This document shows positions 1 through 64,000 of a stretch of DNA of 64,000 nt, piece by piece (position 1 is the stretch's first letter; every line of letters begins with the position of its first letter). This stretch comes from Prevotella scopos JCM 17725. GTDB lineage: Bacteria; Bacteroidota; Bacteroidia; Bacteroidales; Bacteroidaceae. The position numbers were made by a program, and so were the translations under genes. The stretch is taken from assembly GCF_018127785.1 (NCBI RefSeq), contig NZ_CP072390.1, forward strand, positions 496,001-560,000, in the 5' to 3' direction. The notes below the pieces were generated by a model, which was not told the origin of the DNA, did no database searches, and saw only the letters and a list, made by a program, of their open reading frames with translations.

Positions 1-402
1 CATAACGCCATAGGTGACGTTAGCTTTTGGGTGAAAGGCTTTGGGTGCATACTCATGATAACCTCGTTTTTCATCAGGACAACCATAGACAATGCGTCGG
101 AGCTGTGCCCAGCCTATAGCACCTGCACACATGATGCAAGGTTCTACAGTTACATATAGTGTGCAATCCTGCAGGTATTTACCTCCCAACTCATTGGCAG
201 CCATGGTTATTGCTTGCATTTCTGCATGTGCAGTAACGTCGTTGAGTGTCTCTGTCAGGTTATGGGCACGAGCGATGATACGGTCACGGCATACAACAAT
301 AGCTCCAACAGGGATTTCACCTGCTTTATAGGCAGCTTCAGCTTCAGCCAATGCACGCTGCATATAGTATAGGTCTTTCTTGGTTTGTTCTTCTGTACTC
401 AT
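1..402 (-). CDS. tadA: tRNA adenosine(34) deaminase, partial (C-terminus outside window)
   Basis: This gene reads from an ATG at 402 down to the left edge, giving 134 codons with no stop, so the C-terminus is cut off. It is a zinc cytidine/adenosine deaminase-fold enzyme. The HAE motif (H59, E61) and the PCIMCAGA motif (C89, C92) supply the three zinc ligands and the catalytic glutamate. The HAEMQAI plus PCxMCAGA form is typical of TadA, which makes inosine at the wobble base of tRNA-Arg(ACG). Some family members instead deaminate guanine, so the substrate is inferred. A TATTTTTG -7 box on the minus strand at 407-414 lies only a few bases from the ATG, which would make the mRNA almost leaderless. 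Confidence 0.88.
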   Translation of the reverse strand, partial: MSTEEQTKKDLYYMQRALAEAEAAYKAGEIPVGAIVVCRDRIIARAHNLTETLNDVTAHAEMQAITMAANELGGKYLQDCTLYVTVEPCIMCAGAIGWAQLRRIVYGCPDEKRGYHEYAPKAFHPKANVTYGVM

Positions 403-526
403 GCTGCAAAAATACGGGTTTTATTTTGATTTTACGAAAGATTATTCTAACTTTGTGCTGTCAATATTAATTTATACAAAGCTTGATGGGGGTAATAATG
501 TTTAAGGATTTAGAAGAAGTAGATTA

Positions 527-534
527 TACCTTTG
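527..534 (+). promoter_or_regulatory. Bacteroidetes -7 box upstream of yraN
   Basis: TACCTTTG matches the Bacteroidetes -7 consensus TAnnTTTG. It would start a transcript about 90 bases before yraN and probably drives yraN-birA. No convincing -33 TTG lies at the usual distance. Confidence 0.5.
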
Positions 535-633
535 TTTCATCTGAGAATTGATGCGATACGTCTAAAGAATTAACTATTCTTCTTCTAATCGTCTTAACGC
601 TTCCAACTTCCGCAAGTAAGCAACGAAAGACGC

Positions 634-999
634 ATGGCTTATCATAACGAACTGGGTAAATGGGGAGAGGATGTAGCTGTAAGCTATCTCCAGCAGTTGG
701 GATATGTTATTCTTCATCGTGATTGGGATTATCATCATCGTGACTTAGACATTGTTGCAATAGATAATAGTGTGTTGGTCATCGTTGAGGTGAAGACACG
801 TAAGAACGAGCAGTTTGCTGATGCCGATGAGGCTGTCACCGTACAGAAAGTGCGCTCACTCTCCATAGCTGCCAATGCATACGTCAAACGATATAGTATC
901 AGTTTGGACATCCGTTTCGATATAATTACTGTCGTAGGGCAGCCAACAGGAACCAATGAGGTGCGCCATGTGAAGGATGCCTTTCTTCCATTCGTATAA
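634..999 (+). CDS. YraN/UPF0102 family nuclease-like protein
   Basis: A 121-residue protein of the UPF0102 (YraN) family. These are small proteins with a PD-(D/E)XK restriction-endonuclease-like fold. The N-terminal GEDVAVSYLQQLGY, the central D-D-L-D-I-V-A segment and the VIVEVKTRK motif give the Asp and Glu-x-Lys of the fold. The length is normal for the family. The biological role is poorly known, with DNA repair or recombination suggested. The stop lies 14 bases before the birA start, so the two genes are probably co-transcribed. Confidence 0.85.
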   Translation: MAYHNELGKWGEDVAVSYLQQLGYVILHRDWDYHHRDLDIVAIDNSVLVIVEVKTRKNEQFADADEAVTVQKVRSLSIAANAYVKRYSISLDIRFDIITVVGQPTGTNEVRHVKDAFLPFV

Positions 1000-1013
1000 A
1001 GAATAGATTGTAA

Positions 1014-1805
1014 ATGAAGATAATAGATGCCGTGTTAGGCTTTTTCAAGCCTACAGCTGTAGAAAAAGAAAGAGAAGTGAAGGTCGTAAGACTAGATTCT
1101 GTCGATAGTACAAACGCTTATCTGCGTACCTATACACCTGCTGAAGATGAGCCAATGACAGTCGTTGTTGCCGATTATCAGACTGCAGGAAAAGGGCAGG
1201 GGACGAACACTTGGGAGAGTGAAGCGGGTAAGAACCTGTTGTTCTCGGTGCTTGTACACCCGACGATGCTGCCTATTCGTAGTCAGTTTCTACTCTCTGA
1301 AGCTGGTGCCTTGGCTCTGAAAGAAGCTTTAGCAGACTATGTGAAAGAGGATATCCGCCTGAAATGGCCCAATGACATCTATTGGAAAGATAAGAAACTG
1401 AGCGGAACACTGATTGAAACAAAGCTTGCTGCAGGGCGTATAAAGGATTGCGTCTTTGGTGTGGGACTGAATGTAAATCAGGAAACGTTCCATAGTGATG
1501 CCCCTAACCCTGTTTCTCTCTGCCAGATTTTAGGGCATGAGGTTGATAAAGAAGAGCTATTGAAAAAGATTATCAAGAAGTTCTCAGAACTCTATCGGCT
1601 GTTAGAGATGGGCGGATATAATGATATCAGTGCAATGTATCACGAAGCCTTGTATCGCCGTGGAGGCTTTTATAAGTTCCGCGATGCTGATGGTGAGTTT
1701 GAAGGCGCTATCGTTGAAGTAGAAGACGATGGGCACCTCATCCTCCGTGACAGCAAGGGTATGATTCGTGAATATCAATTTAAAGAAGTAGAATTTATTA
1801 TATAA
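1014..1805 (+). CDS. birA: Biotin--[acetyl-CoA-carboxylase] ligase
   Basis: A 263-residue biotin protein ligase without the N-terminal DNA-binding domain of E. coli BirA, so it is a mono-functional enzyme and not a repressor. Visible family motifs are the biotinyl-AMP loop region (AGKGQGTNTWESE), KWPNDIYW and GVGLNVNQ, followed by a small C-terminal SH3-like domain. It joins biotin to the carrier domain of biotin-dependent carboxylases in the cytoplasm using ATP. It follows yraN by 14 bases and precedes pyrH by 54 bases. Confidence 0.92.
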   Translation: MKIIDAVLGFFKPTAVEKEREVKVVRLDSVDSTNAYLRTYTPAEDEPMTVVVADYQTAGKGQGTNTWESEAGKNLLFSVLVHPTMLPIRSQFLLSEAGALALKEALADYVKEDIRLKWPNDIYWKDKKLSGTLIETKLAAGRIKDCVFGVGLNVNQETFHSDAPNPVSLCQILGHEVDKEELLKKIIKKFSELYRLLEMGGYNDISAMYHEALYRRGGFYKFRDADGEFEGAIVEVEDDGHLILRDSKGMIREYQFKEVEFII

Positions 1806-1859
1806 TAAGGTGTTTGGGAAAGTAAAGAAGTTCCTTCAACCCCTTCAACTCCAAAAATA

Positions 1860-2570
1860 ATGGCAAGATTTAAAAGAATTCTCTTGAAACTTTCGGGTGA
1901 GAGTTTGATGGGAAAACAGGGCTTCGGTATCGACCCTGAGCGTCTTAGCGATTATGCTAAGCAGATTAAGGAAGTACATGAAATGGGTGTACAGATTGGT
2001 ATCGTAATCGGTGGCGGTAACATCTTCCGTGGTTTGAGCGGTAGTCAGAAAGGCTTCGATCGTGTGAAAGGCGACCAGATGGGTATGTGTGCTACCGTTA
2101 TCAATTCTCTTGCACTCAGTTCTGCACTTGAGGCAATCGGTGTGAAAGCTAAGGTTTTGACCGCTATTCGTATGGAACCTATCGGCGAGTTCTATAGCAA
2201 GTGGAAGGCTATTGAGGCTATGGAAGCAGGTTATGTTTGTATCTTCTCAGCTGGTACTGGTAGTCCTTACTTTACTACTGACACTGGTTCAAGCTTGCGT
2301 GGTATTGAAATCGAGGCAGACGTAATGCTTAAGGGTACACGTGTAGATGGTATCTATACTGCCGATCCAGAGAAAGACCCGACAGCAACAAAGTTCTCTG
2401 ATATTACATACGATGAGATTTACACAAAGGGTCTTAAGGTAATGGATCTCACGGCAACGACTATGTGTAAGGAGAATGACCTACCTATTTATGTCTTCAA
2501 TATGGACGTTGTCGGTAATCTGAAGAAGGTTATGGACGGTGAAGATATTGGTACGTTAGTACATAATTAA
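1860..2570 (+). CDS. pyrH: UMP kinase
   Basis: A 236-residue bacterial UMP kinase of the amino-acid kinase fold, making UDP from UMP and ATP in pyrimidine nucleotide synthesis. Key segments are KLSGESLMG at the N-terminus, VIGGGNIFRG, the KGTRVDGIYTADPEKDP loop and the late TATTMCKENDLPI segment. Length and start are normal for the family. Many bacteria place frr after pyrH; here a long hairpin and a 437-base gap follow instead. Confidence 0.95.
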   Translation: MARFKRILLKLSGESLMGKQGFGIDPERLSDYAKQIKEVHEMGVQIGIVIGGGNIFRGLSGSQKGFDRVKGDQMGMCATVINSLALSSALEAIGVKAKVLTAIRMEPIGEFYSKWKAIEAMEAGYVCIFSAGTGSPYFTTDTGSSLRGIEIEADVMLKGTRVDGIYTADPEKDPTATKFSDITYDEIYTKGLKVMDLTATTMCKENDLPIYVFNMDVVGNLKKVMDGEDIGTLVHN

Positions 2571-2582
2571 ACCTAATCACAA

Positions 2583-2636
2583 GGGTAAGAACCTGTTGCA
2601 GTAGGTAGGTCTGCCATCTGCATTGGTTCTTTACCC
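2583..2636 (+). repeat. Imperfect inverted repeat just after pyrH
   Basis: GGGTAAGAACC at 2583-2593 pairs with GGTTCTTTACCC at 2625-2636 with one bulged A. The inner part also pairs (TGCAG with CTGCA). It begins 12 bases after the pyrH stop and has no clear T-run, so it may be a 3' end structure or weak terminator. Confidence 0.5.
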
Positions 2637-2983
2637 ATGAGTGATAAAGGGACTCTCTTTTTCCTCATCTTGATGTAACTTCTCATTTGGTGCTAAAGCT
2701 CTGCATAAATGGTGTTAAGGCTCCGCACACATCGTGAATACCAACATCAACACATGTACTGTGAAAAAACTTATTTGTGAAGAGAAAAAACGAGGTTAAT
2801 GTTTTTGTCGTAATATACAATAAAACACGAATGACCAAATCGTATGAAAAACGTTTACTGGTGACCAGTAATTTTTATTGATGAATAAGAAGCATGTAAT
2901 AATTGCTGTGGCGTATTTCTATGATTTTGGCTGTAACAAAAAATAATCTGTATATTGTTCAATGTTATAAAAAATAATTTGCT

Positions 2984-2991
2984 TATCTTTG
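2984..2991 (+). promoter_or_regulatory. -7 box of the dsbD-type gene
   Basis: TATCTTTG fits TAnnTTTG and lies 17 bases before the ATG at 3008. The -33 element is not clear. The predicted start of transcription falls very near the start codon, favouring the inner ATG at 3020 if a leader is needed. Confidence 0.55.
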
Positions 2992-3007
2992 TAACTTCAA
3001 ATTTAAA

Positions 3008-5119
3008 ATGTATAATGCAATGAAAAGAAAGAATACTTTACTGATCCTCCTTATGCTGTTCTTTAGCATCACAGCTATGGCACAGCAGAAGCCTATTCAT
3101 GCTTCTATTCAGCAGAAGCAAGTTTCACCAACAGAGGTAGAGGTCGTCTTTACAGCGAAGATTGACCAGGGATGGCATATCTATTCCACTAATCTCCCTG
3201 CTGATGGTCCTACCTCAGCATCTTTGCATATTGATAAGGCAGAGGGTGTTACTCCAGTTGGAAAACTAACAGCGCGTGGCAAGGAGTTGAATGTCTATGA
3301 CAAGACCTTTGAGATGAAGTTACGTTATTTTGAAAATAATGTAAGCTTCGTTCAGCGTTATAAAATTACGGCTAAGACCTATATTATAAAAGGTTACTTA
3401 GAATATGGTGCTTGTAACGATGAGATGTGTTTGCCACCAATGCAGGAAGAATTTAACTTCAAGGGCAATGGACCTGCTTCTGCCCCTGCGGCAACACCCT
3501 CAACAGTCAACTCTGAGGCTGAGAAAACACCGACAGCTGCTACTGATGTAGCAGCTGATGGTTTATCTGCACTTACAGCGACAACTGCAGATACTGCAAA
3601 AAAGTCGGATGTGTTGCCAGTAGATACTGCAGGGGCTACAAAGCAAGAGAATGCACAAGTAAATGCTGATGTTAACTTGTGGCAACCTGTTATTAAGGAG
3701 TTATCAGCTTTTAATAGTTCAAAAGATAGCACGAACAGTTCTCTTTTGGCTATCTTCCTTATGGGTATTCTAGGTGGGTTCATCGCTTTACTTACCCCAT
3801 GTGTATGGCCTATCATTCCAATGACGGTTAGTTTCTTCCTCAAAAGGGCAAAGGATGACCGTAAGAAGGGTATTCGTGATGCAGTGACCTACGGCTTGTC
3901 AATCATCGTCATTTATATGGCTTTGGCAACGCTTGTTACTTGGGCTTTCGGTCCACAGAAGTTGAATGAGTTGGCAACAAATGCACCGTTCAATGTCTTC
4001 TTCTTTCTTCTGTTAGTGGTGTTTGCCTTTAGTTTCTTTGGTTGGTTTGAACTTCGATTGCCTTCTTCATGGGGTAATGCAGTTGACAATAAGGCTTCAG
4101 CGACAACTGGTTTGCTTTCTATCTTCCTGATGGCATTCACCTTGTCATTGGTAAGTTTCTCATGTACTGCTCCTGTCGTTGGTCTTCTTCTTGTTCAAGC
4201 AGCAACAAGTGGTGACTGGGTAGCCCCTGCAGTGGGTATGTTTGGTTTTGCTTTGGCTCTTGCCTTGCCATTTACCTTCTTCGCCCTCTTCCCAACTTTG
4301 CTTAAGAAAGCTCCAAAGTCTGGTTCATGGATGAACATGATTAAGGTCGTGTTGGGTTTCATCGAGTTGGCATTCTCACTTAAGTTCTTGTCAGTAGCCG
4401 ACCTCGCATACGGCTGGCACATTCTTGATCGTGAGACATTCCTTTCTATTTGGATAGCTCTCTTCGGTCTCTTGGGTCTTTATCTTATTGGTAAACTTAA
4501 GTTTCCACATGATGATTCAGAACAGAAGGCTATGCCTGTACCTGCTATCATGCTCGGTCTTTGTTCATTGGCTTTCTCTATTTATATGCTTCCAGGTTTG
4601 TGGGGTGCACCTGTTAAAGCGGTAAGTGCTTTTGCACCACCTGTTAATACACAGGATTTCAACCTTGCTCCACAGACGGTACATGCAGCTTATACGGATT
4701 ATGATGAGGGTATGCGTGCAGCTGCAGCAGCTGGTAAGCCAGTCTTGGTTGACTTCACAGGCTTCGGATGTGTGAACTGTCGTAAGATGGAGGCTTCTGT
4801 ATGGACTGATTCACGTGTAGCAGATAAGTTGAATAAGGACTATGTTCTCATCTCACTTTATGTAGATGATAAGACTCCTTTAAAGCAGCCTATTGAGGTG
4901 AAACTCCCAGACGGAACTTCACGTACACTGCGTACCATCGGTGATAAGTGGAGCTATTTGGAGCAGACTAAGTTCGGTTATTTGGCTCAGCCATTCTATG
5001 TGCCACTCGATAATGCGGGTAAACCTTTGAATGGTAGCTTCAGTTATAAAGAAGATGTTCCTGCTTATCTTGAGTTCCTTGAAAAAGGATTGGATAATTA
5101 TCATGCACAACAGCAGTAA
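3008..5119 (+). CDS. DsbD-type thiol:disulfide interchange protein
   Basis: A 703-residue membrane protein with the three parts of DsbD. A signal peptide (MKRKNTLLILLMLFF from the inner ATG at 3020, ending AMAQQ) is followed by a periplasmic N-terminal beta domain. An Ala/Thr-rich linker (about 155-225) then leads to an eight-helix-like membrane core with TPCVWPIIPM and FSCTAPVVG, whose cysteines pass electrons. The C-terminal thioredoxin domain carries GFGCVNCRK (CxxC). The family moves electrons from cytoplasmic thioredoxin to periplasmic partners. The N-terminal domain has a Cys pair in GACNDEMCLPP. Which periplasmic proteins it serves cannot be told from context. Confidence 0.88.
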   Translation: MYNAMKRKNTLLILLMLFFSITAMAQQKPIHASIQQKQVSPTEVEVVFTAKIDQGWHIYSTNLPADGPTSASLHIDKAEGVTPVGKLTARGKELNVYDKTFEMKLRYFENNVSFVQRYKITAKTYIIKGYLEYGACNDEMCLPPMQEEFNFKGNGPASAPAATPSTVNSEAEKTPTAATDVAADGLSALTATTADTAKKSDVLPVDTAGATKQENAQVNADVNLWQPVIKELSAFNSSKDSTNSSLLAIFLMGILGGFIALLTPCVWPIIPMTVSFFLKRAKDDRKKGIRDAVTYGLSIIVIYMALATLVTWAFGPQKLNELATNAPFNVFFFLLLVVFAFSFFGWFELRLPSSWGNAVDNKASATTGLLSIFLMAFTLSLVSFSCTAPVVGLLLVQAATSGDWVAPAVGMFGFALALALPFTFFALFPTLLKKAPKSGSWMNMIKVVLGFIELAFSLKFLSVADLAYGWHILDRETFLSIWIALFGLLGLYLIGKLKFPHDDSEQKAMPVPAIMLGLCSLAFSIYMLPGLWGAPVKAVSAFAPPVNTQDFNLAPQTVHAAYTDYDEGMRAAAAAGKPVLVDFTGFGCVNCRKMEASVWTDSRVADKLNKDYVLISLYVDDKTPLKQPIEVKLPDGTSRTLRTIGDKWSYLEQTKFGYLAQPFYVPLDNAGKPLNGSFSYKEDVPAYLEFLEKGLDNYHAQQQ

Positions 5120-5189
5120 AATAATAATTAGATAATGTCGCTCTTGGCTGTCTTTAGATAGTTAAAAGTAGAATAGTTATATATCCAAT

Positions 5190-5244
5190 AAAGGGATTGT
5201 ATCAAAGAAACTGTTAATGGTTTCAATTTGATGCAATCCCTTTT
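5190..5244 (+). terminator. Rho-independent terminator after the dsbD-type gene
   Basis: AAAGGGATTGTATCAAA pairs with TTTGATGCAATCCCTTT with one mismatch, and the 3' arm ends in a T-run. It lies 70 bases after the stop at 5119. Confidence 0.8.
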
Positions 5245-5361
5245 ATTAATACCCTTCTGAAGACATGTCTATTCCTTTACTTTCCGTGTCTTAAGAGTAT
5301 GTCATTGAAGAATATTTATTTATGTTATTCTATCTAATTTATACATCCCTTTAGATTTTTC

Positions 5362-5392
5362 TTGCACATTCTAAAAAGATGTTATACCTTTG
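5362..5392 (+). promoter_or_regulatory. Near-consensus promoter of an orphan transcript
   Basis: TTG at 5362-5364, a 20-base spacer and TACCTTTG at 5385-5392 match the Bacteroidetes sigma factor consensus closely. Transcription would begin around 5399. No recognisable gene lies immediately downstream. Confidence 0.7.
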
Positions 5393-5398
5393 CCGCCG

Positions 5399-5469
5399 TG
5401 ATGAGTTTATTAACGACATATCCGACGACTATAGCGCAGCAAAGAAACTTTGATTTCTTTGCCTTTTTT
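5399..5469 (+). ncRNA. Candidate small RNA or leader with built-in terminator
   Basis: Starting from the promoter above, the transcript would run about 70 nt to a hairpin with a perfect 9-bp stem (GCAAAGAAA at 5439-5447 with TTTCTTTGC at 5454-5462) followed by a run of seven T. An ATG at 5401 opens a frame that reads MSLLTTYPTTIAQQRN, then FDFFAFF, and continues to 5565. The phenylalanine run recalls Phe leader peptides, but it is encoded by the T-rich terminator arm itself, so it may be a by-product. A terminated small RNA is the simplest reading. Attenuation is the alternative. Confidence 0.45.
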
Positions 5470-5916
5470 TGTGTTTTATATTTGGTTGTCTCTGATATTT
5501 TGCTAACACACAGGTGCTACTGGCGTTTAATCATACATTTATTCTTTCATCCTATGCGCATGTGAAGCGTGCCGTAAAGCTTGTAAACAAAGGACTTCAA
5601 GGAGTTCCCTTTGTTCGCTTTTTTGTGCCTGTTTGCGAGCAGGCTAAAAGGCAAAATAAGGAACATTTAACGACTGGATTTACCGCAATAATTCATTGTA
5701 ATTCTCTGATTAATTTTGTTTTCTCTCGTTGTTTTCTCAGGCAGGCAGCGGTGGTATGCTGCCTGCCTTTTAGAGGATGAACTGTGAGATAAGGAAAAGG
5801 AGGAGCGCAAGCAACATCAAGATTAGAAAAAAGTGACTTACAAAAATATTCACAAATCATTAGATTTCATTAATTAATTAGATTAATTTTATGAACCATT
5901 AAACTCAAGAATAGAA
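5470..5916. other. Structured non-coding stretch before the small acidic ORF
   Basis: The stretch holds two further hairpins: AACAAAGG with CCTTTGTT near 5588-5617, and GCCTG with CAGGC near 5629-5646. A strong GC-rich stem at about 5741-5773 follows. I see no convincing gene; the open frames at 5362-5565 and 5514-5780 look like chance frames. Confidence 0.5.
5741..5774 (+). terminator. GC-rich terminator hairpin
   Basis: GGCAGGCAGC and GCTGCCTGCC form a perfect 10-bp stem with an 8-base loop and are followed by TTTT. It could end read-through from the orphan promoter at 5362. Confidence 0.7.
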
Positions 5917-6123
5917 ATGGAGAAACATTCTAAAGCAGACTACTTGGCGCCAATGTGCCAGTTAGTCAGAGTGAGCGAAACGAGTTACCTCATGGATACG
6001 TCCTTCCCGACGACTCAGCACAGACCAGCGAATCACGGCGGTATGATTTCAAGTGCAAAGGCTTCTATGTCATGGGAGGAAGACGAGGAAGAGGACGAAG
6101 AGAACCCATCATGGGAAGACTAA
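5917..6123 (+). CDS. Small acidic protein paired with a fimbrillin-like lipoprotein
   Basis: A 68-residue protein with no signal peptide and no membrane segment. It has a MEKHSKADYLAPMC start, a central SYLMDTSFPTTQH segment and a strongly acidic tail (WEEDEEEDEENPSWED). It lies 33 bases before the lipoprotein gene at 6157 and is probably co-transcribed with it. A second small ORF at 61316-61480 sits in the same position before another fimbrillin-like lipoprotein and shares the hydrophobic-LMD-S/T motif followed by TQH. Small proteins like this before surface lipoproteins are common in Prevotella, but I know of no assigned function. Confidence 0.65.
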   Translation: MEKHSKADYLAPMCQLVRVSETSYLMDTSFPTTQHRPANHGGMISSAKASMSWEEDEEEDEENPSWED

Positions 6124-6156
6124 CAGAGAGTTATTAACAAACAGAGCAAAGTAACA

Positions 6157-7773
6157 ATGAAGACAACAATGAAACAACATTCATTTACCGCACAACTAAA
6201 GTCTTTGGCAGTCGTGTTTGGCATAGCCTTGACTTTTGCATCCTGCGCTAAGGAAGATGTGGCCCAGAACACAACAAGTACGGAGGGCGATAACGACAAG
6301 AACCTCACTACATTTGTTGCAGGCGACGAAACTAAGACCCGCACATCAATGGATTATAACAGTGGAAACTTCTATTGGGAGAAAGGCGATTATATCTACG
6401 TAAAGGATGACAACGGGGTATTGCAGAAGAGTACGAACGCTCCAACGAGCAAGGTAGCTGCTTTTAAGTATAAAGTGCCAGGCAAGTTTACAGCAAATAC
6501 AAGTTATAAGGTTTATTACTTGGGCAAGAACAGTAGCGGCAACTCAGTAACTATCTCAACCACTCATAGCCAGCCAGCTCCAAACAATACTGCACACTTC
6601 GGCACAGCAGGTGATTATGGTACAGCTACTGCAAATAAGGTGACAGGCAAGAATCAGTTTGCGTTCGAGTTAGAGCATCAGCCAGCTTACTTAGTTTTCC
6701 TGCCTTACACAAGTAACACAATTCTACATGACTGTTACTTAACCAAGGTAGAAGTAAGCTCCGACAACGATATAGCGGAGACCTATAATTTCAACTCAAC
6801 AACAGGTGCATTAGACGCTTCTGCAGTAACAGATGGCAAACAGATAGTCTTAACGACACAAGACCCAACATGGGGCAGCACTTACTACAACGGCTTCCCC
6901 CTGACTAACAGCACAGCCAGCGTAACAACTAACGGAGCTTACATGGTAATCAAACCAGGAACTCATATCTTAAGGGTACGTTATTGGGTAAAGGACGTGG
7001 CAACAAATGTGGAGGGCACCATAACAAAAATACTCCCTTCAACAACCTATGCTTCGAACACCTACTACGATATGACTGCAAACCTCAACGTACGCAACTA
7101 CGACGGCGACCATTACTATATGTGGGATGCTCAGCAGCAATATTGGTATGGTTACGAATGGACAAAGCATTTGTCAGGAAACACAGGGCAGCCAACTCTT
7201 AACTATACCAGTTCATCAAACTACGCACAGAGCAACAGCGACCCTCGTTACTACAACGAAAGTTATCCTGGTCTATACATAAGCAACCCTGCTACCCACA
7301 CTTCCTGCAAAGACCTTCCCAATGCTAACGAGATGTCTTGGTACGTAATGTACGGTGATCCACATTGGGACGATGACGAATTATGGACAACTATGGGTCA
7401 TTTACATAAAGGTGGCATGTGGTTTAAGAAGAAGTCCGTGTTGCAAGGCGAGGGCCATTACAACACCGAACTTTCCGCTGATGGTTCAACCGACCTGCGT
7501 ACAACGCACAAGTACTACATCAACAGCAGTAGTAGTATCAATAATTCCAGTCTTCCTTCTGCTGCCGACGTAGGTAATTATTTTTACCTGCCCGCCTTGG
7601 GTAACTACAACTCTGGTCAACTGTACTACGTTGGCTACAACGGCTACTATTGGTCGTCAAGTGCTCACCCGTGGAACAGCAACCTTGCGTACAACCTGTA
7701 CTTCGGCAGGGGTAACGTCCGCGTGGGCAGCGGCAACCGCGACCTCGGGTTCAGAGTCGGCGTGTTTGAGTAG
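6157..7773 (+). CDS. Fimbrillin-like surface lipoprotein with a C-type-lectin-like (FISUMP-type) C-terminal domain
   Basis: A 538-residue lipoprotein. The signal peptide ends in a lipobox (LTFASC), and an acidic segment after the Cys suggests surface export. The N-terminal half (TFVAGDETKTRTSMDY, then FYWEKGDYIYV) resembles fimbrillin/Mfa-like proteins. The C-terminal about 150 residues have Trp- and Tyr-rich blocks ending in NGYYWSSS, AYNLYFG and LGFRVGVFE, the pattern of FISUMP/DUF1566-type domains that often form the variable ligand-binding part of proteins diversified by retroelements. The last about 30 codons are unusually rich in NNC codons (see the finding at 7640-7770). The start could also be the ATG at 6169. 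The ligand is unknown. Confidence 0.75.
   Translation: MKTTMKQHSFTAQLKSLAVVFGIALTFASCAKEDVAQNTTSTEGDNDKNLTTFVAGDETKTRTSMDYNSGNFYWEKGDYIYVKDDNGVLQKSTNAPTSKVAAFKYKVPGKFTANTSYKVYYLGKNSSGNSVTISTTHSQPAPNNTAHFGTAGDYGTATANKVTGKNQFAFELEHQPAYLVFLPYTSNTILHDCYLTKVEVSSDNDIAETYNFNSTTGALDASAVTDGKQIVLTTQDPTWGSTYYNGFPLTNSTASVTTNGAYMVIKPGTHILRVRYWVKDVATNVEGTITKILPSTTYASNTYYDMTANLNVRNYDGDHYYMWDAQQQYWYGYEWTKHLSGNTGQPTLNYTSSSNYAQSNSDPRYYNESYPGLYISNPATHTSCKDLPNANEMSWYVMYGDPHWDDDELWTTMGHLHKGGMWFKKKSVLQGEGHYNTELSADGSTDLRTTHKYYINSSSSINNSSLPSAADVGNYFYLPALGNYNSGQLYYVGYNGYYWSSSAHPWNSNLAYNLYFGRGNVRVGSGNRDLGFRVGVFE
7640..7770 (+). other. Candidate diversity-generating retroelement variable region
   Basis: The 3' end of the lipoprotein gene runs from the GYYWSSS codons to the stop. 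Many codons here are of the NNC form (AAC, AGC, TAC, GGC, CGC, GAC, CTC, GTC), as expected if adenines in a template with repeated AAC codons had been randomised. Conserved framework positions (Leu, Phe, Val and the final Gly-Phe-x-Val) lie between them. No template copy or reverse transcriptase is visible in the window, so this is an inference from pattern. Confidence 0.5.
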
Positions 7774-7792
7774 TCCTAAAAGCCCACCCCGA

Positions 7793-7812
7793 CCCTCCCC
7801 GAAGGGGGAGGG
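7793..7812 (+). repeat. Perfect 8-bp GC hairpin with 4-base loop after the candidate variable region
   Basis: CCCTCCCC at 7793-7800 and GGGGAGGG at 7805-7812 are exact reverse complements around GAAG, 20 bases after the stop codon. A similar 8-bp stem with a 4-base loop just after the variable region is needed for efficient homing in the Bordetella phage element. Such GC palindromes also occur as general repeats in Bacteroidetes. There is no T-run, so it is not a classic terminator. Confidence 0.6.
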
Positions 7813-7864
7813 AGCCTAATGGGATATAGAGAAGAGATAAGAGAAATTCTAACAGGTTGCAAGG

Positions 7865-7955
7865 AAATTTCTAACGTGTTAGAAATTTGCGGGGAACGTG
7901 TTAGCGAGAAATTTCTAACGTGTTAGAAATTTTCTTCCGACCCGTTAGAAATTTT
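7865..7955. repeat. Cluster of AAATTTCTAAC palindromes
   Basis: Two identical 24-base palindromes (AAATTTCTAAC, GT, GTTAGAAATTT) lie at 7865-7888 and 7909-7932. A half-site, GTTAGAAATTT, follows at 7944-7954, and weaker half-sites occur at about 7846 and 7899. The 44-base centre spacing is four helical turns, so a dimeric DNA-binding protein could bind them on one face. Confidence 0.7.
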
Positions 7956-7979
7956 ACTCTGACCTATTATTGATTTTAG

Positions 7980-8030
7980 ACCTCCGCATCGTGCGGATTT
8001 TCTAAGCTTTGCGGAGGTTTCTGTTTCTTT
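7980..8030 (+). terminator. Terminator-like hairpin related to the CTCCGCA repeat
   Basis: ACCTCCGCA at 7980-7988 pairs with TGCGGAGGT at 8010-8018 and is followed by a pyrimidine-rich T tract. An inner CCGCA/TGCGG stem is an alternative fold. The arms resemble the dispersed GGTGCGGAGG repeat found elsewhere in the window. Confidence 0.6.
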
Positions 8031-8050
8031 TGAATAGTGAATAAACACGC

Positions 8051-8121
8051 TTTGATTAAGCTAATCAAACTGGGTGAATAAAACGAAACAAATGAAAAAC
8101 GTGTTGCTGCAAAGTGCAGCA
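8051..8121. promoter_or_regulatory. Two short palindromes upstream of the HU-like gene
   Basis: TTTGATTA and TAATCAAA face each other around AGC at 8051-8069, and GCTGCA and TGCAGC around AAG at about 8107-8121. They may be operator or leader structures for the HU-like gene. No clear TAnnTTTG box is visible here. Confidence 0.35.
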
Positions 8122-8155
8122 TAAGTAAATAATAACTAATAAAATTTTAAACACA

Positions 8156-8593
8156 ATGAAAATCAAATTGATTGAAAGAAGAAAGCCGGGTACAAAGACT
8201 GGACCGGGTAAGTTTTATGCAAGTCCTGTGAACGTGGGAAAGAAGACCTTGCGAGATGTTGCGCGCGACATTGCGGGGCGTTCTTCGTTGACCCGTGGTG
8301 ACATTGAGAACGTGCTGGCGAACTTTATGGACTGTCTGCCTCATTATCTCCGTGATGGCTTTAGCGTGCAACTGGGAGAGTTTGGCACGATGCGCCTGAC
8401 ACTGTCAAGCGAGGGAGCTGCAACGGAAAAGGCTTTTAAGACCGAGACAATCAAGCCACGTGTAACGTTTACGCCGGGTGTAGAGCTGAAAGCTGCGCTG
8501 CGTGATAACTCGTATGAGACGGTGAAGGAAACTCACCTCGGTGCTAAGCCTGCACCTAAAACAGGGGGCAGCGAGGAGTCTTTGCCAGCCTAA
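8156..8593 (+). CDS. HU family DNA-binding protein (HU-like, Bacteroidetes type)
   Basis: A 145-residue member of the HU-like group common in Bacteroidetes. The N-terminal strand (KIKLIERRKPGT) leads into the HU alpha-helical body (TLRDVARDIAGRSSLTRGDIENVLANF, split here only by position about 38-65). A GFSVQLGEFGTMRLTL segment and the beta-arm region (KPRVTFTPG) follow. The tail after residue 125 is low-complexity and variable. These proteins are thought to bind and bend DNA. It sits alone between two hairpins, with its own terminator at 8633, near the lipoprotein with the candidate variable region; any functional link is unproven. Confidence 0.82.
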   Translation: MKIKLIERRKPGTKTGPGKFYASPVNVGKKTLRDVARDIAGRSSLTRGDIENVLANFMDCLPHYLRDGFSVQLGEFGTMRLTLSSEGAATEKAFKTETIKPRVTFTPGVELKAALRDNSYETVKETHLGAKPAPKTGGSEESLPA

Positions 8594-8632
8594 GGGAGAG
8601 GGCGACAGTTAAGCAAAGATAAAAGAAAAGGA

Positions 8633-8673
8633 GTTTGCGAACAAATCAGGAAAGCGTTCGCAAACTTTTTTTT
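8633..8673 (+). terminator. Strong rho-independent terminator after the HU-like gene
   Basis: GTTTGCGAAC at 8633-8642 and GTTCGCAAAC at 8656-8665 form a perfect 10-bp stem followed by eight T. It lies 40 bases after the stop. Confidence 0.9.
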
Positions 8674-8824
8674 GTTTGGTTGCGAACGCTTTTAGGGTGT
8701 GGAAATGTAGATAAATGGGCGTTAGATATATTCGGTTTTACAGCTGCCAAGAGGGCGTAAATAACAATGATGAGATAGTAGCGGGAATGCTACTAAAGTG
8801 CCTGTTTGACTATCAAAAAACAAT

Positions 8825-8850
8825 AATAAAGGAGGTTTTCCTTTATTTTT
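8825..8850. terminator. Short AT-rich hairpin, possibly bidirectional terminator
   Basis: AATAAAGGA and TCCTTTATT pair around a 5-base loop, with T on the 3' side. It lies just upstream of the susC promoter and may insulate it. Confidence 0.5.
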
Positions 8851-8864
8851 AATAATAAAAACAC

Positions 8865-8894
8865 TTGGTTTTTTTATTTTTTTTCGTACTTTTG
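8865..8894 (+). promoter_or_regulatory. Consensus promoter of the SusC/SusD/peptidase locus
   Basis: TTG at 8865-8867, a 19-base spacer and TACTTTTG at 8887-8894 match the Bacteroidetes consensus. The leader to the SusC start at 9056 would be about 155 bases, long enough for regulation. Confidence 0.75.
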
Positions 8895-9055
8895 CAGCGA
8901 GTATTTAATAGAAGTTTTCTACCTGTGAAGGTAAATTTCTCAATAGTATTAATCATTTTAAAGAAATCTTTTCTCTGAACAATTAATAAAACGAGCGTTT
9001 TCGAGTTTCAAAAGATTGTAATTTCAAGTAACAAAAATCATAAATTTAAATAACG

Positions 9056-12000
9056 ATGCAGAAGATAAAATTCCTCCGACGCATAGTTTGTGTTCTCTTT
9101 TTGAACCTTTTATGCTTTGGTCCATTAAGTCTCCCCATCTCGGCACAAGAGTTGAATGGTGCAAAAGTGACTCTCTCAATGCGCGATGCTACCATAGAGG
9201 ATTTCGCCAATGAGGTTGCAAAGCAGACAGGATTGAATGTAAAGTTTGCTGATGAAGGTGTGAAGGCACTTAAGGGTGTTACTCTTGATGTGCGTGATCA
9301 GTCAGTATCAAGTTTGTTACTGAACTTGGCAAACCAGTTCCCACTCTCTTATACCGTCGAGGGCAATACCTTGACACTTGCAAAGAAAGAAATAGCACAG
9401 CGCAAGGGTGGCGTTCGTGGTCAGGTTACTGATAATAATGGTGACCCTATCATCGGAGCTGTCATCCGTGTGGATGGCGTGAATGGTGGATATGTGACCG
9501 ATATTAATGGTGAATATGAAATTCAGACTGACCTTAAAGAGGTGCACATGAATGTATCATATATTGGTTATAAAACTGTTACAAAGACTGTAAAGAATGG
9601 TGCAACAGCTAATATCACGCTGCATGAAGACTCTAAGGAGATGCAGGAAGTGGTTGTGACGGGTTATCAGACCAAGAACAAGAACTCGTTTACGGGTTCT
9701 CAGGTGGCTGTAAGTCGTGACCAATTGATGAACGTCGGTACGAAGAATGTTTTGCAGAGTATTGCAAGTTTCGTTCCTGGTATGGTCATTGCTGATGATA
9801 ACCTCAAAGGTTCTGACCCTAATAAGGTGGCAGAACTCAATATCCGCGGTCGTGCAACCTTCGAAGGACAAGCGAATACACCTGTCTATGTTGTAGATGG
9901 TGCGCAGGTTTCTGCTGAGTATGTTGCCGATATGGACATGAATGATATCGAGACAGTTACCGTATTGAAGGATGCTTCTGCATCTGCTCTTTATGGTGCA
10001 AAGGCCTCTGCTGGTGTTATTGTTATTACAACAAAGACCTTGAAGGGTGGTAAGTTGAAGTTGAACTATAGCGGAACAGTTCGTTTGTCAACACCTGACC
10101 TCTCCGATTATAACTTGCTGAACGCACGTCAAAAATTGGAGTATGAGCGTCTTGCTGGTTTGTTTACAGATACAAGTCCTTCAACACAATACACACTGGA
10201 CAAAGATTATGCACGTATATATAATGATATTCAGAGAGGTGTAGAAACTGACTGGCTGTCTAAGCCACTGCGTAATGCCATCTCTCAGTCACACAGTTTG
10301 AGCGTTGATGGTGGTGATGACCGTGCAAAGTATAACCTCGGTATTCGTTATGGTAAGGATGCTGGTGTTATGAAGGGTTCTGATCGTACTCGTCTTTCAA
10401 CCAATTTCCGCCTCTCTTACAATATTGCAGGTAAGTTCTTCGTGTCAAACAGTTCGACACTCTCATCTGTAACGAGCAACGTGTCACCATATGGTGATTT
10501 TTCAGATTGGGTGAAGATGAATCCTTATGAGAATCCATACAATACTGATGGAGTGTTGCGTTCTTCACTCTATCATGACTTGGCGAACCCATTGTATGAT
10601 GCTTCGCTGGGTAGTTATAGTAAGACAAATAACTTTGACTTCCTCAATACGACCAATATTCAGTTGTGGTTTGGTGAGAAGATACGTTTGGATGGGGACT
10701 TTACGGTTGATCGTAGCAAGCAGGATAGACGTTCTTTCACATCTCCTTTTGCTTACAGTGAGATTCGTAATAAGTCTGCTGATCAGCGTGGTTCATTGTC
10801 AGATAACTGGGTAAATACCACAACATTGCAGGGTAAAGCAATGTTATCATACAATAACTACTTCTTTAAGAAGCTCTTCCTTACTGCAATGGGAGGTGGA
10901 AGTATAGAGTCAACGTCATCAGATGCAGCTACTTATACTTCAATAGGTTTCTATTCTGATAAGCTCGGACACCCATCTTTCGCTACAGCATACGCTGCAA
11001 CGCGTCCAAGTGGTTCTGATACGCAGACAAGAGGTGTAGGTTTCTTTGTTAATGCCAATACAATTTGGGATAACAAGTACTTCCTCGACCTTATCTATCG
11101 TTATGAGGGTTCATCTCGTTTCGGTAAGAATCAGCGCTTTGCTCCATTCTGGAGTGTCGGTGGTGGATGGAATATTCATAACGAGAAGTTTATGAAGGGC
11201 TCACCAGTTTCGCTTTTGAAGCTTCGTGCCAGTGTTGGTTACTTAGGTAATATCAACTTTAACCCATATCAGGCATTAACTACCTATAGCTATAACAGTT
11301 CTTACTTCTATGGTAAGGGTACTGGTGCTACGCCAATTACAATTGGTAACCCAGACTTGAAATGGGAGCGTACGTTGAGCACTAACATCGGTGTTGACTT
11401 CACTGCTTTCCGTGGTCGTGTAGATCTCTCGGCTGATTATTATATCAAGAATACTGATAATCTGCTCTTGGATATTACCAAGGCTCCATCAGTAGGTGTG
11501 ACAACTTCACGTGAGAACATTGGTGAGGTACAGAACTCAGGTTTTGAACTTCGTCTGCGTACCTTCCCAATTCAAAATAAGGATTGGCAGTGGTCACTTG
11601 GTCTTACCTACGCTTATAACAAGAATAAGATTAAGAAGATCAGTAATTCTCTGCGTGAACAAAACGAGAAGAACAAGGCCGATAATGGTGTTGCACCACT
11701 TCCTATCTATGAAGAAGGTCAGTCTTTGACAGCCTTGAAGGTTGTTCCTTCTGCTGGTATTGACCCAGTAACAGGTCAGGAAATATTCATTAAGCGTGAT
11801 GGTACATATACTTTCGTTTATGACTCAAATGATAAGGTAATCTTCGGAGATACGAATCCTTTAGGTACGGGTTCTATCACTTCATACCTTACTTATAAGC
11901 GATTTGCGTTGAGTTGTTCGTTCTTGTACTCTTTCGGAGGTTCAGTCTATAATGAGACTTTGGCAACAAAGGTAGAGGGAGCTAACCCTAAGTACAATGC

Positions 12001-12307
12001 TGATGAGCGTGTATTGAATGACAGATGGAAGACGCCTGGAACTGTAGCAAAGTATAAGCGTATCGACGATACAACTACTCCATATCAGACATCACGTTTC
12101 GTTGAGAAGAACAACTTCCTGCGTATGAGCAGTCTTTCGCTCTCTTATGAGGTTCCTACAACCTTTATCCAGAAGTATGGACTGAAGCGTATGTTCTTGG
12201 AACTTCTTACCAATGACCTCTTCTACCTGTCAACAGCGAAGAGAGAGCGTGGTCTGAACTACCCATACGACAGAAGCTTTGAATTCTCATTACGATTCTC
12301 ACTCTAA
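9056..12307 (+). CDS. SusC/RagA-type TonB-linked outer membrane protein with STN domain
   Basis: A 1083-residue outer-membrane transporter. In order it has a signal peptide (to about residue 31), an STN domain (about 35-105), a carboxypeptidase-regulatory-like beta domain (from GQVTDNNGDPIIGAV, about 118-205), the TonB plug (VVVTGYQTKNKNSF, then YVVDGAQVSAEYV and LKDASASALYG) and a long beta-barrel. The STN domain often couples such receptors to FecR-type anti-sigma signalling, but no sigma/anti-sigma pair lies in this window. With SusD it takes up large substrates in a TonB-dependent way. The downstream peptidases suggest peptides or protein-derived ligands rather than glycans, which is an inference. 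Confidence 0.93.
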   Translation: MQKIKFLRRIVCVLFLNLLCFGPLSLPISAQELNGAKVTLSMRDATIEDFANEVAKQTGLNVKFADEGVKALKGVTLDVRDQSVSSLLLNLANQFPLSYTVEGNTLTLAKKEIAQRKGGVRGQVTDNNGDPIIGAVIRVDGVNGGYVTDINGEYEIQTDLKEVHMNVSYIGYKTVTKTVKNGATANITLHEDSKEMQEVVVTGYQTKNKNSFTGSQVAVSRDQLMNVGTKNVLQSIASFVPGMVIADDNLKGSDPNKVAELNIRGRATFEGQANTPVYVVDGAQVSAEYVADMDMNDIETVTVLKDASASALYGAKASAGVIVITTKTLKGGKLKLNYSGTVRLSTPDLSDYNLLNARQKLEYERLAGLFTDTSPSTQYTLDKDYARIYNDIQRGVETDWLSKPLRNAISQSHSLSVDGGDDRAKYNLGIRYGKDAGVMKGSDRTRLSTNFRLSYNIAGKFFVSNSSTLSSVTSNVSPYGDFSDWVKMNPYENPYNTDGVLRSSLYHDLANPLYDASLGSYSKTNNFDFLNTTNIQLWFGEKIRLDGDFTVDRSKQDRRSFTSPFAYSEIRNKSADQRGSLSDNWVNTTTLQGKAMLSYNNYFFKKLFLTAMGGGSIESTSSDAATYTSIGFYSDKLGHPSFATAYAATRPSGSDTQTRGVGFFVNANTIWDNKYFLDLIYRYEGSSRFGKNQRFAPFWSVGGGWNIHNEKFMKGSPVSLLKLRASVGYLGNINFNPYQALTTYSYNSSYFYGKGTGATPITIGNPDLKWERTLSTNIGVDFTAFRGRVDLSADYYIKNTDNLLLDITKAPSVGVTTSRENIGEVQNSGFELRLRTFPIQNKDWQWSLGLTYAYNKNKIKKISNSLREQNEKNKADNGVAPLPIYEEGQSLTALKVVPSAGIDPVTGQEIFIKRDGTYTFVYDSNDKVIFGDTNPLGTGSITSYLTYKRFALSCSFLYSFGGSVYNETLATKVEGANPKYNADERVLNDRWKTPGTVAKYKRIDDTTTPYQTSRFVEKNNFLRMSSLSLSYEVPTTFIQKYGLKRMFLELLTNDLFYLSTAKRERGLNYPYDRSFEFSLRFSL

Positions 12308-12325
12308 AACTAAATTAGGATAACA

Positions 12326-13783
12326 ATGAAGAAGATAACAAAATATATAGGACTATCCATGGTGTTTGCTTTGCTTACATCATGTAGCGACTTCTTGGAT
12401 GTGCAGTCAAAAGGACAGCTTACAGATGACGAGATGTTCACTGACCTTACTGGTTATGAGGATGCTATGTTTGGTATCTACGGTAAGTTAGCTTCATCCA
12501 ATCTCTATGGTAGTAACCTTTCATGGGGTATGGTGGATGAGTTAGGTCAGCAGTTCGGTTATGACAACACGCAAGATGTTAGTTATTATCTGAACCGCTA
12601 CCAATATACTAACCAGCAAGCACGCAACATCGTGGATGCTGTTTGGAGCAATATGTATAACAATATCTCTAATGTCAACAATGTGTTGAGGCACATTAAT
12701 GATATTAGTACAGGTGCACAAGAGCGTAAGATGATTCATGGTGAAGCCTTGGGTCTGCGTGGCTTTATGCATTTCGACCTCGCTCGCCTCTACTGTACAG
12801 ACTATACACGCAGTGATGCAAGCACTCTTGGTCTGCCATACGCAACAGAGTTCAATTTGAAGAACCGCCCTCGTTACACCTTGCAGGCAACGTTCGACCT
12901 TATTCTTAAGGACTTGAATCAGGCTGACTCATTGTTGACAGATGACAATGATGTTACTTACGATAATACTTTCGTACGTGATTATAGTAAGGGACGTGTG
13001 ATACTTTTCAATAAGTATGCAGTAAAGGCTACCAAAGCTCGTGTCTATTATGCTATGGGTAAATATACAGAAGCAGCAAAGTATGCTCGTGAAGTTATCA
13101 ATGCTACACAGAACTTTAAGTTGAATACAAGTACTTCACTTGACTCTGTGATGCGTTTCCCTGCAAGTAAGGAGATGATTTTCGGTGTTTATGCTGCCGA
13201 CCGTTCAATGGCAATTCGTACAGCGTTCCTGCGCTCTACAGGTTACGGCTCTTTTGTTGAGGGTCGTCGTGATACACGTAGTCTCTATGAGACTGATCTC
13301 TTTACAGCACTTAGCTCTGACCTTCGTTTCACCTCTTTCTTTAGAGAGAATACGTCAGGTTCAACCTCATCTTTCAGCTTTATCCGTTTGATTCAGAATG
13401 ATGCTGAGGCTACAAGAGGTGTATTGAAAGGATTTGTATTAATTAGTCTGCCGGAGATGTATTATATTTTGAGCGAAAGTCTTTATGATACAAATCAGAC
13501 AGAGGCAATCAATCTGCTCAATCAGGTAAGAAAGAGTAGGGGATTGGGTGATGTAGATGCGGCTAAGGTAGCTACGCGTACACTCTTCGAGCAGGAGATG
13601 ATGCGTGAGCGTATGCGTGAGTTCCCTGGTATGGGACAAACCTTCTATGCGTTGAAGCACTATAACCGTAGTTTCACTGACTTCAGAAATATCGACACGT
13701 ATCAGCCTTCTGATGCCATCTTCAATCTCCCTTGGCCAGATAGAGAGAATGAGTATGGTGACCAGGCGATACATAACGAATAG
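12326..13783 (+). CDS. SusD/RagB family nutrient-binding outer membrane lipoprotein
   Basis: A 485-residue surface lipoprotein with lipobox LLTSC (Cys20). The next residues SDFLDVQSKGQLTDDEMF are the usual SusD N-terminus, and the internal helical TPR-like repeats include GLRGFMHFDLARLY. It forms the lid of the SusC transporter and binds the substrate. It begins 18 bases after susC and is surely co-transcribed. The length is slightly short of the family norm but complete. The substrate is not readable from sequence. Confidence 0.93.
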   Translation: MKKITKYIGLSMVFALLTSCSDFLDVQSKGQLTDDEMFTDLTGYEDAMFGIYGKLASSNLYGSNLSWGMVDELGQQFGYDNTQDVSYYLNRYQYTNQQARNIVDAVWSNMYNNISNVNNVLRHINDISTGAQERKMIHGEALGLRGFMHFDLARLYCTDYTRSDASTLGLPYATEFNLKNRPRYTLQATFDLILKDLNQADSLLTDDNDVTYDNTFVRDYSKGRVILFNKYAVKATKARVYYAMGKYTEAAKYAREVINATQNFKLNTSTSLDSVMRFPASKEMIFGVYAADRSMAIRTAFLRSTGYGSFVEGRRDTRSLYETDLFTALSSDLRFTSFFRENTSGSTSSFSFIRLIQNDAEATRGVLKGFVLISLPEMYYILSESLYDTNQTEAINLLNQVRKSRGLGDVDAAKVATRTLFEQEMMRERMREFPGMGQTFYALKHYNRSFTDFRNIDTYQPSDAIFNLPWPDRENEYGDQAIHNE

Positions 13784-14144
13784 TTCATATCAAAGAGTTA
13801 GCATGGTTTAGCACTGCTAAACGAGGTGAGCAAGGCTACTTGTAAGAAGCGTTTAGCATAGCTAAATCACTGACTTGACAGTATAAAAGAAGAGATATAA
13901 ACATAAAAACAAATATTGTAATCCGATAATACGTAAGTAGTATAAGTTCTTTGATGGGCTAACTAATATGCAGCACCATTGGTGTTAGCCCTCCGCACCA
14001 TGCGTGCTGAGCCTCCGCACCACATGTGCGGGTCCTTAGCACATCAGCAAAACATGGGAAAGCGAAGTTGTCACAGTCCTATATAATAAGGAAGAAAAGG
14101 CTAAGCTACATGGAATTTGTTTATCGGACAACACTAAAAAACAA
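13784..14144. repeat. Repeat-filled gap inside the SusCD-peptidase locus
   Basis: Two TTTAGCA-type palindromes occur: GTTTAGCA, C, TGCTAAAC near 13807-13823, and GTTTAGC/GCTAAAT near 13850-13866. At 13971-14042 is a copy of the dispersed repeat made of GCACCATTGGTG, CCTCCGCACCA and CACATGTGCGGG units. No gene and no T-run terminator is seen, so transcription may continue into the next gene. Confidence 0.65.
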
Positions 14145-14858
14145 ATGATTATGTATAAATCAATCACAAACTTCTTCGCTATCGGTGTCATTGCATTGTC
14201 GTTGGCAGCGTGTTCAAACGATGAGTACAAAGGTGAATACTCAAAGGATGGTACTTTCGAAGGAGCAAACCAGGTTTATTTCGACCTCAATAATGCTTCT
14301 GACACATTATATAACTATTCGTTCGGAACACAGCCTACGAGCGTGATGTCAGACACGGTTACTGTAAAAGTTAAACTTGCAGGAGTGAGAAAGTCACAGG
14401 CTCAACATTATAAGGTAGTTGTTGACCCAAGTAGTTCTGCCAAAGCAGGAGTACACTTTGAGGCAATCAATAGTGATCAAGTAATTCCAGCCGATAGTCT
14501 TGCATCAAGTTTTCGTGTAGTTCTTTTGCGTCAGAATCTTAGTGATACTAAGAATGAAAATATTCGTCTTGTTCTGCGTTTGGAAGCATCTGACGACCTT
14601 GGTGTCCGTTTCCCTAATGCACTAAAGAGAACGATTACTTTTGATAATGTGCTTGAAAAGCCATATTGGTGGGACAATCCTACGCTGCAAGCAATGGGTC
14701 TTCCTGCTTATACACCAGCTAAGTATCGTTATCTACTGTCTTTGTATAACTCAGATGCAAGTGAGATTGAGAAGGCAATACGTAATACAAGAAGTTGGAC
14801 ACAGCTTTATAGAAATATTCAGAAGTTGAAGGCTTACTTTGCAGCCAACCCAGAATAA
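14145..14858 (+). CDS. DUF4843-type lipoprotein
   Basis: A lipoprotein of 237 residues from the first ATG, or 235 from the ATG at 14151. The signal peptide ends in LSLAAC with acidic residues after the Cys. The Ig-like middle (AGVHFEAINSDQVIPADS, then RLVLRLEASDDLGV) fits DUF4843, a family that regularly follows susC/susD and precedes PKD-like lipoproteins and metallopeptidases in Bacteroidetes. Its role is unknown, and a surface accessory to the SusCD complex is the likely job. It lies 41 bases before the next gene. Confidence 0.72.
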   Translation: MIMYKSITNFFAIGVIALSLAACSNDEYKGEYSKDGTFEGANQVYFDLNNASDTLYNYSFGTQPTSVMSDTVTVKVKLAGVRKSQAQHYKVVVDPSSSAKAGVHFEAINSDQVIPADSLASSFRVVLLRQNLSDTKNENIRLVLRLEASDDLGVRFPNALKRTITFDNVLEKPYWWDNPTLQAMGLPAYTPAKYRYLLSLYNSDASEIEKAIRNTRSWTQLYRNIQKLKAYFAANPE

Positions 14859-14898
14859 GCACGTTCATTGATATAACGATTAAAATAATTGACGAATT

Positions 14899-16326
14899 AT
14901 GGTAAAGAAATATTTATTTATCTTAGCTGCAACAGCCCTTACCTTCACTTCTTGTATCAAGGATGATTCAACAGAAGGAGGCGATGGTGTGTCTGTAATC
15001 AGTCTGCAGACACCTCTGAATAGCAGTTATACACTTAATCAGGGTGATACTTTGAAAATCAACCCAGCGGTGTTGCAAAGCAATGGAAAGCAGAAACTCA
15101 CCTACGAATGGGAGATAAATCATAAGTTGGTCTCAAGTGATTCTGCACTTGTTTATCCTATTCAGAATTCAGGAAGCTACACTGGACGTCTTCGTTTGAG
15201 CAATGGTCAGAATATTCAGATCTATGAGTTCAATGTGAACGTTGAGTATGCTTATACAAAGGGTGTTTATCTCTTGGCTGAAAATAATAGTAAGTCAATC
15301 CTTTCATATGTACCTACAGAGGATGTAAACAAGAGTTTCCACCTTGATGTGTTGGCTCCTAACAATCCTAACATTAACTTTGGTACACCTTGCTCAATGG
15401 CATGGAACAAGACTATTGGTGGTCAGGCAAACAATGTTCTGATTATTGCAGCAGGTAATCCATCAACACTTTACCAGCTTGATGGTTATGAAATGTTGTC
15501 ACTTTTCCAGACTCCTGTCGGCGAGAAGGTGATACAGGTGGAGGCAAACTCTGATCCAGGTGCACCAAAGGCAATGGCTATCACTAAGAATAACTTGTAT
15601 TCATTGGGTCTGAACACAACCAACTTGATTTCACAGACTTCACGTTTCACAAGTTCTACAGGTGGTTCAGTTACATTTGCAAACCGCATGACTCCATGGT
15701 GGAGAGACGACCTCTTCTATGCACATGGCGATGCTTACTTTGACAATGCACATGGTTCTCTGTTGGCAATGGCTATTGAGAATACATCTGTTTCTGCAGA
15801 AATCTTGAAGGGAACCTTTACTGGTGATACGTTAGTAGGTATGGGTAGTGTTAACAAACAGCGTAACCTTGCACTGATTACCAATCAGGCAAGTACGGGA
15901 ACATTCTACTTTACGTATATCTTCCCAGGCTATTACTCTTCAACAGCAGATAAGAGAATTGCAGCCAACGTACTTTATCGTGTTGCAATGCCTTCTACCT
16001 CTGGTATCGCTAATAGGTCTGTAGTACGCTCGGCTCGTAGCAAGAACATTGTTTATTACACTAATGGCAATGCTGTCTATGCACATAACGTACTTGCCAA
16101 TAGCAACTTCCCGACTGCAGCACTGTTCACTGTAGGTAGCAGTTCTGAGAAGATTGTAGATATGGTGTTCTCAGATGATGATAATCTCATCTATGTTGCA
16201 ACCAATGATACATCGGCATCTATGCCAGGTAGTCTATACTGTTATGACACGCAGACAAATGCTCTACGTTGGTCAAAACAGCACATTACGGGACGTATTG
16301 TGAAGGCATTATTCAGAAATAAATAA
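14899..16326 (+). CDS. PKD-like family lipoprotein
   Basis: A 475-residue lipoprotein with lipobox LTFTSC (Cys19), then an Ig/PKD-like domain (about 45-110, including LTYEWEINHKLVSSD) and a long repetitive region with YYTNGNAVYAHN and NLIYVATND segments that looks like a beta-propeller. It matches the PKD-like proteins found beside DUF4843 and DUF5117-type peptidases. A surface-exposed binding or accessory function is likely. It ends 8 bases before the peptidase-like gene, so the genes form one operon. Confidence 0.75.
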   Translation: MVKKYLFILAATALTFTSCIKDDSTEGGDGVSVISLQTPLNSSYTLNQGDTLKINPAVLQSNGKQKLTYEWEINHKLVSSDSALVYPIQNSGSYTGRLRLSNGQNIQIYEFNVNVEYAYTKGVYLLAENNSKSILSYVPTEDVNKSFHLDVLAPNNPNINFGTPCSMAWNKTIGGQANNVLIIAAGNPSTLYQLDGYEMLSLFQTPVGEKVIQVEANSDPGAPKAMAITKNNLYSLGLNTTNLISQTSRFTSSTGGSVTFANRMTPWWRDDLFYAHGDAYFDNAHGSLLAMAIENTSVSAEILKGTFTGDTLVGMGSVNKQRNLALITNQASTGTFYFTYIFPGYYSSTADKRIAANVLYRVAMPSTSGIANRSVVRSARSKNIVYYTNGNAVYAHNVLANSNFPTAALFTVGSSSEKIVDMVFSDDDNLIYVATNDTSASMPGSLYCYDTQTNALRWSKQHITGRIVKALFRNK

Positions 16327-16333
16327 CATACAA

Positions 16334-18883
16334 ATGATAAGAATGAATTTCTCATTTAAGAACTCTTTACTTGGAGGGGCATTACTGCTCCTCCTTGTAT
16401 CGCAAAGTACTATTGCAAAAGCTGATGATGACAAGTCTAAGTCTAAACCGAAGAAGGAGACAAAGTATGACCGTCTCTTCAAAGATAAAAAGACTGAGAC
16501 GGCACGTAGTAAGTTTATTACTGTTCATAAGCTTGATAACAAGATTTACTTTGAGTTGCCACGTACTTTGTTGAAGAAGCAGATGATGCTTGGTGGAGTA
16601 GTAAACTCGACAACTGATGCATCTACAGTTACTGTTGGTTCAACAAGTTCTAATCCTGTTTTGTTCTATTTTGACATACAGGATAGCTCTGTAGTGATGA
16701 AGACTCCTAACAATGTTCTTTTCAAGGAGAATGCTAATTCAGCAGACCTTGATAATGCATTGTCGCTGAATTATCGTGATGGTATTTGGCAGGGCTTTAA
16801 CATTATGGCTTATAACAACGACAGCTCTGCAGTTGTCTTTGATGTAACTTCTTTGTTAGGTAAACCAACTAACCTCATATCGGTTATGCCAACAAAGAAT
16901 GGTAACTATAGTATCAAGGCTACTCCAAAGCCTGAACTATCGTTCATTCGTGGTATAAAGAGTTTTGATACAAACATTATTGTTAATAATGACTTCACTT
17001 ATGGTGTGTCTACTTCTCTGATGTCTATGCCTATCGGAGGTGAACGTCCTACAACTGTTGGTGTTAGTTATAGCGTAGCACTTGTGCCAGAGTCTGCAAT
17101 GCGTCCACGTATTATGGACTCACGTATCGGTGTTAACTACTCAGTTCGTTTGGGAATACCAAAGGAAGGTGCAAGTACGAAGCGTATCTTCTACTCTCAT
17201 CGTTGGAATCTTGTACCAAAGGATAAGAAGGCTTATGCAAAGGGTAAGTTGGCTCAGCCTGTTAATCCAATCCGTTTCTATTTGGATAATACCTTCCCTG
17301 AGGCATGGAAACAACCTATCCGTGAAGGTGTTCTTGAGTGGAATAAGGCTTTTGAAAAGATAGGCTTTAAGAATGCTATTGAAGTTGTTGACTTCCCTCA
17401 GAAGCAAGGTGATTTTGACCCAGATAACATTCAATATTCTTGTATTCGCTATATACCAAGTGGTTCTTCATCAGCTCCAAAGAGTGATATCCATGTCAAT
17501 CCTAATACAGGTGAGATCATGGCTGCTTCTATGTTCATCTATTCTGATGTCGAGAAGTTGTTACATAAGTGGCGTTTAATTGAGACTGGTGCTGTTGACC
17601 CATCAGTACGTAGCAACCGTTTGTCAGCTGCTAAGTTTGCTGAAGGCTTGAAGATGTTGGTTACAAAGGAAACGGGTAGTATGTTAGGACTCTTGGATAA
17701 CCTTGGTGCTTCAGCTACTTATTCTACTGATTCATTGCGTAATGCACGTTTCACGAATACCATGGGACTTGCTCCTTCTGTTATGGATGACGTTCATTAC
17801 AATTATGTTGCACAGCCAACAGACAATGGTGTACGTCTTGCTCCAACAGGACTTGGCATGTATGACTACTTTACAATTGATTGGAACTATCGTTACTTTG
17901 ATACTGATAATGTTTCTATCAATGATGAGAAGAATACACTTGAGGCGTTTGTTGACAAGAAAGTGACCAACCCACGTCTTCGTTATTATGCTGAGCGCAA
18001 TGCTAAGTGGGACCCACGTCTTGCTGCAGGAGCACTTGGTAACGATATGATTGCAAGTGCAAACCTTGCAAATAAGAACTATACAATCGTTGAAAACAAT
18101 CTCTCTAAGTGGATTAAGAACGATGAAGATACTCGTATCAAGGATCAGTTGTACCTGCAGATATCACAGAATCGTTACGCTTTGTTCAAGCAGGTGTTGA
18201 GTAATGTTGGTGGAATGTACCTCAACAATATGAAGATTTCAGCAGGAGTACCACAGTATCAGGTTGTTTCTAAGGAACTTCAGCGTCGTTCACTCTTGTG
18301 GTGTTTGCAGGAAGCTATGAACTTCAAGAAGTATGCTAACCGTGACTTCGAGCGTAAGGGCTACTTGTCAGTAAGCTATTATGACCAGAGTTTGGAGTTT
18401 ATGGGTTACGATTTGATGGCAGCACGTATGCGTGTAGCTATCACTTCTTACTTGAATCCAAACAGTTACACACAGAAAGAGTACTTTGATGATATCTATA
18501 ACACCCTCTTTAAGAGTGTTGCTGAGATGCGCGCACCATCTCAGGGCGAGCGTGTTTTGCAGCGTGCATTCATGAGTCAGGCACAGAGTGTTGTTTCTAA
18601 GGCTACTGGAAACGGTGGTTCTGGTGGTGGTTCTGGTTCCAGCATGGCTTTGAAGGGTGATGATCTTGGTGCTACTCCAGGCTTTGGTGACCCATCTCAG
18701 AATCTTGCTCCAACAGTTGATATCACACTCGCAGACAATTCAGAGCTTTACTTCTACAACTGTCTTTTGAAGTTGAGAACAGCTTTGGAGAAATGTTTGA
18801 AGGCAAACTTGCCACTTGAAGCGCGTACACACTATGAGATGATGCTCTTCAAAATCAATAAGACAATGGAGGTGAAGAAATGA
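16334..18883 (+). CDS. Zinc-metallopeptidase homologue lacking the zinc site (probable pseudo-enzyme)
   Basis: An 849-residue exported protein built like the DUF5118/DUF5117/DUF4953 metallopeptidases and clearly a paralogue of the next gene. A signal peptide is followed by a Lys-rich segment, then YDRLFKDKKTETARS and FYLDNTFPEAWKQPIREGVLEWN. Where the active copy has HEVGHTLGLMH, this one reads KETGSMLGLLD (residues 445-455). All three zinc histidines are replaced (K445, S449, D455) while the Glu remains. The Met-turn is also changed (SVMDD for SIMDY). A Gly/Ser-rich insert lies near residue 757. It is full length with no frameshift, so a binding or regulatory role is more likely than decay. 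It overlaps the next gene by 4 bases. Confidence 0.85.
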   Translation: MIRMNFSFKNSLLGGALLLLLVSQSTIAKADDDKSKSKPKKETKYDRLFKDKKTETARSKFITVHKLDNKIYFELPRTLLKKQMMLGGVVNSTTDASTVTVGSTSSNPVLFYFDIQDSSVVMKTPNNVLFKENANSADLDNALSLNYRDGIWQGFNIMAYNNDSSAVVFDVTSLLGKPTNLISVMPTKNGNYSIKATPKPELSFIRGIKSFDTNIIVNNDFTYGVSTSLMSMPIGGERPTTVGVSYSVALVPESAMRPRIMDSRIGVNYSVRLGIPKEGASTKRIFYSHRWNLVPKDKKAYAKGKLAQPVNPIRFYLDNTFPEAWKQPIREGVLEWNKAFEKIGFKNAIEVVDFPQKQGDFDPDNIQYSCIRYIPSGSSSAPKSDIHVNPNTGEIMAASMFIYSDVEKLLHKWRLIETGAVDPSVRSNRLSAAKFAEGLKMLVTKETGSMLGLLDNLGASATYSTDSLRNARFTNTMGLAPSVMDDVHYNYVAQPTDNGVRLAPTGLGMYDYFTIDWNYRYFDTDNVSINDEKNTLEAFVDKKVTNPRLRYYAERNAKWDPRLAAGALGNDMIASANLANKNYTIVENNLSKWIKNDEDTRIKDQLYLQISQNRYALFKQVLSNVGGMYLNNMKISAGVPQYQVVSKELQRRSLLWCLQEAMNFKKYANRDFERKGYLSVSYYDQSLEFMGYDLMAARMRVAITSYLNPNSYTQKEYFDDIYNTLFKSVAEMRAPSQGERVLQRAFMSQAQSVVSKATGNGGSGGGSGSSMALKGDDLGATPGFGDPSQNLAPTVDITLADNSELYFYNCLLKLRTALEKCLKANLPLEARTHYEMMLFKINKTMEVKK

Positions 18884-21423
18884 GAAAGACTTCATTTTTA
18901 TCAATGAAATCGGTTCATGTAACCCTATTAGCAGTGGGCTTCTTGAGCCTTTCACTATCAGCACAGGCTTTCCCTTTCTTTAAAAAGAAGAAAAAGAAGG
19001 CTACAACCACTACTTCTGTGGTGAAGAAAGATGCCTATGAGCGTATTCTAACCGAAGAGAAGACGGACTCTGCAAAGGGACCATTCGTTTCGTTCTATAG
19101 AACAGGTGAGAAACTCCTCATGGAGTTGCCACCTTCTTCTATTGGGCGTGACATGCTTATTGGTGCAACAATTTCATCTGTATCAAGCCCACAGTTTGCT
19201 GAGGTTGGTACTCGTGCTGGTTCTGTTTCACACGTACGCTTTGTAGAGAAGGATAGCTCTATCGTAATGCAGGCTATCAACTCTGAATTACTTGATGCCC
19301 TACCAGCAGGTAATGCGAAGCAGGCACAGGCTACGAACTATCGTAACCTTGACTTCTATAGCTTCCCTATCAAGGCAAGAAACAAGAAGACTGGAGGTAT
19401 TCTCTTTGATGTTTCTTCTTTCTTCTTGAGAGAGAGCAAGTACTTCCCTGTGATTGCAAAGATAGCTGGTCCATATCGTGTGGATGCTGACTTAAAGCCA
19501 GAGTGGATTAAGGTAACTTCTTTGAAGTCGTTTGCAAACAATGCTTGTATCTCGATGGAGCGCAACTATGTTACCAACATGACTGGTAATAGTGGTAATG
19601 TTGCTATTAGTAATCATCCAGTTTCTATTGGTGTACAGTTTACTTTGGCTCTCCTACCAGAGGATAAGATGACTCCTCGTCTAAGTGATACTCGTCTTGG
19701 CTACTTCCTTACACCGAAGTCTATCGTCAATGACAGTCTTATCGACCATGCAAGCTTTATCAATCGTTGGCGTTTAGAACCTAAAGATCCTGCAGCTTAC
19801 TTTGCTGGTCAGCTCAGCGAGCCTGTAAAACCTATTGTGTTCTATATCGATAATGCGTTCCCTGAAAAGTGGAAGCCAGCGATGCGGAATGCTGTTCTTA
19901 GATGGAATAAGGCTTTCGAGCGTATCGGTTTCAAGAATGTGATGCAGGCTGTGGACTTCCCAACCAATGATCCAAACTTCGATCCTGATAACTTCCAGTA
20001 TTCTTGCATTCGTTATCTGCCTACTGCTACAGAGAATGCAATGGGTCCATCATGGGTTGATCCACGTACAGGTGAGATTATCACAGCGACCGTATTGGTG
20101 TATAATGATGTTGTGAATGTCATCAATAGCTGGCGATTTATTCAGACATCACAGCTTGATCCTGCTGCACGAACATTGGATATGCCTGATAGCATTTTGC
20201 TTCCAACATTGGAGTATATTGTGACTCACGAGGTAGGACATACACTCGGACTGATGCACAACATGGCTTCATCGGCTGCAATCCCAACTGATTCGCTCCG
20301 TTCAGCAAGCTTCACACAGAAGTATGGTACGACAGCATCTATCATGGACTATGCTCGTTTCAATTATGTTGCACAGCCAACAGATAAGGGCGTGTCACTG
20401 ACTCCTCCTGAGTTGGGTGTCTATGATAAATATGCTATCGAATGGGGCTATCGTGTCTTCCCTAATTCAAAGAGTTTCAGAGATGATGTAAAGCCATTGA
20501 TGGCACTTGTTGAGTCTCATGATAATGACCCAATGTATCGTTACGTACTTCAGCAGTCACGTTATCGTTATGACCCAACCGCCATTGAGGAGGATCTCGG
20601 TGACGATGCAGTGAAGTCAAGTACATACGGTCTTAAGAACCTTGAGTATATCCTCAGTCATTTTGATGAGTGGATTCCAGACGGTACTGATGGTACTCGT
20701 AAGGCTAAGCTCTATCGTCAAATGGTTTCTCAAGCTTACGGTTATGCTCGTAATGTCTATGCTGTCATTGGTGGTATCAAGCTGAATCAGACCACAGAGT
20801 CTTCTGGTATTCCTCGTTATGAGGTGATGCCTAAGGAGAAACAGCGTGCTGCTGCAATGTGGTTGTTACAGGAAGCACGCAAGTTTGGTAAGCGTGGTGT
20901 TGAGAGTATTGAGAATCGTCTACCTCAGATTAACTCTCATCCTTACAAAACATTGGCAGGTGGAATTCAGGAAATGGCTCTTTCAGCAACTGCACGTTTA
21001 GCATTGAGCTATTATGCTGACTCTACTTCTTATTCTCCATTGGAGTATTGCGAAGACACGTATAATAATGTTTGGGCTAAGACAATCGCTGGTGATGAGA
21101 ATCTCGACGATGATGATATCGCCATGCAGCAACTCTATGTTGAACGTCTGAAGGCTAACATTGTAGAGGTTAAACAGGTTGGTAAGGTGCGCAGCTTGCG
21201 TGATGACAAGCAGGATGTGGCTTTCCTTGGCTTTGGTGTTGGTTATGGTGAACCAGAGACGATGTGGACTGAGACCATCGACCGCACTGCCGAATATGTA
21301 TTCCACTATGCACAGAAGCTTCAGAAACTTCTTGAGGAACGCATTAAGACAACGAAGGACACAACTATCAAATCTCAATATGAGTTGATGTATGCACGTG
21401 TTCAGCGTTATATGAATGATTAA
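18880..21423 (+). CDS. Zinc-dependent metallopeptidase (DUF5117/DUF4953 type)
   Basis: An 847-residue exported peptidase. A signal peptide ends near AQAFPFF and a Lys-rich stretch follows. The central domain carries HEVGHTLGLMH (H450, E451, H454, H460), the extended HExxHxxGxxH zinc site of metzincin-like enzymes, and a SIMDYARFNY Met-turn about 30 residues later. Residues around FYIDNAFPEKWKPAMRNAVL are shared with the upstream dead copy. It probably cuts proteins or peptides at the cell surface or in the periplasm to feed the SusCD transporter. The start ATG overlaps the previous stop in ATGA, so the pair is translationally coupled. Substrate preference is unknown. Confidence 0.9.
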   Translation: MRKTSFLSMKSVHVTLLAVGFLSLSLSAQAFPFFKKKKKKATTTTSVVKKDAYERILTEEKTDSAKGPFVSFYRTGEKLLMELPPSSIGRDMLIGATISSVSSPQFAEVGTRAGSVSHVRFVEKDSSIVMQAINSELLDALPAGNAKQAQATNYRNLDFYSFPIKARNKKTGGILFDVSSFFLRESKYFPVIAKIAGPYRVDADLKPEWIKVTSLKSFANNACISMERNYVTNMTGNSGNVAISNHPVSIGVQFTLALLPEDKMTPRLSDTRLGYFLTPKSIVNDSLIDHASFINRWRLEPKDPAAYFAGQLSEPVKPIVFYIDNAFPEKWKPAMRNAVLRWNKAFERIGFKNVMQAVDFPTNDPNFDPDNFQYSCIRYLPTATENAMGPSWVDPRTGEIITATVLVYNDVVNVINSWRFIQTSQLDPAARTLDMPDSILLPTLEYIVTHEVGHTLGLMHNMASSAAIPTDSLRSASFTQKYGTTASIMDYARFNYVAQPTDKGVSLTPPELGVYDKYAIEWGYRVFPNSKSFRDDVKPLMALVESHDNDPMYRYVLQQSRYRYDPTAIEEDLGDDAVKSSTYGLKNLEYILSHFDEWIPDGTDGTRKAKLYRQMVSQAYGYARNVYAVIGGIKLNQTTESSGIPRYEVMPKEKQRAAAMWLLQEARKFGKRGVESIENRLPQINSHPYKTLAGGIQEMALSATARLALSYYADSTSYSPLEYCEDTYNNVWAKTIAGDENLDDDDIAMQQLYVERLKANIVEVKQVGKVRSLRDDKQDVAFLGFGVGYGEPETMWTETIDRTAEYVFHYAQKLQKLLEERIKTTKDTTIKSQYELMYARVQRYMND

Positions 21424-21446
21424 TCTTCCGTGTTAACATACATTTC

Positions 21447-21495
21447 AGAGGGTATATCTTAGACGTTAGTGTCTTGGATATACCCTCTTTTTTTT
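21447..21495 (+). terminator. Terminator of the SusCD-peptidase operon
   Basis: AGAGGGTATATC at 21447-21458 pairs perfectly with GATATACCCTCT at 21477-21488, followed by seven T. It closes the operon 24 bases after the stop. Confidence 0.9.
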
Positions 21496-21567
21496 GAGTC
21501 GTTTAAAACCGAAGATGACGGCCTTCGATTAATTGAACTTAGTAGGTAAAAGGTGAAGAAAGTTTTT

Positions 21568-22657
21568 GGCCTATATGACAAAAATGTGCTTAAAATCCTT
21601 GTAACTATCTAATAATCATTATCTTTGTTTTATTTATATTTTTATGGCAAAAAATCTGCTTTTATTGTGGCTCAAAATCGACTATAAAACGTGGTCATCT
21701 TAATGGTAGTCAACGCTGGTATTGTAAGTGCTGTAAGAGGAGCTTTGTTGGACATAATCGCCTTACCAATACCATTGTCAATAATCGTTATTCCAAGGGT
21801 AATCTAACAGTCAAAGATCTATCAGAGGAGTACGGAGTTTCAACCAGGACAATTTATAGAAAACTCACCAAATCTTATAAAGAAGAACTTCCCAACCTTC
21901 TTGTTCGCCCTGTAGTGGTTTTAATGGATGCCACCTATTGGGGACGTAATTTTGGTGTCGTTATCATGAAGGATTCATTGTCTGGTGATGTACTTTGGTT
22001 TAAGTTTATCAATAGGCATGAACGTCTTGAAGACTATAAGGAGGGCATAAGCTACTTGGAGTCACTTGGGTATACCATTCAAGGGCTTGTATGCGATGGT
22101 TTTAAGGGACTTAGGCAAGCTTTTCCCAATTATAAATTCCAATTATGCCAGTTCCATCAAGTAATGACTATAAAGACAAAACTAACTTCAAGACCCAAGC
22201 TTGAGGCTTCAAAAGAACTGCTTGAATTATCCAAGATGTTATGTCATACGGACAAGGAGTCCTTTATTGGGGCTTTAAAGGAATGGTACACCAAGTGGGA
22301 GGATTTTCTTAAGGAACGGACAACAACAGAAGATGGAAAATCACATTATACTCATAAAGCTCTACGTAGTGCTTTTTTGAGCCTTAAAAGGAATATGTCG
22401 TCATTGTGGACATACTATGATTACCCTGAATTGAAGATGCCAAATACAAACAATGCCATTGAATCACTCAATGCAGATTTAAAGACAAAATTGAACCTAC
22501 ACAAGGGGATCAGTATGGAAAGAAGAAAGATCTTCATCCAAGACTTTATAAAGTCCCATTCTCCTAAGAAATAAAAGGGGAATGGGAGATTTTAAGCACA
22601 TTTTTGTCACATAAGAGAAAACGACGCTAAAATAAGCACACTTTTGTCACATAAGCC
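21568..22657 (+). mobile_element. Complete insertion sequence, 1,090 bp, IS256-like variant with zinc finger
   Basis: The left end begins GGCCTATATGACAAAAATGT and the right end, read inward, begins GGCTTATGTGACAAAAGTGT; they match over 25 bases with three differences. An 8-base direct repeat AAGTTTTT flanks the element (21560-21567 and 22658-22665), the expected target duplication for IS256-type elements. A second, inner copy of the end sequence lies at 22588-22613. One transposase gene fills the inside. The intact ends and exact duplication suggest a fairly recent insertion downstream of the peptidase operon. Confidence 0.9.
21644..22574 (+). pseudogene. IS256-type (variant zinc-binding) transposase, +1 frameshift near the start
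   Basis: The natural ATG at 21644 leads to a stop after 19 codons, but the next frame, open from 21594 to 22574, carries the whole protein and has no standard start before 21915. The two frames meet at GGC followed by A6 (21648-21653); with one A fewer the product begins MAKICFYCGSKST. The shifted frame holds a zinc ribbon (CFYC ... CKCC), a helix-turn-helix region (LTVKDLSEEYGVSTRTIYR), LMDATYWG, CDGFKG and NAIESLN for the DDE catalytic acids, and CQFHQ. It may be an inactivating indel, a programmed frameshift at the A-run, or a sequencing error. The part from 21915 alone (219 residues) lacks the DNA-binding region. Confidence 0.8.
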
Positions 22658-22934
22658 AAGTTTTTTAATTGATGTATCTTCGCCCATTTGACCATGGAAG
22701 AATAATTGGTCCTCAAGTATTTGGAGCGATGGATGTTTGGTGTTGATGAAATGGCATACGAAGGCACTGAGCGAAGGGAGGTTTAGTAAGAAATCTACTT
22801 TTTATAAGTCAATCTAATTCCTCTTACTCATACAAGTTGTTATAAAGACTTGTAAATGGTTTTATATCTTGTTTTATTCAGTCTGAATACATGGTATAAT
22901 AAGCTTTTTGTTGACTTTCAAAGCCTTGTCATCG

Positions 22935-23022
22935 AATTATTTTCATGAAAATATTTTTTTTTTCATGAAGAAAAATATTTCTTGTCGTGAAAATAATTAT
23001 TTCTTTTCATGTGAATAATTTG
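22935..23022. repeat. AT-rich TTTCATGAAAATAATT repeat block
   Basis: At least four copies of a TTCATGAAAATA / GTGAAGAAAAATATTT unit occur within 90 bases. The same unit order (GTGAAGAAAAATATTT, then TTTTCATGAAAATAATT) recurs at 42585-42622. Confidence 0.6.
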
Positions 23023-23036
23023 GTTTGAACCATAAA

Positions 23037-23077
23037 TAAGCCCTTCGTAAATAGCTTTGTATTTGCGAAGGGCTTAT
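23037..23077 (-). terminator. Hairpin downstream of the barrel protein gene
   Basis: ATAAGCCCTTCG pairs with CGAAGGGCTTAT around a 17-base loop that itself has ATA/TAT ends. On the minus strand it follows the stop at 23134 by about 57 bases and is followed by a weakly T-rich tract. Confidence 0.6.
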
Positions 23078-23133
23078 CTTTTATAGTGGGTTATATGCTT
23101 GGTAAATTGTTGAACTATTGGCTTTTACGCAAT

Positions 23134-25443
23134 CTATAATCTGCTCTTTTCAGCCTGTCCAGCACCTGTTCCCTTATATTTACTGCGTGAAGTGTTGAAC
23201 TTATAGGTAACAGTTAGAACAAACTGACGGCTGTCGTATGTACTAATCTGTTGTGTCTCCATTGACTCTGTGTAACTAATTCCTCCTTCTTTTTGGGTAT
23301 GGAATAAGTCTGTACCACCAATGCGAAGTGCGAGTCTGTCCTTTAGGAAGGATTTGGTAAGGCTGATGTCGACGTTTCCTGAGTTTCGTACAACGGAGCC
23401 AATTTCAGCATCACCGCTCTTGATGTAGTATGACTCCATTGACAACAACCAACCTTTTCCAAAGTCAAAGTTGTTGTTGAAGCTGAATTGCCAGATAGGC
23501 TTGTTCAGTTTATACGTCTTCGTACTTGTATGTAATGTGAGCCATTGCTTCTTCATTAATGCCGTGAACTCAGGTGTCCAGATGCCTATTGTTGGCGAAA
23601 AAGCCAACTGAGTAGATATCGTCTTGATACTTGGAAGATTCGTGTAGGTAAGGCGTGTGATGGCTGAGTTATGACTGTCTTGTTCGCTCCAGTAGACAAT
23701 GGCGTGGCGACGGTCATTGTAAGAAATGCCAAACTGGATGAACTTCCACATTGCTCCTAAGCTTATGGTGTGGATGTATTCGTGCTGAAGCCGTGGATTA
23801 CCCGACTGCATCAAGAAACGGTTGCCGTATGTAACGTTATTACTTAACTGTCGGTAAGAAGGGCGACGTGTTCTCGCAGCATAGCTTAATTGCATCTGTA
23901 GGCCGCCTATCTGTGTAGCTGCAGAGATGCTTGGGAATAGGTTGCTGAACGAACGACTTTGATTAGCAATGTGCTGTCCGTTCTCATAATAGTTGAAGCG
24001 TACCGCCTCCCAGCGTAGACCTGCTGTCAACTGGCAGATTGATAGCTGGTGTTTGTATTCCATGAAAGGAGCTATATTCGACTCCTTTAGCTGTGCGGAT
24101 GAACTTGGAATATAGTTTTCCGGATTGCTATATGCGTCATTGCGGTTCGTATAGGTATATTCTGCACCCACTGACAGATTACCTCCTAAAATGGGATAGC
24201 CTAAGGTTAGCTTGGAAGCAATGAGCCTATTACGCTCTTGATTGTCGGAAGTTACGGTGCGACTAACCTTGTTACGACTTTCTTCTCGATAGGTTGTATG
24301 GTCATTTTGCTTGTTATAAAGATAATCCGCATTGAAGTCTATATCCATCTTTCCTATCTTTCCAACATAGTAAAGATTAATGAATTGGGAAGGACGATGG
24401 GATAGCTTGCGCATTGCAAAGGTGTTAAGATGGTCGTAGAAAGTCCCGTTTGCCGTTATATCACTACTAAGTGTAAGAGGTAGAGGGGAGTCGTGGTGGA
24501 AGTTAAGCATGTATTTGATACCAAAAGAATTACTATCATTTAGCTGATAGTCTGCTCCTACTGTATTTTTGAAAATAGAACTCTTTTCGGTGGCTTCTAT
24601 CGTGAAATCCTGCTGCCAGAGGGTGTCTGTCTGAACAATTGTATTTGTTTTGCTGGGATAGTGACCATTGTCAAGTGAATAGCCATGCCCACCAAAGAGT
24701 TCTAAACGGTTATGGCGGTATTTCCAGTTAAGCTGTTCTGAGAGGTCTACATTCTCCGACTGGTAGTAGGCGGAGCGTACATCGAAGCCAAAGCCGTCGC
24801 CTACAGCCTTCTTCGTGCGTATCTTTACGACTGCTCTTACTGCTGCATTATATCTGCTTCCGGGATTGCTTATCACCTCAACGCTCTTGATATCGCTTGA
24901 CTTTAGGCGTTCAAGCTCTGTCGCATCACGCATCTGACGACCGTTGATATAGATGATAGGTGTACCTCTACCAAATACTTCGTAGCCATCTTTCTTCTTT
25001 GTCAGTCCCGGAACATGTGCAAGCACATCCTCACAAGTGCCGAGCTTGCTCAGAATGGTGTTCTCGATGTTCGTTTGTATACCCTCTGTTGTCATCTTGT
25101 GTAGGGGAGCATTGCCTTTGACAACTACCTCTTTCATCATTTTTGCATCTTCTTTCAGAACGATAGTAAGGTTGTCTTGGTTGGAAAGAACCGTAGTGAA
25201 GGGTTCATAACCTACAAAGGAGGCTTTAAGGACATTACCTAATGTAACCTCCTTGAAGTTAAAACTACCATCATCAGCGGTTGTTGTGCCAACAATGAAG
25301 GTAGAATCCTTGACTGAAAGAATAATGACATTTGCGTAGGGGATAGGCTTCTTGTTTTCATCAAGCACCTTTCCTGATACGGATTGTGCATTAGCTCGAA
25401 TTCCAGTGCAGAACAGAAGGAGGATAAGCAATAGTTTTTCCAT
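23134..25443 (-). CDS. Outer membrane beta-barrel protein with N-terminal CarboxypepD-like domain and plug
   Basis: I place the start at the ATG at 25443 (769 residues), because MEKLLLILLLFCTGIRANAQ is a clean signal peptide, while the longer frame from 25476 adds a non-signal stretch. Next come a carboxypeptidase-regulatory-like domain (VSGKVLDENKKPIPYANVII), a TonB plug-like region (MMKEVVVKGNAPL, YINGRQMRDATEL) and a C-terminal barrel of the OMP_b-brl_3 type. A TACCTTTG -7 box on the minus strand at 25515-25522 would give a leader of about 65 bases. It is probably a TonB-dependent receptor; no SusD partner is adjacent. The ligand is unknown. Confidence 0.82.
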   Translation of the reverse strand: MEKLLLILLLFCTGIRANAQSVSGKVLDENKKPIPYANVIILSVKDSTFIVGTTTADDGSFNFKEVTLGNVLKASFVGYEPFTTVLSNQDNLTIVLKEDAKMMKEVVVKGNAPLHKMTTEGIQTNIENTILSKLGTCEDVLAHVPGLTKKKDGYEVFGRGTPIIYINGRQMRDATELERLKSSDIKSVEVISNPGSRYNAAVRAVVKIRTKKAVGDGFGFDVRSAYYQSENVDLSEQLNWKYRHNRLELFGGHGYSLDNGHYPSKTNTIVQTDTLWQQDFTIEATEKSSIFKNTVGADYQLNDSNSFGIKYMLNFHHDSPLPLTLSSDITANGTFYDHLNTFAMRKLSHRPSQFINLYYVGKIGKMDIDFNADYLYNKQNDHTTYREESRNKVSRTVTSDNQERNRLIASKLTLGYPILGGNLSVGAEYTYTNRNDAYSNPENYIPSSSAQLKESNIAPFMEYKHQLSICQLTAGLRWEAVRFNYYENGQHIANQSRSFSNLFPSISAATQIGGLQMQLSYAARTRRPSYRQLSNNVTYGNRFLMQSGNPRLQHEYIHTISLGAMWKFIQFGISYNDRRHAIVYWSEQDSHNSAITRLTYTNLPSIKTISTQLAFSPTIGIWTPEFTALMKKQWLTLHTSTKTYKLNKPIWQFSFNNNFDFGKGWLLSMESYYIKSGDAEIGSVVRNSGNVDISLTKSFLKDRLALRIGGTDLFHTQKEGGISYTESMETQQISTYDSRQFVLTVTYKFNTSRSKYKGTGAGQAEKSRL

Positions 25444-25514
25444 AACTAATGAAGTTAAGTGATACGAAAGGTTCAAACTCAGTTGCGCTTTTAAAAAGCG
25501 ATAGGTTTCTATGG

Positions 25515-25522
25515 CAAAGGTA
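25515..25522 (-). promoter_or_regulatory. -7 box of the barrel protein gene
   Basis: Minus-strand TACCTTTG fits TAnnTTTG. No good -33 TTG is at the usual distance. Confidence 0.5.
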
Positions 25523-25616
25523 TAAAATTATATGATTACTAATAAAAAAAAAGGAAAAACTTTCAGTTTGATGTGCCTTTTTTAGTTGTGAGGTGGTTTA
25601 GAGATAAGACTTTATG

Positions 25617-25668
25617 TACAAAAAAAGCCATACCAGAATCCAATCAAAGGATTACTGATATGGCTTTA
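25617..25668 (-). terminator. Terminator of trxA
   Basis: AAAGCCATACCAGAATCC pairs with GGATTACTGATATGGCTTT with two small mismatches. On the minus strand it ends in a run of seven T, about 20 bases after the trxA stop. Confidence 0.85.
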
Positions 25669-25686
25669 TATTTATAAGTGTTTAGC

Positions 25687-26001
25687 TTAGAGCAGAGCGT
25701 CGAACTTCTCTTTGAGAACGTCCTTTGAAGCTGCGCCAACAAACTTGTCTACCAACTGACCACCCTTAAAGAAGAGGATAGTTGGGATATTACGTACACC
25801 GAAATCAATGGCTACGTCATCATTCTCCTCAACATCACACTTGCCTACAACAATCTTACCGTCGTACTCTTCAGCAAGTTCAGAGATGATAGGACCAATC
25901 ATCTTGCAAGGGCCACACCATGTTGCCCACAAATCAACTACCAATGGTAACTCACCATTCTTGTAAGTCTCTAAATTCTCGTTAGTAATTACTACTTCCA
26001 T
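25687..26001 (-). CDS. trxA: Thioredoxin
   Basis: A 104-residue cytoplasmic thioredoxin with the classical WCGPC active site (ATWCGPCKMIGP), the cis-Pro segment RNIPTI and normal length. It reduces disulfides of cytoplasmic enzymes and could feed electrons to the DsbD-type protein at 3008. It lies 78 bases after the end of dnaE on the same strand and may be transcribed with it. Confidence 0.95.
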   Translation of the reverse strand: MEVVITNENLETYKNGELPLVVDLWATWCGPCKMIGPIISELAEEYDGKIVVGKCDVEENDDVAIDFGVRNIPTILFFKGGQLVDKFVGAASKDVLKEKFDALL

Positions 26002-26079
26002 TTTTATTCTGTTTATAAGTTTATTAATATTGTCTTTTCTATCTATTTACTCATCATCAAAGATTGTGCCACTTTCGAT

Positions 26080-29000
26080 TTAGTTGATATGGAACTCCAT
26101 CTTCTCATTCGACGAGATAAAGTCTATCAGCGTACGGTCGACGTTAACGCCACCATTCTTACTCCTTAGCATAAGAACTGTGTTGTCAGGTGTTCGCAAC
26201 TGTATGTAAAGTTGTGTGTTGCCGATGTGTTCCTCGATGACGGTTGCTAATTCTGAAACGAAGGCATCGTCTAATGCTGTTGCGTCCATAGAGATGGTAA
26301 AGCGTTCCAAACGATTTTGTTTCACGTCATAGAGTTGCTCAATCTTCTGCACCTTTAGCTCTAACATGTCAGGATTATTGCGGTAACGAGGCTGACACTT
26401 AGCTGTTATATAGACGGTGTAGTTCATCTTCAGGAGGTTGTTCCATCGTGCCCAGTCGTCACCAAACAATGCTAATTCGCCCGTTCCTTCAAAGTCTTCT
26501 ATCGTGACAAAGCCAAAAGGCTTTCCTGTCTTTTGTGAGAAGCGTTCGTTTACAGATGTGACAATACCGCCAAATGTCACTTCGTCAGCTTTTGCCAATT
26601 CTGTCATATTCGCATTGCGACCTATCATAGAGCAACGAGTGTTACACATGTTGTTCAGTACAACACTGTATTCATCGAGTGGGTGGGCTGACAGATAGAT
26701 ACCAACAAGTTCACGCTCCTTGTTTAATTTCTCAATGACTGGCCACTTCTCTGCCTTTGGTGCGATAGGATGTACTACATCAATAGCATCCATGCCTCCG
26801 AAGAGGGAGTTCTGTTGTTGTGCCTTTTCAGCTTGGAAAAGCTGCCCATAACGGACAATAGTATCTAAGAACAAATCACCCTTTGCAGTGACTGCAAAGT
26901 ATTGTTCTCGCTGTAAACCGAAGCTGTCGAAACCACCACTATAAGCTAAACTTTCAAATGCTTTGCGGTTTACATTACTGAGGTCGACACGCTCAGCAAA
27001 GTCATATATATCCTTATAAGGACCATTCTCCGTGCGTTCACGTACAATACTATCAGCCGCACTTGCCCCCATTCCCTTGATAGCAGAGAGTCCGAAGCGA
27101 ATCTCACCATGCTTATTCACACCAAAGCCAATCTGACTCTCGTTGACATCAGGACCAAGGGTTGCAATCTTCAATGCCTTACATTCCTCCATCAACTTTG
27201 TGATTTCGGTAATCTGACTGAAGCGACGTGTCATCAACGCAGCCATATATTCGGCTGGATAATGCGCCTTCATGTAGGCTGTCTGATAAGCTACCCATGA
27301 GTAGCAAGTGGCATGTGACTTATTGAAAGCATAGCTGGCAAACTTCTCCCAGTCGCTCCATATCTTCTCAAGAACTTGTGGGTCGTGTCCGTTCTCTTGT
27401 CCTTGCTTAATGAACTTAGGCTTCATCTTGTCAACGATAGCCTTCATCTTCTTACCCATCGCCTTACGAAGGGCATCACTCTCACCACGTGTAAAGTTCG
27501 CCAACTGGCGACTCAAGAGCATTACTTGCTCCTGATAGACTGTGATACCGTATGTGTCTTTGAGGTACTTCTCCATACATGGGATGTCGTACTTCACCAA
27601 AGATGGGTCATGCTTACGCTTGATAAAGTCTGGGATATAGTCCATTGGACCTGGACGATAGAGCGCATTCATGGCGATAAGGTCTTCAAACACAGTTGGA
27701 TGAAGCTCCCGGAGGTACTTCTGCATACCTGCCGACTCAAACTGGAAAGTACCAACGGTCTGTCCACGTTGATAGAGTTGGTAGGTCAATTCGTCATCAA
27801 TAGGAATCTTCTCAAGGTCAATCACGTCACCAGTTGTCTGCTTAACAACCTTGCAAGCCTCCTTTAACTCGGAGAGAGTTTTCAGTCCTAGGAAGTCCAT
27901 TTTGATAAGACCAGTAGATTCGATCACGTGACCATCATACTGAGTTACAGGTACCTTCTTCTCTGGGAAGTCTGGGTCTGTTGCCGTAGAGATAGGTACC
28001 CATTCATCAATAGGGTTACGACAGATAATGAATCCACAGGCATGGATACCCGTTCCGCGCACTGTTCCCTCCAGCATCTTAGCGTATTTAATAGTATTGC
28101 GCTCCCTTATGTCTTCACTGACCTCTGCGTTCTGCAACTCTGGAGTGCACTTGATGGCATTCGTTAAGTTCATCTTCATGCCATCAGGTAATCGTTCAGG
28201 AATCGCCTTACAAAGGGCATTAGAGACATCTAATGGTAGTTTCTCTACGCGGGCAACGTCCTTAATGGAGTTCTTTGTAGCCATCGTAGAGTAGGTAATA
28301 ATATGTGCACAGTTTTCGTGTCCATACTTATCCATGACCCACTGCAACACTCGTCCACGTCCATCATCATCAAAGTCGGTATCAATATCGGGGAGGTTGA
28401 CACGGTCAGGGTTGAGGAAACGCTCAAAAAGTAGGTCGTACTTCAATGGGTCAATCAGCGTGATACCAAGGCAATAAGCCACAACAGAGCCTGCCGCCGA
28501 GCCACGACCAGGACCCACTATTACGCCTAATTCTTCTCTTGCCGCATTGATAAAGTCTTGTACTATAAGGAAGTAACCAGGAAAACCCATCGTTTTCATG
28601 ACATGCAACTCAAAGCGGATGCGGCTGTCAACCTCATCAGATAGTGGTTCGCCATACAGCTTTTTAGCACCATCATAGGCTAACTTTGCAAGGTAATCAG
28701 CTTCAAACTTAATACGATATATCTTCTCATAGCCACCTAAACGGTCGATAACGGCTTGTCCTTCTTCAGGTGATAGCGGATTATTTCCGTTCTCGTCCGT
28801 TGTAAACTCCTTGTATATATCTTCTTCGCTGAACTTCTTTTTCCATTCTTCTTCTGTTCCAAAGTCTTCTGGAATAGGGAAGAAAGGCATGATAGGACCA
28901 TGATTAATATTGTAGGTCTCTACCTTATCAAGAATCTCCAGCGTATTTGTCATTGCTTCTGGGATGTCTGAGAAAATCTCATTCATCTCTGCACGTGTTT

Positions 29001-29799
29001 TGAACCACTCTTGTTTTGAGTAGCGCATACGCTTTGGGTCATCCAAATCTTCATTCGTTGAAAGACAGAGCAGGTGGTCATGTGCCTCGGCTGTTTCCTT
29101 ATCTTCAAAGTGACAGTCATTGGTACATACTATCTTTATACCATACTCCTGTGCAAACTCCATGAGCACTTTGTTGGCTTTCTGCTGTAGAGGATAAGCC
29201 TCACGGTTGGCCATCAGACTTGGGTCTTTTACTTCATGACGTTGCAACTCAAGGTAGAAATCATCTCCAAAGACACGATGATACCATTCGCAAGCTTCTC
29301 TTGCCCCCTCGATATCATCATGAATAATCTTGTTAGGAACTTCACCTGCAATACAAGCTGTACACACAATCAGTCCTTCATGATACTTCTCAAGCTGCTC
29401 ACGGTCTGTACGGGGACGATAGTAATAACCATCTACCCACGCATTAGATACAAGTTTAATAAGATTCTTGTATCCTGTATAGTTCTTTGCCAATACGATA
29501 AGGTGGTAGCCTGAATTATCATGCATGCTCTTGTCCTTATCATGCATTGTGCGACGGGCTACATACATTTCGCAACCAAAGATAGGTTTGAAAGGTTCTT
29601 CGCCCTTCTCTTTCCTACCTTTATTGACCTTAGCACAATAATCAGCAAACTCTTTTATGCCAAACATTACACCATGGTCAGTTATCGCCATACCCTTCAT
29701 TCCGTCTGCAATAGCCTTGTCAACAAGGCGTGTTACCTTTGACTGACCATCGAGAATAGAATAATTTGTGTGGACGTGTAAATGTACGTAATCTTCCAT
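26080..29799 (-). CDS. dnaE: DNA polymerase III subunit alpha
   Basis: The replicative polymerase catalytic subunit, 1239 residues from the ATG at 29799. The reading frame continues upstream to 29907, but MEDYVHLHVHTNYS is the normal DnaE N-terminus, and a promoter at 29823-29853 lies inside the longer frame. In order: the PHP domain (HLHVHTNYS, AITDHGVMFG, CTNDCHFED), the palm with PDIDTDFDDDGR (catalytic Asp residues), fingers, a helix-hairpin-helix region and the OB fold near VTFGGIVTSVNERFSQ. It has no intein and no break. It copies the chromosome with the clamp and loader proteins. Confidence 0.95.
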   Translation of the reverse strand: MEDYVHLHVHTNYSILDGQSKVTRLVDKAIADGMKGMAITDHGVMFGIKEFADYCAKVNKGRKEKGEEPFKPIFGCEMYVARRTMHDKDKSMHDNSGYHLIVLAKNYTGYKNLIKLVSNAWVDGYYYRPRTDREQLEKYHEGLIVCTACIAGEVPNKIIHDDIEGAREACEWYHRVFGDDFYLELQRHEVKDPSLMANREAYPLQQKANKVLMEFAQEYGIKIVCTNDCHFEDKETAEAHDHLLCLSTNEDLDDPKRMRYSKQEWFKTRAEMNEIFSDIPEAMTNTLEILDKVETYNINHGPIMPFFPIPEDFGTEEEWKKKFSEEDIYKEFTTDENGNNPLSPEEGQAVIDRLGGYEKIYRIKFEADYLAKLAYDGAKKLYGEPLSDEVDSRIRFELHVMKTMGFPGYFLIVQDFINAAREELGVIVGPGRGSAAGSVVAYCLGITLIDPLKYDLLFERFLNPDRVNLPDIDTDFDDDGRGRVLQWVMDKYGHENCAHIITYSTMATKNSIKDVARVEKLPLDVSNALCKAIPERLPDGMKMNLTNAIKCTPELQNAEVSEDIRERNTIKYAKMLEGTVRGTGIHACGFIICRNPIDEWVPISTATDPDFPEKKVPVTQYDGHVIESTGLIKMDFLGLKTLSELKEACKVVKQTTGDVIDLEKIPIDDELTYQLYQRGQTVGTFQFESAGMQKYLRELHPTVFEDLIAMNALYRPGPMDYIPDFIKRKHDPSLVKYDIPCMEKYLKDTYGITVYQEQVMLLSRQLANFTRGESDALRKAMGKKMKAIVDKMKPKFIKQGQENGHDPQVLEKIWSDWEKFASYAFNKSHATCYSWVAYQTAYMKAHYPAEYMAALMTRRFSQITEITKLMEECKALKIATLGPDVNESQIGFGVNKHGEIRFGLSAIKGMGASAADSIVRERTENGPYKDIYDFAERVDLSNVNRKAFESLAYSGGFDSFGLQREQYFAVTAKGDLFLDTIVRYGQLFQAEKAQQQNSLFGGMDAIDVVHPIAPKAEKWPVIEKLNKERELVGIYLSAHPLDEYSVVLNNMCNTRCSMIGRNANMTELAKADEVTFGGIVTSVNERFSQKTGKPFGFVTIEDFEGTGELALFGDDWARWNNLLKMNYTVYITAKCQPRYRNNPDMLELKVQKIEQLYDVKQNRLERFTISMDATALDDAFVSELATVIEEHIGNTQLYIQLRTPDNTVLMLRSKNGGVNVDRTLIDFISSNEKMEFHIN

Positions 29800-29822
29800 T
29801 GAACTTATGCGTTTTTGAGCTG

Positions 29823-29853
29823 TAAAGTTACTATGAAAAGCCGATATGGCAAA
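29823..29853 (-). promoter_or_regulatory. Promoter of dnaE
   Basis: On the minus strand TTTG (29850-29853), a 19-base spacer and TAACTTTA (29823-29830) resemble the consensus with one change in the -7 box. It places the start of transcription near 29816, just before the ATG at 29799, and so supports that start codon. Confidence 0.65.
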
Positions 29854-29869
29854 AGATTGAGAGTGAAAA

Positions 29870-29901
29870 TTTGTGGAAATGACAAAAAAGAAGTACCTTT
29901 G
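29870..29901 (+). promoter_or_regulatory. Promoter of the psd-pssA operon
   Basis: TTTG at 29870-29873, a 20-base spacer and TACCTTTG at 29894-29901 match the consensus exactly. It is back-to-back with the dnaE promoter. Confidence 0.8.
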
Positions 29902-29930
29902 CAACAAAACAAATACGTCGTTTATCGACC

Positions 29931-30635
29931 ATGGGGAAAATAAAAAAGAAACTCAAAAAGATTAGAATCCATCACGAGGGAACAAATACATTGCTCTATG
30001 GAGCTATAAGTCTTGTTCTTATCGCCTTGATTCTTTGGTTTGCAGTTCCATCTAAGATACCATTTTGGATTTTTGCAGTAGTGTTCGGTACTATATATTG
30101 TATAGTTCTTAACTTTTATCGGTGTCCTATTCGCTATTTTGGAAGTGAAGATACAGAAGGCATCGTTGTAGCACCTGCTGATGGACATATTGTAGTGATA
30201 GAAGAAGTTGATGAAAACGAATATTTCCACGATCGCAGATTGATGATCTCCATCTTTATGAGTTTATGGAATGTGCATGCTAATTGGTTCCCAGTTGATG
30301 GAGTCGTAAAGTCGGTTCAACACTTCGATGGTAACTTTCATAAAGCTTGGCTTCCTAAGGCAAGTGAGGAGAATGAGCATGCTGACACTATCATCACAAC
30401 TCCTGATGGCACTGATGTACTCTGCCGACAGATTGCGGGTGCTATGGCACGTCGTATCGTAACCTATGCTAAGCCTGGTGAGGATTGTTATATTGATGAG
30501 CATCTTGGTTTCATTAAGTTAGGTAGTCGTGTTGATATCTTCCTGCCAGTAGGCTCGGAGGTATGTGTGAAAATGGGACAGGCAACAATGGGTGACCAAA
30601 CGGTTATTGCAAAACTGAAGCCAAATAACAAATAA
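29931..30635 (+). CDS. psd: Phosphatidylserine decarboxylase proenzyme
   Basis: A 234-residue short-form phosphatidylserine decarboxylase. A hydrophobic segment near residues 23-58 anchors it in the inner membrane. The LGSRVD motif at the C-terminus holds the self-cleavage site between G198 and S199, where the Ser becomes the pyruvoyl group. It makes phosphatidylethanolamine from phosphatidylserine. The substrate-making enzyme pssA follows after 2 bases, so the two steps are encoded together. Confidence 0.93.
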
Positions 30636-30637
30636 AG

Positions 30638-31342
30638 ATGAAGAAGCATATTCCTAACAGCATTACTTGTTGTAACTTAATCTCTGGTAGTATAGCCACG
30701 GGCTTTGCCTTTGGAGGTAACATAGAGATGGCGTTATTGTTGATAATTATTGGTGCTGTTTTTGATTTCTTTGATGGAATGGTGGCGCGCTTACTGCATG
30801 TGAGTTCACCTATCGGTAAGGAGTTAGACTCTTTGGCAGATGTGATAACATTCGGTTTGGCCCCTTCAACGATTATCTTTTCACAACTACACGTGATGGC
30901 TTATCCCACATTCCTTGAGCCTTTGCGCGACTATTTACCTTATGTAGCCTTCGTCATGGCAGCTTTTTCAGCATTGCGCCTTGCCAAGTTTAATCTTGAT
31001 GAACGACAGGCTTTAGGTTTTATAGGATTGCCGACACCAGCCAATGCGCTCTTCTGGGGCTCACTACTCGTTGGCTTAGGAGATAAGTTGGAAAATCATT
31101 CATGGGCTTTATTCTTTATTCTTGCAGGTGTCCTAATTAGTTCATGGCTGCTTGTGTCAGAGATTCCTATGTTTGCATTAAAATTCAAGCATTGGGGCTT
31201 TAAGGGTAATGAGGTGAAGTACGTCTTCCTGTCAACCTGTATTCCGCTGATTCTTATCTTTGGTATCTCATCATTTGCGATTATCATTGCTTGGTATGTG
31301 ATACTATCAGCTATCGTAAAACAATCTCCTACACAGAAGTAA
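30638..31342 (+). CDS. pssA: CDP-diacylglycerol--serine O-phosphatidyltransferase
   Basis: A 234-residue integral membrane CDP-alcohol phosphatidyltransferase. The signature DG-x2-AR-x8-G-x3-D-x3-D is seen in FDFFDGMVARLL followed by GKELDSLAD. Several membrane helices follow. It joins serine to CDP-diacylglycerol to make phosphatidylserine, which psd then decarboxylates. The gene is complete and directly between psd and the DUF4834 gene. Confidence 0.93.
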   Translation: MKKHIPNSITCCNLISGSIATGFAFGGNIEMALLLIIIGAVFDFFDGMVARLLHVSSPIGKELDSLADVITFGLAPSTIIFSQLHVMAYPTFLEPLRDYLPYVAFVMAAFSALRLAKFNLDERQALGFIGLPTPANALFWGSLLVGLGDKLENHSWALFFILAGVLISSWLLVSEIPMFALKFKHWGFKGNEVKYVFLSTCIPLILIFGISSFAIIIAWYVILSAIVKQSPTQK

Positions 31343-31360
31343 GGAGTTTAATTCAAAGCT

Positions 31361-31630
31361 ATGTCAATTATCGCTTTTATTCTAAAGTTTGCATTCTTCA
31401 TCTTTATAGTGTTTTTAGCACTTATTTTATGGGTGGTTTACGTATTCTATAAGCAGATAACACGTGCACGTCGTCAGTTTAATCCTAATGGTAATCAATA
31501 TCAAGAACCAAGCTCCAATGAGAATACGATTATTGATAATCGCTCAATGAAAGAACGTCATAAACAGATTATTCCAGATAGTGAGGGCGAGTATGTTGAC
31601 TTCACAGAGGTTGAAGACACCGAATCATAA
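31361..31630 (+). CDS. DUF4834 family small membrane protein
   Basis: An 89-residue protein with one long N-terminal membrane helix (about 3-30, FILKFAFFIFIVFLALILWV), followed by a basic stretch and a polar, acidic C-terminus ending YVDFTEVEDTES. It matches DUF4834, often found after pssA in Bacteroidetes. No function is known. It lies 18 bases after pssA and before the operon terminator. Confidence 0.7.
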   Translation: MSIIAFILKFAFFIFIVFLALILWVVYVFYKQITRARRQFNPNGNQYQEPSSNENTIIDNRSMKERHKQIIPDSEGEYVDFTEVEDTES

Positions 31631-31655
31631 TAAAGATGAACGTTAGATAAGATAT

Positions 31656-31700
31656 AAAAATATAGGACAAATCCACTTGATTTGTCCTATATTTTTGTTT
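31656..31700 (+). terminator. Terminator of the psd-pssA-DUF4834 operon
   Basis: An 18-bp near-perfect stem (arm AAAAATATAGGACAAATC at 31656-31673, partner at 31679-31696) with a 5-base loop, followed by more T. It could act in both directions. Confidence 0.9.
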
Positions 31701-32088
31701 TTTCTCTTATATGGATACTCAATCATAATTGAATTAGAGTAACTAAATCTGCCCTTTTTACAAAGTTCTAAACTCACGAGATAACTCCCATCAATCATAT
31801 ACAAGAAAAAGATTGGAAAAGGTCTTCATCAATGAGTTGATTTCATTTTACCGAGTAATCCATAAACTTAATTTCCTGTCATTCCTGTTATTTTGATAGT
31901 CGATTAACGCTCTATGTCTCAGTGAGATGCGTGAAATGTTAAAAATGACAGCAACTTAAACTTCAACTAATCTTGCGTTTTAGGTGATAATTTCTTCCTT
32001 CTTTGAGAACTCTTTTTATTCCAAAGTTGTAACGTATGAAGAAATATCTCGCATCTGTACATGCGGGCGTAGCTACCACTCTTTTCCG
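31701..32088. other. Gene-free stretch between DUF4834 and tsaE
   Basis: It contains one copy of a MITE-like repeat at 31872-31954. Otherwise nothing recognisable. Confidence 0.55.
31872..31954 (+). repeat. MITE-like repeat, copy A
   Basis: The left edge is TTTCCTGTCATTCCTGT and the right edge is TGAAATGTTAAAAATGACAG, so CTGTCATT and AATGACAG form short terminal inverted repeats. The copy at 58917-58998 has the same edges in the opposite orientation and a different centre. Confidence 0.5.
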
Positions 32089-32499
32089 TTAGCAACTTAG
32101 TTTACGAGTACCATCAGGTTGCTCATCAATGGTAACCTTGATAACATTCTCAGGAAGGATGTCTTCAATCAACTCTGGCCATTCAAGCAGACAGAGGTTG
32201 CCGCTATAGAAGTAGTCTTCATATCCCATGTCATATACCTCTTCCAATTTCTTGATACGGTAGAAGTCGAAATGATAGATTGGGTTTCCATTACCGTCAG
32301 TATATTCATTAATGATGGCGAAGGTCGGAGAGGTGATAACATCTTCCACTCCTAAGACCTCACAAAGCGCTTTGATGAAAGTAGTCTTTCCAGCACCCAT
32401 CTTTCCGTAGAAAGCGAATACCTTTCCATCACCCATCCCCTTAACGAACTCTTTGGCTGCCTCGTGGATGGTTTCGAGGCTTTTGATTGCAATTTCCAT
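32089..32499 (-). CDS. tsaE: tRNA threonylcarbamoyladenosine biosynthesis ATPase TsaE
   Basis: A 136-residue P-loop ATPase with Walker A GKMGAGKTT, the switch-like SPTFAIINEY segment and a late HFDFYRIKKLEE region, all typical of TsaE. With TsaB and TsaD it makes t6A37 in tRNAs that read ANN codons. Length and motifs are normal. It lies downstream of porX on the same strand after a 232-base gap. Confidence 0.92.
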   Translation of the reverse strand: MEIAIKSLETIHEAAKEFVKGMGDGKVFAFYGKMGAGKTTFIKALCEVLGVEDVITSPTFAIINEYTDGNGNPIYHFDFYRIKKLEEVYDMGYEDYFYSGNLCLLEWPELIEDILPENVIKVTIDEQPDGTRKLSC

Positions 32500-32731
32500 A
32501 TTGTCTTCTTTTTATTTTGATTTATGTGTCGGTGGTTGTGATTTGTTCGATTTTTTATAGACTCTTATAAGTCATAGAAAACTTTATAGACAGCCATGTT
32601 CGAACACTTCTTTATCAACCAAAACTTGTTTTGTTATTTCTTCTTTTCCTTATAAAGAAACTCTTCTGCAGTGTCTTCTTCAGTGTTTTTTGGGGGCTCA
32701 AGTCTCCTTTGTGAGCTTGAGGGGTTTTCTT

Positions 32732-34351
32732 TTACCTCTTTCTCGGACTGAGTGTCACTATCGGAACAATCATCTCCTCCATAGATATACCTCCATGCTG
32801 GAAAGTATCTTTATAGTAAGAGACGTAGTAGTTATAATTATTTGGATAGGCGAAGAACGAATCTCCAGTAGCAAAGACATAGCTTGTGCTAAGATTTGGT
32901 GCAGGCAATTGTGCCAGATGCGGATTTTTAATTGCGAACACCTGCCGTGCATCGTAGTTGAGGTTCTTTCCTAACTTATAGCGTAGATTAGTGTTCGTGT
33001 TTCGGTCACCGATAATCTTCACAGGATTGGTAGTACGGATAGAACCATGGTCAGTCGTAAGGATGACCTTATAGTCTGACTGTGCTAACTCTTTAAAGAT
33101 ATCTGCGAGAACGCTGTGCTGGAACCAACTGAGTGTGATAGATCGATATGCACTCTCGTTACTAGCTAACTCGCGAATCATTCTCATCTCGGTACGTGCA
33201 TGAGAAAGCATGTCGATGAAGTTAACAACCAGGACATTGAGGTCGTTCTGTGAGAGATTATTATATTGTTGCATGAACTTATCAGCGCCAACGGAGTCGT
33301 TAATCTTATAATAAGAGAACTTGTCATGACGACGATAACGCTCAATCTGGGTTTGTATGAGCGGTTCTTCGTTGAGGTTTTTACCTTCTTCCTCGTCTTC
33401 ATCTACCCATAGTTCTGGAAACATCGTTGCTATTTGCTTTGGCATTAGACCGCTAAAGATAGCGTTGCGAGCATATTGTGTGGCAGTCGGCAGAATACTC
33501 ATGTAGAGGTCTTCTTCAATATCAAACATGTCACCAATCTCTTTTGAGAGGATTCGCCACTGATCAAGTCGGAAGTTGTCAATAACGATAAGAAAAACCT
33601 TTTCACCTTTGTCGATGAGTGGGAATACTTTGTTTTTGAAGATATCCGTGCTAAGCATTGGGCGATCCTCGTCGTTGTTAGTCTGCTGCTTCTTGTTTTG
33701 TCCAGCCAGTTTTGAGAAGCTATTGTTTATCTTGTTGTCTTGTGGTGCTACCCAGTTCAGATAATTCTTCGCAATGTATTTAGCAAAACCATTGTTGGCT
33801 TCTTCCTTCTGCATCTTTAGCATCTCAGTCATATTGCTATCTGCACTGCTTAGTTCCAGTTCCCAGTGTACTAGTTTACGATAGGCTTCCTTCCAATCAT
33901 TGAAAGTGCGACAGTCGGCTATCTGCATTGCAATCTGTTGATAGTTCTGTTGGTAACCACTTTGTGTCACTTCAGTGACAATCTCCTTTTGGTGGATATT
34001 CTTCTTCAAAGTAAGGAGAATCTGATTAGGATTAACAGGCTTAATAAGGTAATCGGCAATCTTTGCACCGATAGCCTGATTCATAATATCTTCCTCCTCA
34101 CTCTTCGTTACCATAACAATCGGTGTGGCTGGTTGAATCTCCTTAATACGTTGTAATGTCTCTAAGCCAGATAATCCTGGCATCTGTTCATCCAAAAGAA
34201 CGAGGTCGAATGTTTGTGTTTGGCATTGGTCGATGGCATCTGCACCATTGCTAACCGTTACCACTTCGTATCCTTTTTTCTCAAGGAAGATAATGTGTGC
34301 CTTTAGCAACTCAATCTCATCATCTACCCAAAGTAACAATCCATTGCTCAT
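32732..34351 (-). CDS. porX: PorX: response regulator with PglZ (alkaline phosphatase-like) domain
   Basis: A 539-residue two-domain protein. The N-terminal receiver (about 1-122) has the acidic pair DDE at residues 10-12, the phospho-acceptor Asp54 in LVLLDEQMPG and the conserved Lys in IKPVNP. The C-terminal PglZ domain shows IDNFRLDQW, the Thr nucleophile region LPTATQYARN, VVNFIDMLSH and TTDHGS metal ligands. This arrangement is PorX, which with histidine kinase PorY controls type IX secretion genes in Porphyromonas and relatives and has phosphodiesterase-like activity. It starts 18 bases after the porW/sprE gene, forming an operon; porY is not in this window. Confidence 0.9.
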   Translation of the reverse strand: MSNGLLLWVDDEIELLKAHIIFLEKKGYEVVTVSNGADAIDQCQTQTFDLVLLDEQMPGLSGLETLQRIKEIQPATPIVMVTKSEEEDIMNQAIGAKIADYLIKPVNPNQILLTLKKNIHQKEIVTEVTQSGYQQNYQQIAMQIADCRTFNDWKEAYRKLVHWELELSSADSNMTEMLKMQKEEANNGFAKYIAKNYLNWVAPQDNKINNSFSKLAGQNKKQQTNNDEDRPMLSTDIFKNKVFPLIDKGEKVFLIVIDNFRLDQWRILSKEIGDMFDIEEDLYMSILPTATQYARNAIFSGLMPKQIATMFPELWVDEDEEEGKNLNEEPLIQTQIERYRRHDKFSYYKINDSVGADKFMQQYNNLSQNDLNVLVVNFIDMLSHARTEMRMIRELASNESAYRSITLSWFQHSVLADIFKELAQSDYKVILTTDHGSIRTTNPVKIIGDRNTNTNLRYKLGKNLNYDARQVFAIKNPHLAQLPAPNLSTSYVFATGDSFFAYPNNYNYYVSYYKDTFQHGGISMEEMIVPIVTLSPRKR

Positions 34352-34369
34352 AGCGAATTTCTCCTTTCC

Positions 34370-37300
34370 TTAAAAGCCTTCCAAATCGTAATATTCATCT
34401 TCGATATCGTTCTGGATAGGCTGGTTCTTTTTATTATTTTTGTTGTTTGTCTTGTTCTGTTGAGGAACGTCATCACCAAAGTAGATAATTGGACCATCAT
34501 CCGATGCCTTCTTCTTTTGTATCGGTGTAGTCTGTGACTTCTGTGTAGAAGGCTGTTTCGGCTTTGCTGTAGTAGGCTTTGTAGGCCTGTCTGAAGGCAT
34601 CGATTCTGTTGTCTTTGCTGGTGTTGTAGGCCTAACAGGAACTGCTGGTTTTGCCGTTTTGTTTGGGGTGATCGGCGTAGTTGTCTTATTCGGTGTAACA
34701 GGAGTAGCAGGTTTTGTAGGCTCTTCCTCTGGAATGAAATATGTACTGTTGTCGTCAAGTACAGACTTCTTTTCCTCCTTTATCGGCTTCTCTTCTTCTA
34801 TCACTGGCTTATTCTCCGTCGTTGACTTCTTGCCTTCTGTTGAAGCTTTCTTTTTCTCTACAGGAATCTCAAAGATGTTGCTGTTTTGTTCAATTATCTT
34901 TTGTTCTGTTTTTGTTGACTTCATATCTTCATCAGGGAAGGTTATTGTATTGTCAACAGGCATGTCTTGTGTATCAGGGTATAGGTCTGGATCATTTGCA
35001 TGCTTCTGTTCTATCTCTTGCTGTATGTCACGTTCGCGTGGGTTTGCAACTTCTGCAGGTTCACTAAGTAGGTATCTCTTTGTCACAACGATAGGGGCAA
35101 AATGCTTTGCATAGAAAGCCTCATAATCCTTGAAACTATATATTGTTCCAATCAATTTAAGGTTCTTGTCACTGATGATGACACCCTTTGTCCCCTTATC
35201 CGTCTGCTGTACAACCGTCTGTGAGGCAAATAGTTGACGTGCATATTGATAAGCCTCATCGAAGCTACGGAAACCCGATACTTGCATTAGATGCATCCCA
35301 TTGAGGTCTTCTATCTCAATTTCAAAATTACGGACGAGGAAGTTTGTAAAGTTGAATCGTGCCAACTCAAATAGCAACTTGTTCTCTTTCAGAGAGTCGG
35401 GATGATAGACCAGCATGAACTTGAAATCTATGTCACGTTCTGAAGAAAGCTTAGCTTGTTGTATGCTATCGCTATCTTTCATTACGTTTGCACGATAGCT
35501 CCATATGTCGTCAAGGTCAAACTTACCTCCACGTAGCTTCTTTCCAGCTTGCACACCATTAACAATCATACCCGCCATCTCGCTTATACGACTGTTAGGA
35601 TACTTCTGTACAACCTCTTTCATGTCATTGACACAACCCGTAGGATCGCCATTATTCAGTTTCCCTAAGCCTCCAATGAAGAGGAACTTATCCCTATTGG
35701 CACCCATTGGGAAGCGTGAATCAGAGATGCGAGTGTTAGCTGCGACCTCACCATATCGTCCTTGTTTGAAAGCTTCATAGGTTGCAGCATAGAGTGAATC
35801 CTCTATCTGTACGCCAAATCGAAGATTCTGCTTATAGTATGGATCGGTAAGAAGAGCTGTCCACTTGCTCTTAGGATACTTCTGACTTAGTTGTGTGACA
35901 TAGTTCTCTGCAAGCTGTGGTTCGTTCTTACGCATGTAAAGAAGATAGAGATGATAATATACATCGTCCATCTGTTCGTAATCAGGATAGTTATCACTGA
36001 CCCGTCGCAAAGCTTTTTCTGCTAGGCGAAGGTTGTCAAGTCTGTCCTTAAAGATAACACCAGAATGGTGTAGTCCGTCTTCAAGAATCTTGTTACTTTG
36101 CGCTAACTGTTCTGCAGTGAAAGGAATCTGTGACAGGTAATACTCACGTTTATGTGGGTCATTTTTAAGAGAATCCGTTGATTGTTTGATAGAATCCTGC
36201 TGTGCCTCAATACGCATGATAGAATCTCTTTGCTCGTTTGTGAGTTCAAATGGTCTATTTGCATTGCTTATTTTACCCACAACACTTTGATTGATTCGTT
36301 GCCAGTTATCAATATTCTCTCGTTTACCCCATAGTTGTTGGAAAGTAATCTTACCTTGCTGAACCGCTGTTGGATTATAGAAATACCATGTATTGTCTTG
36401 CCCTTGTCTGTTATTTACAGATTTAGGCATACCAAGATTGTCATTCCCAAAGTCGCCATTCATCCCTTGTTGCTGTCCATTGTTCAATGGATCTTGCCTA
36501 TTGCGCTCTTCTTTCTCTTTCTTCTTCAAGGCAGAGATGACACGATCAATAGCTGCGTTACGTTCTTGTTCTGAACATTTTGCAAGATATTGAAGAGAAT
36601 CTTGAAGCTGAACAGCGTCCGTATAGGGTGCTAATTCATCTAATATCTTTGAACGTTCAGATAGCTGTTCATAATCTTTGCGATCCTTATCGAGTAGTCC
36701 GATGGCCTCTCCATAGCATCGTTTTGCATCACCAAAGCGTTCTTTTGCCCAGTAGAGATCGCCGAGATGGAGTAGTAACACACCCTTCTCAATACCACTC
36801 CTTGTCGCTTTCTTGTTTCCTTGCTCGTATGCGTTTATGGCTGCAAGCGTATCTCGTGTTGCAAGATATATGTTACCCATTGCATAATACACCTGATCAA
36901 GATACTCCTTATTATTGTCTGAAGACGCCATTTGCTTGAGCTTGCTAATCATCTTCTTAGTCTGTCCCTTAGCAGTAACTTCCGTCTGTGCAATACGTGC
37001 ATTAAAGTCTAATTCGTAGGGAGGATTCGTACGAATAACTCGTTGGAAAGCTTTGTACGCCTCCTCATTCCTGCCGAGTGAACCCAATACTTGTCCGAGC
37101 AGATAGAGCTCACGAGCCTTCTGCTTCTTACGCATTTCATGCTTGATGACCTTTTGAAGATAAGGTACAGCCTTTTCCAACTCACCTGTATGTAGGTAAT
37201 AATCAGCATAAGTATAGTCCCATTCTTTCACCGCTCGCCAATCCAACGAGTCACGTTGCATGTTGCGGATGATGTCTTCAGCGTCATAGAGCCAGTCTTG

Positions 37301-37858
37301 TTCTATGTAACATTTAGCCAGCCAGGCTCTTGCTTTCCCATAAATAGCCGGTTGTCCTTTGTATAGACGACTCATATAAGCAAAGGTTGCAGCAGCCTCT
37401 TCGAAAGCTCCTTTGTGAAACTGTGAACGTCCCATAAGCATCCACGCTTTCCAAAGAAAAGGATTGTATTCACCGCGTGATAACCACTCAATATCCTTTT
37501 CAGTCTTTCTTCTACTCTTAGTCCACTCTGGTCTTTTCTTTATGCTGTGCTTTGCAATGGCTTTTTCAGCTTTTTCTATAGCTCTATCGTAGTTCCCTTT
37601 TCCTAAGTCACGGCTGTTCTTATTGCCGACCGTATAGAGTGGGATGAGTTCTGTGAAGTTATCCTTGTTTCCATTCTCTTTCTCTAATGACCCATCAATA
37701 TATGCTTGAGCCCCGTTATAGTAAACATTATAACGGGTATTGAAGGCATGCCACCAACGCGTCTGCGAGGTGTTATTCTTTGTTGAGCAACTAATAATTC
37801 CTAGGACACTGATTGTCAACAGAGAGAAGATAATATGTCTTTCGATTTTTTTCTTCAC
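34370..37858 (-). CDS. PorW/SprE-type TPR lipoprotein of the type IX secretion/gliding system
   Basis: A large TPR lipoprotein of 1162 residues from a GTG start at 37858. The frame extends to an ATG at 37927, but a TACTTTTG -7 box on the minus strand at 37879-37886 lies inside that extension, and the GTG gives a standard signal peptide with lipobox ending IISC. Early TRWWHAFNTRYNVYYNGAQ and many TPR-like helices match SprE/PorW. The C-terminal third includes a Pro/Thr/Lys low-complexity linker (about 985-1130). SprE/PorW is needed for type IX secretion. It is directly upstream of porX, a conserved functional pairing. Confidence 0.8.
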   Translation of the reverse strand: MKKKIERHIIFSLLTISVLGIISCSTKNNTSQTRWWHAFNTRYNVYYNGAQAYIDGSLEKENGNKDNFTELIPLYTVGNKNSRDLGKGNYDRAIEKAEKAIAKHSIKKRPEWTKSRRKTEKDIEWLSRGEYNPFLWKAWMLMGRSQFHKGAFEEAAATFAYMSRLYKGQPAIYGKARAWLAKCYIEQDWLYDAEDIIRNMQRDSLDWRAVKEWDYTYADYYLHTGELEKAVPYLQKVIKHEMRKKQKARELYLLGQVLGSLGRNEEAYKAFQRVIRTNPPYELDFNARIAQTEVTAKGQTKKMISKLKQMASSDNNKEYLDQVYYAMGNIYLATRDTLAAINAYEQGNKKATRSGIEKGVLLLHLGDLYWAKERFGDAKRCYGEAIGLLDKDRKDYEQLSERSKILDELAPYTDAVQLQDSLQYLAKCSEQERNAAIDRVISALKKKEKEERNRQDPLNNGQQQGMNGDFGNDNLGMPKSVNNRQGQDNTWYFYNPTAVQQGKITFQQLWGKRENIDNWQRINQSVVGKISNANRPFELTNEQRDSIMRIEAQQDSIKQSTDSLKNDPHKREYYLSQIPFTAEQLAQSNKILEDGLHHSGVIFKDRLDNLRLAEKALRRVSDNYPDYEQMDDVYYHLYLLYMRKNEPQLAENYVTQLSQKYPKSKWTALLTDPYYKQNLRFGVQIEDSLYAATYEAFKQGRYGEVAANTRISDSRFPMGANRDKFLFIGGLGKLNNGDPTGCVNDMKEVVQKYPNSRISEMAGMIVNGVQAGKKLRGGKFDLDDIWSYRANVMKDSDSIQQAKLSSERDIDFKFMLVYHPDSLKENKLLFELARFNFTNFLVRNFEIEIEDLNGMHLMQVSGFRSFDEAYQYARQLFASQTVVQQTDKGTKGVIISDKNLKLIGTIYSFKDYEAFYAKHFAPIVVTKRYLLSEPAEVANPRERDIQQEIEQKHANDPDLYPDTQDMPVDNTITFPDEDMKSTKTEQKIIEQNSNIFEIPVEKKKASTEGKKSTTENKPVIEEEKPIKEEKKSVLDDNSTYFIPEEEPTKPATPVTPNKTTTPITPNKTAKPAVPVRPTTPAKTTESMPSDRPTKPTTAKPKQPSTQKSQTTPIQKKKASDDGPIIYFGDDVPQQNKTNNKNNKKNQPIQNDIEDEYYDLEGF

Positions 37859-37878
37859 GTTTTCTTTGATGTTCTGTA

Positions 37879-37886
37879 CAAAAGTA
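37879..37886 (-). promoter_or_regulatory. -7 box of the porW/sprE-porX operon
   Basis: Minus-strand TACTTTTG fits TAnnTTTG. It would start transcription about 14 bases before the GTG at 37858 and so decides the start codon. No clear -33 element is seen. Confidence 0.55.
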
Positions 37887-37916
37887 AGCGTCTTCAAACA
37901 GTGGTTGATATCAGAC

Positions 37917-38315
37917 TTAATCTTCAATCATGGCTATCAACTCATCTTTAATTTGATTTGGAATGTTGATTTCGCGAAGGATGAGGCTTCTGTTCCAACC
38001 TTTTACTTCATTAGGCCGCATCGTATAGAGGACAGTCGCAAACTCTTCTACCTCCTCATCGGTGTATTGGTCTGACTGCCTCCCACGAAAGCGGTCGAGT
38101 TCTTCATCGTCATAGTATTCTATGTCTTTTATAGCGGCTTCCATCATACATACCTGCTCACATTTATCGTCGGTTCCATCACAGGAAGAACAGTCGCCAG
38201 AGGCAGACATTACAACATCAGGCTCACCAGCTTTCTTCTTGGTAAGTTTTGTTGCTATTGCTGCAATAATAGCTAAGATTAAGAGAGAAACAATGCCAAT
38301 GAAGAATATATTCAT
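37917..38315 (-). CDS. Hypothetical membrane-anchored protein with a Cys cluster
   Basis: A 132-residue protein with one N-terminal membrane helix (about 4-22), then a compact cysteine-rich segment CSSCDGTDDKCEQVC and an acidic second half with YYDDEELDRFRGR. The four Cys (CxxC ... CxxxC) could bind metal or an Fe-S cluster. It lies 41 bases downstream of aroA on the same strand. Similar small proteins sit beside aroA in other Bacteroidetes as far as I recall, but I know no function. Confidence 0.65.
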   Translation of the reverse strand: MNIFFIGIVSLLILAIIAAIATKLTKKKAGEPDVVMSASGDCSSCDGTDDKCEQVCMMEAAIKDIEYYDDEELDRFRGRQSDQYTDEEVEEFATVLYTMRPNEVKGWNRSLILREINIPNQIKDELIAMIED

Positions 38316-38356
38316 CCTTTATTTTATTTTATTGTTTGTGCGACTGTAGGATTGGG

Positions 38357-39610
38357 TTAATCCACTTGTTCTATATGGAAACCAGCCTTACGTAAATCGT
38401 TCCAATAGTGAGGGTAAGATTTAGACACAACCTCTGGGTTATTGATGTGTATCTCACCCAATTTGATAGCGAGTGGTGCAAACGACATTGCCATTCGATG
38501 GTCTTCGTAGGTGTCAATGATAGGTTGTGACATCGGCTCACAGCGTTCGCCATCCCATGATAAGATGGTGCCATTATCTTCATGAAGTAGATAGCCTAAC
38601 TTCTCCATCTCTCGCTTCATAGCGTCCATGCGGTCTGTTTCTTTAATTTTCAAACTCCCTAAGCCTGTGAAGTGGAAGGGTATTCCGAGTATTGCGCAGA
38701 CTGCAATGAGTGGCTGAGCTAAGTCTGGGTGATTGGTAAAGTCATACTCCATCCTGTTCAGCATCCGTGAATGGCGTGTTAATATCGCTTCTGACAATCT
38801 ATGAACGTCATCTTTGTTGAAACTTGTCTTGACACCCAATAGTGAGAAGATATATCGTACCGAAGAGTCACCTTGTCGAGAACCATCTTTCAATCCTTGC
38901 AAAACAACCTTTGAAGTCTGATCATCTTTGAGTGCAAGAATTTCATACCAGTAGCTGGCTGCGCTCCAGTCACTTTCTATGATGTAGGTGTGTTGCTGGT
39001 AAACCTGTGGGCTCACGCTGATAGTATCAAAATCTGACCATTCTGCTGATACACCGAACTCATGCATAAGATGTAGCGTGAGGTCAATGTAGGGGCGGGA
39101 AATGATGTTACCCGTTAATCGCAATTCTAAACCTTTTGTCAGGACAGGTGCAATCATCAGTAGTGCAGAAATATACTGTGAACTGACGTTACCCGGAATT
39201 TCTAATGTTCCTCCGTCAAGTTGTTTGCCACAGATATGGAGTGGGGGATAACCTTCCTCTCCAACATACTCAATATCTGCTCCTAAATATCGTAGTGCAT
39301 CTACAAGGATACCAATCGGGCGATGTTTCATTCGTTCTGTGCCAGTGATTGTATATTCGCCATCAGTTACACTTAAGTAAGCAGTCATAAAGCGCATTGC
39401 TGTCCCTGCAGCTTTGATGTCGATAACATTTGATTGATGACTCAGCCCGCGAATGATGACCTCCGTATCATCACAATCTGATAGGTTCTCAGGCATCATC
39501 CCTCCCCTTGTGAGTGCCTGGATAATCAGTGCACGATTACTGATACTTTTTGAGGCTGGAAGCATGATAGAAGTATCAATATGTTCGGGGCATGTTATGA
39601 TGTATTGCAT
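38357..39610 (-). CDS. aroA: 3-phosphoshikimate 1-carboxyvinyltransferase (EPSP synthase)
   Basis: A 417-residue enzyme of the shikimate pathway that joins phosphoenolpyruvate to shikimate-3-phosphate. Visible family motifs are LPASKSISNRALI near the N-terminus, GTAMRFMTAYL, the late GSLKIKETDRMDAM and YEDHRMAMSFAP. The length is a little short, as usual in Bacteroidetes. It is the first gene of a pair with the Cys-cluster protein. A TAATTTTG -7 box lies on the minus strand at 39639-39646. Confidence 0.93.
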   Translation of the reverse strand: MQYIITCPEHIDTSIMLPASKSISNRALIIQALTRGGMMPENLSDCDDTEVIIRGLSHQSNVIDIKAAGTAMRFMTAYLSVTDGEYTITGTERMKHRPIGILVDALRYLGADIEYVGEEGYPPLHICGKQLDGGTLEIPGNVSSQYISALLMIAPVLTKGLELRLTGNIISRPYIDLTLHLMHEFGVSAEWSDFDTISVSPQVYQQHTYIIESDWSAASYWYEILALKDDQTSKVVLQGLKDGSRQGDSSVRYIFSLLGVKTSFNKDDVHRLSEAILTRHSRMLNRMEYDFTNHPDLAQPLIAVCAILGIPFHFTGLGSLKIKETDRMDAMKREMEKLGYLLHEDNGTILSWDGERCEPMSQPIIDTYEDHRMAMSFAPLAIKLGEIHINNPEVVSKSYPHYWNDLRKAGFHIEQVD

Positions 39611-39638
39611 GTATATTTAGTGCAGATTAATGATACGA

Positions 39639-39646
39639 CAAAATTA
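39639..39646 (-). promoter_or_regulatory. -7 box of aroA
   Basis: Minus-strand TAATTTTG fits TAnnTTTG, about 30 bases before the aroA ATG. The -33 region is not clear. Confidence 0.5.
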
Positions 39647-39685
39647 CAAAATAAACTTGGTATAGAATAAAAAGAAGTCCAAAAG

Positions 39686-39717
39686 TTTGCTAATATGATG
39701 GAAAGTAACTAATTTTG
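39686..39717 (+). promoter_or_regulatory. Promoter of tRNA-Pro
   Basis: TTTG at 39686-39689, a 20-base spacer and TAATTTTG at 39710-39717 match the consensus exactly and lie just upstream of the tRNA. Confidence 0.8.
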
Positions 39718-39734
39718 CATTGCTTTAAACGGAA

Positions 39735-39809
39735 CGGGATGTAGTTCAGTAGGTTTAGAATGCTGGTCTGGGGGACCAGTGGTCGCCAGTTCGAGTCTGG
39801 TCATCCCGA
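39735..39809 (+). tRNA. tRNA-Pro (anticodon GGG)
   Basis: The cloverleaf folds with acceptor arms CGGGATG and CATCCCG and discriminator A. The anticodon stem CTGGT/ACCAG encloses the loop CTGGGGG, so the anticodon is GGG. The T arm CCAG-TTCGAGT-CTGG is regular. CCA is not encoded. Confidence 0.95.
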
Positions 39810-39822
39810 CAGAAAAATAACG

Positions 39823-39863
39823 ACAATAAGGGCTACAACAAGTTTCTTTATTGTTTTTTTTTT
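39823..39863 (+). terminator. Terminator of tRNA-Pro
   Basis: ACAATAA pairs with TTATTGT, followed by about ten T. The loop is long (18 bases). Confidence 0.7.
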
Positions 39864-40187
39864 TGATAATTGTACAGCAGTTAGTTGTGTATGCAGGCTT
39901 AGATGTCCTCTCATTGTTTTGAGCTAAAAAGTAGTTTTGAAATGTAGAGTCTCTTACTTTTTATGCTACTCAACACACTTCCTAGTTAAGGAAGGTTTCG
40001 CAATGCGTTCCTCAAAACACTTGTCATTCATCCTTCCAATCATTTGTCAGAATTCAGTTAAGCATCTACATTCATCTTAATTCGTTGCAATTAGTAATCA
40101 ACAGCATGTTGTCTTTTTGTACTTTTATGTCTATGGAATAAACACGACAAAACTTTTGATGTATGAAAAGTATGATGGTAGAAAATC
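39864..40187. other. Gene-free stretch after tRNA-Pro
   Basis: I see nothing recognisable between the tRNA terminator and the next promoter. Confidence 0.5.
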
Positions 40188-40217
40188 TTTGTATATCAAA
40201 TCTTATTCGTATCTTTG
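40188..40217 (+). promoter_or_regulatory. Promoter of the GH20 gene
   Basis: TTTG at 40188-40191, an 18-base spacer and TATCTTTG at 40210-40217 fit the consensus. The leader to the ATG at 40279 would be about 55 bases. Confidence 0.75.
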
Positions 40218-40278
40218 CTACATCTGTAAAGATAATAAAACCAAAATCTATCATATTACATAAATAATAACAAACAAA

Positions 40279-42444
40279 ATGGCTACAATGAGCGTAACCC
40301 CTTGGGCAAGTCTGTTGCAGGATTCTCTGCAGTTTATTCATATAAAAAACGCATTGAATGGCTCATCTTATTGGAAAGGATATGTAGGAAAGGGCGTGGC
40401 GTTGATCTTTGCCTGTTTTCTGTCAGGTCAGATGGTAAATGCACAGAACTTCAGAACTTTGCGCGATGTGAAGGTGCAAGAAACTGTACTTGACCTATCA
40501 CAGACAGACTGTAAGGTGATTCCTCGCAATGCAATGCACTCTTGTCACCGTCTTACGTCGCTTATACTTCCCCCAAAACTTGATTCTATCGGTACGCAAG
40601 CGTTTTTTGCTTGTGACGGAATCAGTGGAAAATTACATTTCCCAGCAACTACGCGTGTGGTAGATGTATCAGCTTTTAATGGATGTCGTCAGTTGACAGA
40701 ACTGTCTTTTGACGGTTCTACACGGATAGGTGCTTTCGCTTTTGCTAATTGTCGTGGACTCCGTGAAGTTCGTCTTTTGGCTGTTGTTCCTCCTTTTTGT
40801 GCTGACAATGCTTTTGATGGTATAGATCTTAGCCGTGTGAAACTTATCTTTCCTGCTAAAGCCAAGAAGGCATATCGTAACGCACCGGGCTGGCGTAATT
40901 TCTTCTCACGTCATGAAATGGAGAATGTATGCGACCCAGAGAATCTCCTTGTACCTCGTCCTCTCAAGTTGGAAGTTTACAAAAATAGTCTTCCTCTCGA
41001 ATGGAAGGATGTTGTTGGAGTAGAGGCTCCACAGGAATTGAGTAATGAAAAGATGCAAGCTGAGCGTATCCTTGGTGAGCGAACAGCATATAAGAAGGGA
41101 CGTAAAATAGGTCCGATGGTGCGTCTAGCACTTGATAAGTCGCTTACCAATGATGAGGCTTACACCTTGCAGGTCAATGATAAGGGAGTAACAATCAAAG
41201 GACGCACAGCAACCGGCGTGTTTTATGGACTGATGACACTCGAACAACTCTGTATTGGTAATGGTGTTTCATTACGTTCAGTGAAGATTCCTGCGCTCAA
41301 TATTGCAGACGAACCACGTACGGCAATCCGTGAATTAATGGTCGACCCAGTGCGTCATTTTATTCCGTTTGATGACTTGAAGGGCTTTGTCGTTGAGATG
41401 GCACGCTATAAGTTTAATGCGCTTCATCTTCATTTGGTTGATGATCAGGCATGGCGTATAGAGATAAAGAAATTCCCAGAACTAATTGAAAAGGCGGCTG
41501 ATCGTGTTGGAATGGATGATATGCCTGAGCGTATCAGCGGCTATTATACACAAGACCAGATGCGCGAATTGGTTCGTTTCGCAGCCCAGTACCATGTTAT
41601 GGTAATCCCTGAGATTGAACTTCCAGGCCATGAAGTGGCTGCCGTTCATTGTTTCCCACAGTTGTCTTGTGCCAAGAAGCCTGTGCCTATTCGTTTGACC
41701 TGTGGTGTGAGCAATGAGTTACTTTGTCCTGCGGAACCCTTTGTTTATGAATTCCTCGATAATGTCCTTACTGAGTTAGCCGATGTGTTCCCAGCACCCT
41801 ACGTTCATTTGGGAGGCGATGAGGCAGGACAGCCACCTTTGGGTGCTTGGACGGATTGCGCTGCTTGTACGGCATTGAAGAAGAAGGAAGGCTATACGGA
41901 GAACTGGCAGTTACAACAATATCTCTTCGATCTTGTGATTCATAAGCTTCAATCATTGGGAAAGACGCCTATGTATTGGTATGAGCAAGAGTTCAAGACA
42001 ATACAACCTGGCTGTGTTGTTTATGCGTGGCGACATGGCTTGACGAAGACGGCTATTGATGCAGCTGTACGCAATAAGGCAAAGATAATGCTCTGTCCAG
42101 GTGAGCACTGCTACCTTGACTATCCACAGAATCGTGGCGATATGCCAGAGAAGAATTGGGGAATGCCGGTCACTACGCTTGAGCAGACTTATCGTCTTGA
42201 CCCAGCGTGGGGACAGGATAACGTCTTTGTTCGTGATAATCTGCTCGGAGTGAGTGGAACGCTTTGGAGTGAATGTATCAATTCAACAGAACGAATTTAT
42301 TATCAAGCATTCCCGCGTGCAGCCGCTTTGGCTGAGGCAGGTTGGAGTGTACCAGAACGTAGAAGTTATAAGGAGTTCCTCAAGCGAGTTCGTCCGTTGA
42401 CAGATGATATGCAACGTCGTGGGGTTGCGGTAAACGTAAGATAG
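40279..42444 (+). CDS. GH20 beta-N-acetylhexosaminidase with N-terminal BspA-like leucine-rich repeats
   Basis: A 721-residue exported protein. The signal peptide hydrophobic core (GVALIFACFLSGQMVNA) lies late, near residues 38-55. Residues about 60-215 are BspA-like leucine-rich repeats (LTSLILPPKLDSIGTQAFF and LTELSFDGSTRIGAFAF units). Next come a GH20b domain (GPMVRLALDKSLTNDEAY) and the GH20 barrel with MVDPVRHFIPF, HLHLVDDQAW and HLGGDE, whose D514-E515 pair is catalytic. It removes terminal GlcNAc/GalNAc, as from mucin glycans. Joining surface-adhesion repeats to the enzyme is less common. Confidence 0.9.
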   Translation: MATMSVTPWASLLQDSLQFIHIKNALNGSSYWKGYVGKGVALIFACFLSGQMVNAQNFRTLRDVKVQETVLDLSQTDCKVIPRNAMHSCHRLTSLILPPKLDSIGTQAFFACDGISGKLHFPATTRVVDVSAFNGCRQLTELSFDGSTRIGAFAFANCRGLREVRLLAVVPPFCADNAFDGIDLSRVKLIFPAKAKKAYRNAPGWRNFFSRHEMENVCDPENLLVPRPLKLEVYKNSLPLEWKDVVGVEAPQELSNEKMQAERILGERTAYKKGRKIGPMVRLALDKSLTNDEAYTLQVNDKGVTIKGRTATGVFYGLMTLEQLCIGNGVSLRSVKIPALNIADEPRTAIRELMVDPVRHFIPFDDLKGFVVEMARYKFNALHLHLVDDQAWRIEIKKFPELIEKAADRVGMDDMPERISGYYTQDQMRELVRFAAQYHVMVIPEIELPGHEVAAVHCFPQLSCAKKPVPIRLTCGVSNELLCPAEPFVYEFLDNVLTELADVFPAPYVHLGGDEAGQPPLGAWTDCAACTALKKKEGYTENWQLQQYLFDLVIHKLQSLGKTPMYWYEQEFKTIQPGCVVYAWRHGLTKTAIDAAVRNKAKIMLCPGEHCYLDYPQNRGDMPEKNWGMPVTTLEQTYRLDPAWGQDNVFVRDNLLGVSGTLWSECINSTERIYYQAFPRAAALAEAGWSVPERRSYKEFLKRVRPLTDDMQRRGVAVNVR

Positions 42445-42507
42445 ATTCTAATTGATGCTCTTCGGGCTGTAAAATGAATATCTTTACGACTCCGACTGAT
42501 TATTTAT

Positions 42508-42563
42508 AAAAGAATTATCATCACGTAGATAATGATTTATTTACGTGATGATAATTCTTTTTT
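42508..42563. terminator. Bidirectional terminator between GH20 gene and TonB receptor gene
   Basis: AAGAATTATCATCACGTA and TACGTGATGATAATTCTT form an 18-bp perfect stem with T on the 3' side and A on the 5' side. It serves the two convergent genes. Confidence 0.85.
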
Positions 42564-42566
42564 TGT

Positions 42567-42624
42567 ATGAAAGTAAATATTTATTATCGTGAAGAAAAAT
42601 ATTTATTTTCATGAAAATAATTCG
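42567..42624. repeat. AT-rich TTTCATGAAAATAATT repeat, second block
   Basis: It contains GTGAAGAAAAATATTT followed by TTTTCATGAAAATAATT, the same units as the block at 22935-23022. It abuts the stop of the receptor gene. Confidence 0.55.
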
Positions 42625-44700
42625 TTAAAGGTTGAAACTGACGCCAGTAACGATCCATGCGCCTGGCTGTGAAACATTGCCATAGTCAACGTAATGGGTA
42701 CCAAATAGGTTGTTTGCTTCAACGTATGCAGTCCACTTCTTTGCATTCCAAGTCATACGACTATCAACAACGCCATAGCTCTTATAGCTTTGTCGTTGGT
42801 TATTTGTATCAATATAGTTGCCCATACGATGTTGGAAGCGATAGTAGATGCCAAGGTCAAGATTGCGCCAGAGGTTCAACTGGAGATTACTAACAAACTT
42901 ATTTTTCAGATATTCCAACGCATATTTGCTTACATAGCCTTGATCATCAATCCTCTTCTGGTGAATATAGCTATAAGCTACACCAAACTTCTTGAAGAAC
43001 TTTTGTGATGGAAGAATCTGATAGAAGTCGAAATCGAGGGAAGCCTCCGTTCCGAAGTGCTTTATCTTTCCGAAGTTTACACTCTTCCATAGCACTGCTC
43101 CGTTAGCATCTAATGTGCCATCACTGATCCAGTCGATAAGGTTTTTATGGTTGTTCCAGTAAATGCTTGCCTTGGCAGTGACGCCCTTGTTGTCATATTT
43201 CACACCCGTTTCGAATGCTGAAAGTTCTTCTGGGCGAAGATGTTTGTCTGCCTTATGACCACCAACTGAGTAGAACAACTCTGTTACAGACGGCATACGG
43301 AGGGATGAATTATAGGAAGCATATAACTTCCAGGCGTTTCCTATACGATAGCTTGCATCCAGTCCAGGGTAAACATGCATTGGCATATCAGCTTGACTGT
43401 TTTTAACGGCAGTCAGACCCGCTGAGAGGGTGAAGCGATCAAGGATAATGTTATGCTCAAGTGCAAACTGAATATTCGTACGGTTCAGTCCAACAGTATA
43501 GTCTCTATCTGTTCCATGGATATGTTTTGGACGTGAAAGAGGTTCACCAAGGTTACCACTTACGAGGTCTTCATTGCGTAGTTCGGCAGCGAAGGCAGTA
43601 CGTCCAAGATTCCAATCAAAGTATGCATTGAGGTTTACACCATAGATATCAGTGCGGTGATAGTTGAAAGGATACTTATTGGATGCGCCACGGAAGAGTT
43701 CAAAGCGGTCCATATTTCGGTTCCAATAGATAGAAGGGCGAATGTGGAAACGGCCCCGTAGGTTCTCAGCCTGAATGGCTGTAAAGGTCTTGAAAGTGTG
43801 TTCAAACTGGTCATCGTACTTTGCCGAATAGAAAGTATTTGAACCAAAGTCTTTCACACTCATACCTGTATGCCAGCGAACGGCAATGTCTTCATCCGTA
43901 TAGTTACCTTGATAAAAGACTTTTGCTGTACGATAATCAGCGTTTAGATTACCTGCCTTGTTACGAAGGTATCCATCGCTGCGAGTGTAAGAAGCTGATA
44001 ACTGATTGTTCCAATGCTTTTTAGAAGCAATGTTACCACGCACGCCAGCGCTGAGATAGCCGTAGGAGCCACCTTCAACATGGGCAGATAGACTTGTCTT
44101 TTGTGGAGTTCGGGTTACGATGTTTATAGCACCTAATAAAGAAGATGTACCATAAACGCGGGCTGCTGGACCCTCAAGGACTTCTATTCGTTCGATTTCA
44201 CTAATGTCAACAGGGAAATCAAAGGAGTTGTGTCCTGTCTGTGCATCACAGATGTTGATACCATTGAGGAGGATAGTGATTTGTTCTGAGTTGCCACCTC
44301 GGATACTCACGTCAGTCAAGGCTCCTAAAGGACCTTTCTGGCGGACGTCAACACCGACGGCATACTTTAGCAAATCGTTTACACTTTGTACTGGAGCCGC
44401 CTGAATGTCTTCACGACTCAGTACAGTTACCATTCTCGCTTGCTGACTAACTGTCAGCGGTGCTCGCGTTCCAGTGACGTTCACTTCCTCCATCATGATG
44501 CCTCTGTTGGTGATAGTTGAGTCCGTCTCTGCCTTCTCTGTTTCAATACTAATGCCCTTGGCAGTAGCATTTTGCAAGGTAGCGACGCTCAGTACACCAA
44601 TCAGAACCTCTTTCCCAAGAACAGAAAAGAGCGAATAGCCATGGTTAGTGAAGTGTTTAAACTTCAGAACGCTGCGCTTTTGAAATGTTGGTTTGTACAT
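42625..44700 (-). CDS. TonB-dependent receptor, BtuB-like
   Basis: I place the start at the ATG at 44700 (691 residues), 50 bases after the predicted start of transcription; the frame opens at 44742. A long N-terminus with a hydrophobic segment (VLIGVLSVA) precedes the plug: VNVTGTRAPLTVSQQARM, DVSIRGGNSEQITILLNG and IERIEVLEGPAARVYG, then a 22-strand-like barrel ending in WIVTGVSFNL (aromatic C-terminus). It resembles vitamin/siderophore receptors such as BtuB. No cobalamin riboswitch is seen upstream, so the ligand is open. Confidence 0.85.
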   Translation of the reverse strand: MYKPTFQKRSVLKFKHFTNHGYSLFSVLGKEVLIGVLSVATLQNATAKGISIETEKAETDSTITNRGIMMEEVNVTGTRAPLTVSQQARMVTVLSREDIQAAPVQSVNDLLKYAVGVDVRQKGPLGALTDVSIRGGNSEQITILLNGINICDAQTGHNSFDFPVDISEIERIEVLEGPAARVYGTSSLLGAINIVTRTPQKTSLSAHVEGGSYGYLSAGVRGNIASKKHWNNQLSASYTRSDGYLRNKAGNLNADYRTAKVFYQGNYTDEDIAVRWHTGMSVKDFGSNTFYSAKYDDQFEHTFKTFTAIQAENLRGRFHIRPSIYWNRNMDRFELFRGASNKYPFNYHRTDIYGVNLNAYFDWNLGRTAFAAELRNEDLVSGNLGEPLSRPKHIHGTDRDYTVGLNRTNIQFALEHNIILDRFTLSAGLTAVKNSQADMPMHVYPGLDASYRIGNAWKLYASYNSSLRMPSVTELFYSVGGHKADKHLRPEELSAFETGVKYDNKGVTAKASIYWNNHKNLIDWISDGTLDANGAVLWKSVNFGKIKHFGTEASLDFDFYQILPSQKFFKKFGVAYSYIHQKRIDDQGYVSKYALEYLKNKFVSNLQLNLWRNLDLGIYYRFQHRMGNYIDTNNQRQSYKSYGVVDSRMTWNAKKWTAYVEANNLFGTHYVDYGNVSQPGAWIVTGVSFNL

Positions 44701-44756
44701 AATATAATTAAAGAAAACGTCGGAAAGGAGAGCTTTCCCCAACCGACAAACGGGTG

Positions 44757-44764
44757 CAAAAGTA
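44757..44764 (-). promoter_or_regulatory. -7 box and hairpin leader of the TonB receptor gene
   Basis: Minus-strand TACTTTTG fits TAnnTTTG. The roughly 50-base leader contains a hairpin GTCGG ... CCGAC (44718-44746). The -33 region is unclear. Confidence 0.5.
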
Positions 44765-44870
44765 CTAAAAGTTTTCGTAACAATGAGGATTAATCGGTCA
44801 TTATCAACTTTTATGTGGGTAAGATGTAGAAAAATACTTCATTTATGCATGATATATTTGAGATTTTTAC

Positions 44871-44878
44871 TACTTTTG
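44871..44878 (+). promoter_or_regulatory. -7 box of xpt
   Basis: TACTTTTG fits TAnnTTTG, 43 bases before the xpt ATG. The TTTG at 44857 is too close to be its -33 element. Confidence 0.5.
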
Positions 44879-44920
44879 TAGGCAATTAATTCTCGAAACA
44901 GACAAACGATTAATTGCACA

Positions 44921-45493
44921 ATGAAAGCATTACGTGACCGTATCCTAAAGGATGGAAAGTGCTTCCCAGACGGAATCTTGAAGGTTGATAAGTTTATTAA
45001 TCACCAGATGGATCCTAATCTGATGAAGCAGATTTGTGTGGAGTTTATCCGCCGTTATGCATCAACAGAAATCAACAAGATTATCACAATTGAAGCGAGT
45101 GGCATTGCTCCTGCCATTATGATGGGATTTTTGCTTGACCTTCCTGTGGTCTTTGCGAAGAAGAAAAAGCCTTCGACAATGGGCGATATGCTTTCGACAA
45201 GCGTCTTCTCGTTTACCAAACAAAGAGAGTATAACGTCGTGATATCCAAAGAATACCTCGGTAAAGGCGACAAGGTGCTGTTTGTTGATGACTTCTTGGC
45301 TTATGGTAATGCGGCGAAAGGAATCATAGATCTTTGTAAAAAGGCAGGTGCAGAGTTAGTGGGTATGGGCTTTATCATAGAGAAAGCATTCCAACATGGT
45401 CGTGATGCGATTGAGGCAGCAGGTGTTCGTTGTGAGAGTTTGGCTATCATCGAGTCGCTTGATAACTGTGAGATTAAAATGAGAGAAAAATAA
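44921..45493 (+). CDS. xpt: Xanthine phosphoribosyltransferase
   Basis: A 190-residue type I phosphoribosyltransferase of the Xpt/PurR-like group. The PRPP-binding loop is [16 protein letters not shown], and [13 protein letters not shown] and [11 protein letters not shown] are also typical. It salvages xanthine to XMP. The next gene on the same strand is a xanthine/uracil permease-type transporter, so uptake and salvage are paired, although a terminator lies between them. I see no purine riboswitch in the short leader. Confidence 0.93.
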
Positions 45494-45496
45494 ATG

Positions 45497-45525
45497 AGGT
45501 GGGCTTGTGTGCCCACCTTTCTTGT
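45497..45525 (+). terminator. Terminator after xpt
   Basis: AGGTGGGC and GCCCACCT pair perfectly around a 6-base loop, followed by TTCTTGTTTT. Confidence 0.8.
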
Positions 45526-45653
45526 TTTATAGTGTTGTCAACCTAACTTTTTAGGAGAGAAAAGCTATACTTTGGGTTACTCAAGGTTGCCCTTTTCATT
45601 TTATAAAAGTATCAACGTTTACCTTAATTTTTAAAGCATTAAATAACAAAAGA

Positions 45654-46997
45654 ATGGAAAAGTCGAAGGAACTTATCTATGGTCTGAATGATCGTCCACC
45701 AATTCGTGAAACAATTTTTGCTGCTCTGCAGCATTTGTTGGCAATCTTTGTAGCCATTATCACACCGCCACTTATCATCAGTTCGGCATTGAAGTTTGAT
45801 TTGGATACGACTGGATTCCTTGTATCTATGTCTCTTTTCGTTTCAGGATTAGCAACTTTTATTCAGTGTCGTAAGTTTGGTCCGATTGGTGCTGGTCTGC
45901 TTTGTATTCAAGGAACATCTTTCTCGTTCATCAGTCCAATTATTGGTGCTGGTATGCTTGGTATGATTGATGGTAAGATGAACGTAGAGATGGGACTCAG
46001 CTACATCTTCGGTGCGTGTTTAGTTGCATCTGTTGTAGAGATGGTTGTTAGCCGCCTACTACCTTACACGCGTAAGATTATCACACCGCTCGTGTCTGGT
46101 ATCGTTGTTTCTCTCATCGGTATGTGTCTTATCAAGGCTGGTATCAACTCTTGTGGTGGTGGTCAGGCTGCCGTTGATGCTGGTACATTTGGTTCTATGC
46201 AGAACCTAGGACTTGCTTTACTCGTATTGGTTAGCATTATTTTCTTCAACCGTTCAAACAACCGCTTCCTACGTATGGGTTCCATTGTGTTGGGACTATT
46301 GATAGGTTGTGTAGCAGCTTATTCTCTCCATATGATTGACTTTTCAAGTCTCAAAGGTAGTGGTAGCCTTAATATTCCAGTTCCTTTCAAATATGGTTTG
46401 AACTTTGATTTGGGTACAATCATCGGTATCGGACTCATCTATCTCGTAACAGCTGTTGAGGCTTTTGGTGATATTACAGCCAATTCGCTCATCTCTGGTG
46501 AGCCAGTTGAAGGTCCTGTCTTCTTGAAGAGAGCGCAAGGCGGTGTCCTTGCTGATGGTTTCAACTCTTTCTTAGCTGCAGTTTTCAATAGTTTTCCAAA
46601 TTCCATTTTTGCTCAGAACAACGGAATGATACAGCTTACGGGTGTTGCCAGCCGTTATGTTGGTTATTTCATTGCAGGTGCTTTGGTTCTTTTAGGATTG
46701 TTCCCAGTAGTAGGTAAGGTGTTCTCACTTATCCCTGACCCTGTATTGGGTGGTGCAACATTGTTGATGTTCGGTACTGTTGCTGCTGCAGGTATTCGTA
46801 TCATTGCCTCTACAGAAATTACGCGTAAGGCAGTATTGGTGATGGCTATCAGTTTTGCAATGGGCTTGAGTGTAGAGTTGGTACCTGGTATTCTTGATAA
46901 GATGCCTGATATCATCAAGAACATTTTCTCAAGTGGTATCACTACAGGTGGTCTTACAGCAATACTTGCTAATGCTTTCATCCGTATTAAAGAGTAA
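45654..46997 (+). CDS. NCS2-family nucleobase (xanthine/uracil) permease
   Basis: A 447-residue membrane protein with about 12-14 helices of the nucleobase:cation symporter-2 family. Typical segments are GLLCIQGTSFSFISPI, GVASRYVGYFIAGAL and FGDITANSLISG-like transport motifs, and NGMIQLTGVASRYVG. Family members import xanthine, uric acid or uracil with protons. Position after xpt favours xanthine. It has no signal of truncation. Confidence 0.88.
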   Translation: MEKSKELIYGLNDRPPIRETIFAALQHLLAIFVAIITPPLIISSALKFDLDTTGFLVSMSLFVSGLATFIQCRKFGPIGAGLLCIQGTSFSFISPIIGAGMLGMIDGKMNVEMGLSYIFGACLVASVVEMVVSRLLPYTRKIITPLVSGIVVSLIGMCLIKAGINSCGGGQAAVDAGTFGSMQNLGLALLVLVSIIFFNRSNNRFLRMGSIVLGLLIGCVAAYSLHMIDFSSLKGSGSLNIPVPFKYGLNFDLGTIIGIGLIYLVTAVEAFGDITANSLISGEPVEGPVFLKRAQGGVLADGFNSFLAAVFNSFPNSIFAQNNGMIQLTGVASRYVGYFIAGALVLLGLFPVVGKVFSLIPDPVLGGATLLMFGTVAAAGIRIIASTEITRKAVLVMAISFAMGLSVELVPGILDKMPDIIKNIFSSGITTGGLTAILANAFIRIKE

Positions 46998-47107
46998 ACA
47001 TGAAAATACTGTGAGAAACCCAAATAGCAAAGAGGTTCTAAGTGAGTTCTTCAGAGTAAAAAGTATATTTTTAACCATCCTTTCGGTACATTCTCCTTTT
47101 AAATGTT

Positions 47108-47115
47108 TATCTTTG
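47108..47115 (+). promoter_or_regulatory. -7 box upstream of the 47199 gene
   Basis: TATCTTTG fits TAnnTTTG. The upstream -33 region is poor. Confidence 0.5.
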
Positions 47116-47198
47116 CAGAAGATAGAGGGGAATGTACCGAATACGTTTCTCCGTAAAATAGAAATTGATTCTTAACAGAATAGAGAAATAGAAAGACT

Positions 47199-47657
47199 AT
47201 GTCAAATCAGAATAAACAGCATAAATTCACCAAGTCTTTGACCTTTAGAATTCTTTGTGTACTGGCGATTCTCATCGTCTTGGGCTTAATTTATAATTTT
47301 ATTGTTGCAGCTGATGATACTCCTATGACTGAACAAGAGGAAGAAGAGGTACAGAAGCGGAATGCAGATGCAGACACAATTGATATTATCGGTGATTATC
47401 TATGGCCACAAATGAAGCCTTCAAAAGAGGATATGATGACTGATGAGGAGAAAGCAGCAGAGGCCGAGAAGGCTAAGGAGGGGAAAGATGGTACGGAAAA
47501 AGCAACTTCAGATAAGGTTCTATCAACCCAACATGAAGCTCCTGTCCCTGTCCCTGCCCCTGCTCCTGATATAGTACCTTCTTCAGATATCCCAGCAAAG
47601 CAGACATCTCCTTCTATTGATAAGATGGAGGCTCCAAAGATTGAAAAGATAGAATAA
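47199..47657 (+). CDS. Hypothetical single-helix protein with acidic, Pro-rich tail
   Basis: A 152-residue protein with an N-terminal basic stretch, one membrane helix (about 16-36, ILCVLAILIVLGLIYNFIVA) and a long acidic, Ala/Lys/Glu/Pro-rich tail that includes PVPVPAPAPD. I recognise no family. The tail resembles periplasmic spacer segments of TonB- or Tol-like proteins but lacks a terminal domain. It is probably the first gene of a small group with 47783 and 48343. Confidence 0.6.
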   Translation: MSNQNKQHKFTKSLTFRILCVLAILIVLGLIYNFIVAADDTPMTEQEEEEVQKRNADADTIDIIGDYLWPQMKPSKEDMMTDEEKAAEAEKAKEGKDGTEKATSDKVLSTQHEAPVPVPAPAPDIVPSSDIPAKQTSPSIDKMEAPKIEKIE

Positions 47658-47782
47658 AAAAGAATCTTCTGGACATTAAGAAATGGGTGATACAAGACTT
47701 CACAACAGAGAAATCAAGGCCTTAAAGGTGATGTGTAGGGAAGGTGAATGATATAACGACTTAAAAGAAAGTGAGGTATAAA

Positions 47783-48346
47783 ATGAAACGTTTAGTTTTA
47801 TTCCTTTTTGTAGCCATTCTAATGGTAGGTTGTGCTACAACTTATTATGACTCTGAGGGTAATCCTGTACCAAAAGAGAAGATGGAACAGTTACGCACGG
47901 CTGCTGTGAAAGCTCATTTGGCAGAGCATCGTTATCGTGTGTTTGTTGATCGTATGTACCCGATGCGTGGTCCAGCTGTCTATTTACAGAATGATTGGGG
48001 CTTAGAAGTGAGTGGTGATTCCGTTGGACTTTTCCTTCCTTATTTTGGTAGAGTTTATCAAATTCCTTACGGACGTGGAGGTGGTTTAACGTTTGTTGAA
48101 CCTCTAACAAGTTATAAGGAAGAACCAATGAAGGATGGTTGCCGTATCTTTATGACGACACGCAACGACTTTGAGAGCTATCAGATAGTTCTTGAAGTAT
48201 TTAATAATGCTACTGTTTCATTAGTGGTTAATCCCAGTGAAAAGGAGACGATTAGCTTTTCAGGTGTGATGGAGCTTAATGATGTTTTTACACCAAAGGG
48301 TCAAAAAGCAAGTAAGAGACACCAGACAACATTCATGAAATTATGA
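47783..48346 (+). CDS. DUF4251 family lipoprotein
   Basis: A 187-residue lipoprotein starting MKRLVLFLFVAILMVGC (lipobox with Cys17). The frame opens four codons earlier at a GTG (47771), but the ATG gives a clean signal peptide. The core GLFLPYFGRVYQIPYGRGGG and the DFESYQIVLEVFNNATVSL segment match DUF4251, a Bacteroidetes periplasmic or outer-membrane family of unknown function. Its stop overlaps the next start (ATGA), so the two proteins are made together. Confidence 0.78.
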   Translation: MKRLVLFLFVAILMVGCATTYYDSEGNPVPKEKMEQLRTAAVKAHLAEHRYRVFVDRMYPMRGPAVYLQNDWGLEVSGDSVGLFLPYFGRVYQIPYGRGGGLTFVEPLTSYKEEPMKDGCRIFMTTRNDFESYQIVLEVFNNATVSLVVNPSEKETISFSGVMELNDVFTPKGQKASKRHQTTFMKL

Positions 48347-49452
48347 TTAACCGACTTAATACTTTGTTCCTGTTACTGTTTGTAAGTCTTATGGCATTCG
48401 GACAGTCGGCAGGAACAATTGCATCTAAGGATGCTATGCTTTATGAGTCGTCTCGACATCTGTATGAGAAGGGGGATACGTTGACGATTATCTCAAAGGA
48501 TTTTGAATGGCCAAAAGGCTTGGATGGCTCTCTCCTATCAGAACTACAGCATTATCTTACAAGCTTTTTCTTTAACCAGTCTTCCGAAAGTTATGATACT
48601 GGTTGGAAGCAGTTTGAGTCTTCGTTAGGTAAAGAAGTGCGAACTATAAAGGATGATGCGGATGCTGAAAGGCGTTTTTATGATATGGGGTTACGATGTC
48701 TTTGGTTGGAGCCGGGAAGATACATTTCTTTTCTTGCCCGCTTGGAGGAGCGTAATGCAACAAGTGTCATTACCGCAAAGCATTCTTATTTTACCTTTGA
48801 CCTTATTAATAAGAAAGTCTTAACGCAGAATGATGTGTTTAATCAGACACGTATGTGGCAGGATCCTAACGTTCGCTATCAGTTCTATGAACTGTTAGAT
48901 TATACGGCAAATACGCATACTGAGGACTCTATAAATTGGGACCTTCTGCCCAATCAGTTTGCACTGATAGGACAGAATATACGTTTCGACCTTGGTGTTG
49001 ATAACGGTGGAGGAGTTTATTCAGAAGTAAGTAATGACATGGTAGATGTCCTTTTCTCTAAGAGCTTTAAGAAGTGGCAGAAACAGTCATTATCTTATGC
49101 AGGCACTAAGAAACTTCCTAATGAGGCTGTATATGTCTCCTTATCACCTGATTCTGTCTTCCCAGAAATATTGCCACAGTTTGATGGAAATTTAGTTGCG
49201 GCTTTTGGGCAGAATTTTTCCGATACAGGACTTAACCCGGCAACAACTCCTGTGGGGAGAATTTACGCCTCTTTTATTGTTGATACGGATGGTTCTTTGA
49301 AAGATATAGTCTTTCTAACGGTAAATAATATTGAGTTGAACCGCAGTGTTGCTGCTGCACTTCAATTATTAAGAGGTTGGAAACCTGCAATGCATAACGG
49401 TAAAGCTGTAGCTTATAGATATAACTTTCCCCTCATTTTACACTTCCAATAA
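48343..49452 (+). CDS. Exported protein with C-terminal TonB-like domain
   Basis: A 369-residue protein with a signal peptide (LNTLFLLLFVSLMAFGQS) and no transmembrane anchor. The middle (about 115-265) resembles DUF3298/RsiV-type domains (RYISFLARLEERNATSV, YFTFDLINKKVLTQNDVF). The last about 65 residues have the TonB C-terminal fold pattern (VGRIYASFIVDTDGSLKDI, then LRGWKPAMHNGKAVAYRYNF). TonB domains on exported proteins without the inner-membrane anchor occur in Bacteroidetes, but their role is not settled. It is coupled to the DUF4251 gene upstream. Confidence 0.68.
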   Translation: MINRLNTLFLLLFVSLMAFGQSAGTIASKDAMLYESSRHLYEKGDTLTIISKDFEWPKGLDGSLLSELQHYLTSFFFNQSSESYDTGWKQFESSLGKEVRTIKDDADAERRFYDMGLRCLWLEPGRYISFLARLEERNATSVITAKHSYFTFDLINKKVLTQNDVFNQTRMWQDPNVRYQFYELLDYTANTHTEDSINWDLLPNQFALIGQNIRFDLGVDNGGGVYSEVSNDMVDVLFSKSFKKWQKQSLSYAGTKKLPNEAVYVSLSPDSVFPEILPQFDGNLVAAFGQNFSDTGLNPATTPVGRIYASFIVDTDGSLKDIVFLTVNNIELNRSVAAALQLLRGWKPAMHNGKAVAYRYNFPLILHFQ

Positions 49453-49456
49453 GAGT

Positions 49457-49520
49457 CGTGCGGAGCCTTAGCACGTGTGGTGCGGGTGGTAAGCACCAAT
49501 GGTGCGGAGGCTTCGCACCA
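49457..49520. repeat. Dispersed GGTGCGGAGG palindromic repeat, copy
   Basis: Units GTGCGGAGCCTTAGCAC, GTGGTGCGGG, AAGCACCAATGGTGCGGAGG and CTTCGCACCA follow each other just after the stop at 49452. They match the units at 13971-14042 and 63782-63859. Confidence 0.75.
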
Positions 49521-49678
49521 AACAAATAGATGTAGATGTGATTGTCGGTAAAGAGTTGGCTCAGAGTCGATTAATGCTTATTTATTGCTTTTTTCGAAGG
49601 TGAATGAAACACGAAAGCATTTGTTTTGTTTCACCAAAGAGAGGAGACGGAAAGTTGATAGGTTGTACTTATCTTCTT

Positions 49679-50164
49679 TTAGGGTATGCTTGTATGCCTT
49701 TCGTCCTTCTCTTTTTCAGCCTGATATAGGAAGTCGTAAATAATTTCTGTAACCCTTTCTTGCCCTTCGTTAGTAAGTGCTGGAAGGGTGAAGATTCTTC
49801 CCTTTGTTGTATAAATTATCTGAACGATGAAAGGAACGAAGTAATAATTGTAGTCGTTTATCCCTTCTATTTCATCAGCAGTTACTTCTGTATATTTGCA
49901 ACGTAGACAATCGTAGAAACAAATATGGTCACCTTTGATGGATAGATAGTCTTTTTCCCATAGTTTTTGGCAGGCAACAAAAAGTTTGAAAAGCCAAAAC
50001 GAAACAGTATGAAGTATGATTAAGAGTGCGAAAATGAGCATGAAAGGATGGGCAGCGTCTACACCTTTGTGCCCAAAGAAAAACCATATAAAAAAGAAGA
50101 CGGGAATGGATGTGAATAACGCATCTAAGAGTAATAAGCCACTATATTTGTATTTGATAACCAT
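49679..50164 (-). CDS. Hypothetical two-helix membrane protein
   Basis: A 161-residue protein with two membrane helices (about 9-30 and 42-65) and a soluble C-terminal part that starts KLWEKDYLSIKGDHICFYD and ends in a charged tail. The soluble part looks like a bacterial PH-like domain (short beta strands, a final helix), but this is weak. It lies 1 base after the MBOAT gene on the same strand, so it may belong to that operon. Function unknown. Confidence 0.55.
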   Translation of the reverse strand: MVIKYKYSGLLLLDALFTSIPVFFFIWFFFGHKGVDAAHPFMLIFALLIILHTVSFWLFKLFVACQKLWEKDYLSIKGDHICFYDCLRCKYTEVTADEIEGINDYNYYFVPFIVQIIYTTKGRIFTLPALTNEGQERVTEIIYDFLYQAEKEKDERHTSIP

Positions 50165-50165
50165 C

Positions 50166-51647
50166 TTAGAATTGTGTGTAAATAAAAGGTTGGATACTAT
50201 GATGACTAAGATTAATAACTAACTGCATAATAACAGCAAAGATACATAGCTTAACAAGCCATGAAGAATGGATAAACTTACTTTTCAGCCAGTTATAGTC
50301 AGTCTCTCGAATACTATGAAGTTCTAAACTTATCATCACAACGGCAAGCCATAGTGGGTATTCCATTAGGAAGGTGTAGGCATCTGCGAGGCTGATAGTA
50401 TGTAGGATGTTGTCTATTAACGTTGTAGCAGTTGTCATATCCGCTGCACGGAAGAATATCCATGCAAGGGAAACATAGCCAAACGTAATAAACCAGCTGA
50501 TACCTTTTGTATATTTATTGTCTGGTATCTTATCCAATCCATTGTTTCGGCAAAACTTATGAATGACCAGTCCGATACCATGAAGTACACCCCATACGAT
50601 GAACATCCATGATGCACCATGCCACAGACCTGCCACTATCATTGCTAAGAAACTATTGAGATAGGTGCGAAGTTCGCCTTTTCTGTTTCCTCCCAATGGG
50701 ATATAAAGATAGTCACGGAACCATGTGGAGAGAGCTATATGCCAACGATGCCAAAACTCTGTGAGGTTCAGACTCTGATAAGGGAATCTGAAATTGTCTT
50801 TTAGCTCATATCCCATCAGGGCGGCAACACCAATAGCAAGGTCGCTGTAACCCGAAAAATCGAAATAGATTTGAACTGAAAAGCCCAATACGCCCATCAA
50901 ATTACCAAAGCCACTTTGGCTTGCAGGTGCATCAAAAACGATGTTATTGTATTGTGCAATATAGTCGGCGATGAGTGCCTTCTTTATCAGTCCGCAGATA
51001 ATCAGCCATAAACCTTTATACACAAGGCTCTCATTGACATTATTTTTTTGCGTCTGAACTTGTGGAAGCAAGACCTCAGCACGAGTGATTGGGCCAGCGA
51101 TGAGGAGTGGGAAGAAGGTAAGATAGAAAGTGTAATCTATCAGTTCTGCAGTCTTGGGATAACGTTTATTATAGATATCTACCGTATAGCTGATAGCTTG
51201 GAAAGTAAAGAAAGAGATGCCAACAGGCAGTAACATCTTCTCTGGTGAGAAGTTGGTGCGTAGCAGCTCGTGGAATATCTCAAGTGTGAAGTTGGTGTAT
51301 TTGTAGTAGAGTAGGGGTAGTAACTCTGTTAGAATGACAATCGCCAGTCCTATCTTCCGTATCTTTCCACGCTTCAATCGCATCATAAAGCGGGTGAGAT
51401 ACCACGAACTAATGGTAATAATTGGCAATAGCCACATCAGTGTACCATTCGCTTTAAAAGCAAAGAAAAGACTGAAAGCAATGACGTAAACCTTTGTCCA
51501 CGTCTGACGATAGCAGTTCAATCCGATGTAGATAGCAAAGAAAAGAAGGAAGGATGCCATAAATGGAAAGGTACACAATGACCAGTCCTTGTCCGGTGAA
51601 GACAAGAATTCGAATAAGGCGGTCGTTAACTGTGTTATATTTGCCAT
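50166..51647 (-). CDS. MBOAT family O-acyltransferase (AlgI-like)
   Basis: A 493-residue integral membrane acyltransferase with about 11-12 helices. Family motifs are FFPLLIAGPITR, FSGYSDLAIGVA, EFWHRWHIALSTWFRDYLYI and GLWHGASWMFIVWG with the catalytic His. MBOAT proteins of the AlgI/DltB group pass acetyl or acyl groups across the membrane for polysaccharide or teichoic-like polymer modification. The SGNH-hydrolase gene just upstream on the same strand is the usual partner, so surface O-acetylation is likely. The polymer is unknown. Confidence 0.88.
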   Translation of the reverse strand: MANITQLTTALFEFLSSPDKDWSLCTFPFMASFLLFFAIYIGLNCYRQTWTKVYVIAFSLFFAFKANGTLMWLLPIITISSWYLTRFMMRLKRGKIRKIGLAIVILTELLPLLYYKYTNFTLEIFHELLRTNFSPEKMLLPVGISFFTFQAISYTVDIYNKRYPKTAELIDYTFYLTFFPLLIAGPITRAEVLLPQVQTQKNNVNESLVYKGLWLIICGLIKKALIADYIAQYNNIVFDAPASQSGFGNLMGVLGFSVQIYFDFSGYSDLAIGVAALMGYELKDNFRFPYQSLNLTEFWHRWHIALSTWFRDYLYIPLGGNRKGELRTYLNSFLAMIVAGLWHGASWMFIVWGVLHGIGLVIHKFCRNNGLDKIPDNKYTKGISWFITFGYVSLAWIFFRAADMTTATTLIDNILHTISLADAYTFLMEYPLWLAVVMISLELHSIRETDYNWLKSKFIHSSWLVKLCIFAVIMQLVINLSHHSIQPFIYTQF

Positions 51648-51678
51648 TTATCTATCGTTTTGTATAGACTAATCCTAA

Positions 51679-52431
51679 TTAATAGCCTTCAAAAGAAGGT
51701 TGCAAAAGCTTTGTATTGGTGGCCTTGTGATGGGCTTTTGGCTTGTTGAGTTGTAGTGGATTAGCACACTCTTTACTCCTTATAAACTTAGCTGCAGTGT
51801 CCATCCAGTAAGCTGCTGCAGCCCATGTTGGATGATAGTGGTCGCTACCACGTTTGAGTTTGAGGTTTCGACTATCAAAGAAGTGTCCTTTACCAACAGT
51901 CTCCTTAATGACATCATTGATACCTGTATCGCCATTCCAATTAGAAGGACTTATCCATACGAAAGGAATATTACCTATTTTCTTTACTAATTGTTGTACA
52001 TATTGCGTACGATTGGCAAGGTCGTTGATAAATAGCTCATTACTGCCAAGGCAGATGAGTATGTATGTTGGCTTATATTCAGCAATGAAGTGTTCTAAGG
52101 TTTGGGTGGTTCCCCAACGCTCAGTAGAAGAACTATACCAGATAACGGTATATAGTTTGTGTCCGTTTTCGCCTGCATAATCACCCAACCTACGTGAAAG
52201 CCCTTCCACCATTGAGTCTCCAATGAAAAGGATTGTTTGGTTACGATGTACCTTTTTAGCGGTATGCTTTGTTTGTTTTGTTTTCTCAATAAGCGGTCGG
52301 CTTAGGTTGACAAGCGTTATCTTGCGGATAGTATAGCTGCCCATTGTTATCTCGGTTGGGATAACAGCATAGACAATAATGGCTGCCATGACAGCAGCCA
52401 TCAAGAGTAGTGTCTTTATCTGGGCGTGCAT
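51679..52431 (-). CDS. SGNH/GDSL hydrolase-like protein, MBOAT partner
   Basis: A 250-residue protein with one N-terminal membrane helix (about 8-24) and an SGNH domain. FIGDSMVEG carries the nucleophile Ser, CLGSNELF the Gly-Asn block, and SDHYHPTW the Asp-His pair. Such proteins take the acyl group from an MBOAT partner and place it on an extracytoplasmic polymer. It lies 31 bases upstream of the MBOAT gene on the same strand. Confidence 0.82.
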   Translation of the reverse strand: MHAQIKTLLLMAAVMAAIIVYAVIPTEITMGSYTIRKITLVNLSRPLIEKTKQTKHTAKKVHRNQTILFIGDSMVEGLSRRLGDYAGENGHKLYTVIWYSSSTERWGTTQTLEHFIAEYKPTYILICLGSNELFINDLANRTQYVQQLVKKIGNIPFVWISPSNWNGDTGINDVIKETVGKGHFFDSRNLKLKRGSDHYHPTWAAAAYWMDTAAKFIRSKECANPLQLNKPKAHHKATNTKLLQPSFEGY

Positions 52432-52440
52432 ACGATTGTC

Positions 52441-53190
52441 TTATTTCAAGATAATTTCCACAGGACAGTGGTCGCTTCCCATAATCTCTGTATGAATCTT
52501 AGCATCTTCGAGGCGGTCTTTGAGACGTTCTGAGATGAGGAAATAGTCGATACGCCACCCCGTATTCTTCTCTCTTGCACGGAAACGATATGACCACCAA
52601 GAATAAGTAACCTGCTCTGGATAAAGGGTACGGAAGGTGTCGATGAAGCCATTGTTTAGTAATTGGGTCATCTTCTCACGCTCTTCATCAGTGAAGCCAG
52701 CATTCTTGTGGTTTGTCTTTGGGTTCTTGAGGTCTATCTCCTGATGGGCAACATTCATATCACCACATACGATAACAGGCTTTTTCTCATCGAGTTTGTG
52801 GAGATAGGCTTGGAAGTCATCTTCCCACTTCATACGATACTCTAATCGACGAAGCCCATCCTGTGAGTTCGGTGTATAAACAGTTACGAGGTAGAAGTCT
52901 TCCATCTCGAGTGTAATTACACGTCCCTCATGGTCGTGCTCATCAATATCAATACCATAAGTCACGCTCAATGGCTTATGCTTTGTGTATATTGCCGTAC
53001 CAGAATAGCCCTTCTTGTCTGCGTAATTCCAATAAGACTCATATCCAGGAAAACTGATATCGAGCTGTCCTGCTTGCATCTTTGTCTCTTGTAGGCAGAA
53101 GAAATCAGCATCTAAGTCCTTGAATTGCTGTTCAAATTCCTTTCCTACACAGGCGCGAAGCCCGTTTACATTCCATGAAATAAACTTCAT
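52441..53190 (-). CDS. xth: Exodeoxyribonuclease III
   Basis: A 249-residue AP endonuclease/3'-exonuclease of the ExoIII family. Motifs are SWNVNGLRA, FCLQETKMQ, CGDMNVAHQEIDL and the final GSDHCPVEI with catalytic Asp-His. It repairs abasic sites and blocked 3' ends. It lies between the SGNH gene and the DUF4840 gene on the same strand, 1 base after the DUF4840 gene. Confidence 0.94.
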   Translation of the reverse strand: MKFISWNVNGLRACVGKEFEQQFKDLDADFFCLQETKMQAGQLDISFPGYESYWNYADKKGYSGTAIYTKHKPLSVTYGIDIDEHDHEGRVITLEMEDFYLVTVYTPNSQDGLRRLEYRMKWEDDFQAYLHKLDEKKPVIVCGDMNVAHQEIDLKNPKTNHKNAGFTDEEREKMTQLLNNGFIDTFRTLYPEQVTYSWWSYRFRAREKNTGWRIDYFLISERLKDRLEDAKIHTEIMGSDHCPVEIILK

Positions 53191-53191
53191 T

Positions 53192-53836
53192 CTATTTCTT
53201 CTTTTCTAATGTACTTATTTCAAATTCAACAGGGTGGGTAAATTTTGTTTGGTCCTTATATTCAGAGTGTCCTTGGCGTTCTATAACCCTGCTCAGCTTG
53301 TTGATGATAAAAGTCATTGTAAGGCTGGACGTCTTTGCGTCATAGTGTGCCCTGAGGACATCCGTCTTCATGTGTCCGATTATGTTATAAGTACCATAAT
53401 CGTTTTTGATGGTTGTTTTGATTATCGGGAGTGCATAGAAATCTGCAGGATTCTTTGTTTTGGGGTCACCTAAGAGTCGGAAAGAAAGAGAGGCTGTTGG
53501 AGCTGCTTTTAACGCTGAACGAAGTCTGATAGCTTCTTCATTGTTGTCTAACTCAGAAATTCCAAAAGCGAGTGCTTCGTAAGGAAAATCTTTGCAAACT
53601 ACTTGTCCGTTCTTGTCGATTGTCAAATTTGAATAGGCAAAAAGACCTCCATTCTTTCCGCTGGCATGAATAAGCGCTTTGTACTCGCCGGAAATGATGT
53701 TTAAGATCTTTGTTTGTTCTTCAATGAACTTTTCGGTTGATAGTTCTTTATCTCCGTTATCGTCTTTTGAGCAGCTTGTGAGGCATAAGGTGATGGTGCA
53801 TAGTGCCATAGCTGCAAGTGTCATAATCTTTTTCAT
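53192..53836 (-). CDS. DUF4840 family lipoprotein (copy 1)
   Basis: A 214-residue lipoprotein with lipobox LCLTSC and the typical acidic KDDNGDKE stretch after it. The core IISGEYKALIHASGKNGGLF, VVCKDFPYEAL and IIGHMKTDVLRAHYD fit DUF4840. Members are short Bacteroidetes outer-surface lipoproteins without assigned function. A second, diverged copy is directly upstream at 53913-54530. Confidence 0.78.
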   Translation of the reverse strand: MKKIMTLAAMALCTITLCLTSCSKDDNGDKELSTEKFIEEQTKILNIISGEYKALIHASGKNGGLFAYSNLTIDKNGQVVCKDFPYEALAFGISELDNNEEAIRLRSALKAAPTASLSFRLLGDPKTKNPADFYALPIIKTTIKNDYGTYNIIGHMKTDVLRAHYDAKTSSLTMTFIINKLSRVIERQGHSEYKDQTKFTHPVEFEISTLEKKK

Positions 53837-53912
53837 ATACTTTTGTTTTAATGTTTTTATCTTATAGTAAAGGTAGACTACTCGTCTTATATCCCATGAA
53901 ATAAATTTTCAT

Positions 53913-54530
53913 TTACATCTTATATCCTTCCAGATAGAAGCTAACAGGTGTATCAAAATCCTCTTGTATAATTGCAGTTGCATGTGCCTTTTTTATTTTC
54001 ACCAGTTTATATATAGTGAATTGCATTTGCATTTCAGAGTTGTTCATTGTATAACTACTGTTAAACTGCTTATTGTTAAAGGAAACGGCACCTGTTAATT
54101 CATAAGTTTCGTTGGCTGTTGTAATATCAAACTTGAAGTTAGATGATAAGTTGAAAAACACCTTATTGTCTTGTGGTTGTACTGTCGTAATATACAATTT
54201 CAGCGGTCTTTGCTTCTCGTTAACGAGGGTAGTATATAGCGAAGATGCAGACTTCTTTGACACTCCATCTGCCAACAATTGGTATGGGAAGTTGTTGACT
54301 GTAATGGTAGAGTTCTTATCTACAGTCCAATTGATTCCCTGCCAGTTTGTTGTTGTTGTCCCATAAGTAGCAGCCAAGTTACCTTTATAGTTTCCAACAA
54401 TGTTGTTGAGCGCCTGTATAGCATTTTTCTCAGCATCTGTCATGTCGTTGTCTTTTGAGCAATTTGCAGTAAACAATGCTATTACAAGTGCGCAGGCTAC
54501 AACTACAGTGGTATTTATTTTTCTTTTCAT
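53913..54530 (-). CDS. DUF4840 family lipoprotein (copy 2)
   Basis: A 205-residue lipoprotein with lipobox LFTANC, then SKDNDM. The core IVGNYKGNLAATYGTTTTNW, ITVNNFPYQLLADGV and YELTGAVSFNNKQFNSSY aligns in order with the downstream copy, so they arose by tandem duplication and diverged. It lies 33 bases after folE on the same strand. Function unknown. Confidence 0.78.
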   Translation of the reverse strand: MKRKINTTVVVACALVIALFTANCSKDNDMTDAEKNAIQALNNIVGNYKGNLAATYGTTTTNWQGINWTVDKNSTITVNNFPYQLLADGVSKKSASSLYTTLVNEKQRPLKLYITTVQPQDNKVFFNLSSNFKFDITTANETYELTGAVSFNNKQFNSSYTMNNSEMQMQFTIYKLVKIKKAHATAIIQEDFDTPVSFYLEGYKM

Positions 54531-54563
54531 TTTTGAATCTTTGAGTTTATCTTAGTGTTTAAA

Positions 54564-55157
54564 TTAGATTCTCTTAGTCTCTCCACGCAGCAAGTCCATG
54601 AACTCATTGCGGGTCTTACTTGATTCAAATACACCGCTATAAGCACTTGTTGTGGTGATAGAATTCTGCTTTTCCACACCACGCATTTGCATACACATGT
54701 GCTTTGCTTCGATGACAACCATTACTCCTTGTGGCTTCAGTGTGTCATTGATGCACTGCATTACCTGCTCTGTTAAGCGTTCTTGTACCTGCAGACGATG
54801 TGAGAAGATATCCACAACACGTGCAATCTTGCTCAATCCTGTTATATATCCGTTTGGGATATAGGCTACATGAACCTTACCATAGAACGGAAGAATGTGG
54901 TGTTCACACATGGAGAAGAAGTCAATATCTTTCACAATAACCATCTGGTTGTACTTCTCTTCAAACAAAGCATCTGTCAATACCTTATGTGGGTCTTGTG
55001 TATAACCACGTGTAAGTACCTGCATAGCCTTTGCAACACGCATAGGTGTTTTCTGCAAACCTTCTCTTTCAGGGTCTTCTCCTAAGAGTGTAAGCACCTG
55101 TTTGTAGTGTGATGCAAGTTCGTCTAATCCTTCACGGAATGGTATTTCTGGCGTCAT
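54564..55157 (-). CDS. folE: GTP cyclohydrolase I
   Basis: A 197-residue enzyme that opens GTP to dihydroneopterin triphosphate, the first step of tetrahydrofolate synthesis. Motifs are [19 protein letters not shown] (zinc Cys and His), [23 protein letters not shown] and [12 protein letters not shown] (third zinc Cys). It is of normal length. In this genome it follows the SPOR and tpiA genes, a gene order often kept in Bacteroidetes. Confidence 0.95.
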
Positions 55158-55224
55158 ATTATTTTGATTTCTGATTAATTGTATTTGTTAGGGTTCTCTT
55201 TATGATAATAAGGTGGAATAATCC

Positions 55225-55890
55225 TTAGAAATCTACAGGTTGTGTTGTCTTAATGCTCACCATCATTCGGATGACGTTAGCATGTGGATAGCCTTCCTTT
55301 CGGAGTGTTCGCATAATCTTCTTTGCTGCATTGTAGTTGGTAAAATTACCTACAAGACACATCCAACGTGGTGGGTAAAAGTGTATATAAACAGGTTGAT
55401 CAGGGAAGAGTTGCTTCGCTTTTTGACCCGCCTTGTCTGCTTGTTGGTGAGCAATACGAGTATTACCACCGCTATAAACTTGTACACGGAAGCCTCTTAC
55501 TTTCTGTGTACCTTTCTTGATACGTTTGGTCACAATCCGCGTGTCTTCAACCTCATCCCATGAAGGGACGTGCGGTCTTCTGACTAAACGTTTTACAATC
55601 TTTGTTCTGACAGGTTGTAAGGTGCTGTTGTCTGGGCGTGCTATTTCTGGCTTATGCTCGTTTAGCTTTGGAACAGTTAGCTGTCTCGTGTCTGGCGTCT
55701 TGATAGCTGGACGTGCGCTCTCGTTTTGACTCTCTACTTTCTTTTGGTTTTTATTATTCTTCTTTTGTGCTTTCTTGCCATTTACCAATGCGTCAATTTC
55801 GGCACTCTGGGATACCATTACCGATCCTTGGGCGTTAACAGCTACAACAGCCGTAAGCATAAAAATAATGGTTGTAAGGAGTCTTTTCAT
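55225..55890 (-). CDS. SPOR domain protein
   Basis: The start is set at the ATG at 55890, giving a 221-residue exported protein with signal peptide MKRLLTTIIFMLTAVVAVNA. The frame extends to 56001, but the extra stretch overlaps the hairpin after tpiA. A Lys/Asn-rich linker precedes the C-terminal SPOR domain (about 145-215): VRGFRVQVYSGGNTRIA, VYIHFYPPRWMCLVGNF and LRKEGYPHANVIRM. SPOR domains bind denuded peptidoglycan at division sites. It lies between tpiA and folE. Confidence 0.85.
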   Translation of the reverse strand: MKRLLTTIIFMLTAVVAVNAQGSVMVSQSAEIDALVNGKKAQKKNNKNQKKVESQNESARPAIKTPDTRQLTVPKLNEHKPEIARPDNSTLQPVRTKIVKRLVRRPHVPSWDEVEDTRIVTKRIKKGTQKVRGFRVQVYSGGNTRIAHQQADKAGQKAKQLFPDQPVYIHFYPPRWMCLVGNFTNYNAAKKIMRTLRKEGYPHANVIRMMVSIKTTQPVDF

Positions 55891-55915
55891 TCTATAGTGT
55901 ATAAAAATTGAAATA

Positions 55916-55972
55916 GAGGTTGTATCAAAAATGCCAATGGTTGTTGACCAAGTAGCAATTTGATACAGCCTC
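55916..55972 (-). terminator. Hairpin after tpiA
   Basis: GAGGTTGTATCAAA and TTTGATACAGCCTC pair with one mismatch around a long loop on the minus strand, just after the stop at 55989. The T-run is weak, so it may be partial. Confidence 0.6.
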
Positions 55973-55988
55973 TTAGATTTTCTTTGAA

Positions 55989-56750
55989 TTACTTCTTCCA
56001 AGCGTCGATGATAGCCTTGAAGTCAGCAGCCTTCAATGAAGCACCACCAATCAAGCCACCGTCGATGTCAGACTTGCTGAACAACTCTGCAGCGTTGCTT
56101 GCGTTACAGCTACCACCATAGAGGATTGTTGTGTCCTCTGCAGCCTCTTTACCATACTTCTCAGCAACGATAGAGCGGATGTAAGCCAACATTTCCTGAG
56201 CCTGATCAGATGTAGCTGTCTTACCAGTACCGATAGCCCAGATTGGTTCGTAAGCCAAAACGATGTTCTTCCACTCCTCAGCAGAAAGGTGGAATACAGA
56301 ACCCTCGAGCTCAGCCTTTACTACCTCGTTCTGCTTCTCAGCCTCACGCTCCTCAAGAGTCTCACCGCAGCAGAAGATAACCTTCAAACCGTTAGCCAAT
56401 GCCAACTGTACCTTCTCCTTCAAGATCTCTGCAGTTTCACCATAGTACTGGCGACGCTCAGAGTGACCAAGGATAACATACTGTGCACCAGTGCTCTTTA
56501 CCATAGCGGCTGAAACCTCACCCGTGTAAGCACCTTTCTCCTTGTCAGCACAGTTCTCAGCACCAAGTACAACGCCTTCAGCGTTCAACACCTGTGCAAC
56601 ACTTGCAAGGTGAATGAATGGAGTACAGATAACAACATCACAGTTTGGCTTCTCTGCCTTCAATGAGTCGTTGATTTCTTTTGCCAAAGCAACACCTTCC
56701 TGCAGGGTCTCGTTCATCTTCCAGTTACCTGCTACAATTTTCTTTCTCAT
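55989..56750 (-). CDS. tpiA: Triosephosphate isomerase
   Basis: A complete 253-residue glycolytic enzyme from the ATG at 56750. [13 protein letters not shown] holds the substrate-binding Asn and catalytic Lys, GHSERRQ the catalytic His, [15 protein letters not shown] the catalytic Glu and loop 6, and YGGSCNA the phosphate-binding loop. It interconverts DHAP and glyceraldehyde-3-phosphate. The length equals that of free-standing TpiA, so internal initiation at this ATG is plausible despite the open frame running in from upstream. Confidence 0.9.
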
Positions 56751-58109
56751 TTGTCTTTTACGTTTTAAAAGTTGATATAATTTATTTGATTGTTCTTTTT
56801 GTATTAACCATTGCTCCTTTTGTCTCAACCATTCCTCACGTTTTCTTACCCATCGTGTCCATGCCCAAATACGATCGGCTACGATAAGGAGTGCCAGTGG
56901 GAAGATATAACAAATAAGAATCAATACAATTTTTGTCCATGTCTCATTCTCTGGTTCACGTCCTACCTCTATAAGCGACAATGGTGCGTTCAGTTCTGCT
57001 TGTTTCGGCAGGTCGTTATGACTCCACTTATTAATGATAGTACCTTTATAAAGCAGTACCAAACCTGGGTTACTTCGAATAATGGTCTTTAGGGTTGTGC
57101 CATCCATTGTATAGAATGGATATTCGGCTCCGGTAATATCACGCCAGTGTTTAACGGCTTTATCCGTACTTGCTGTAAGTCCGTAGAAACCATATCCATT
57201 CTCTTTCGCATATTCATAGATAGCATCAATCTCACCAAAATTACCATCATCGGCACGTTCCAATACAGGTGCAACAAGTAGGAAGGTATAGCCATCTTTG
57301 GTTAGTATGCTATCGGTAAGGTCGTCTCCTGTCTTTTCATCTGTAATTGAGAAGTCGTGGATAGGAGGCTCATAACCCTTTTCAAGTATCTCTTGGTGTG
57401 TATCTTTGAATACCCATGTAGAATCATTGTAAGGGTAATCATTCTCTGTGAATTCTTTTGTTACGCCATTCTTCTCACAGATGAAGGTCGTCTTATAAGT
57501 CGTTAGCTTTGCCCCTTTGGGTATTTCCATTCCCTTTTTGATATTCTGTCCGATGTAATAAGGACGGAAATCAAAGATAGGCAGATGATAAAGACTCAGT
57601 GTGGAGGCTGTGACAATAAAGACAATCGTGAAATAAAAAGCTATCCACTGATTTGTTTTTGATACAAAGCGTATTTGATAAAGTGGCCAGCATGCAAGGA
57701 TGATGGCTGCTGTCAAGAGGATTAGATTCTTGATGAATGTCTGCGTATTTGTGAGATGAACGGCATCACCAAAGCAACCACAATCCTGTATTGGATTGCT
57801 TACAGTAAGCCAAAGGGTCACAAGCGTCATCACTACCATCATGATAAGAGATATCTTGCTGGCGAGTCGGCGACGAATAGCAAGCAAGAGCATCACACCC
57901 AAGGTGAACTCTATTGCTGATAGTCCGACAGATAAAATTAATTGTGCCCAGTCTGGAATATATGCCGACAACTGCACCGCCTCTAAGTATTCTGCAATCT
58001 TATATTGCGAACCTAAAGGGTCAATCGCTTTGACAAAGCCCGAAAAGATGAATGTCAAAGCAAGTAGGATACGGCTGAGGTTTACCAGTATAGACTTTAT
58101 TTTATTCAT
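55989..58109 (-). CDS. DoxX-family membrane protein joined in frame to triosephosphate isomerase
   Basis: One open frame from the ATG at 58109 runs 706 residues to the tpiA stop. The first about 450 residues form a DoxX-like membrane protein. The N-terminal helices begin [35 protein letters not shown] and related segments follow, then a soluble part with thioredoxin-like [15 protein letters not shown], a last helix and a charged tail ([16 protein letters not shown]). TpiA starts at 56750 with no stop before it. In related genomes DoxX-type and tpiA genes are adjacent but separate as I recall. Either a real fusion exists, or TpiA is made separately from its own ATG. A cytosolic enzyme tethered to the membrane would be unusual. 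Confidence 0.6.
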
Positions 58110-58650
58110 GTAGTTTGATTGCTCCAAAAACAGCGTAGTTCATTATATCCATATAATTGGCATCGATACCCTCGCTGATAAGCGTTGCACCACCAAGGTC
58201 TTCAATCTCCTTAATGCGTTCAATCTTTGTTAAGATAAGGTCGGTATAGCTGCTGACACGCATATCGCGCCAAGCTTCGCCATAGTCATGATTCTTCTTA
58301 ATCATCAGCTCGTAAGCCTCTTTCGCATAAGAATCGTAAAGTGCCAATGCCTCATCAGGGGTCATGTCAACGCTGTCGACAAAGCCTTTTTCCAACTGGA
58401 TAAGTCCTACGATACTGTAGTTTATCAGCGCAATGAATTCTGGACGAATACCTTCCCCCACCAAACTCTCACCCTTAATCTCCAAAGAACGGATGCGTTT
58501 CGCCTTAATAAAAAGCTGATCAGTAAGGGAAGAAGGGCGCAAAATACGCCATGAAGCACCATAGTCATGGAGCTTCTTTCCAAATAGACTTCTGCACTCT
58601 GCGAGTACATCTTGAAATTCCTGCTGTGTCTTTGTCAGTTGACTTGCCAT
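58102..58650 (-). CDS. DUF1599 domain protein
   Basis: A 182-residue soluble protein. The start is the ATG at 58650, because the frame beyond it (to 58674) overlaps the -7 box at 58672-58679. The protein is an internal duplication: [21 protein letters not shown] and a similar [18 protein letters not shown] occur about 95 residues apart, each followed by a helical [21 protein letters not shown] segment. This two-copy layout is DUF1599, which is related to nucleotide-pyrophosphohydrolase-like helical proteins. No function is proven. Its stop overlaps the DoxX start by 8 bases, so the genes are coupled. Confidence 0.8.
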
Positions 58651-58671
58651 AGTCTTATATTGATTTGACTG

Positions 58672-58679
58672 CAAAAATA
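58672..58679 (-). promoter_or_regulatory. -7 box of the DUF1599-DoxX-tpiA-SPOR-folE cluster
   Basis: Minus-strand TATTTTTG fits TAnnTTTG. It gives a leader of about 15 bases before the ATG at 58650 and excludes the upstream start. Confidence 0.5.
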
Positions 58680-59157
58680 CGTAATTTCGCTGTAATAAAC
58701 GAATGAATTAACAACTATTCCCGCCTTTCAATGTTGTTCTTAAGTCATTGTGAAAGATTAATGTATTGCTCCTAATTACGATTATCTGCTTCTATAGTGA
58801 AGAAATGTATGACTTTTTTTATTTTCGATGTTAAGACTTGTTCGCCTAATCCCTCGCTAAGGTTCAATTGCAGTTTTTTGTATTGTAGATATTCAAATGA
58901 AAGTTTTATTTCCATTTGCTGTCATTTTTAACATTTCATATATATTACTCTGCAACAACAAGTTAAGAGCTTGTTGCAGATGACAGGAATGACAGAAAGT
59001 TCAGAAAAAGTGTTTATGGTAAAACGAAAAGAATTAATAGATTTAGAATTTTCTTTCTTGCTACAAAGAAAAATGTCATTTCAAAGATGTGTACATTCCT
59101 TTTGCTCCGAGCCTATGTGTTCTATTCATACATTAGATGCATGACTTATACAATAAA
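58680..59157. other. Gene-free stretch before the lipoprotein terminator
   Basis: It holds MITE-like copy B at 58917-58998, whose centre has a hairpin CTGCAACAA/TTGTTGCAG. Nothing else is recognisable. Confidence 0.55.
58917..58998 (-). repeat. MITE-like repeat, copy B (inverted relative to copy A)
   Basis: Edges TTGCTGTCATTTTTAACATT and TGACAGGAATGACAGAAA are the reverse complements of the edges of the copy at 31872-31954. The centre differs and carries its own hairpin. The length, about 82 bases, is nearly equal in both. Confidence 0.5.
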
Positions 59158-59192
59158 AGAGCGGGAACGCCTGTTAAGGAAGTTCCTGCTCT
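59158..59192 (-). terminator. Terminator of the fimbrillin/LRR lipoprotein gene
   Basis: AGAGCGGGAAC pairs with GTTCCTGCTCT with one mismatch. On the minus strand a TCTTTTATT tract follows. Confidence 0.7.
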
Positions 59193-59222
59193 GTTAGTTT
59201 ATGTGTAAAAAGAAGTGATGTT

Positions 59223-61265
59223 TTATGGTGCTACAACAACCTTTACCCAGCTATTAGTTTCTTCTACAGTAGCACTTTTATCATTAGCACTTTCTAAGAA
59301 CGGCTTTACTTGTTCTAATTTTGCCTTTTGTGCAGCTGTCATTGTGACAGTGATGTTTGCTAAGAAGCCATTTGGCTCTTGGCTACCAGCGTAGAGCTTG
59401 CCCAAGCCTGTTATGTGGCGTATATCTAATGTTGAAAGTTTGCAATGTGAAACACTTAAATATGTCAACTTTGTGTTATTTGAAACATCAAGTGAACTTA
59501 TAGAAGTAAATGGTATGCGTAGTGATGTTAGTTTCGGGTTGTGAGTAACATCCAACGCAGTCATTTCTTTTACACCATACAAGTCAATACTTGTAAGGTT
59601 TGGATTATTTGAAACATCCAATGAACTTACATGGGTCTTTGACAGTTGGAGTTCTTGTAAGTTAGCTCCAGCAGCAGACAATCCTTTGATTTCTTTCACT
59701 GCTGCACTTGCAAGGTTGACATCCCTTAGGTTTGTCATCTTGCTGAAGTCATAGCTCTCAATCTTTGAACCTGATGCCCAGAATTTCTGTAGTTTTGACT
59801 GCTCTGATAATCCGATGAAGTTTTGAAGACTACCATTAGAGATACCATTAAAATCGCTCACGTTTGGTGAATTAGTGGTATTGATAGTCTTTATGTTAGA
59901 ACTATAGTATGTCTGTAAATTTGTTAATGCAGGCATATTACTTGCATCAACCGATTCAAGACTCTTATTACCATATAAGGCAAACAAATTAAGCTTTGTG
60001 TTACCTCCAGTTACAACTTCTTTCAGTCCATTCAAATCGTGTGCTTGTAACTGTACTATCTTATCCAATCCAGTCACATCTACCTTTGTTACTAATGGGC
60101 TACCAGCAACTTCTATTCGGTCTGTGAGCTGTGGATACTTGTTGAAATTGAGCTCTCCTGCAAGATTCGTATTATCTTGAAGAGTTAGTCCATTTACATT
60201 ACGATAGTATTGTAGTTCATCAATTGATGTGAGCTTGTTGTTGTTTTTTATTTCCAACATTCCCTTGAAAGAAAGAATCTTCTCCAAGTTGTCTGCAGCA
60301 TAAATATCCAAGTGACCATCTGCGGTTCTTGTTAAGCCTGAAACTTTCGCACCAACAGCCTCAATTAGACCCTGGTTTTTGAGAATGAAAGGCTTAGTCT
60401 TAGACGCATCAAGCGTCATCTCGCCGAGGTCGTAAACCTTGGCACGCTGAATGTTGATTTCTTGTTTAACCTTCTTCAAGATAGCTTTACCATCTTGCAT
60501 GATAAAGACAAGCGTCAAGCCCTGTGAAAGCTTTTGTTCTGGGAGTGCTATATAATATGCCTTATTCTCCTCAAGAGTGCCAGACTCGGCTTTGAGGTTT
60601 ACCACTGGAGAAGCCGTAGTGAACTCGTTTTTAGCCGCACTAATCTTTCCATCATTAGCAAAAGTGATGGTTGACTTTAAATTACCAGCAAGGTTCTCCT
60701 GCCCAATAGAAAGTAACTTTACCTGCTTTACGTTTGAAGTCCCTTTGATGGTAAAGCGGAGCAAACCACCAACATTGTATGCAATGAATGGTTTTCCACG
60801 CTGTGGAATGATACCAACAGAAACATTTGCCTTTGGATCAAAGCTGCCTGCAACAGCCTTTTGATTCTTAGGGAAGTTGTATTGATATATTGCTTGGGTG
60901 TTACTGTTTGCTGAAATCTTTGCATCCTGCTGATAAGGATACATCATGAAGTATGATACGTTATTGACATCTGGTGCTTTTCCCCAGAAATGCACATCAC
61001 TTCCTGAGGTTGGAGTGGTGAAGGGATAATTCTTGGGTTGGTATCCTTTAAAGCCAATACCAATCTTATCGTTTGCTTGCCAAGTTACAGTTGAGCCGTC
61101 TGTGCCAAGTACAGTACGTGTAACAGGCTGTGAAGAGCCTGCAATAAAACTCATGTCAACCAGTTTCTCGCTGGTTGCCTCAGTGCTATCAAAGTCGTCT
61201 TGTGAGCATGATGCTGTGGTGAGGGCAAGTCCTAAACACAGCAAGTATGTCTTAAAATGTATCAT
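59223..61265 (-). CDS. Fimbrillin-like surface lipoprotein with C-terminal leucine-rich repeats
   Basis: A 680-residue lipoprotein. The signal peptide ends in LTTASC and is followed by SQDDFDS, an acidic stretch that suggests surface export. Residues about 35-290 are fimbrillin/Mfa-like (FIAGSSQPVTRTVLG, YFMMYPYQQDA, YIALPEQKLSQGLTL). Residues about 330-650 are leucine-rich repeats (LTSIDLYGVKEMTALDVTHN and similar units about 21 residues long). It is preceded by a 54-residue small ORF, as is the lipoprotein at 6157. An adhesin or binding role at the surface is likely; the ligand is unknown. Confidence 0.8.
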   Translation of the reverse strand: MIHFKTYLLCLGLALTTASCSQDDFDSTEATSEKLVDMSFIAGSSQPVTRTVLGTDGSTVTWQANDKIGIGFKGYQPKNYPFTTPTSGSDVHFWGKAPDVNNVSYFMMYPYQQDAKISANSNTQAIYQYNFPKNQKAVAGSFDPKANVSVGIIPQRGKPFIAYNVGGLLRFTIKGTSNVKQVKLLSIGQENLAGNLKSTITFANDGKISAAKNEFTTASPVVNLKAESGTLEENKAYYIALPEQKLSQGLTLVFIMQDGKAILKKVKQEINIQRAKVYDLGEMTLDASKTKPFILKNQGLIEAVGAKVSGLTRTADGHLDIYAADNLEKILSFKGMLEIKNNNKLTSIDELQYYRNVNGLTLQDNTNLAGELNFNKYPQLTDRIEVAGSPLVTKVDVTGLDKIVQLQAHDLNGLKEVVTGGNTKLNLFALYGNKSLESVDASNMPALTNLQTYYSSNIKTINTTNSPNVSDFNGISNGSLQNFIGLSEQSKLQKFWASGSKIESYDFSKMTNLRDVNLASAAVKEIKGLSAAGANLQELQLSKTHVSSLDVSNNPNLTSIDLYGVKEMTALDVTHNPKLTSLRIPFTSISSLDVSNNTKLTYLSVSHCKLSTLDIRHITGLGKLYAGSQEPNGFLANITVTMTAAQKAKLEQVKPFLESANDKSATVEETNSWVKVVVAP

Positions 61266-61315
61266 ATTGTTTTTTTGATTTTATCTGTTTTTGTGATAAG
61301 TTTAATCTCTGTTGA

Positions 61316-61480
61316 TTAAAATGGTGAGTCGTCATCAGTACCATCATTAACTACAGGGGGAGTGGTATTACTATTTGTGAACCCCTCATGCTGGGTGCCA
61401 TGAGCACTATCCATTAAAAAATCACCTTCAGTCTCCATTTTCACCAGAAGAGTGAATGGTTTTTGATATTCTTTCTTCAT
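61316..61480 (-). CDS. Small protein paired with the fimbrillin/LRR lipoprotein
   Basis: A 54-residue ORF starting MKKEYQKPFTLLVKMETEG and ending VNDGTDDDSPF, with no signal peptide. It lies 50 bases before the lipoprotein gene on the same strand. It shares with the small protein at 5917 an N-terminal Lys-rich start, a hydrophobic-LMD-S/T motif followed by a TQH segment, and an acidic end. The same order of genes at both loci makes it likely to be a real gene. Its function is unknown; a leader or partner of the lipoprotein is possible. Confidence 0.6.
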   Translation of the reverse strand: MKKEYQKPFTLLVKMETEGDFLMDSAHGTQHEGFTNSNTTPPVVNDGTDDDSPF

Positions 61481-62195
61481 TTTGTCTTGTTTTGTTATCC
61501 CAAATTATTTTTATTGATGTCGTTAACCCTTTAGGTTCTTTGTTATCCTTAAAGAACTTTGTTAAAATAGTTTTATTTAGTTTTGATTCTAAATACTTCT
61601 ATTAAATAACGTGCCTGGGTTATCGCATCACAAACATATATTTTGTTGTTATTTTACTTTTACCTGGTCTTAAAGACTTGTTATCAAGTTTTTTACCTAA
61701 TTTCTTTTAGTGGGGTGCAAAGTTAATCATTCTTTTGTAAATAGCAGATAGTCAATCTGGAAAGTTTCTAAAACAAGATTATAATTAACATATAAATCGT
61801 AACAGAGTTGTTTTTGTTAGCCTTTATTAACGGTTTTTTAGTGGCTAATTCTCTTCTAATATGTCTTTTATACGAATGAGTCGAACTTGTTGTATAATCT
61901 TTTTTACTTAAACACTTGACTTATATCATGCGAATTCAATAGTCTTAGAACAAAGTGTAGTGAGTAAAATGGACTCTCCGGTCTAATTCATAGAATAGGA
62001 AATAGAATAAAGACTTTTTTACTGTTGGAGGATGGTAATAGAATAAAAAGTTGACAGTTTCTGTTATGTTTTTGCTTCATGAATAACTTTGTTTTCTCGT
62101 TTAAGCTGTAAGAAAGGTATCCACAATATTTAGAGGAAGAAACATAAAAAGTGTATCCATTTAGTTTTGAACTTGTGAGAGTTGAGGAAAATATG
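61481..62195. other. Gene-free stretch with a promoter-like site
   Basis: Minus-strand TAACTTTG at 61718-61725 fits a -7 box and could start a long leader for the small ORF at 61480, though no -33 element is at the right distance. Apart from this I see only AT-rich sequence. Confidence 0.45.
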
Positions 62196-62203
62196 TATCT
62201 TTG
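62173..62203 (+). promoter_or_regulatory. Promoter of the CCA-adding-type gene
   Basis: TTG at 62173-62175, a 20-base spacer and TATCTTTG at 62196-62203 match the consensus. The leader to the ATG at 62237 is about 27 bases. Confidence 0.75.
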
Positions 62204-62236
62204 CATGATTCTTATTATAAAAGATAACATTATTTT

Positions 62237-63664
62237 ATGCGAGATCTTTCAGATGCCGAATTGGCACAGCTTATAGACAAAGATACATTTCATCATATTT
62301 CAGCAGCAGCCGATAAACTTGGATTAGAATGCTATGTTGTAGGTGGTTACGTTCGTGATTTGTTTTTGGAACGTCCGTCAAATGACATTGATGTCGTTGT
62401 TGTTGGAAGTGGTATTCAGGTTGCAAGTGAATTGAAAGCCATCTTAGGTAAGAAGGCTCATTTGTCCGTCTTCCGTAATTTTGGTACTGCCCAAGTAAAA
62501 TACAAGAATATTGAGGTTGAGTTTGTCGGCGCAAGAAAGGAAAGTTATAGCCACGACAGTAGGAAACCGATAGTTGAAGATGGCACCTTAGAGGATGACC
62601 AGAATCGTCGCGACTTTACAATTAATGCGATGGCTGTTTGCTTGAATAAAGCACGTTTCGGAGAATTGGTTGATCCTTTCGATGGCATTGATGACCTTTG
62701 GGATGGTATTATTCGCACACCGCTCGACCCAGATGTGACTTTCTCTGATGATCCCTTGCGCATGATGCGTTGTGTTCGTTTTGCTACACAGCTCAACTTC
62801 TTTATCGAAGACGAAACTTTTGAGGCTTTGGAGCGTAATGCTGACCGAATTAAGATTATAAGTGGCGAGCGTATTGAAGAAGAGTTGAATAAGATAATGA
62901 TGACGCCAACGCCGAGTAAGGGTTTCATAGAACTCTATCGATGTGGACTCCTTCAGCTTATCCTTCCTGAACTTGTCGCACTGGACGTAGTAGAAACAAG
63001 AAACGGTCGTGCTCACAAGAATAACTTCTATCATACGCTTGAGGTATTGGATAATATCTGTAAGTACACGGATAATCTCTGGTTGCGCTGGGCGGCATTA
63101 CTGCACGATGTGGGCAAGGCAAAGTGTAAGCGATGGGATGCGACAGTAGGTTGGACCTTCCACAACCATAACTTTGTTGGTGCAAAGATGGTTCCAAATA
63201 TCTTCCGACGTCTAAAGCTCCCGATGGATAGCAAGATGAAATATGTGCAGAAACAAGTAGATCTACACATGCGTCCGATAGTCATAGCCGATGAAGAGGT
63301 GACTGACTCAGCCGTTCGGCGATTGATGAATGATGCAGGTGATGATATAGACGACCTGATGACACTCTGTGAAGCAGATATAACAAGTAAGAATGCGGTA
63401 CGAAAACAGCGCTTCTTAGATAATTTCCGTATTGTTCGTGAGAAACTAAAAGACCTGAAAGACCGTGATTATAAGCGGCTCTTGCAACCTTGTGTAGATG
63501 GAAACGAGATAATGGAGATGTTTAATCTGAAGCCGAGTAGGGAGGTGGGCGTACTAAAACAAACGCTGAAAGATGCCGTACTTGACAATCGAGTTCCGAA
63601 TGAACGTGAACCACTTTTAGCGTTATTATGCGATAAAGCAAAGGAGCTGGGATTAACAACTTAG
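62237..63664 (+). CDS. cca: CCA tRNA nucleotidyltransferase / poly(A)-polymerase-like with HD domain
   Basis: A 475-residue class II nucleotidyltransferase. The head has YVVGGYVRDLFLERPSNDID (catalytic Asp pair follows in DIDVVVVG), then RRDFTINAMAV, GIIRTPLDPDVTFSDDPLR and RMMRCVRFATQL, all core motifs of the family. An HD domain follows (HNNFYHTLEVLDN-like segment, AALLHDVGKAKC), with phosphatase or phosphodiesterase activity in some members. It adds CCA to tRNA 3' ends; the tRNA-Pro in this window lacks an encoded CCA, which fits. Poly(A) polymerase activity cannot be excluded by reading alone. Confidence 0.9.
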   Translation: MRDLSDAELAQLIDKDTFHHISAAADKLGLECYVVGGYVRDLFLERPSNDIDVVVVGSGIQVASELKAILGKKAHLSVFRNFGTAQVKYKNIEVEFVGARKESYSHDSRKPIVEDGTLEDDQNRRDFTINAMAVCLNKARFGELVDPFDGIDDLWDGIIRTPLDPDVTFSDDPLRMMRCVRFATQLNFFIEDETFEALERNADRIKIISGERIEEELNKIMMTPTPSKGFIELYRCGLLQLILPELVALDVVETRNGRAHKNNFYHTLEVLDNICKYTDNLWLRWAALLHDVGKAKCKRWDATVGWTFHNHNFVGAKMVPNIFRRLKLPMDSKMKYVQKQVDLHMRPIVIADEEVTDSAVRRLMNDAGDDIDDLMTLCEADITSKNAVRKQRFLDNFRIVREKLKDLKDRDYKRLLQPCVDGNEIMEMFNLKPSREVGVLKQTLKDAVLDNRVPNEREPLLALLCDKAKELGLTT

Positions 63665-64000
63665 CAATACAGAATTATTCGGGGTCGTTTAAGTATCATC
63701 CTGATACTTAATGCGTTCCGTCTTTTGACACGTTATGCTAACAGCGATCACCTTTTAACACGTTTCTTTGCGATGTATTGATGCTCCGCACGAATGGTGC
63801 GGACGCCTAGCACCATTGGTGCGGAGGGTAAACACCATTGGTGCGGAGGCCTAACACCAAACATGATAAATATGAAGTGGAGTCTGACTAATATCTCAAT
63901 AAGATTCTACTATTCTAAACAATGCGTTACGACCATCGATGTAGTATCTTTCACTTTCAGCACTGATACTTGCTGAATAGTTACACTTTGGAATGGTAAT
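63665..64000. other. Gene-free right end of the window
   Basis: It contains an inverted repeat TTAAGTATCA/TGATACTTAA at 63689-63711 without a T-run and the large dispersed repeat copy at 63782-63859. No gene is supported. Confidence 0.6.
63782..63859. repeat. Dispersed GGTGCGGAGG palindromic repeat, longest copy
   Basis: Three or more tandem units of the type CACCATTGGTGCGGAGG follow each other (63810-63859), preceded by CTCCGCACGAATGGTGCGGA. Adjacent halves CACCATTGGTG are self-complementary. Confidence 0.8.

Follow-up and report, generated by a model that had tools for sequence, protein, structure and literature searches.

A probable orphan variable repeat of a diversity-generating retroelement at the 3′ end of a fimbrillin-like lipoprotein gene of Prevotella

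The lipoprotein gene and its 3′ end

The features of interest in the window (the whole 64-kb stretch of DNA that was analysed) are compiled in Table 1. In diversity-generating retroelements (DGRs), the RNA of an invariant AAC-rich template repeat (TR) is reverse-transcribed with adenine errors, and the resulting cDNA takes the place of the matching 3′ end in a gene for a surface protein; this rewriting turns AAC codons into NNC on a fixed backbone. A preliminary description of the window had proposed the end of the lipoprotein gene as a DGR target on account of an NNC-rich end, a GFRV motif and a perfect hairpin past the stop codon, and all three are present. Codons ending in C make up 18 of the final 28, compared to 33% gene-wide (binomial p = 9e-4). 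The richest 28-codon stretch of the gene, starting at 7678, contains 20 such codons, and the runner-up among the window's 35 open frames of at least 200 codons reached 15 of 28 in its best stretch. The protein terminates in ...GFRVGVFE, its tail reads YLPALGNYN-SGQLYYVGYNGYYWSSSAHPWNSNLAYNLYFGRGNVRVGSGNRDLGFRVG, and the variable codons of the repeat span approximately 7603-7758. The stem, with its 4-base loop, begins 19 bases after the stop codon.

Table 1 Features of the lipoprotein locus (window coordinates)
Feature	Position	Strand	Basis or remark
Small ORF, 68 aa, directly upstream of the lipoprotein gene	5917..6123	+	Sequence
Lipoprotein gene, 538 aa, fimbrillin-like middle	6157..7773	+	Full-length homologue of the DGR target of genome G005
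Probable variable repeat (VR)	7585..7776	+	Aligned by codon with the G005 TR and with 19 orphan tails; third-position divergence falls at the border
8-bp GC stem, GAAG loop	7793..7812 (stem 7793-7800 / 7805-7812)	+	One copy of a dispersed palindrome; disregarded as a DGR signal

Third positions of the tail gave a C:T ratio of 34:10 for the window gene and of 32:10 for a paralog of the same genome (L021). Two further same-genome paralogs (L022 and L023) lacked the C-ending pattern, T exceeding C at these positions (8:30 and 7:32), as is expected of such older-looking tails after writing has stopped. Small ORFs that are similar by eye lie 5′ of three members of this family, namely the window gene, L021 (1216-1467, 83 aa) and L022 (3071-3295, 74 aa); an NCBIfam search with the small ORF of the window gave no match. 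Upstream of the small ORF of L021, a Thr-His run in a mechanically called ORF (691-888) points to a dinucleotide repeat, for which phase variation is possible. The predicted structure of the variable domain was a weak model with no usable match to a C-type-lectin fold, and a sub-threshold match to Lcl_C (E = 8.9e-4) was found only in the TR-encoded start of the G005 reverse transcriptase (RT) frame.

The hairpin, which had been regarded as an aid to homing, was ruled out in this role by its dispersed copies, its loop and the stemless target of genome G005. The palindrome CCCTCCCC-GAAG-GGGGAGGG occurs with its flanks at 12 places in the genome, including window 7774-7824, and the 11 others (L004-L014) sit mostly between long open frames or at their ends, so the stem is not special to the lipoprotein gene. 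The published DGR hairpin has a GC stem of 7-10 bp and a 4-base GRNA loop (PMC3240598); the window hairpin fits this form in stem length and loop size but not in loop sequence, and the hairpin with a GRNA loop of phage BPP-1 has no match at the window gene. In the G005 target gene, the 120 bases past the stop codon contain no perfect stem of at least 7 bp (loop 3-8), and the hairpin therefore does not define this target group. Both C-rich-tailed genes of the genome are followed by palindromes of the type AAATTTCTAA-4 bases-TTAGAAATTT (window 7880-7950; L021 after 3078).

Search for DGR components in the genome of the window

Consistent with the preliminary description, no RT or template was seen in the window, nor was an Avd protein. 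Comparison with the DGR proteins of G005 and P. jejuni gave a single significant match, which placed the TR-encoded start of the G005 RT frame onto the tail itself. The whole-genome search that had been advised, for an AAC-rich near-copy beside a DGR-type RT, was performed on an assembly of 3.3 Mb in 3 contigs with a completeness of 99.88% (G000), and neither component was found. An RVT_1 profile search returned one RT only (L001, 1297-2535), which is retron-like and has a close relative in G146 (L048). Its best NCBIfam matches were retron RTs, below their cut-offs, and its PADLOC matches were also of retron type. With the P. jejuni DGR RT as query, there were 0 candidates in this genome. L001 was rejected as the writer of the tail on the basis of its retron-type matches and of two genomes, G122 and G026, which carry tails and have no RVT_1 match.

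A DNA search of the genome with window positions 7500-7830, in which all 18 of 18 candidates were scored, revealed no template; the matches were the gene itself, one paralog (L021) and, for the rest, the hairpin repeat or weak similarities. The P. jejuni template region matched only the window gene and L021, the same two places at which the tail motif was found. Four matches to PF05635 were obtained, and the ORFs listed around three of them included no RT, the only RT of the genome lying elsewhere; these matches are unlikely Avd candidates, since they look like ordinary proteins of four helices, and the best of them sits amid ORFs resembling succinate dehydrogenase. Searches of plasmid and phage collections with the window tail, in protein and DNA modes, gave no match. 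The viral_contigs collection contained no relative of the DGR RT, and its four matches to the short motif were attributed to chance, no related gene being present there. Since RT and template were not found in the genome, the tail looks like the work of a machine that either has been lost or resides elsewhere.

A complete DGR in a congener and the adenine fingerprint of orphan tails

The genus set comprised 398 genomes, one genome per species, of which 29 contained a relative of the P. jejuni DGR RT (E<=1e-20). Among the 30 DGR RT loci listed, one (L122, in genome G005, an assembly 86% complete) has a template of the window-tail layout; it reads FLPALGNYNNGTLNNVGTNGNYWSSSPNPGNADNAYNLNFNSGEVNVNNNNRNNGYVAG and matches the layout of the window tail codon for codon. 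The order of this locus is target lipoprotein, accessory ORF, Avd-like protein, AAC-rich TR and RT. The best PDB sequence match of the RT was 8ub7 ('Reverse transcriptase', E = 4.5e-32), which we take to be the BPP-1 DGR enzyme; the Bordetella phage BPP-1 system shares the adenine-directed change, and its RT is of the same family by sequence. The Avd-like protein matched PF22296 with E = 1.3e-9, 1 bit under the cut-off, and that of P. jejuni scored over it. The G005 target shows homology to residues 62-535 of the window protein (35% identity, 170/490; E = 1e-69), and its VR differs from the TR at 21 of 53 template adenines and at 0 of 124 other sites. A gene of the window family is therefore the cis target of a complete DGR at this locus.

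A second type of DGR, with a YWSAVP-type template, was found in P. jejuni (L156, 3844-9359), where a 901-aa target adjoins, and in P. vespertina (L157). These elements share with that of G005 the RT and Avd families and a TR of similar layout; however, their template (YWSAVP...) and target are different, and the similarity to the window gene is only 72% over 87 bases. They were rejected as the parent of the window tail owing to a backbone misfit.

With the G005 TR as reference, an alignment of 19 orphan tails, taken from nine genomes that lack a matching template, gave a mean entropy of 1.43 bits at the 53 template-A sites and 0.50 at the 124 others (permutation within codon position, p<=5e-5). 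YWSAVP and Lcl-like types were left out of the tail sets, as were partial or frame-shifted tails such as L113, L115, L117, L023 and L043. At template AAC codons, the third base was C in 89.5% of 361 cases. The window tail differed from that of P. veroralis at 27/53 template-A sites and 5/124 others (p = 1.4e-12), and across four foreign tails the corresponding ranges were 25-30/53 and 5-13/124 (p 3e-8 to 1.4e-12). Against the paralog L021, 25/53 A sites and 22/124 others differed (p = 1.5e-4), and against the G005 TR itself the values were 27/53 and 31/124 (p = 0.0015). These two results speak against a single template having written the two tails of this genome very recently, and they show that the G005 TR is not the parent.

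Separate examination of the codon positions revealed that the tail backbone is much alike across species, whereas the rest of the gene is not. Third-position divergence between the window gene and its relatives was 0.31-0.61 upstream and 0.10-0.18 in the tail, changing sharply at the VR border, and first and second positions were more divergent in the tail than upstream in most of the window-gene pairs. Synonymous change at conserved residues was lower in the tail in 10 of 10 pairs, significantly so in 8, as in window-G146 (tail 4/40, upstream 101/187, p = 1.4e-7) and in P. jejuni 1-2 (tail 0/43, upstream 96/353, p = 5e-6); the deficit was non-significant for window-L021 (p = 0.09) and window-G122b (p = 0.17).

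With up to one mismatch, the tail motif was present in 19 of the 398 genomes, and at least one exact match occurred in 11 (G000, G003, G010, G026, G046, G122, G146, G191, G211, G351 and G370). Only G003 among these has a DGR RT (E<=1e-20), with a template of the other type. Genome G351, in two contigs and lacking a DGR RT in the P. jejuni-RT search (E<=1e-20), contains 34 motif matches; the 11 that were read (L217-L227) all fall within dispersed lipoprotein genes that are full-length (513-535 aa), each ending in its own tail, and in pairwise comparison 0.545 of A sites and 0.162 of other sites differ. G122, a single contig, holds two such tails. G191 and G370 are identical over the 1564 bases before the motif and show 3 differences in the 335 bases after it, a pair uninformative on activity. 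In most of the genus searches, only a few candidates per genome were scored (up to 4, or up to 2), which leaves room for an overlooked template outside G000.

Strong support for the tail as a DGR target comes from the complete DGR of the congener, with its codon-matched template and homologous target, and from the clustering of differences at template adenines. Two observations had been named in advance as refuting the preliminary proposal of a remote target acted on in trans: the absence of RT and template from the genome, which was indeed found, and an even spread of differences, which was not, the differences being concentrated at template-A sites.

Origin of the tail and comparison with known systems

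We consider it very probable that the 3′ end of the lipoprotein gene is an orphan DGR variable repeat and that the DGR itself is missing from the genome. Most likely, the tail is a leftover, or the gene was visited by a mobile DGR. The writer, in an ancestor or past carrier, would have been a DGR whose template was near the window backbone; its RT and template would afterwards have been lost or have left with a mobile element. The tail may vary the ligand-binding surface of a pilus-type adhesin.

Alternatively, the tail could still be rewritten in trans, either by RT and template on a plasmid, phage or integrative element missing from the assembly or by an RT whose divergence hid it from the searches. 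This was the form of the preliminary proposal, a remote target now acted on in this cell; it is possible but not supported, and we regard it as unlikely. In its favour, the tail backbone is nearly drift-free relative to P. veroralis (5 of 124 sites); P. jejuni and P. vespertina do have a DGR; and some Thiohalocapsa targets are matched by a template elsewhere in the genome (PMC10907252). Nevertheless, the near-complete three-contig assembly offers no DGR RT candidate, its sole RVT_1 match being retron-like, and the only other copy of the tail in it is a paralog. The single-contig genome G122 keeps its two tails with no RVT_1 match, the plasmid and phage collections gave no match to the tail, and no related gene accompanied the four motif hits in viral_contigs.

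Recombination within a pool of alleles, combined with selection for amino-acid change and involving no DGR, would fit the many paralogs per genome, as in G351, and the homogeneous backbone between species. This explanation is very improbable: across 28 tails and 20 variable codons, adjacent identical codons numbered 113, compared to 108 +/- 10.6 in column shuffles (p = 0.33), and the longest shared codon run was 4 compared to 3.7. Because neighbouring variable codons are unlinked, the tails look like independent draws on one backbone, as an adenine-error template gives. Moreover, the third bases of the NNC codons remain C, although replacing this C by T would never alter the amino acid. An ordinary paralog family with odd local codon choice or G+C-driven conversion can be practically dismissed, for although the G+C content of the last 28 codons (63%) is above that of the gene as a whole, positions 1 and 2 of the variable codons are A+T-rich (66% and 69% at template AAC codons) and the pattern tracks the adenines of a real DGR template.

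An orphan repeat of this origin belongs to a known kind, since leftover DGR targets have already been published for Treponema denticola, in which strains without RT and TR retain target genes whose VRs differ from the templates of other strains mostly at adenines, genes that the authors themselves call leftovers (PMC4891356). Both cases concern a bacterium of the mouth, for the window a probable one, with lipoprotein targets, an isolate without RT and TR, several targets per genome and mostly-adenine differences from a congeneric template. T. denticola differs in representing another phylum and target family and in having its template in strains of the same species, whereas no close parent template could be located for the window gene, whose backbone is common to several species. 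The type V tip pilins of Bacteroides (PMC12632263) are likewise Bacteroidales lipoprotein adhesins with a DGR-written tail and a C-terminal domain proposed to bind ligand; unlike those, the window gene lies in a genome in which RT and template were not found, and its tip-pilin status is putative. Our literature searches on DGRs and hypervariable lipoproteins, which covered the titles listed in a collection with few subscription papers, returned none naming such tails in Prevotella. A large DGR survey states that its own method misses remote targets (PMC8144416).

More tentatively, mouth-associated Prevotella and their kin may share dispersed adhesin genes written by a travelling DGR, whose mobile template and RT would write one backbone in many species and then leave, closed genomes keeping crisp VRs without RT. 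In a still bolder form, a writer other than a known DGR RT would maintain the tails.

The orphan repeat implies past DGR control of a surface adhesin in a Prevotella-like bacterium that probably lives in the mouth, and it connects this gene with an actual template in a congener. The set of orphan targets lets loss, visiting elements and trans action be told apart. Searches that start from the RT will miss such repertoires, as 10 of the 11 exact-motif genomes have no DGR RT at E<=1e-20. If the shared backbone reflects a travelling template, a passing element could deliver targeted hypermutation to many species.
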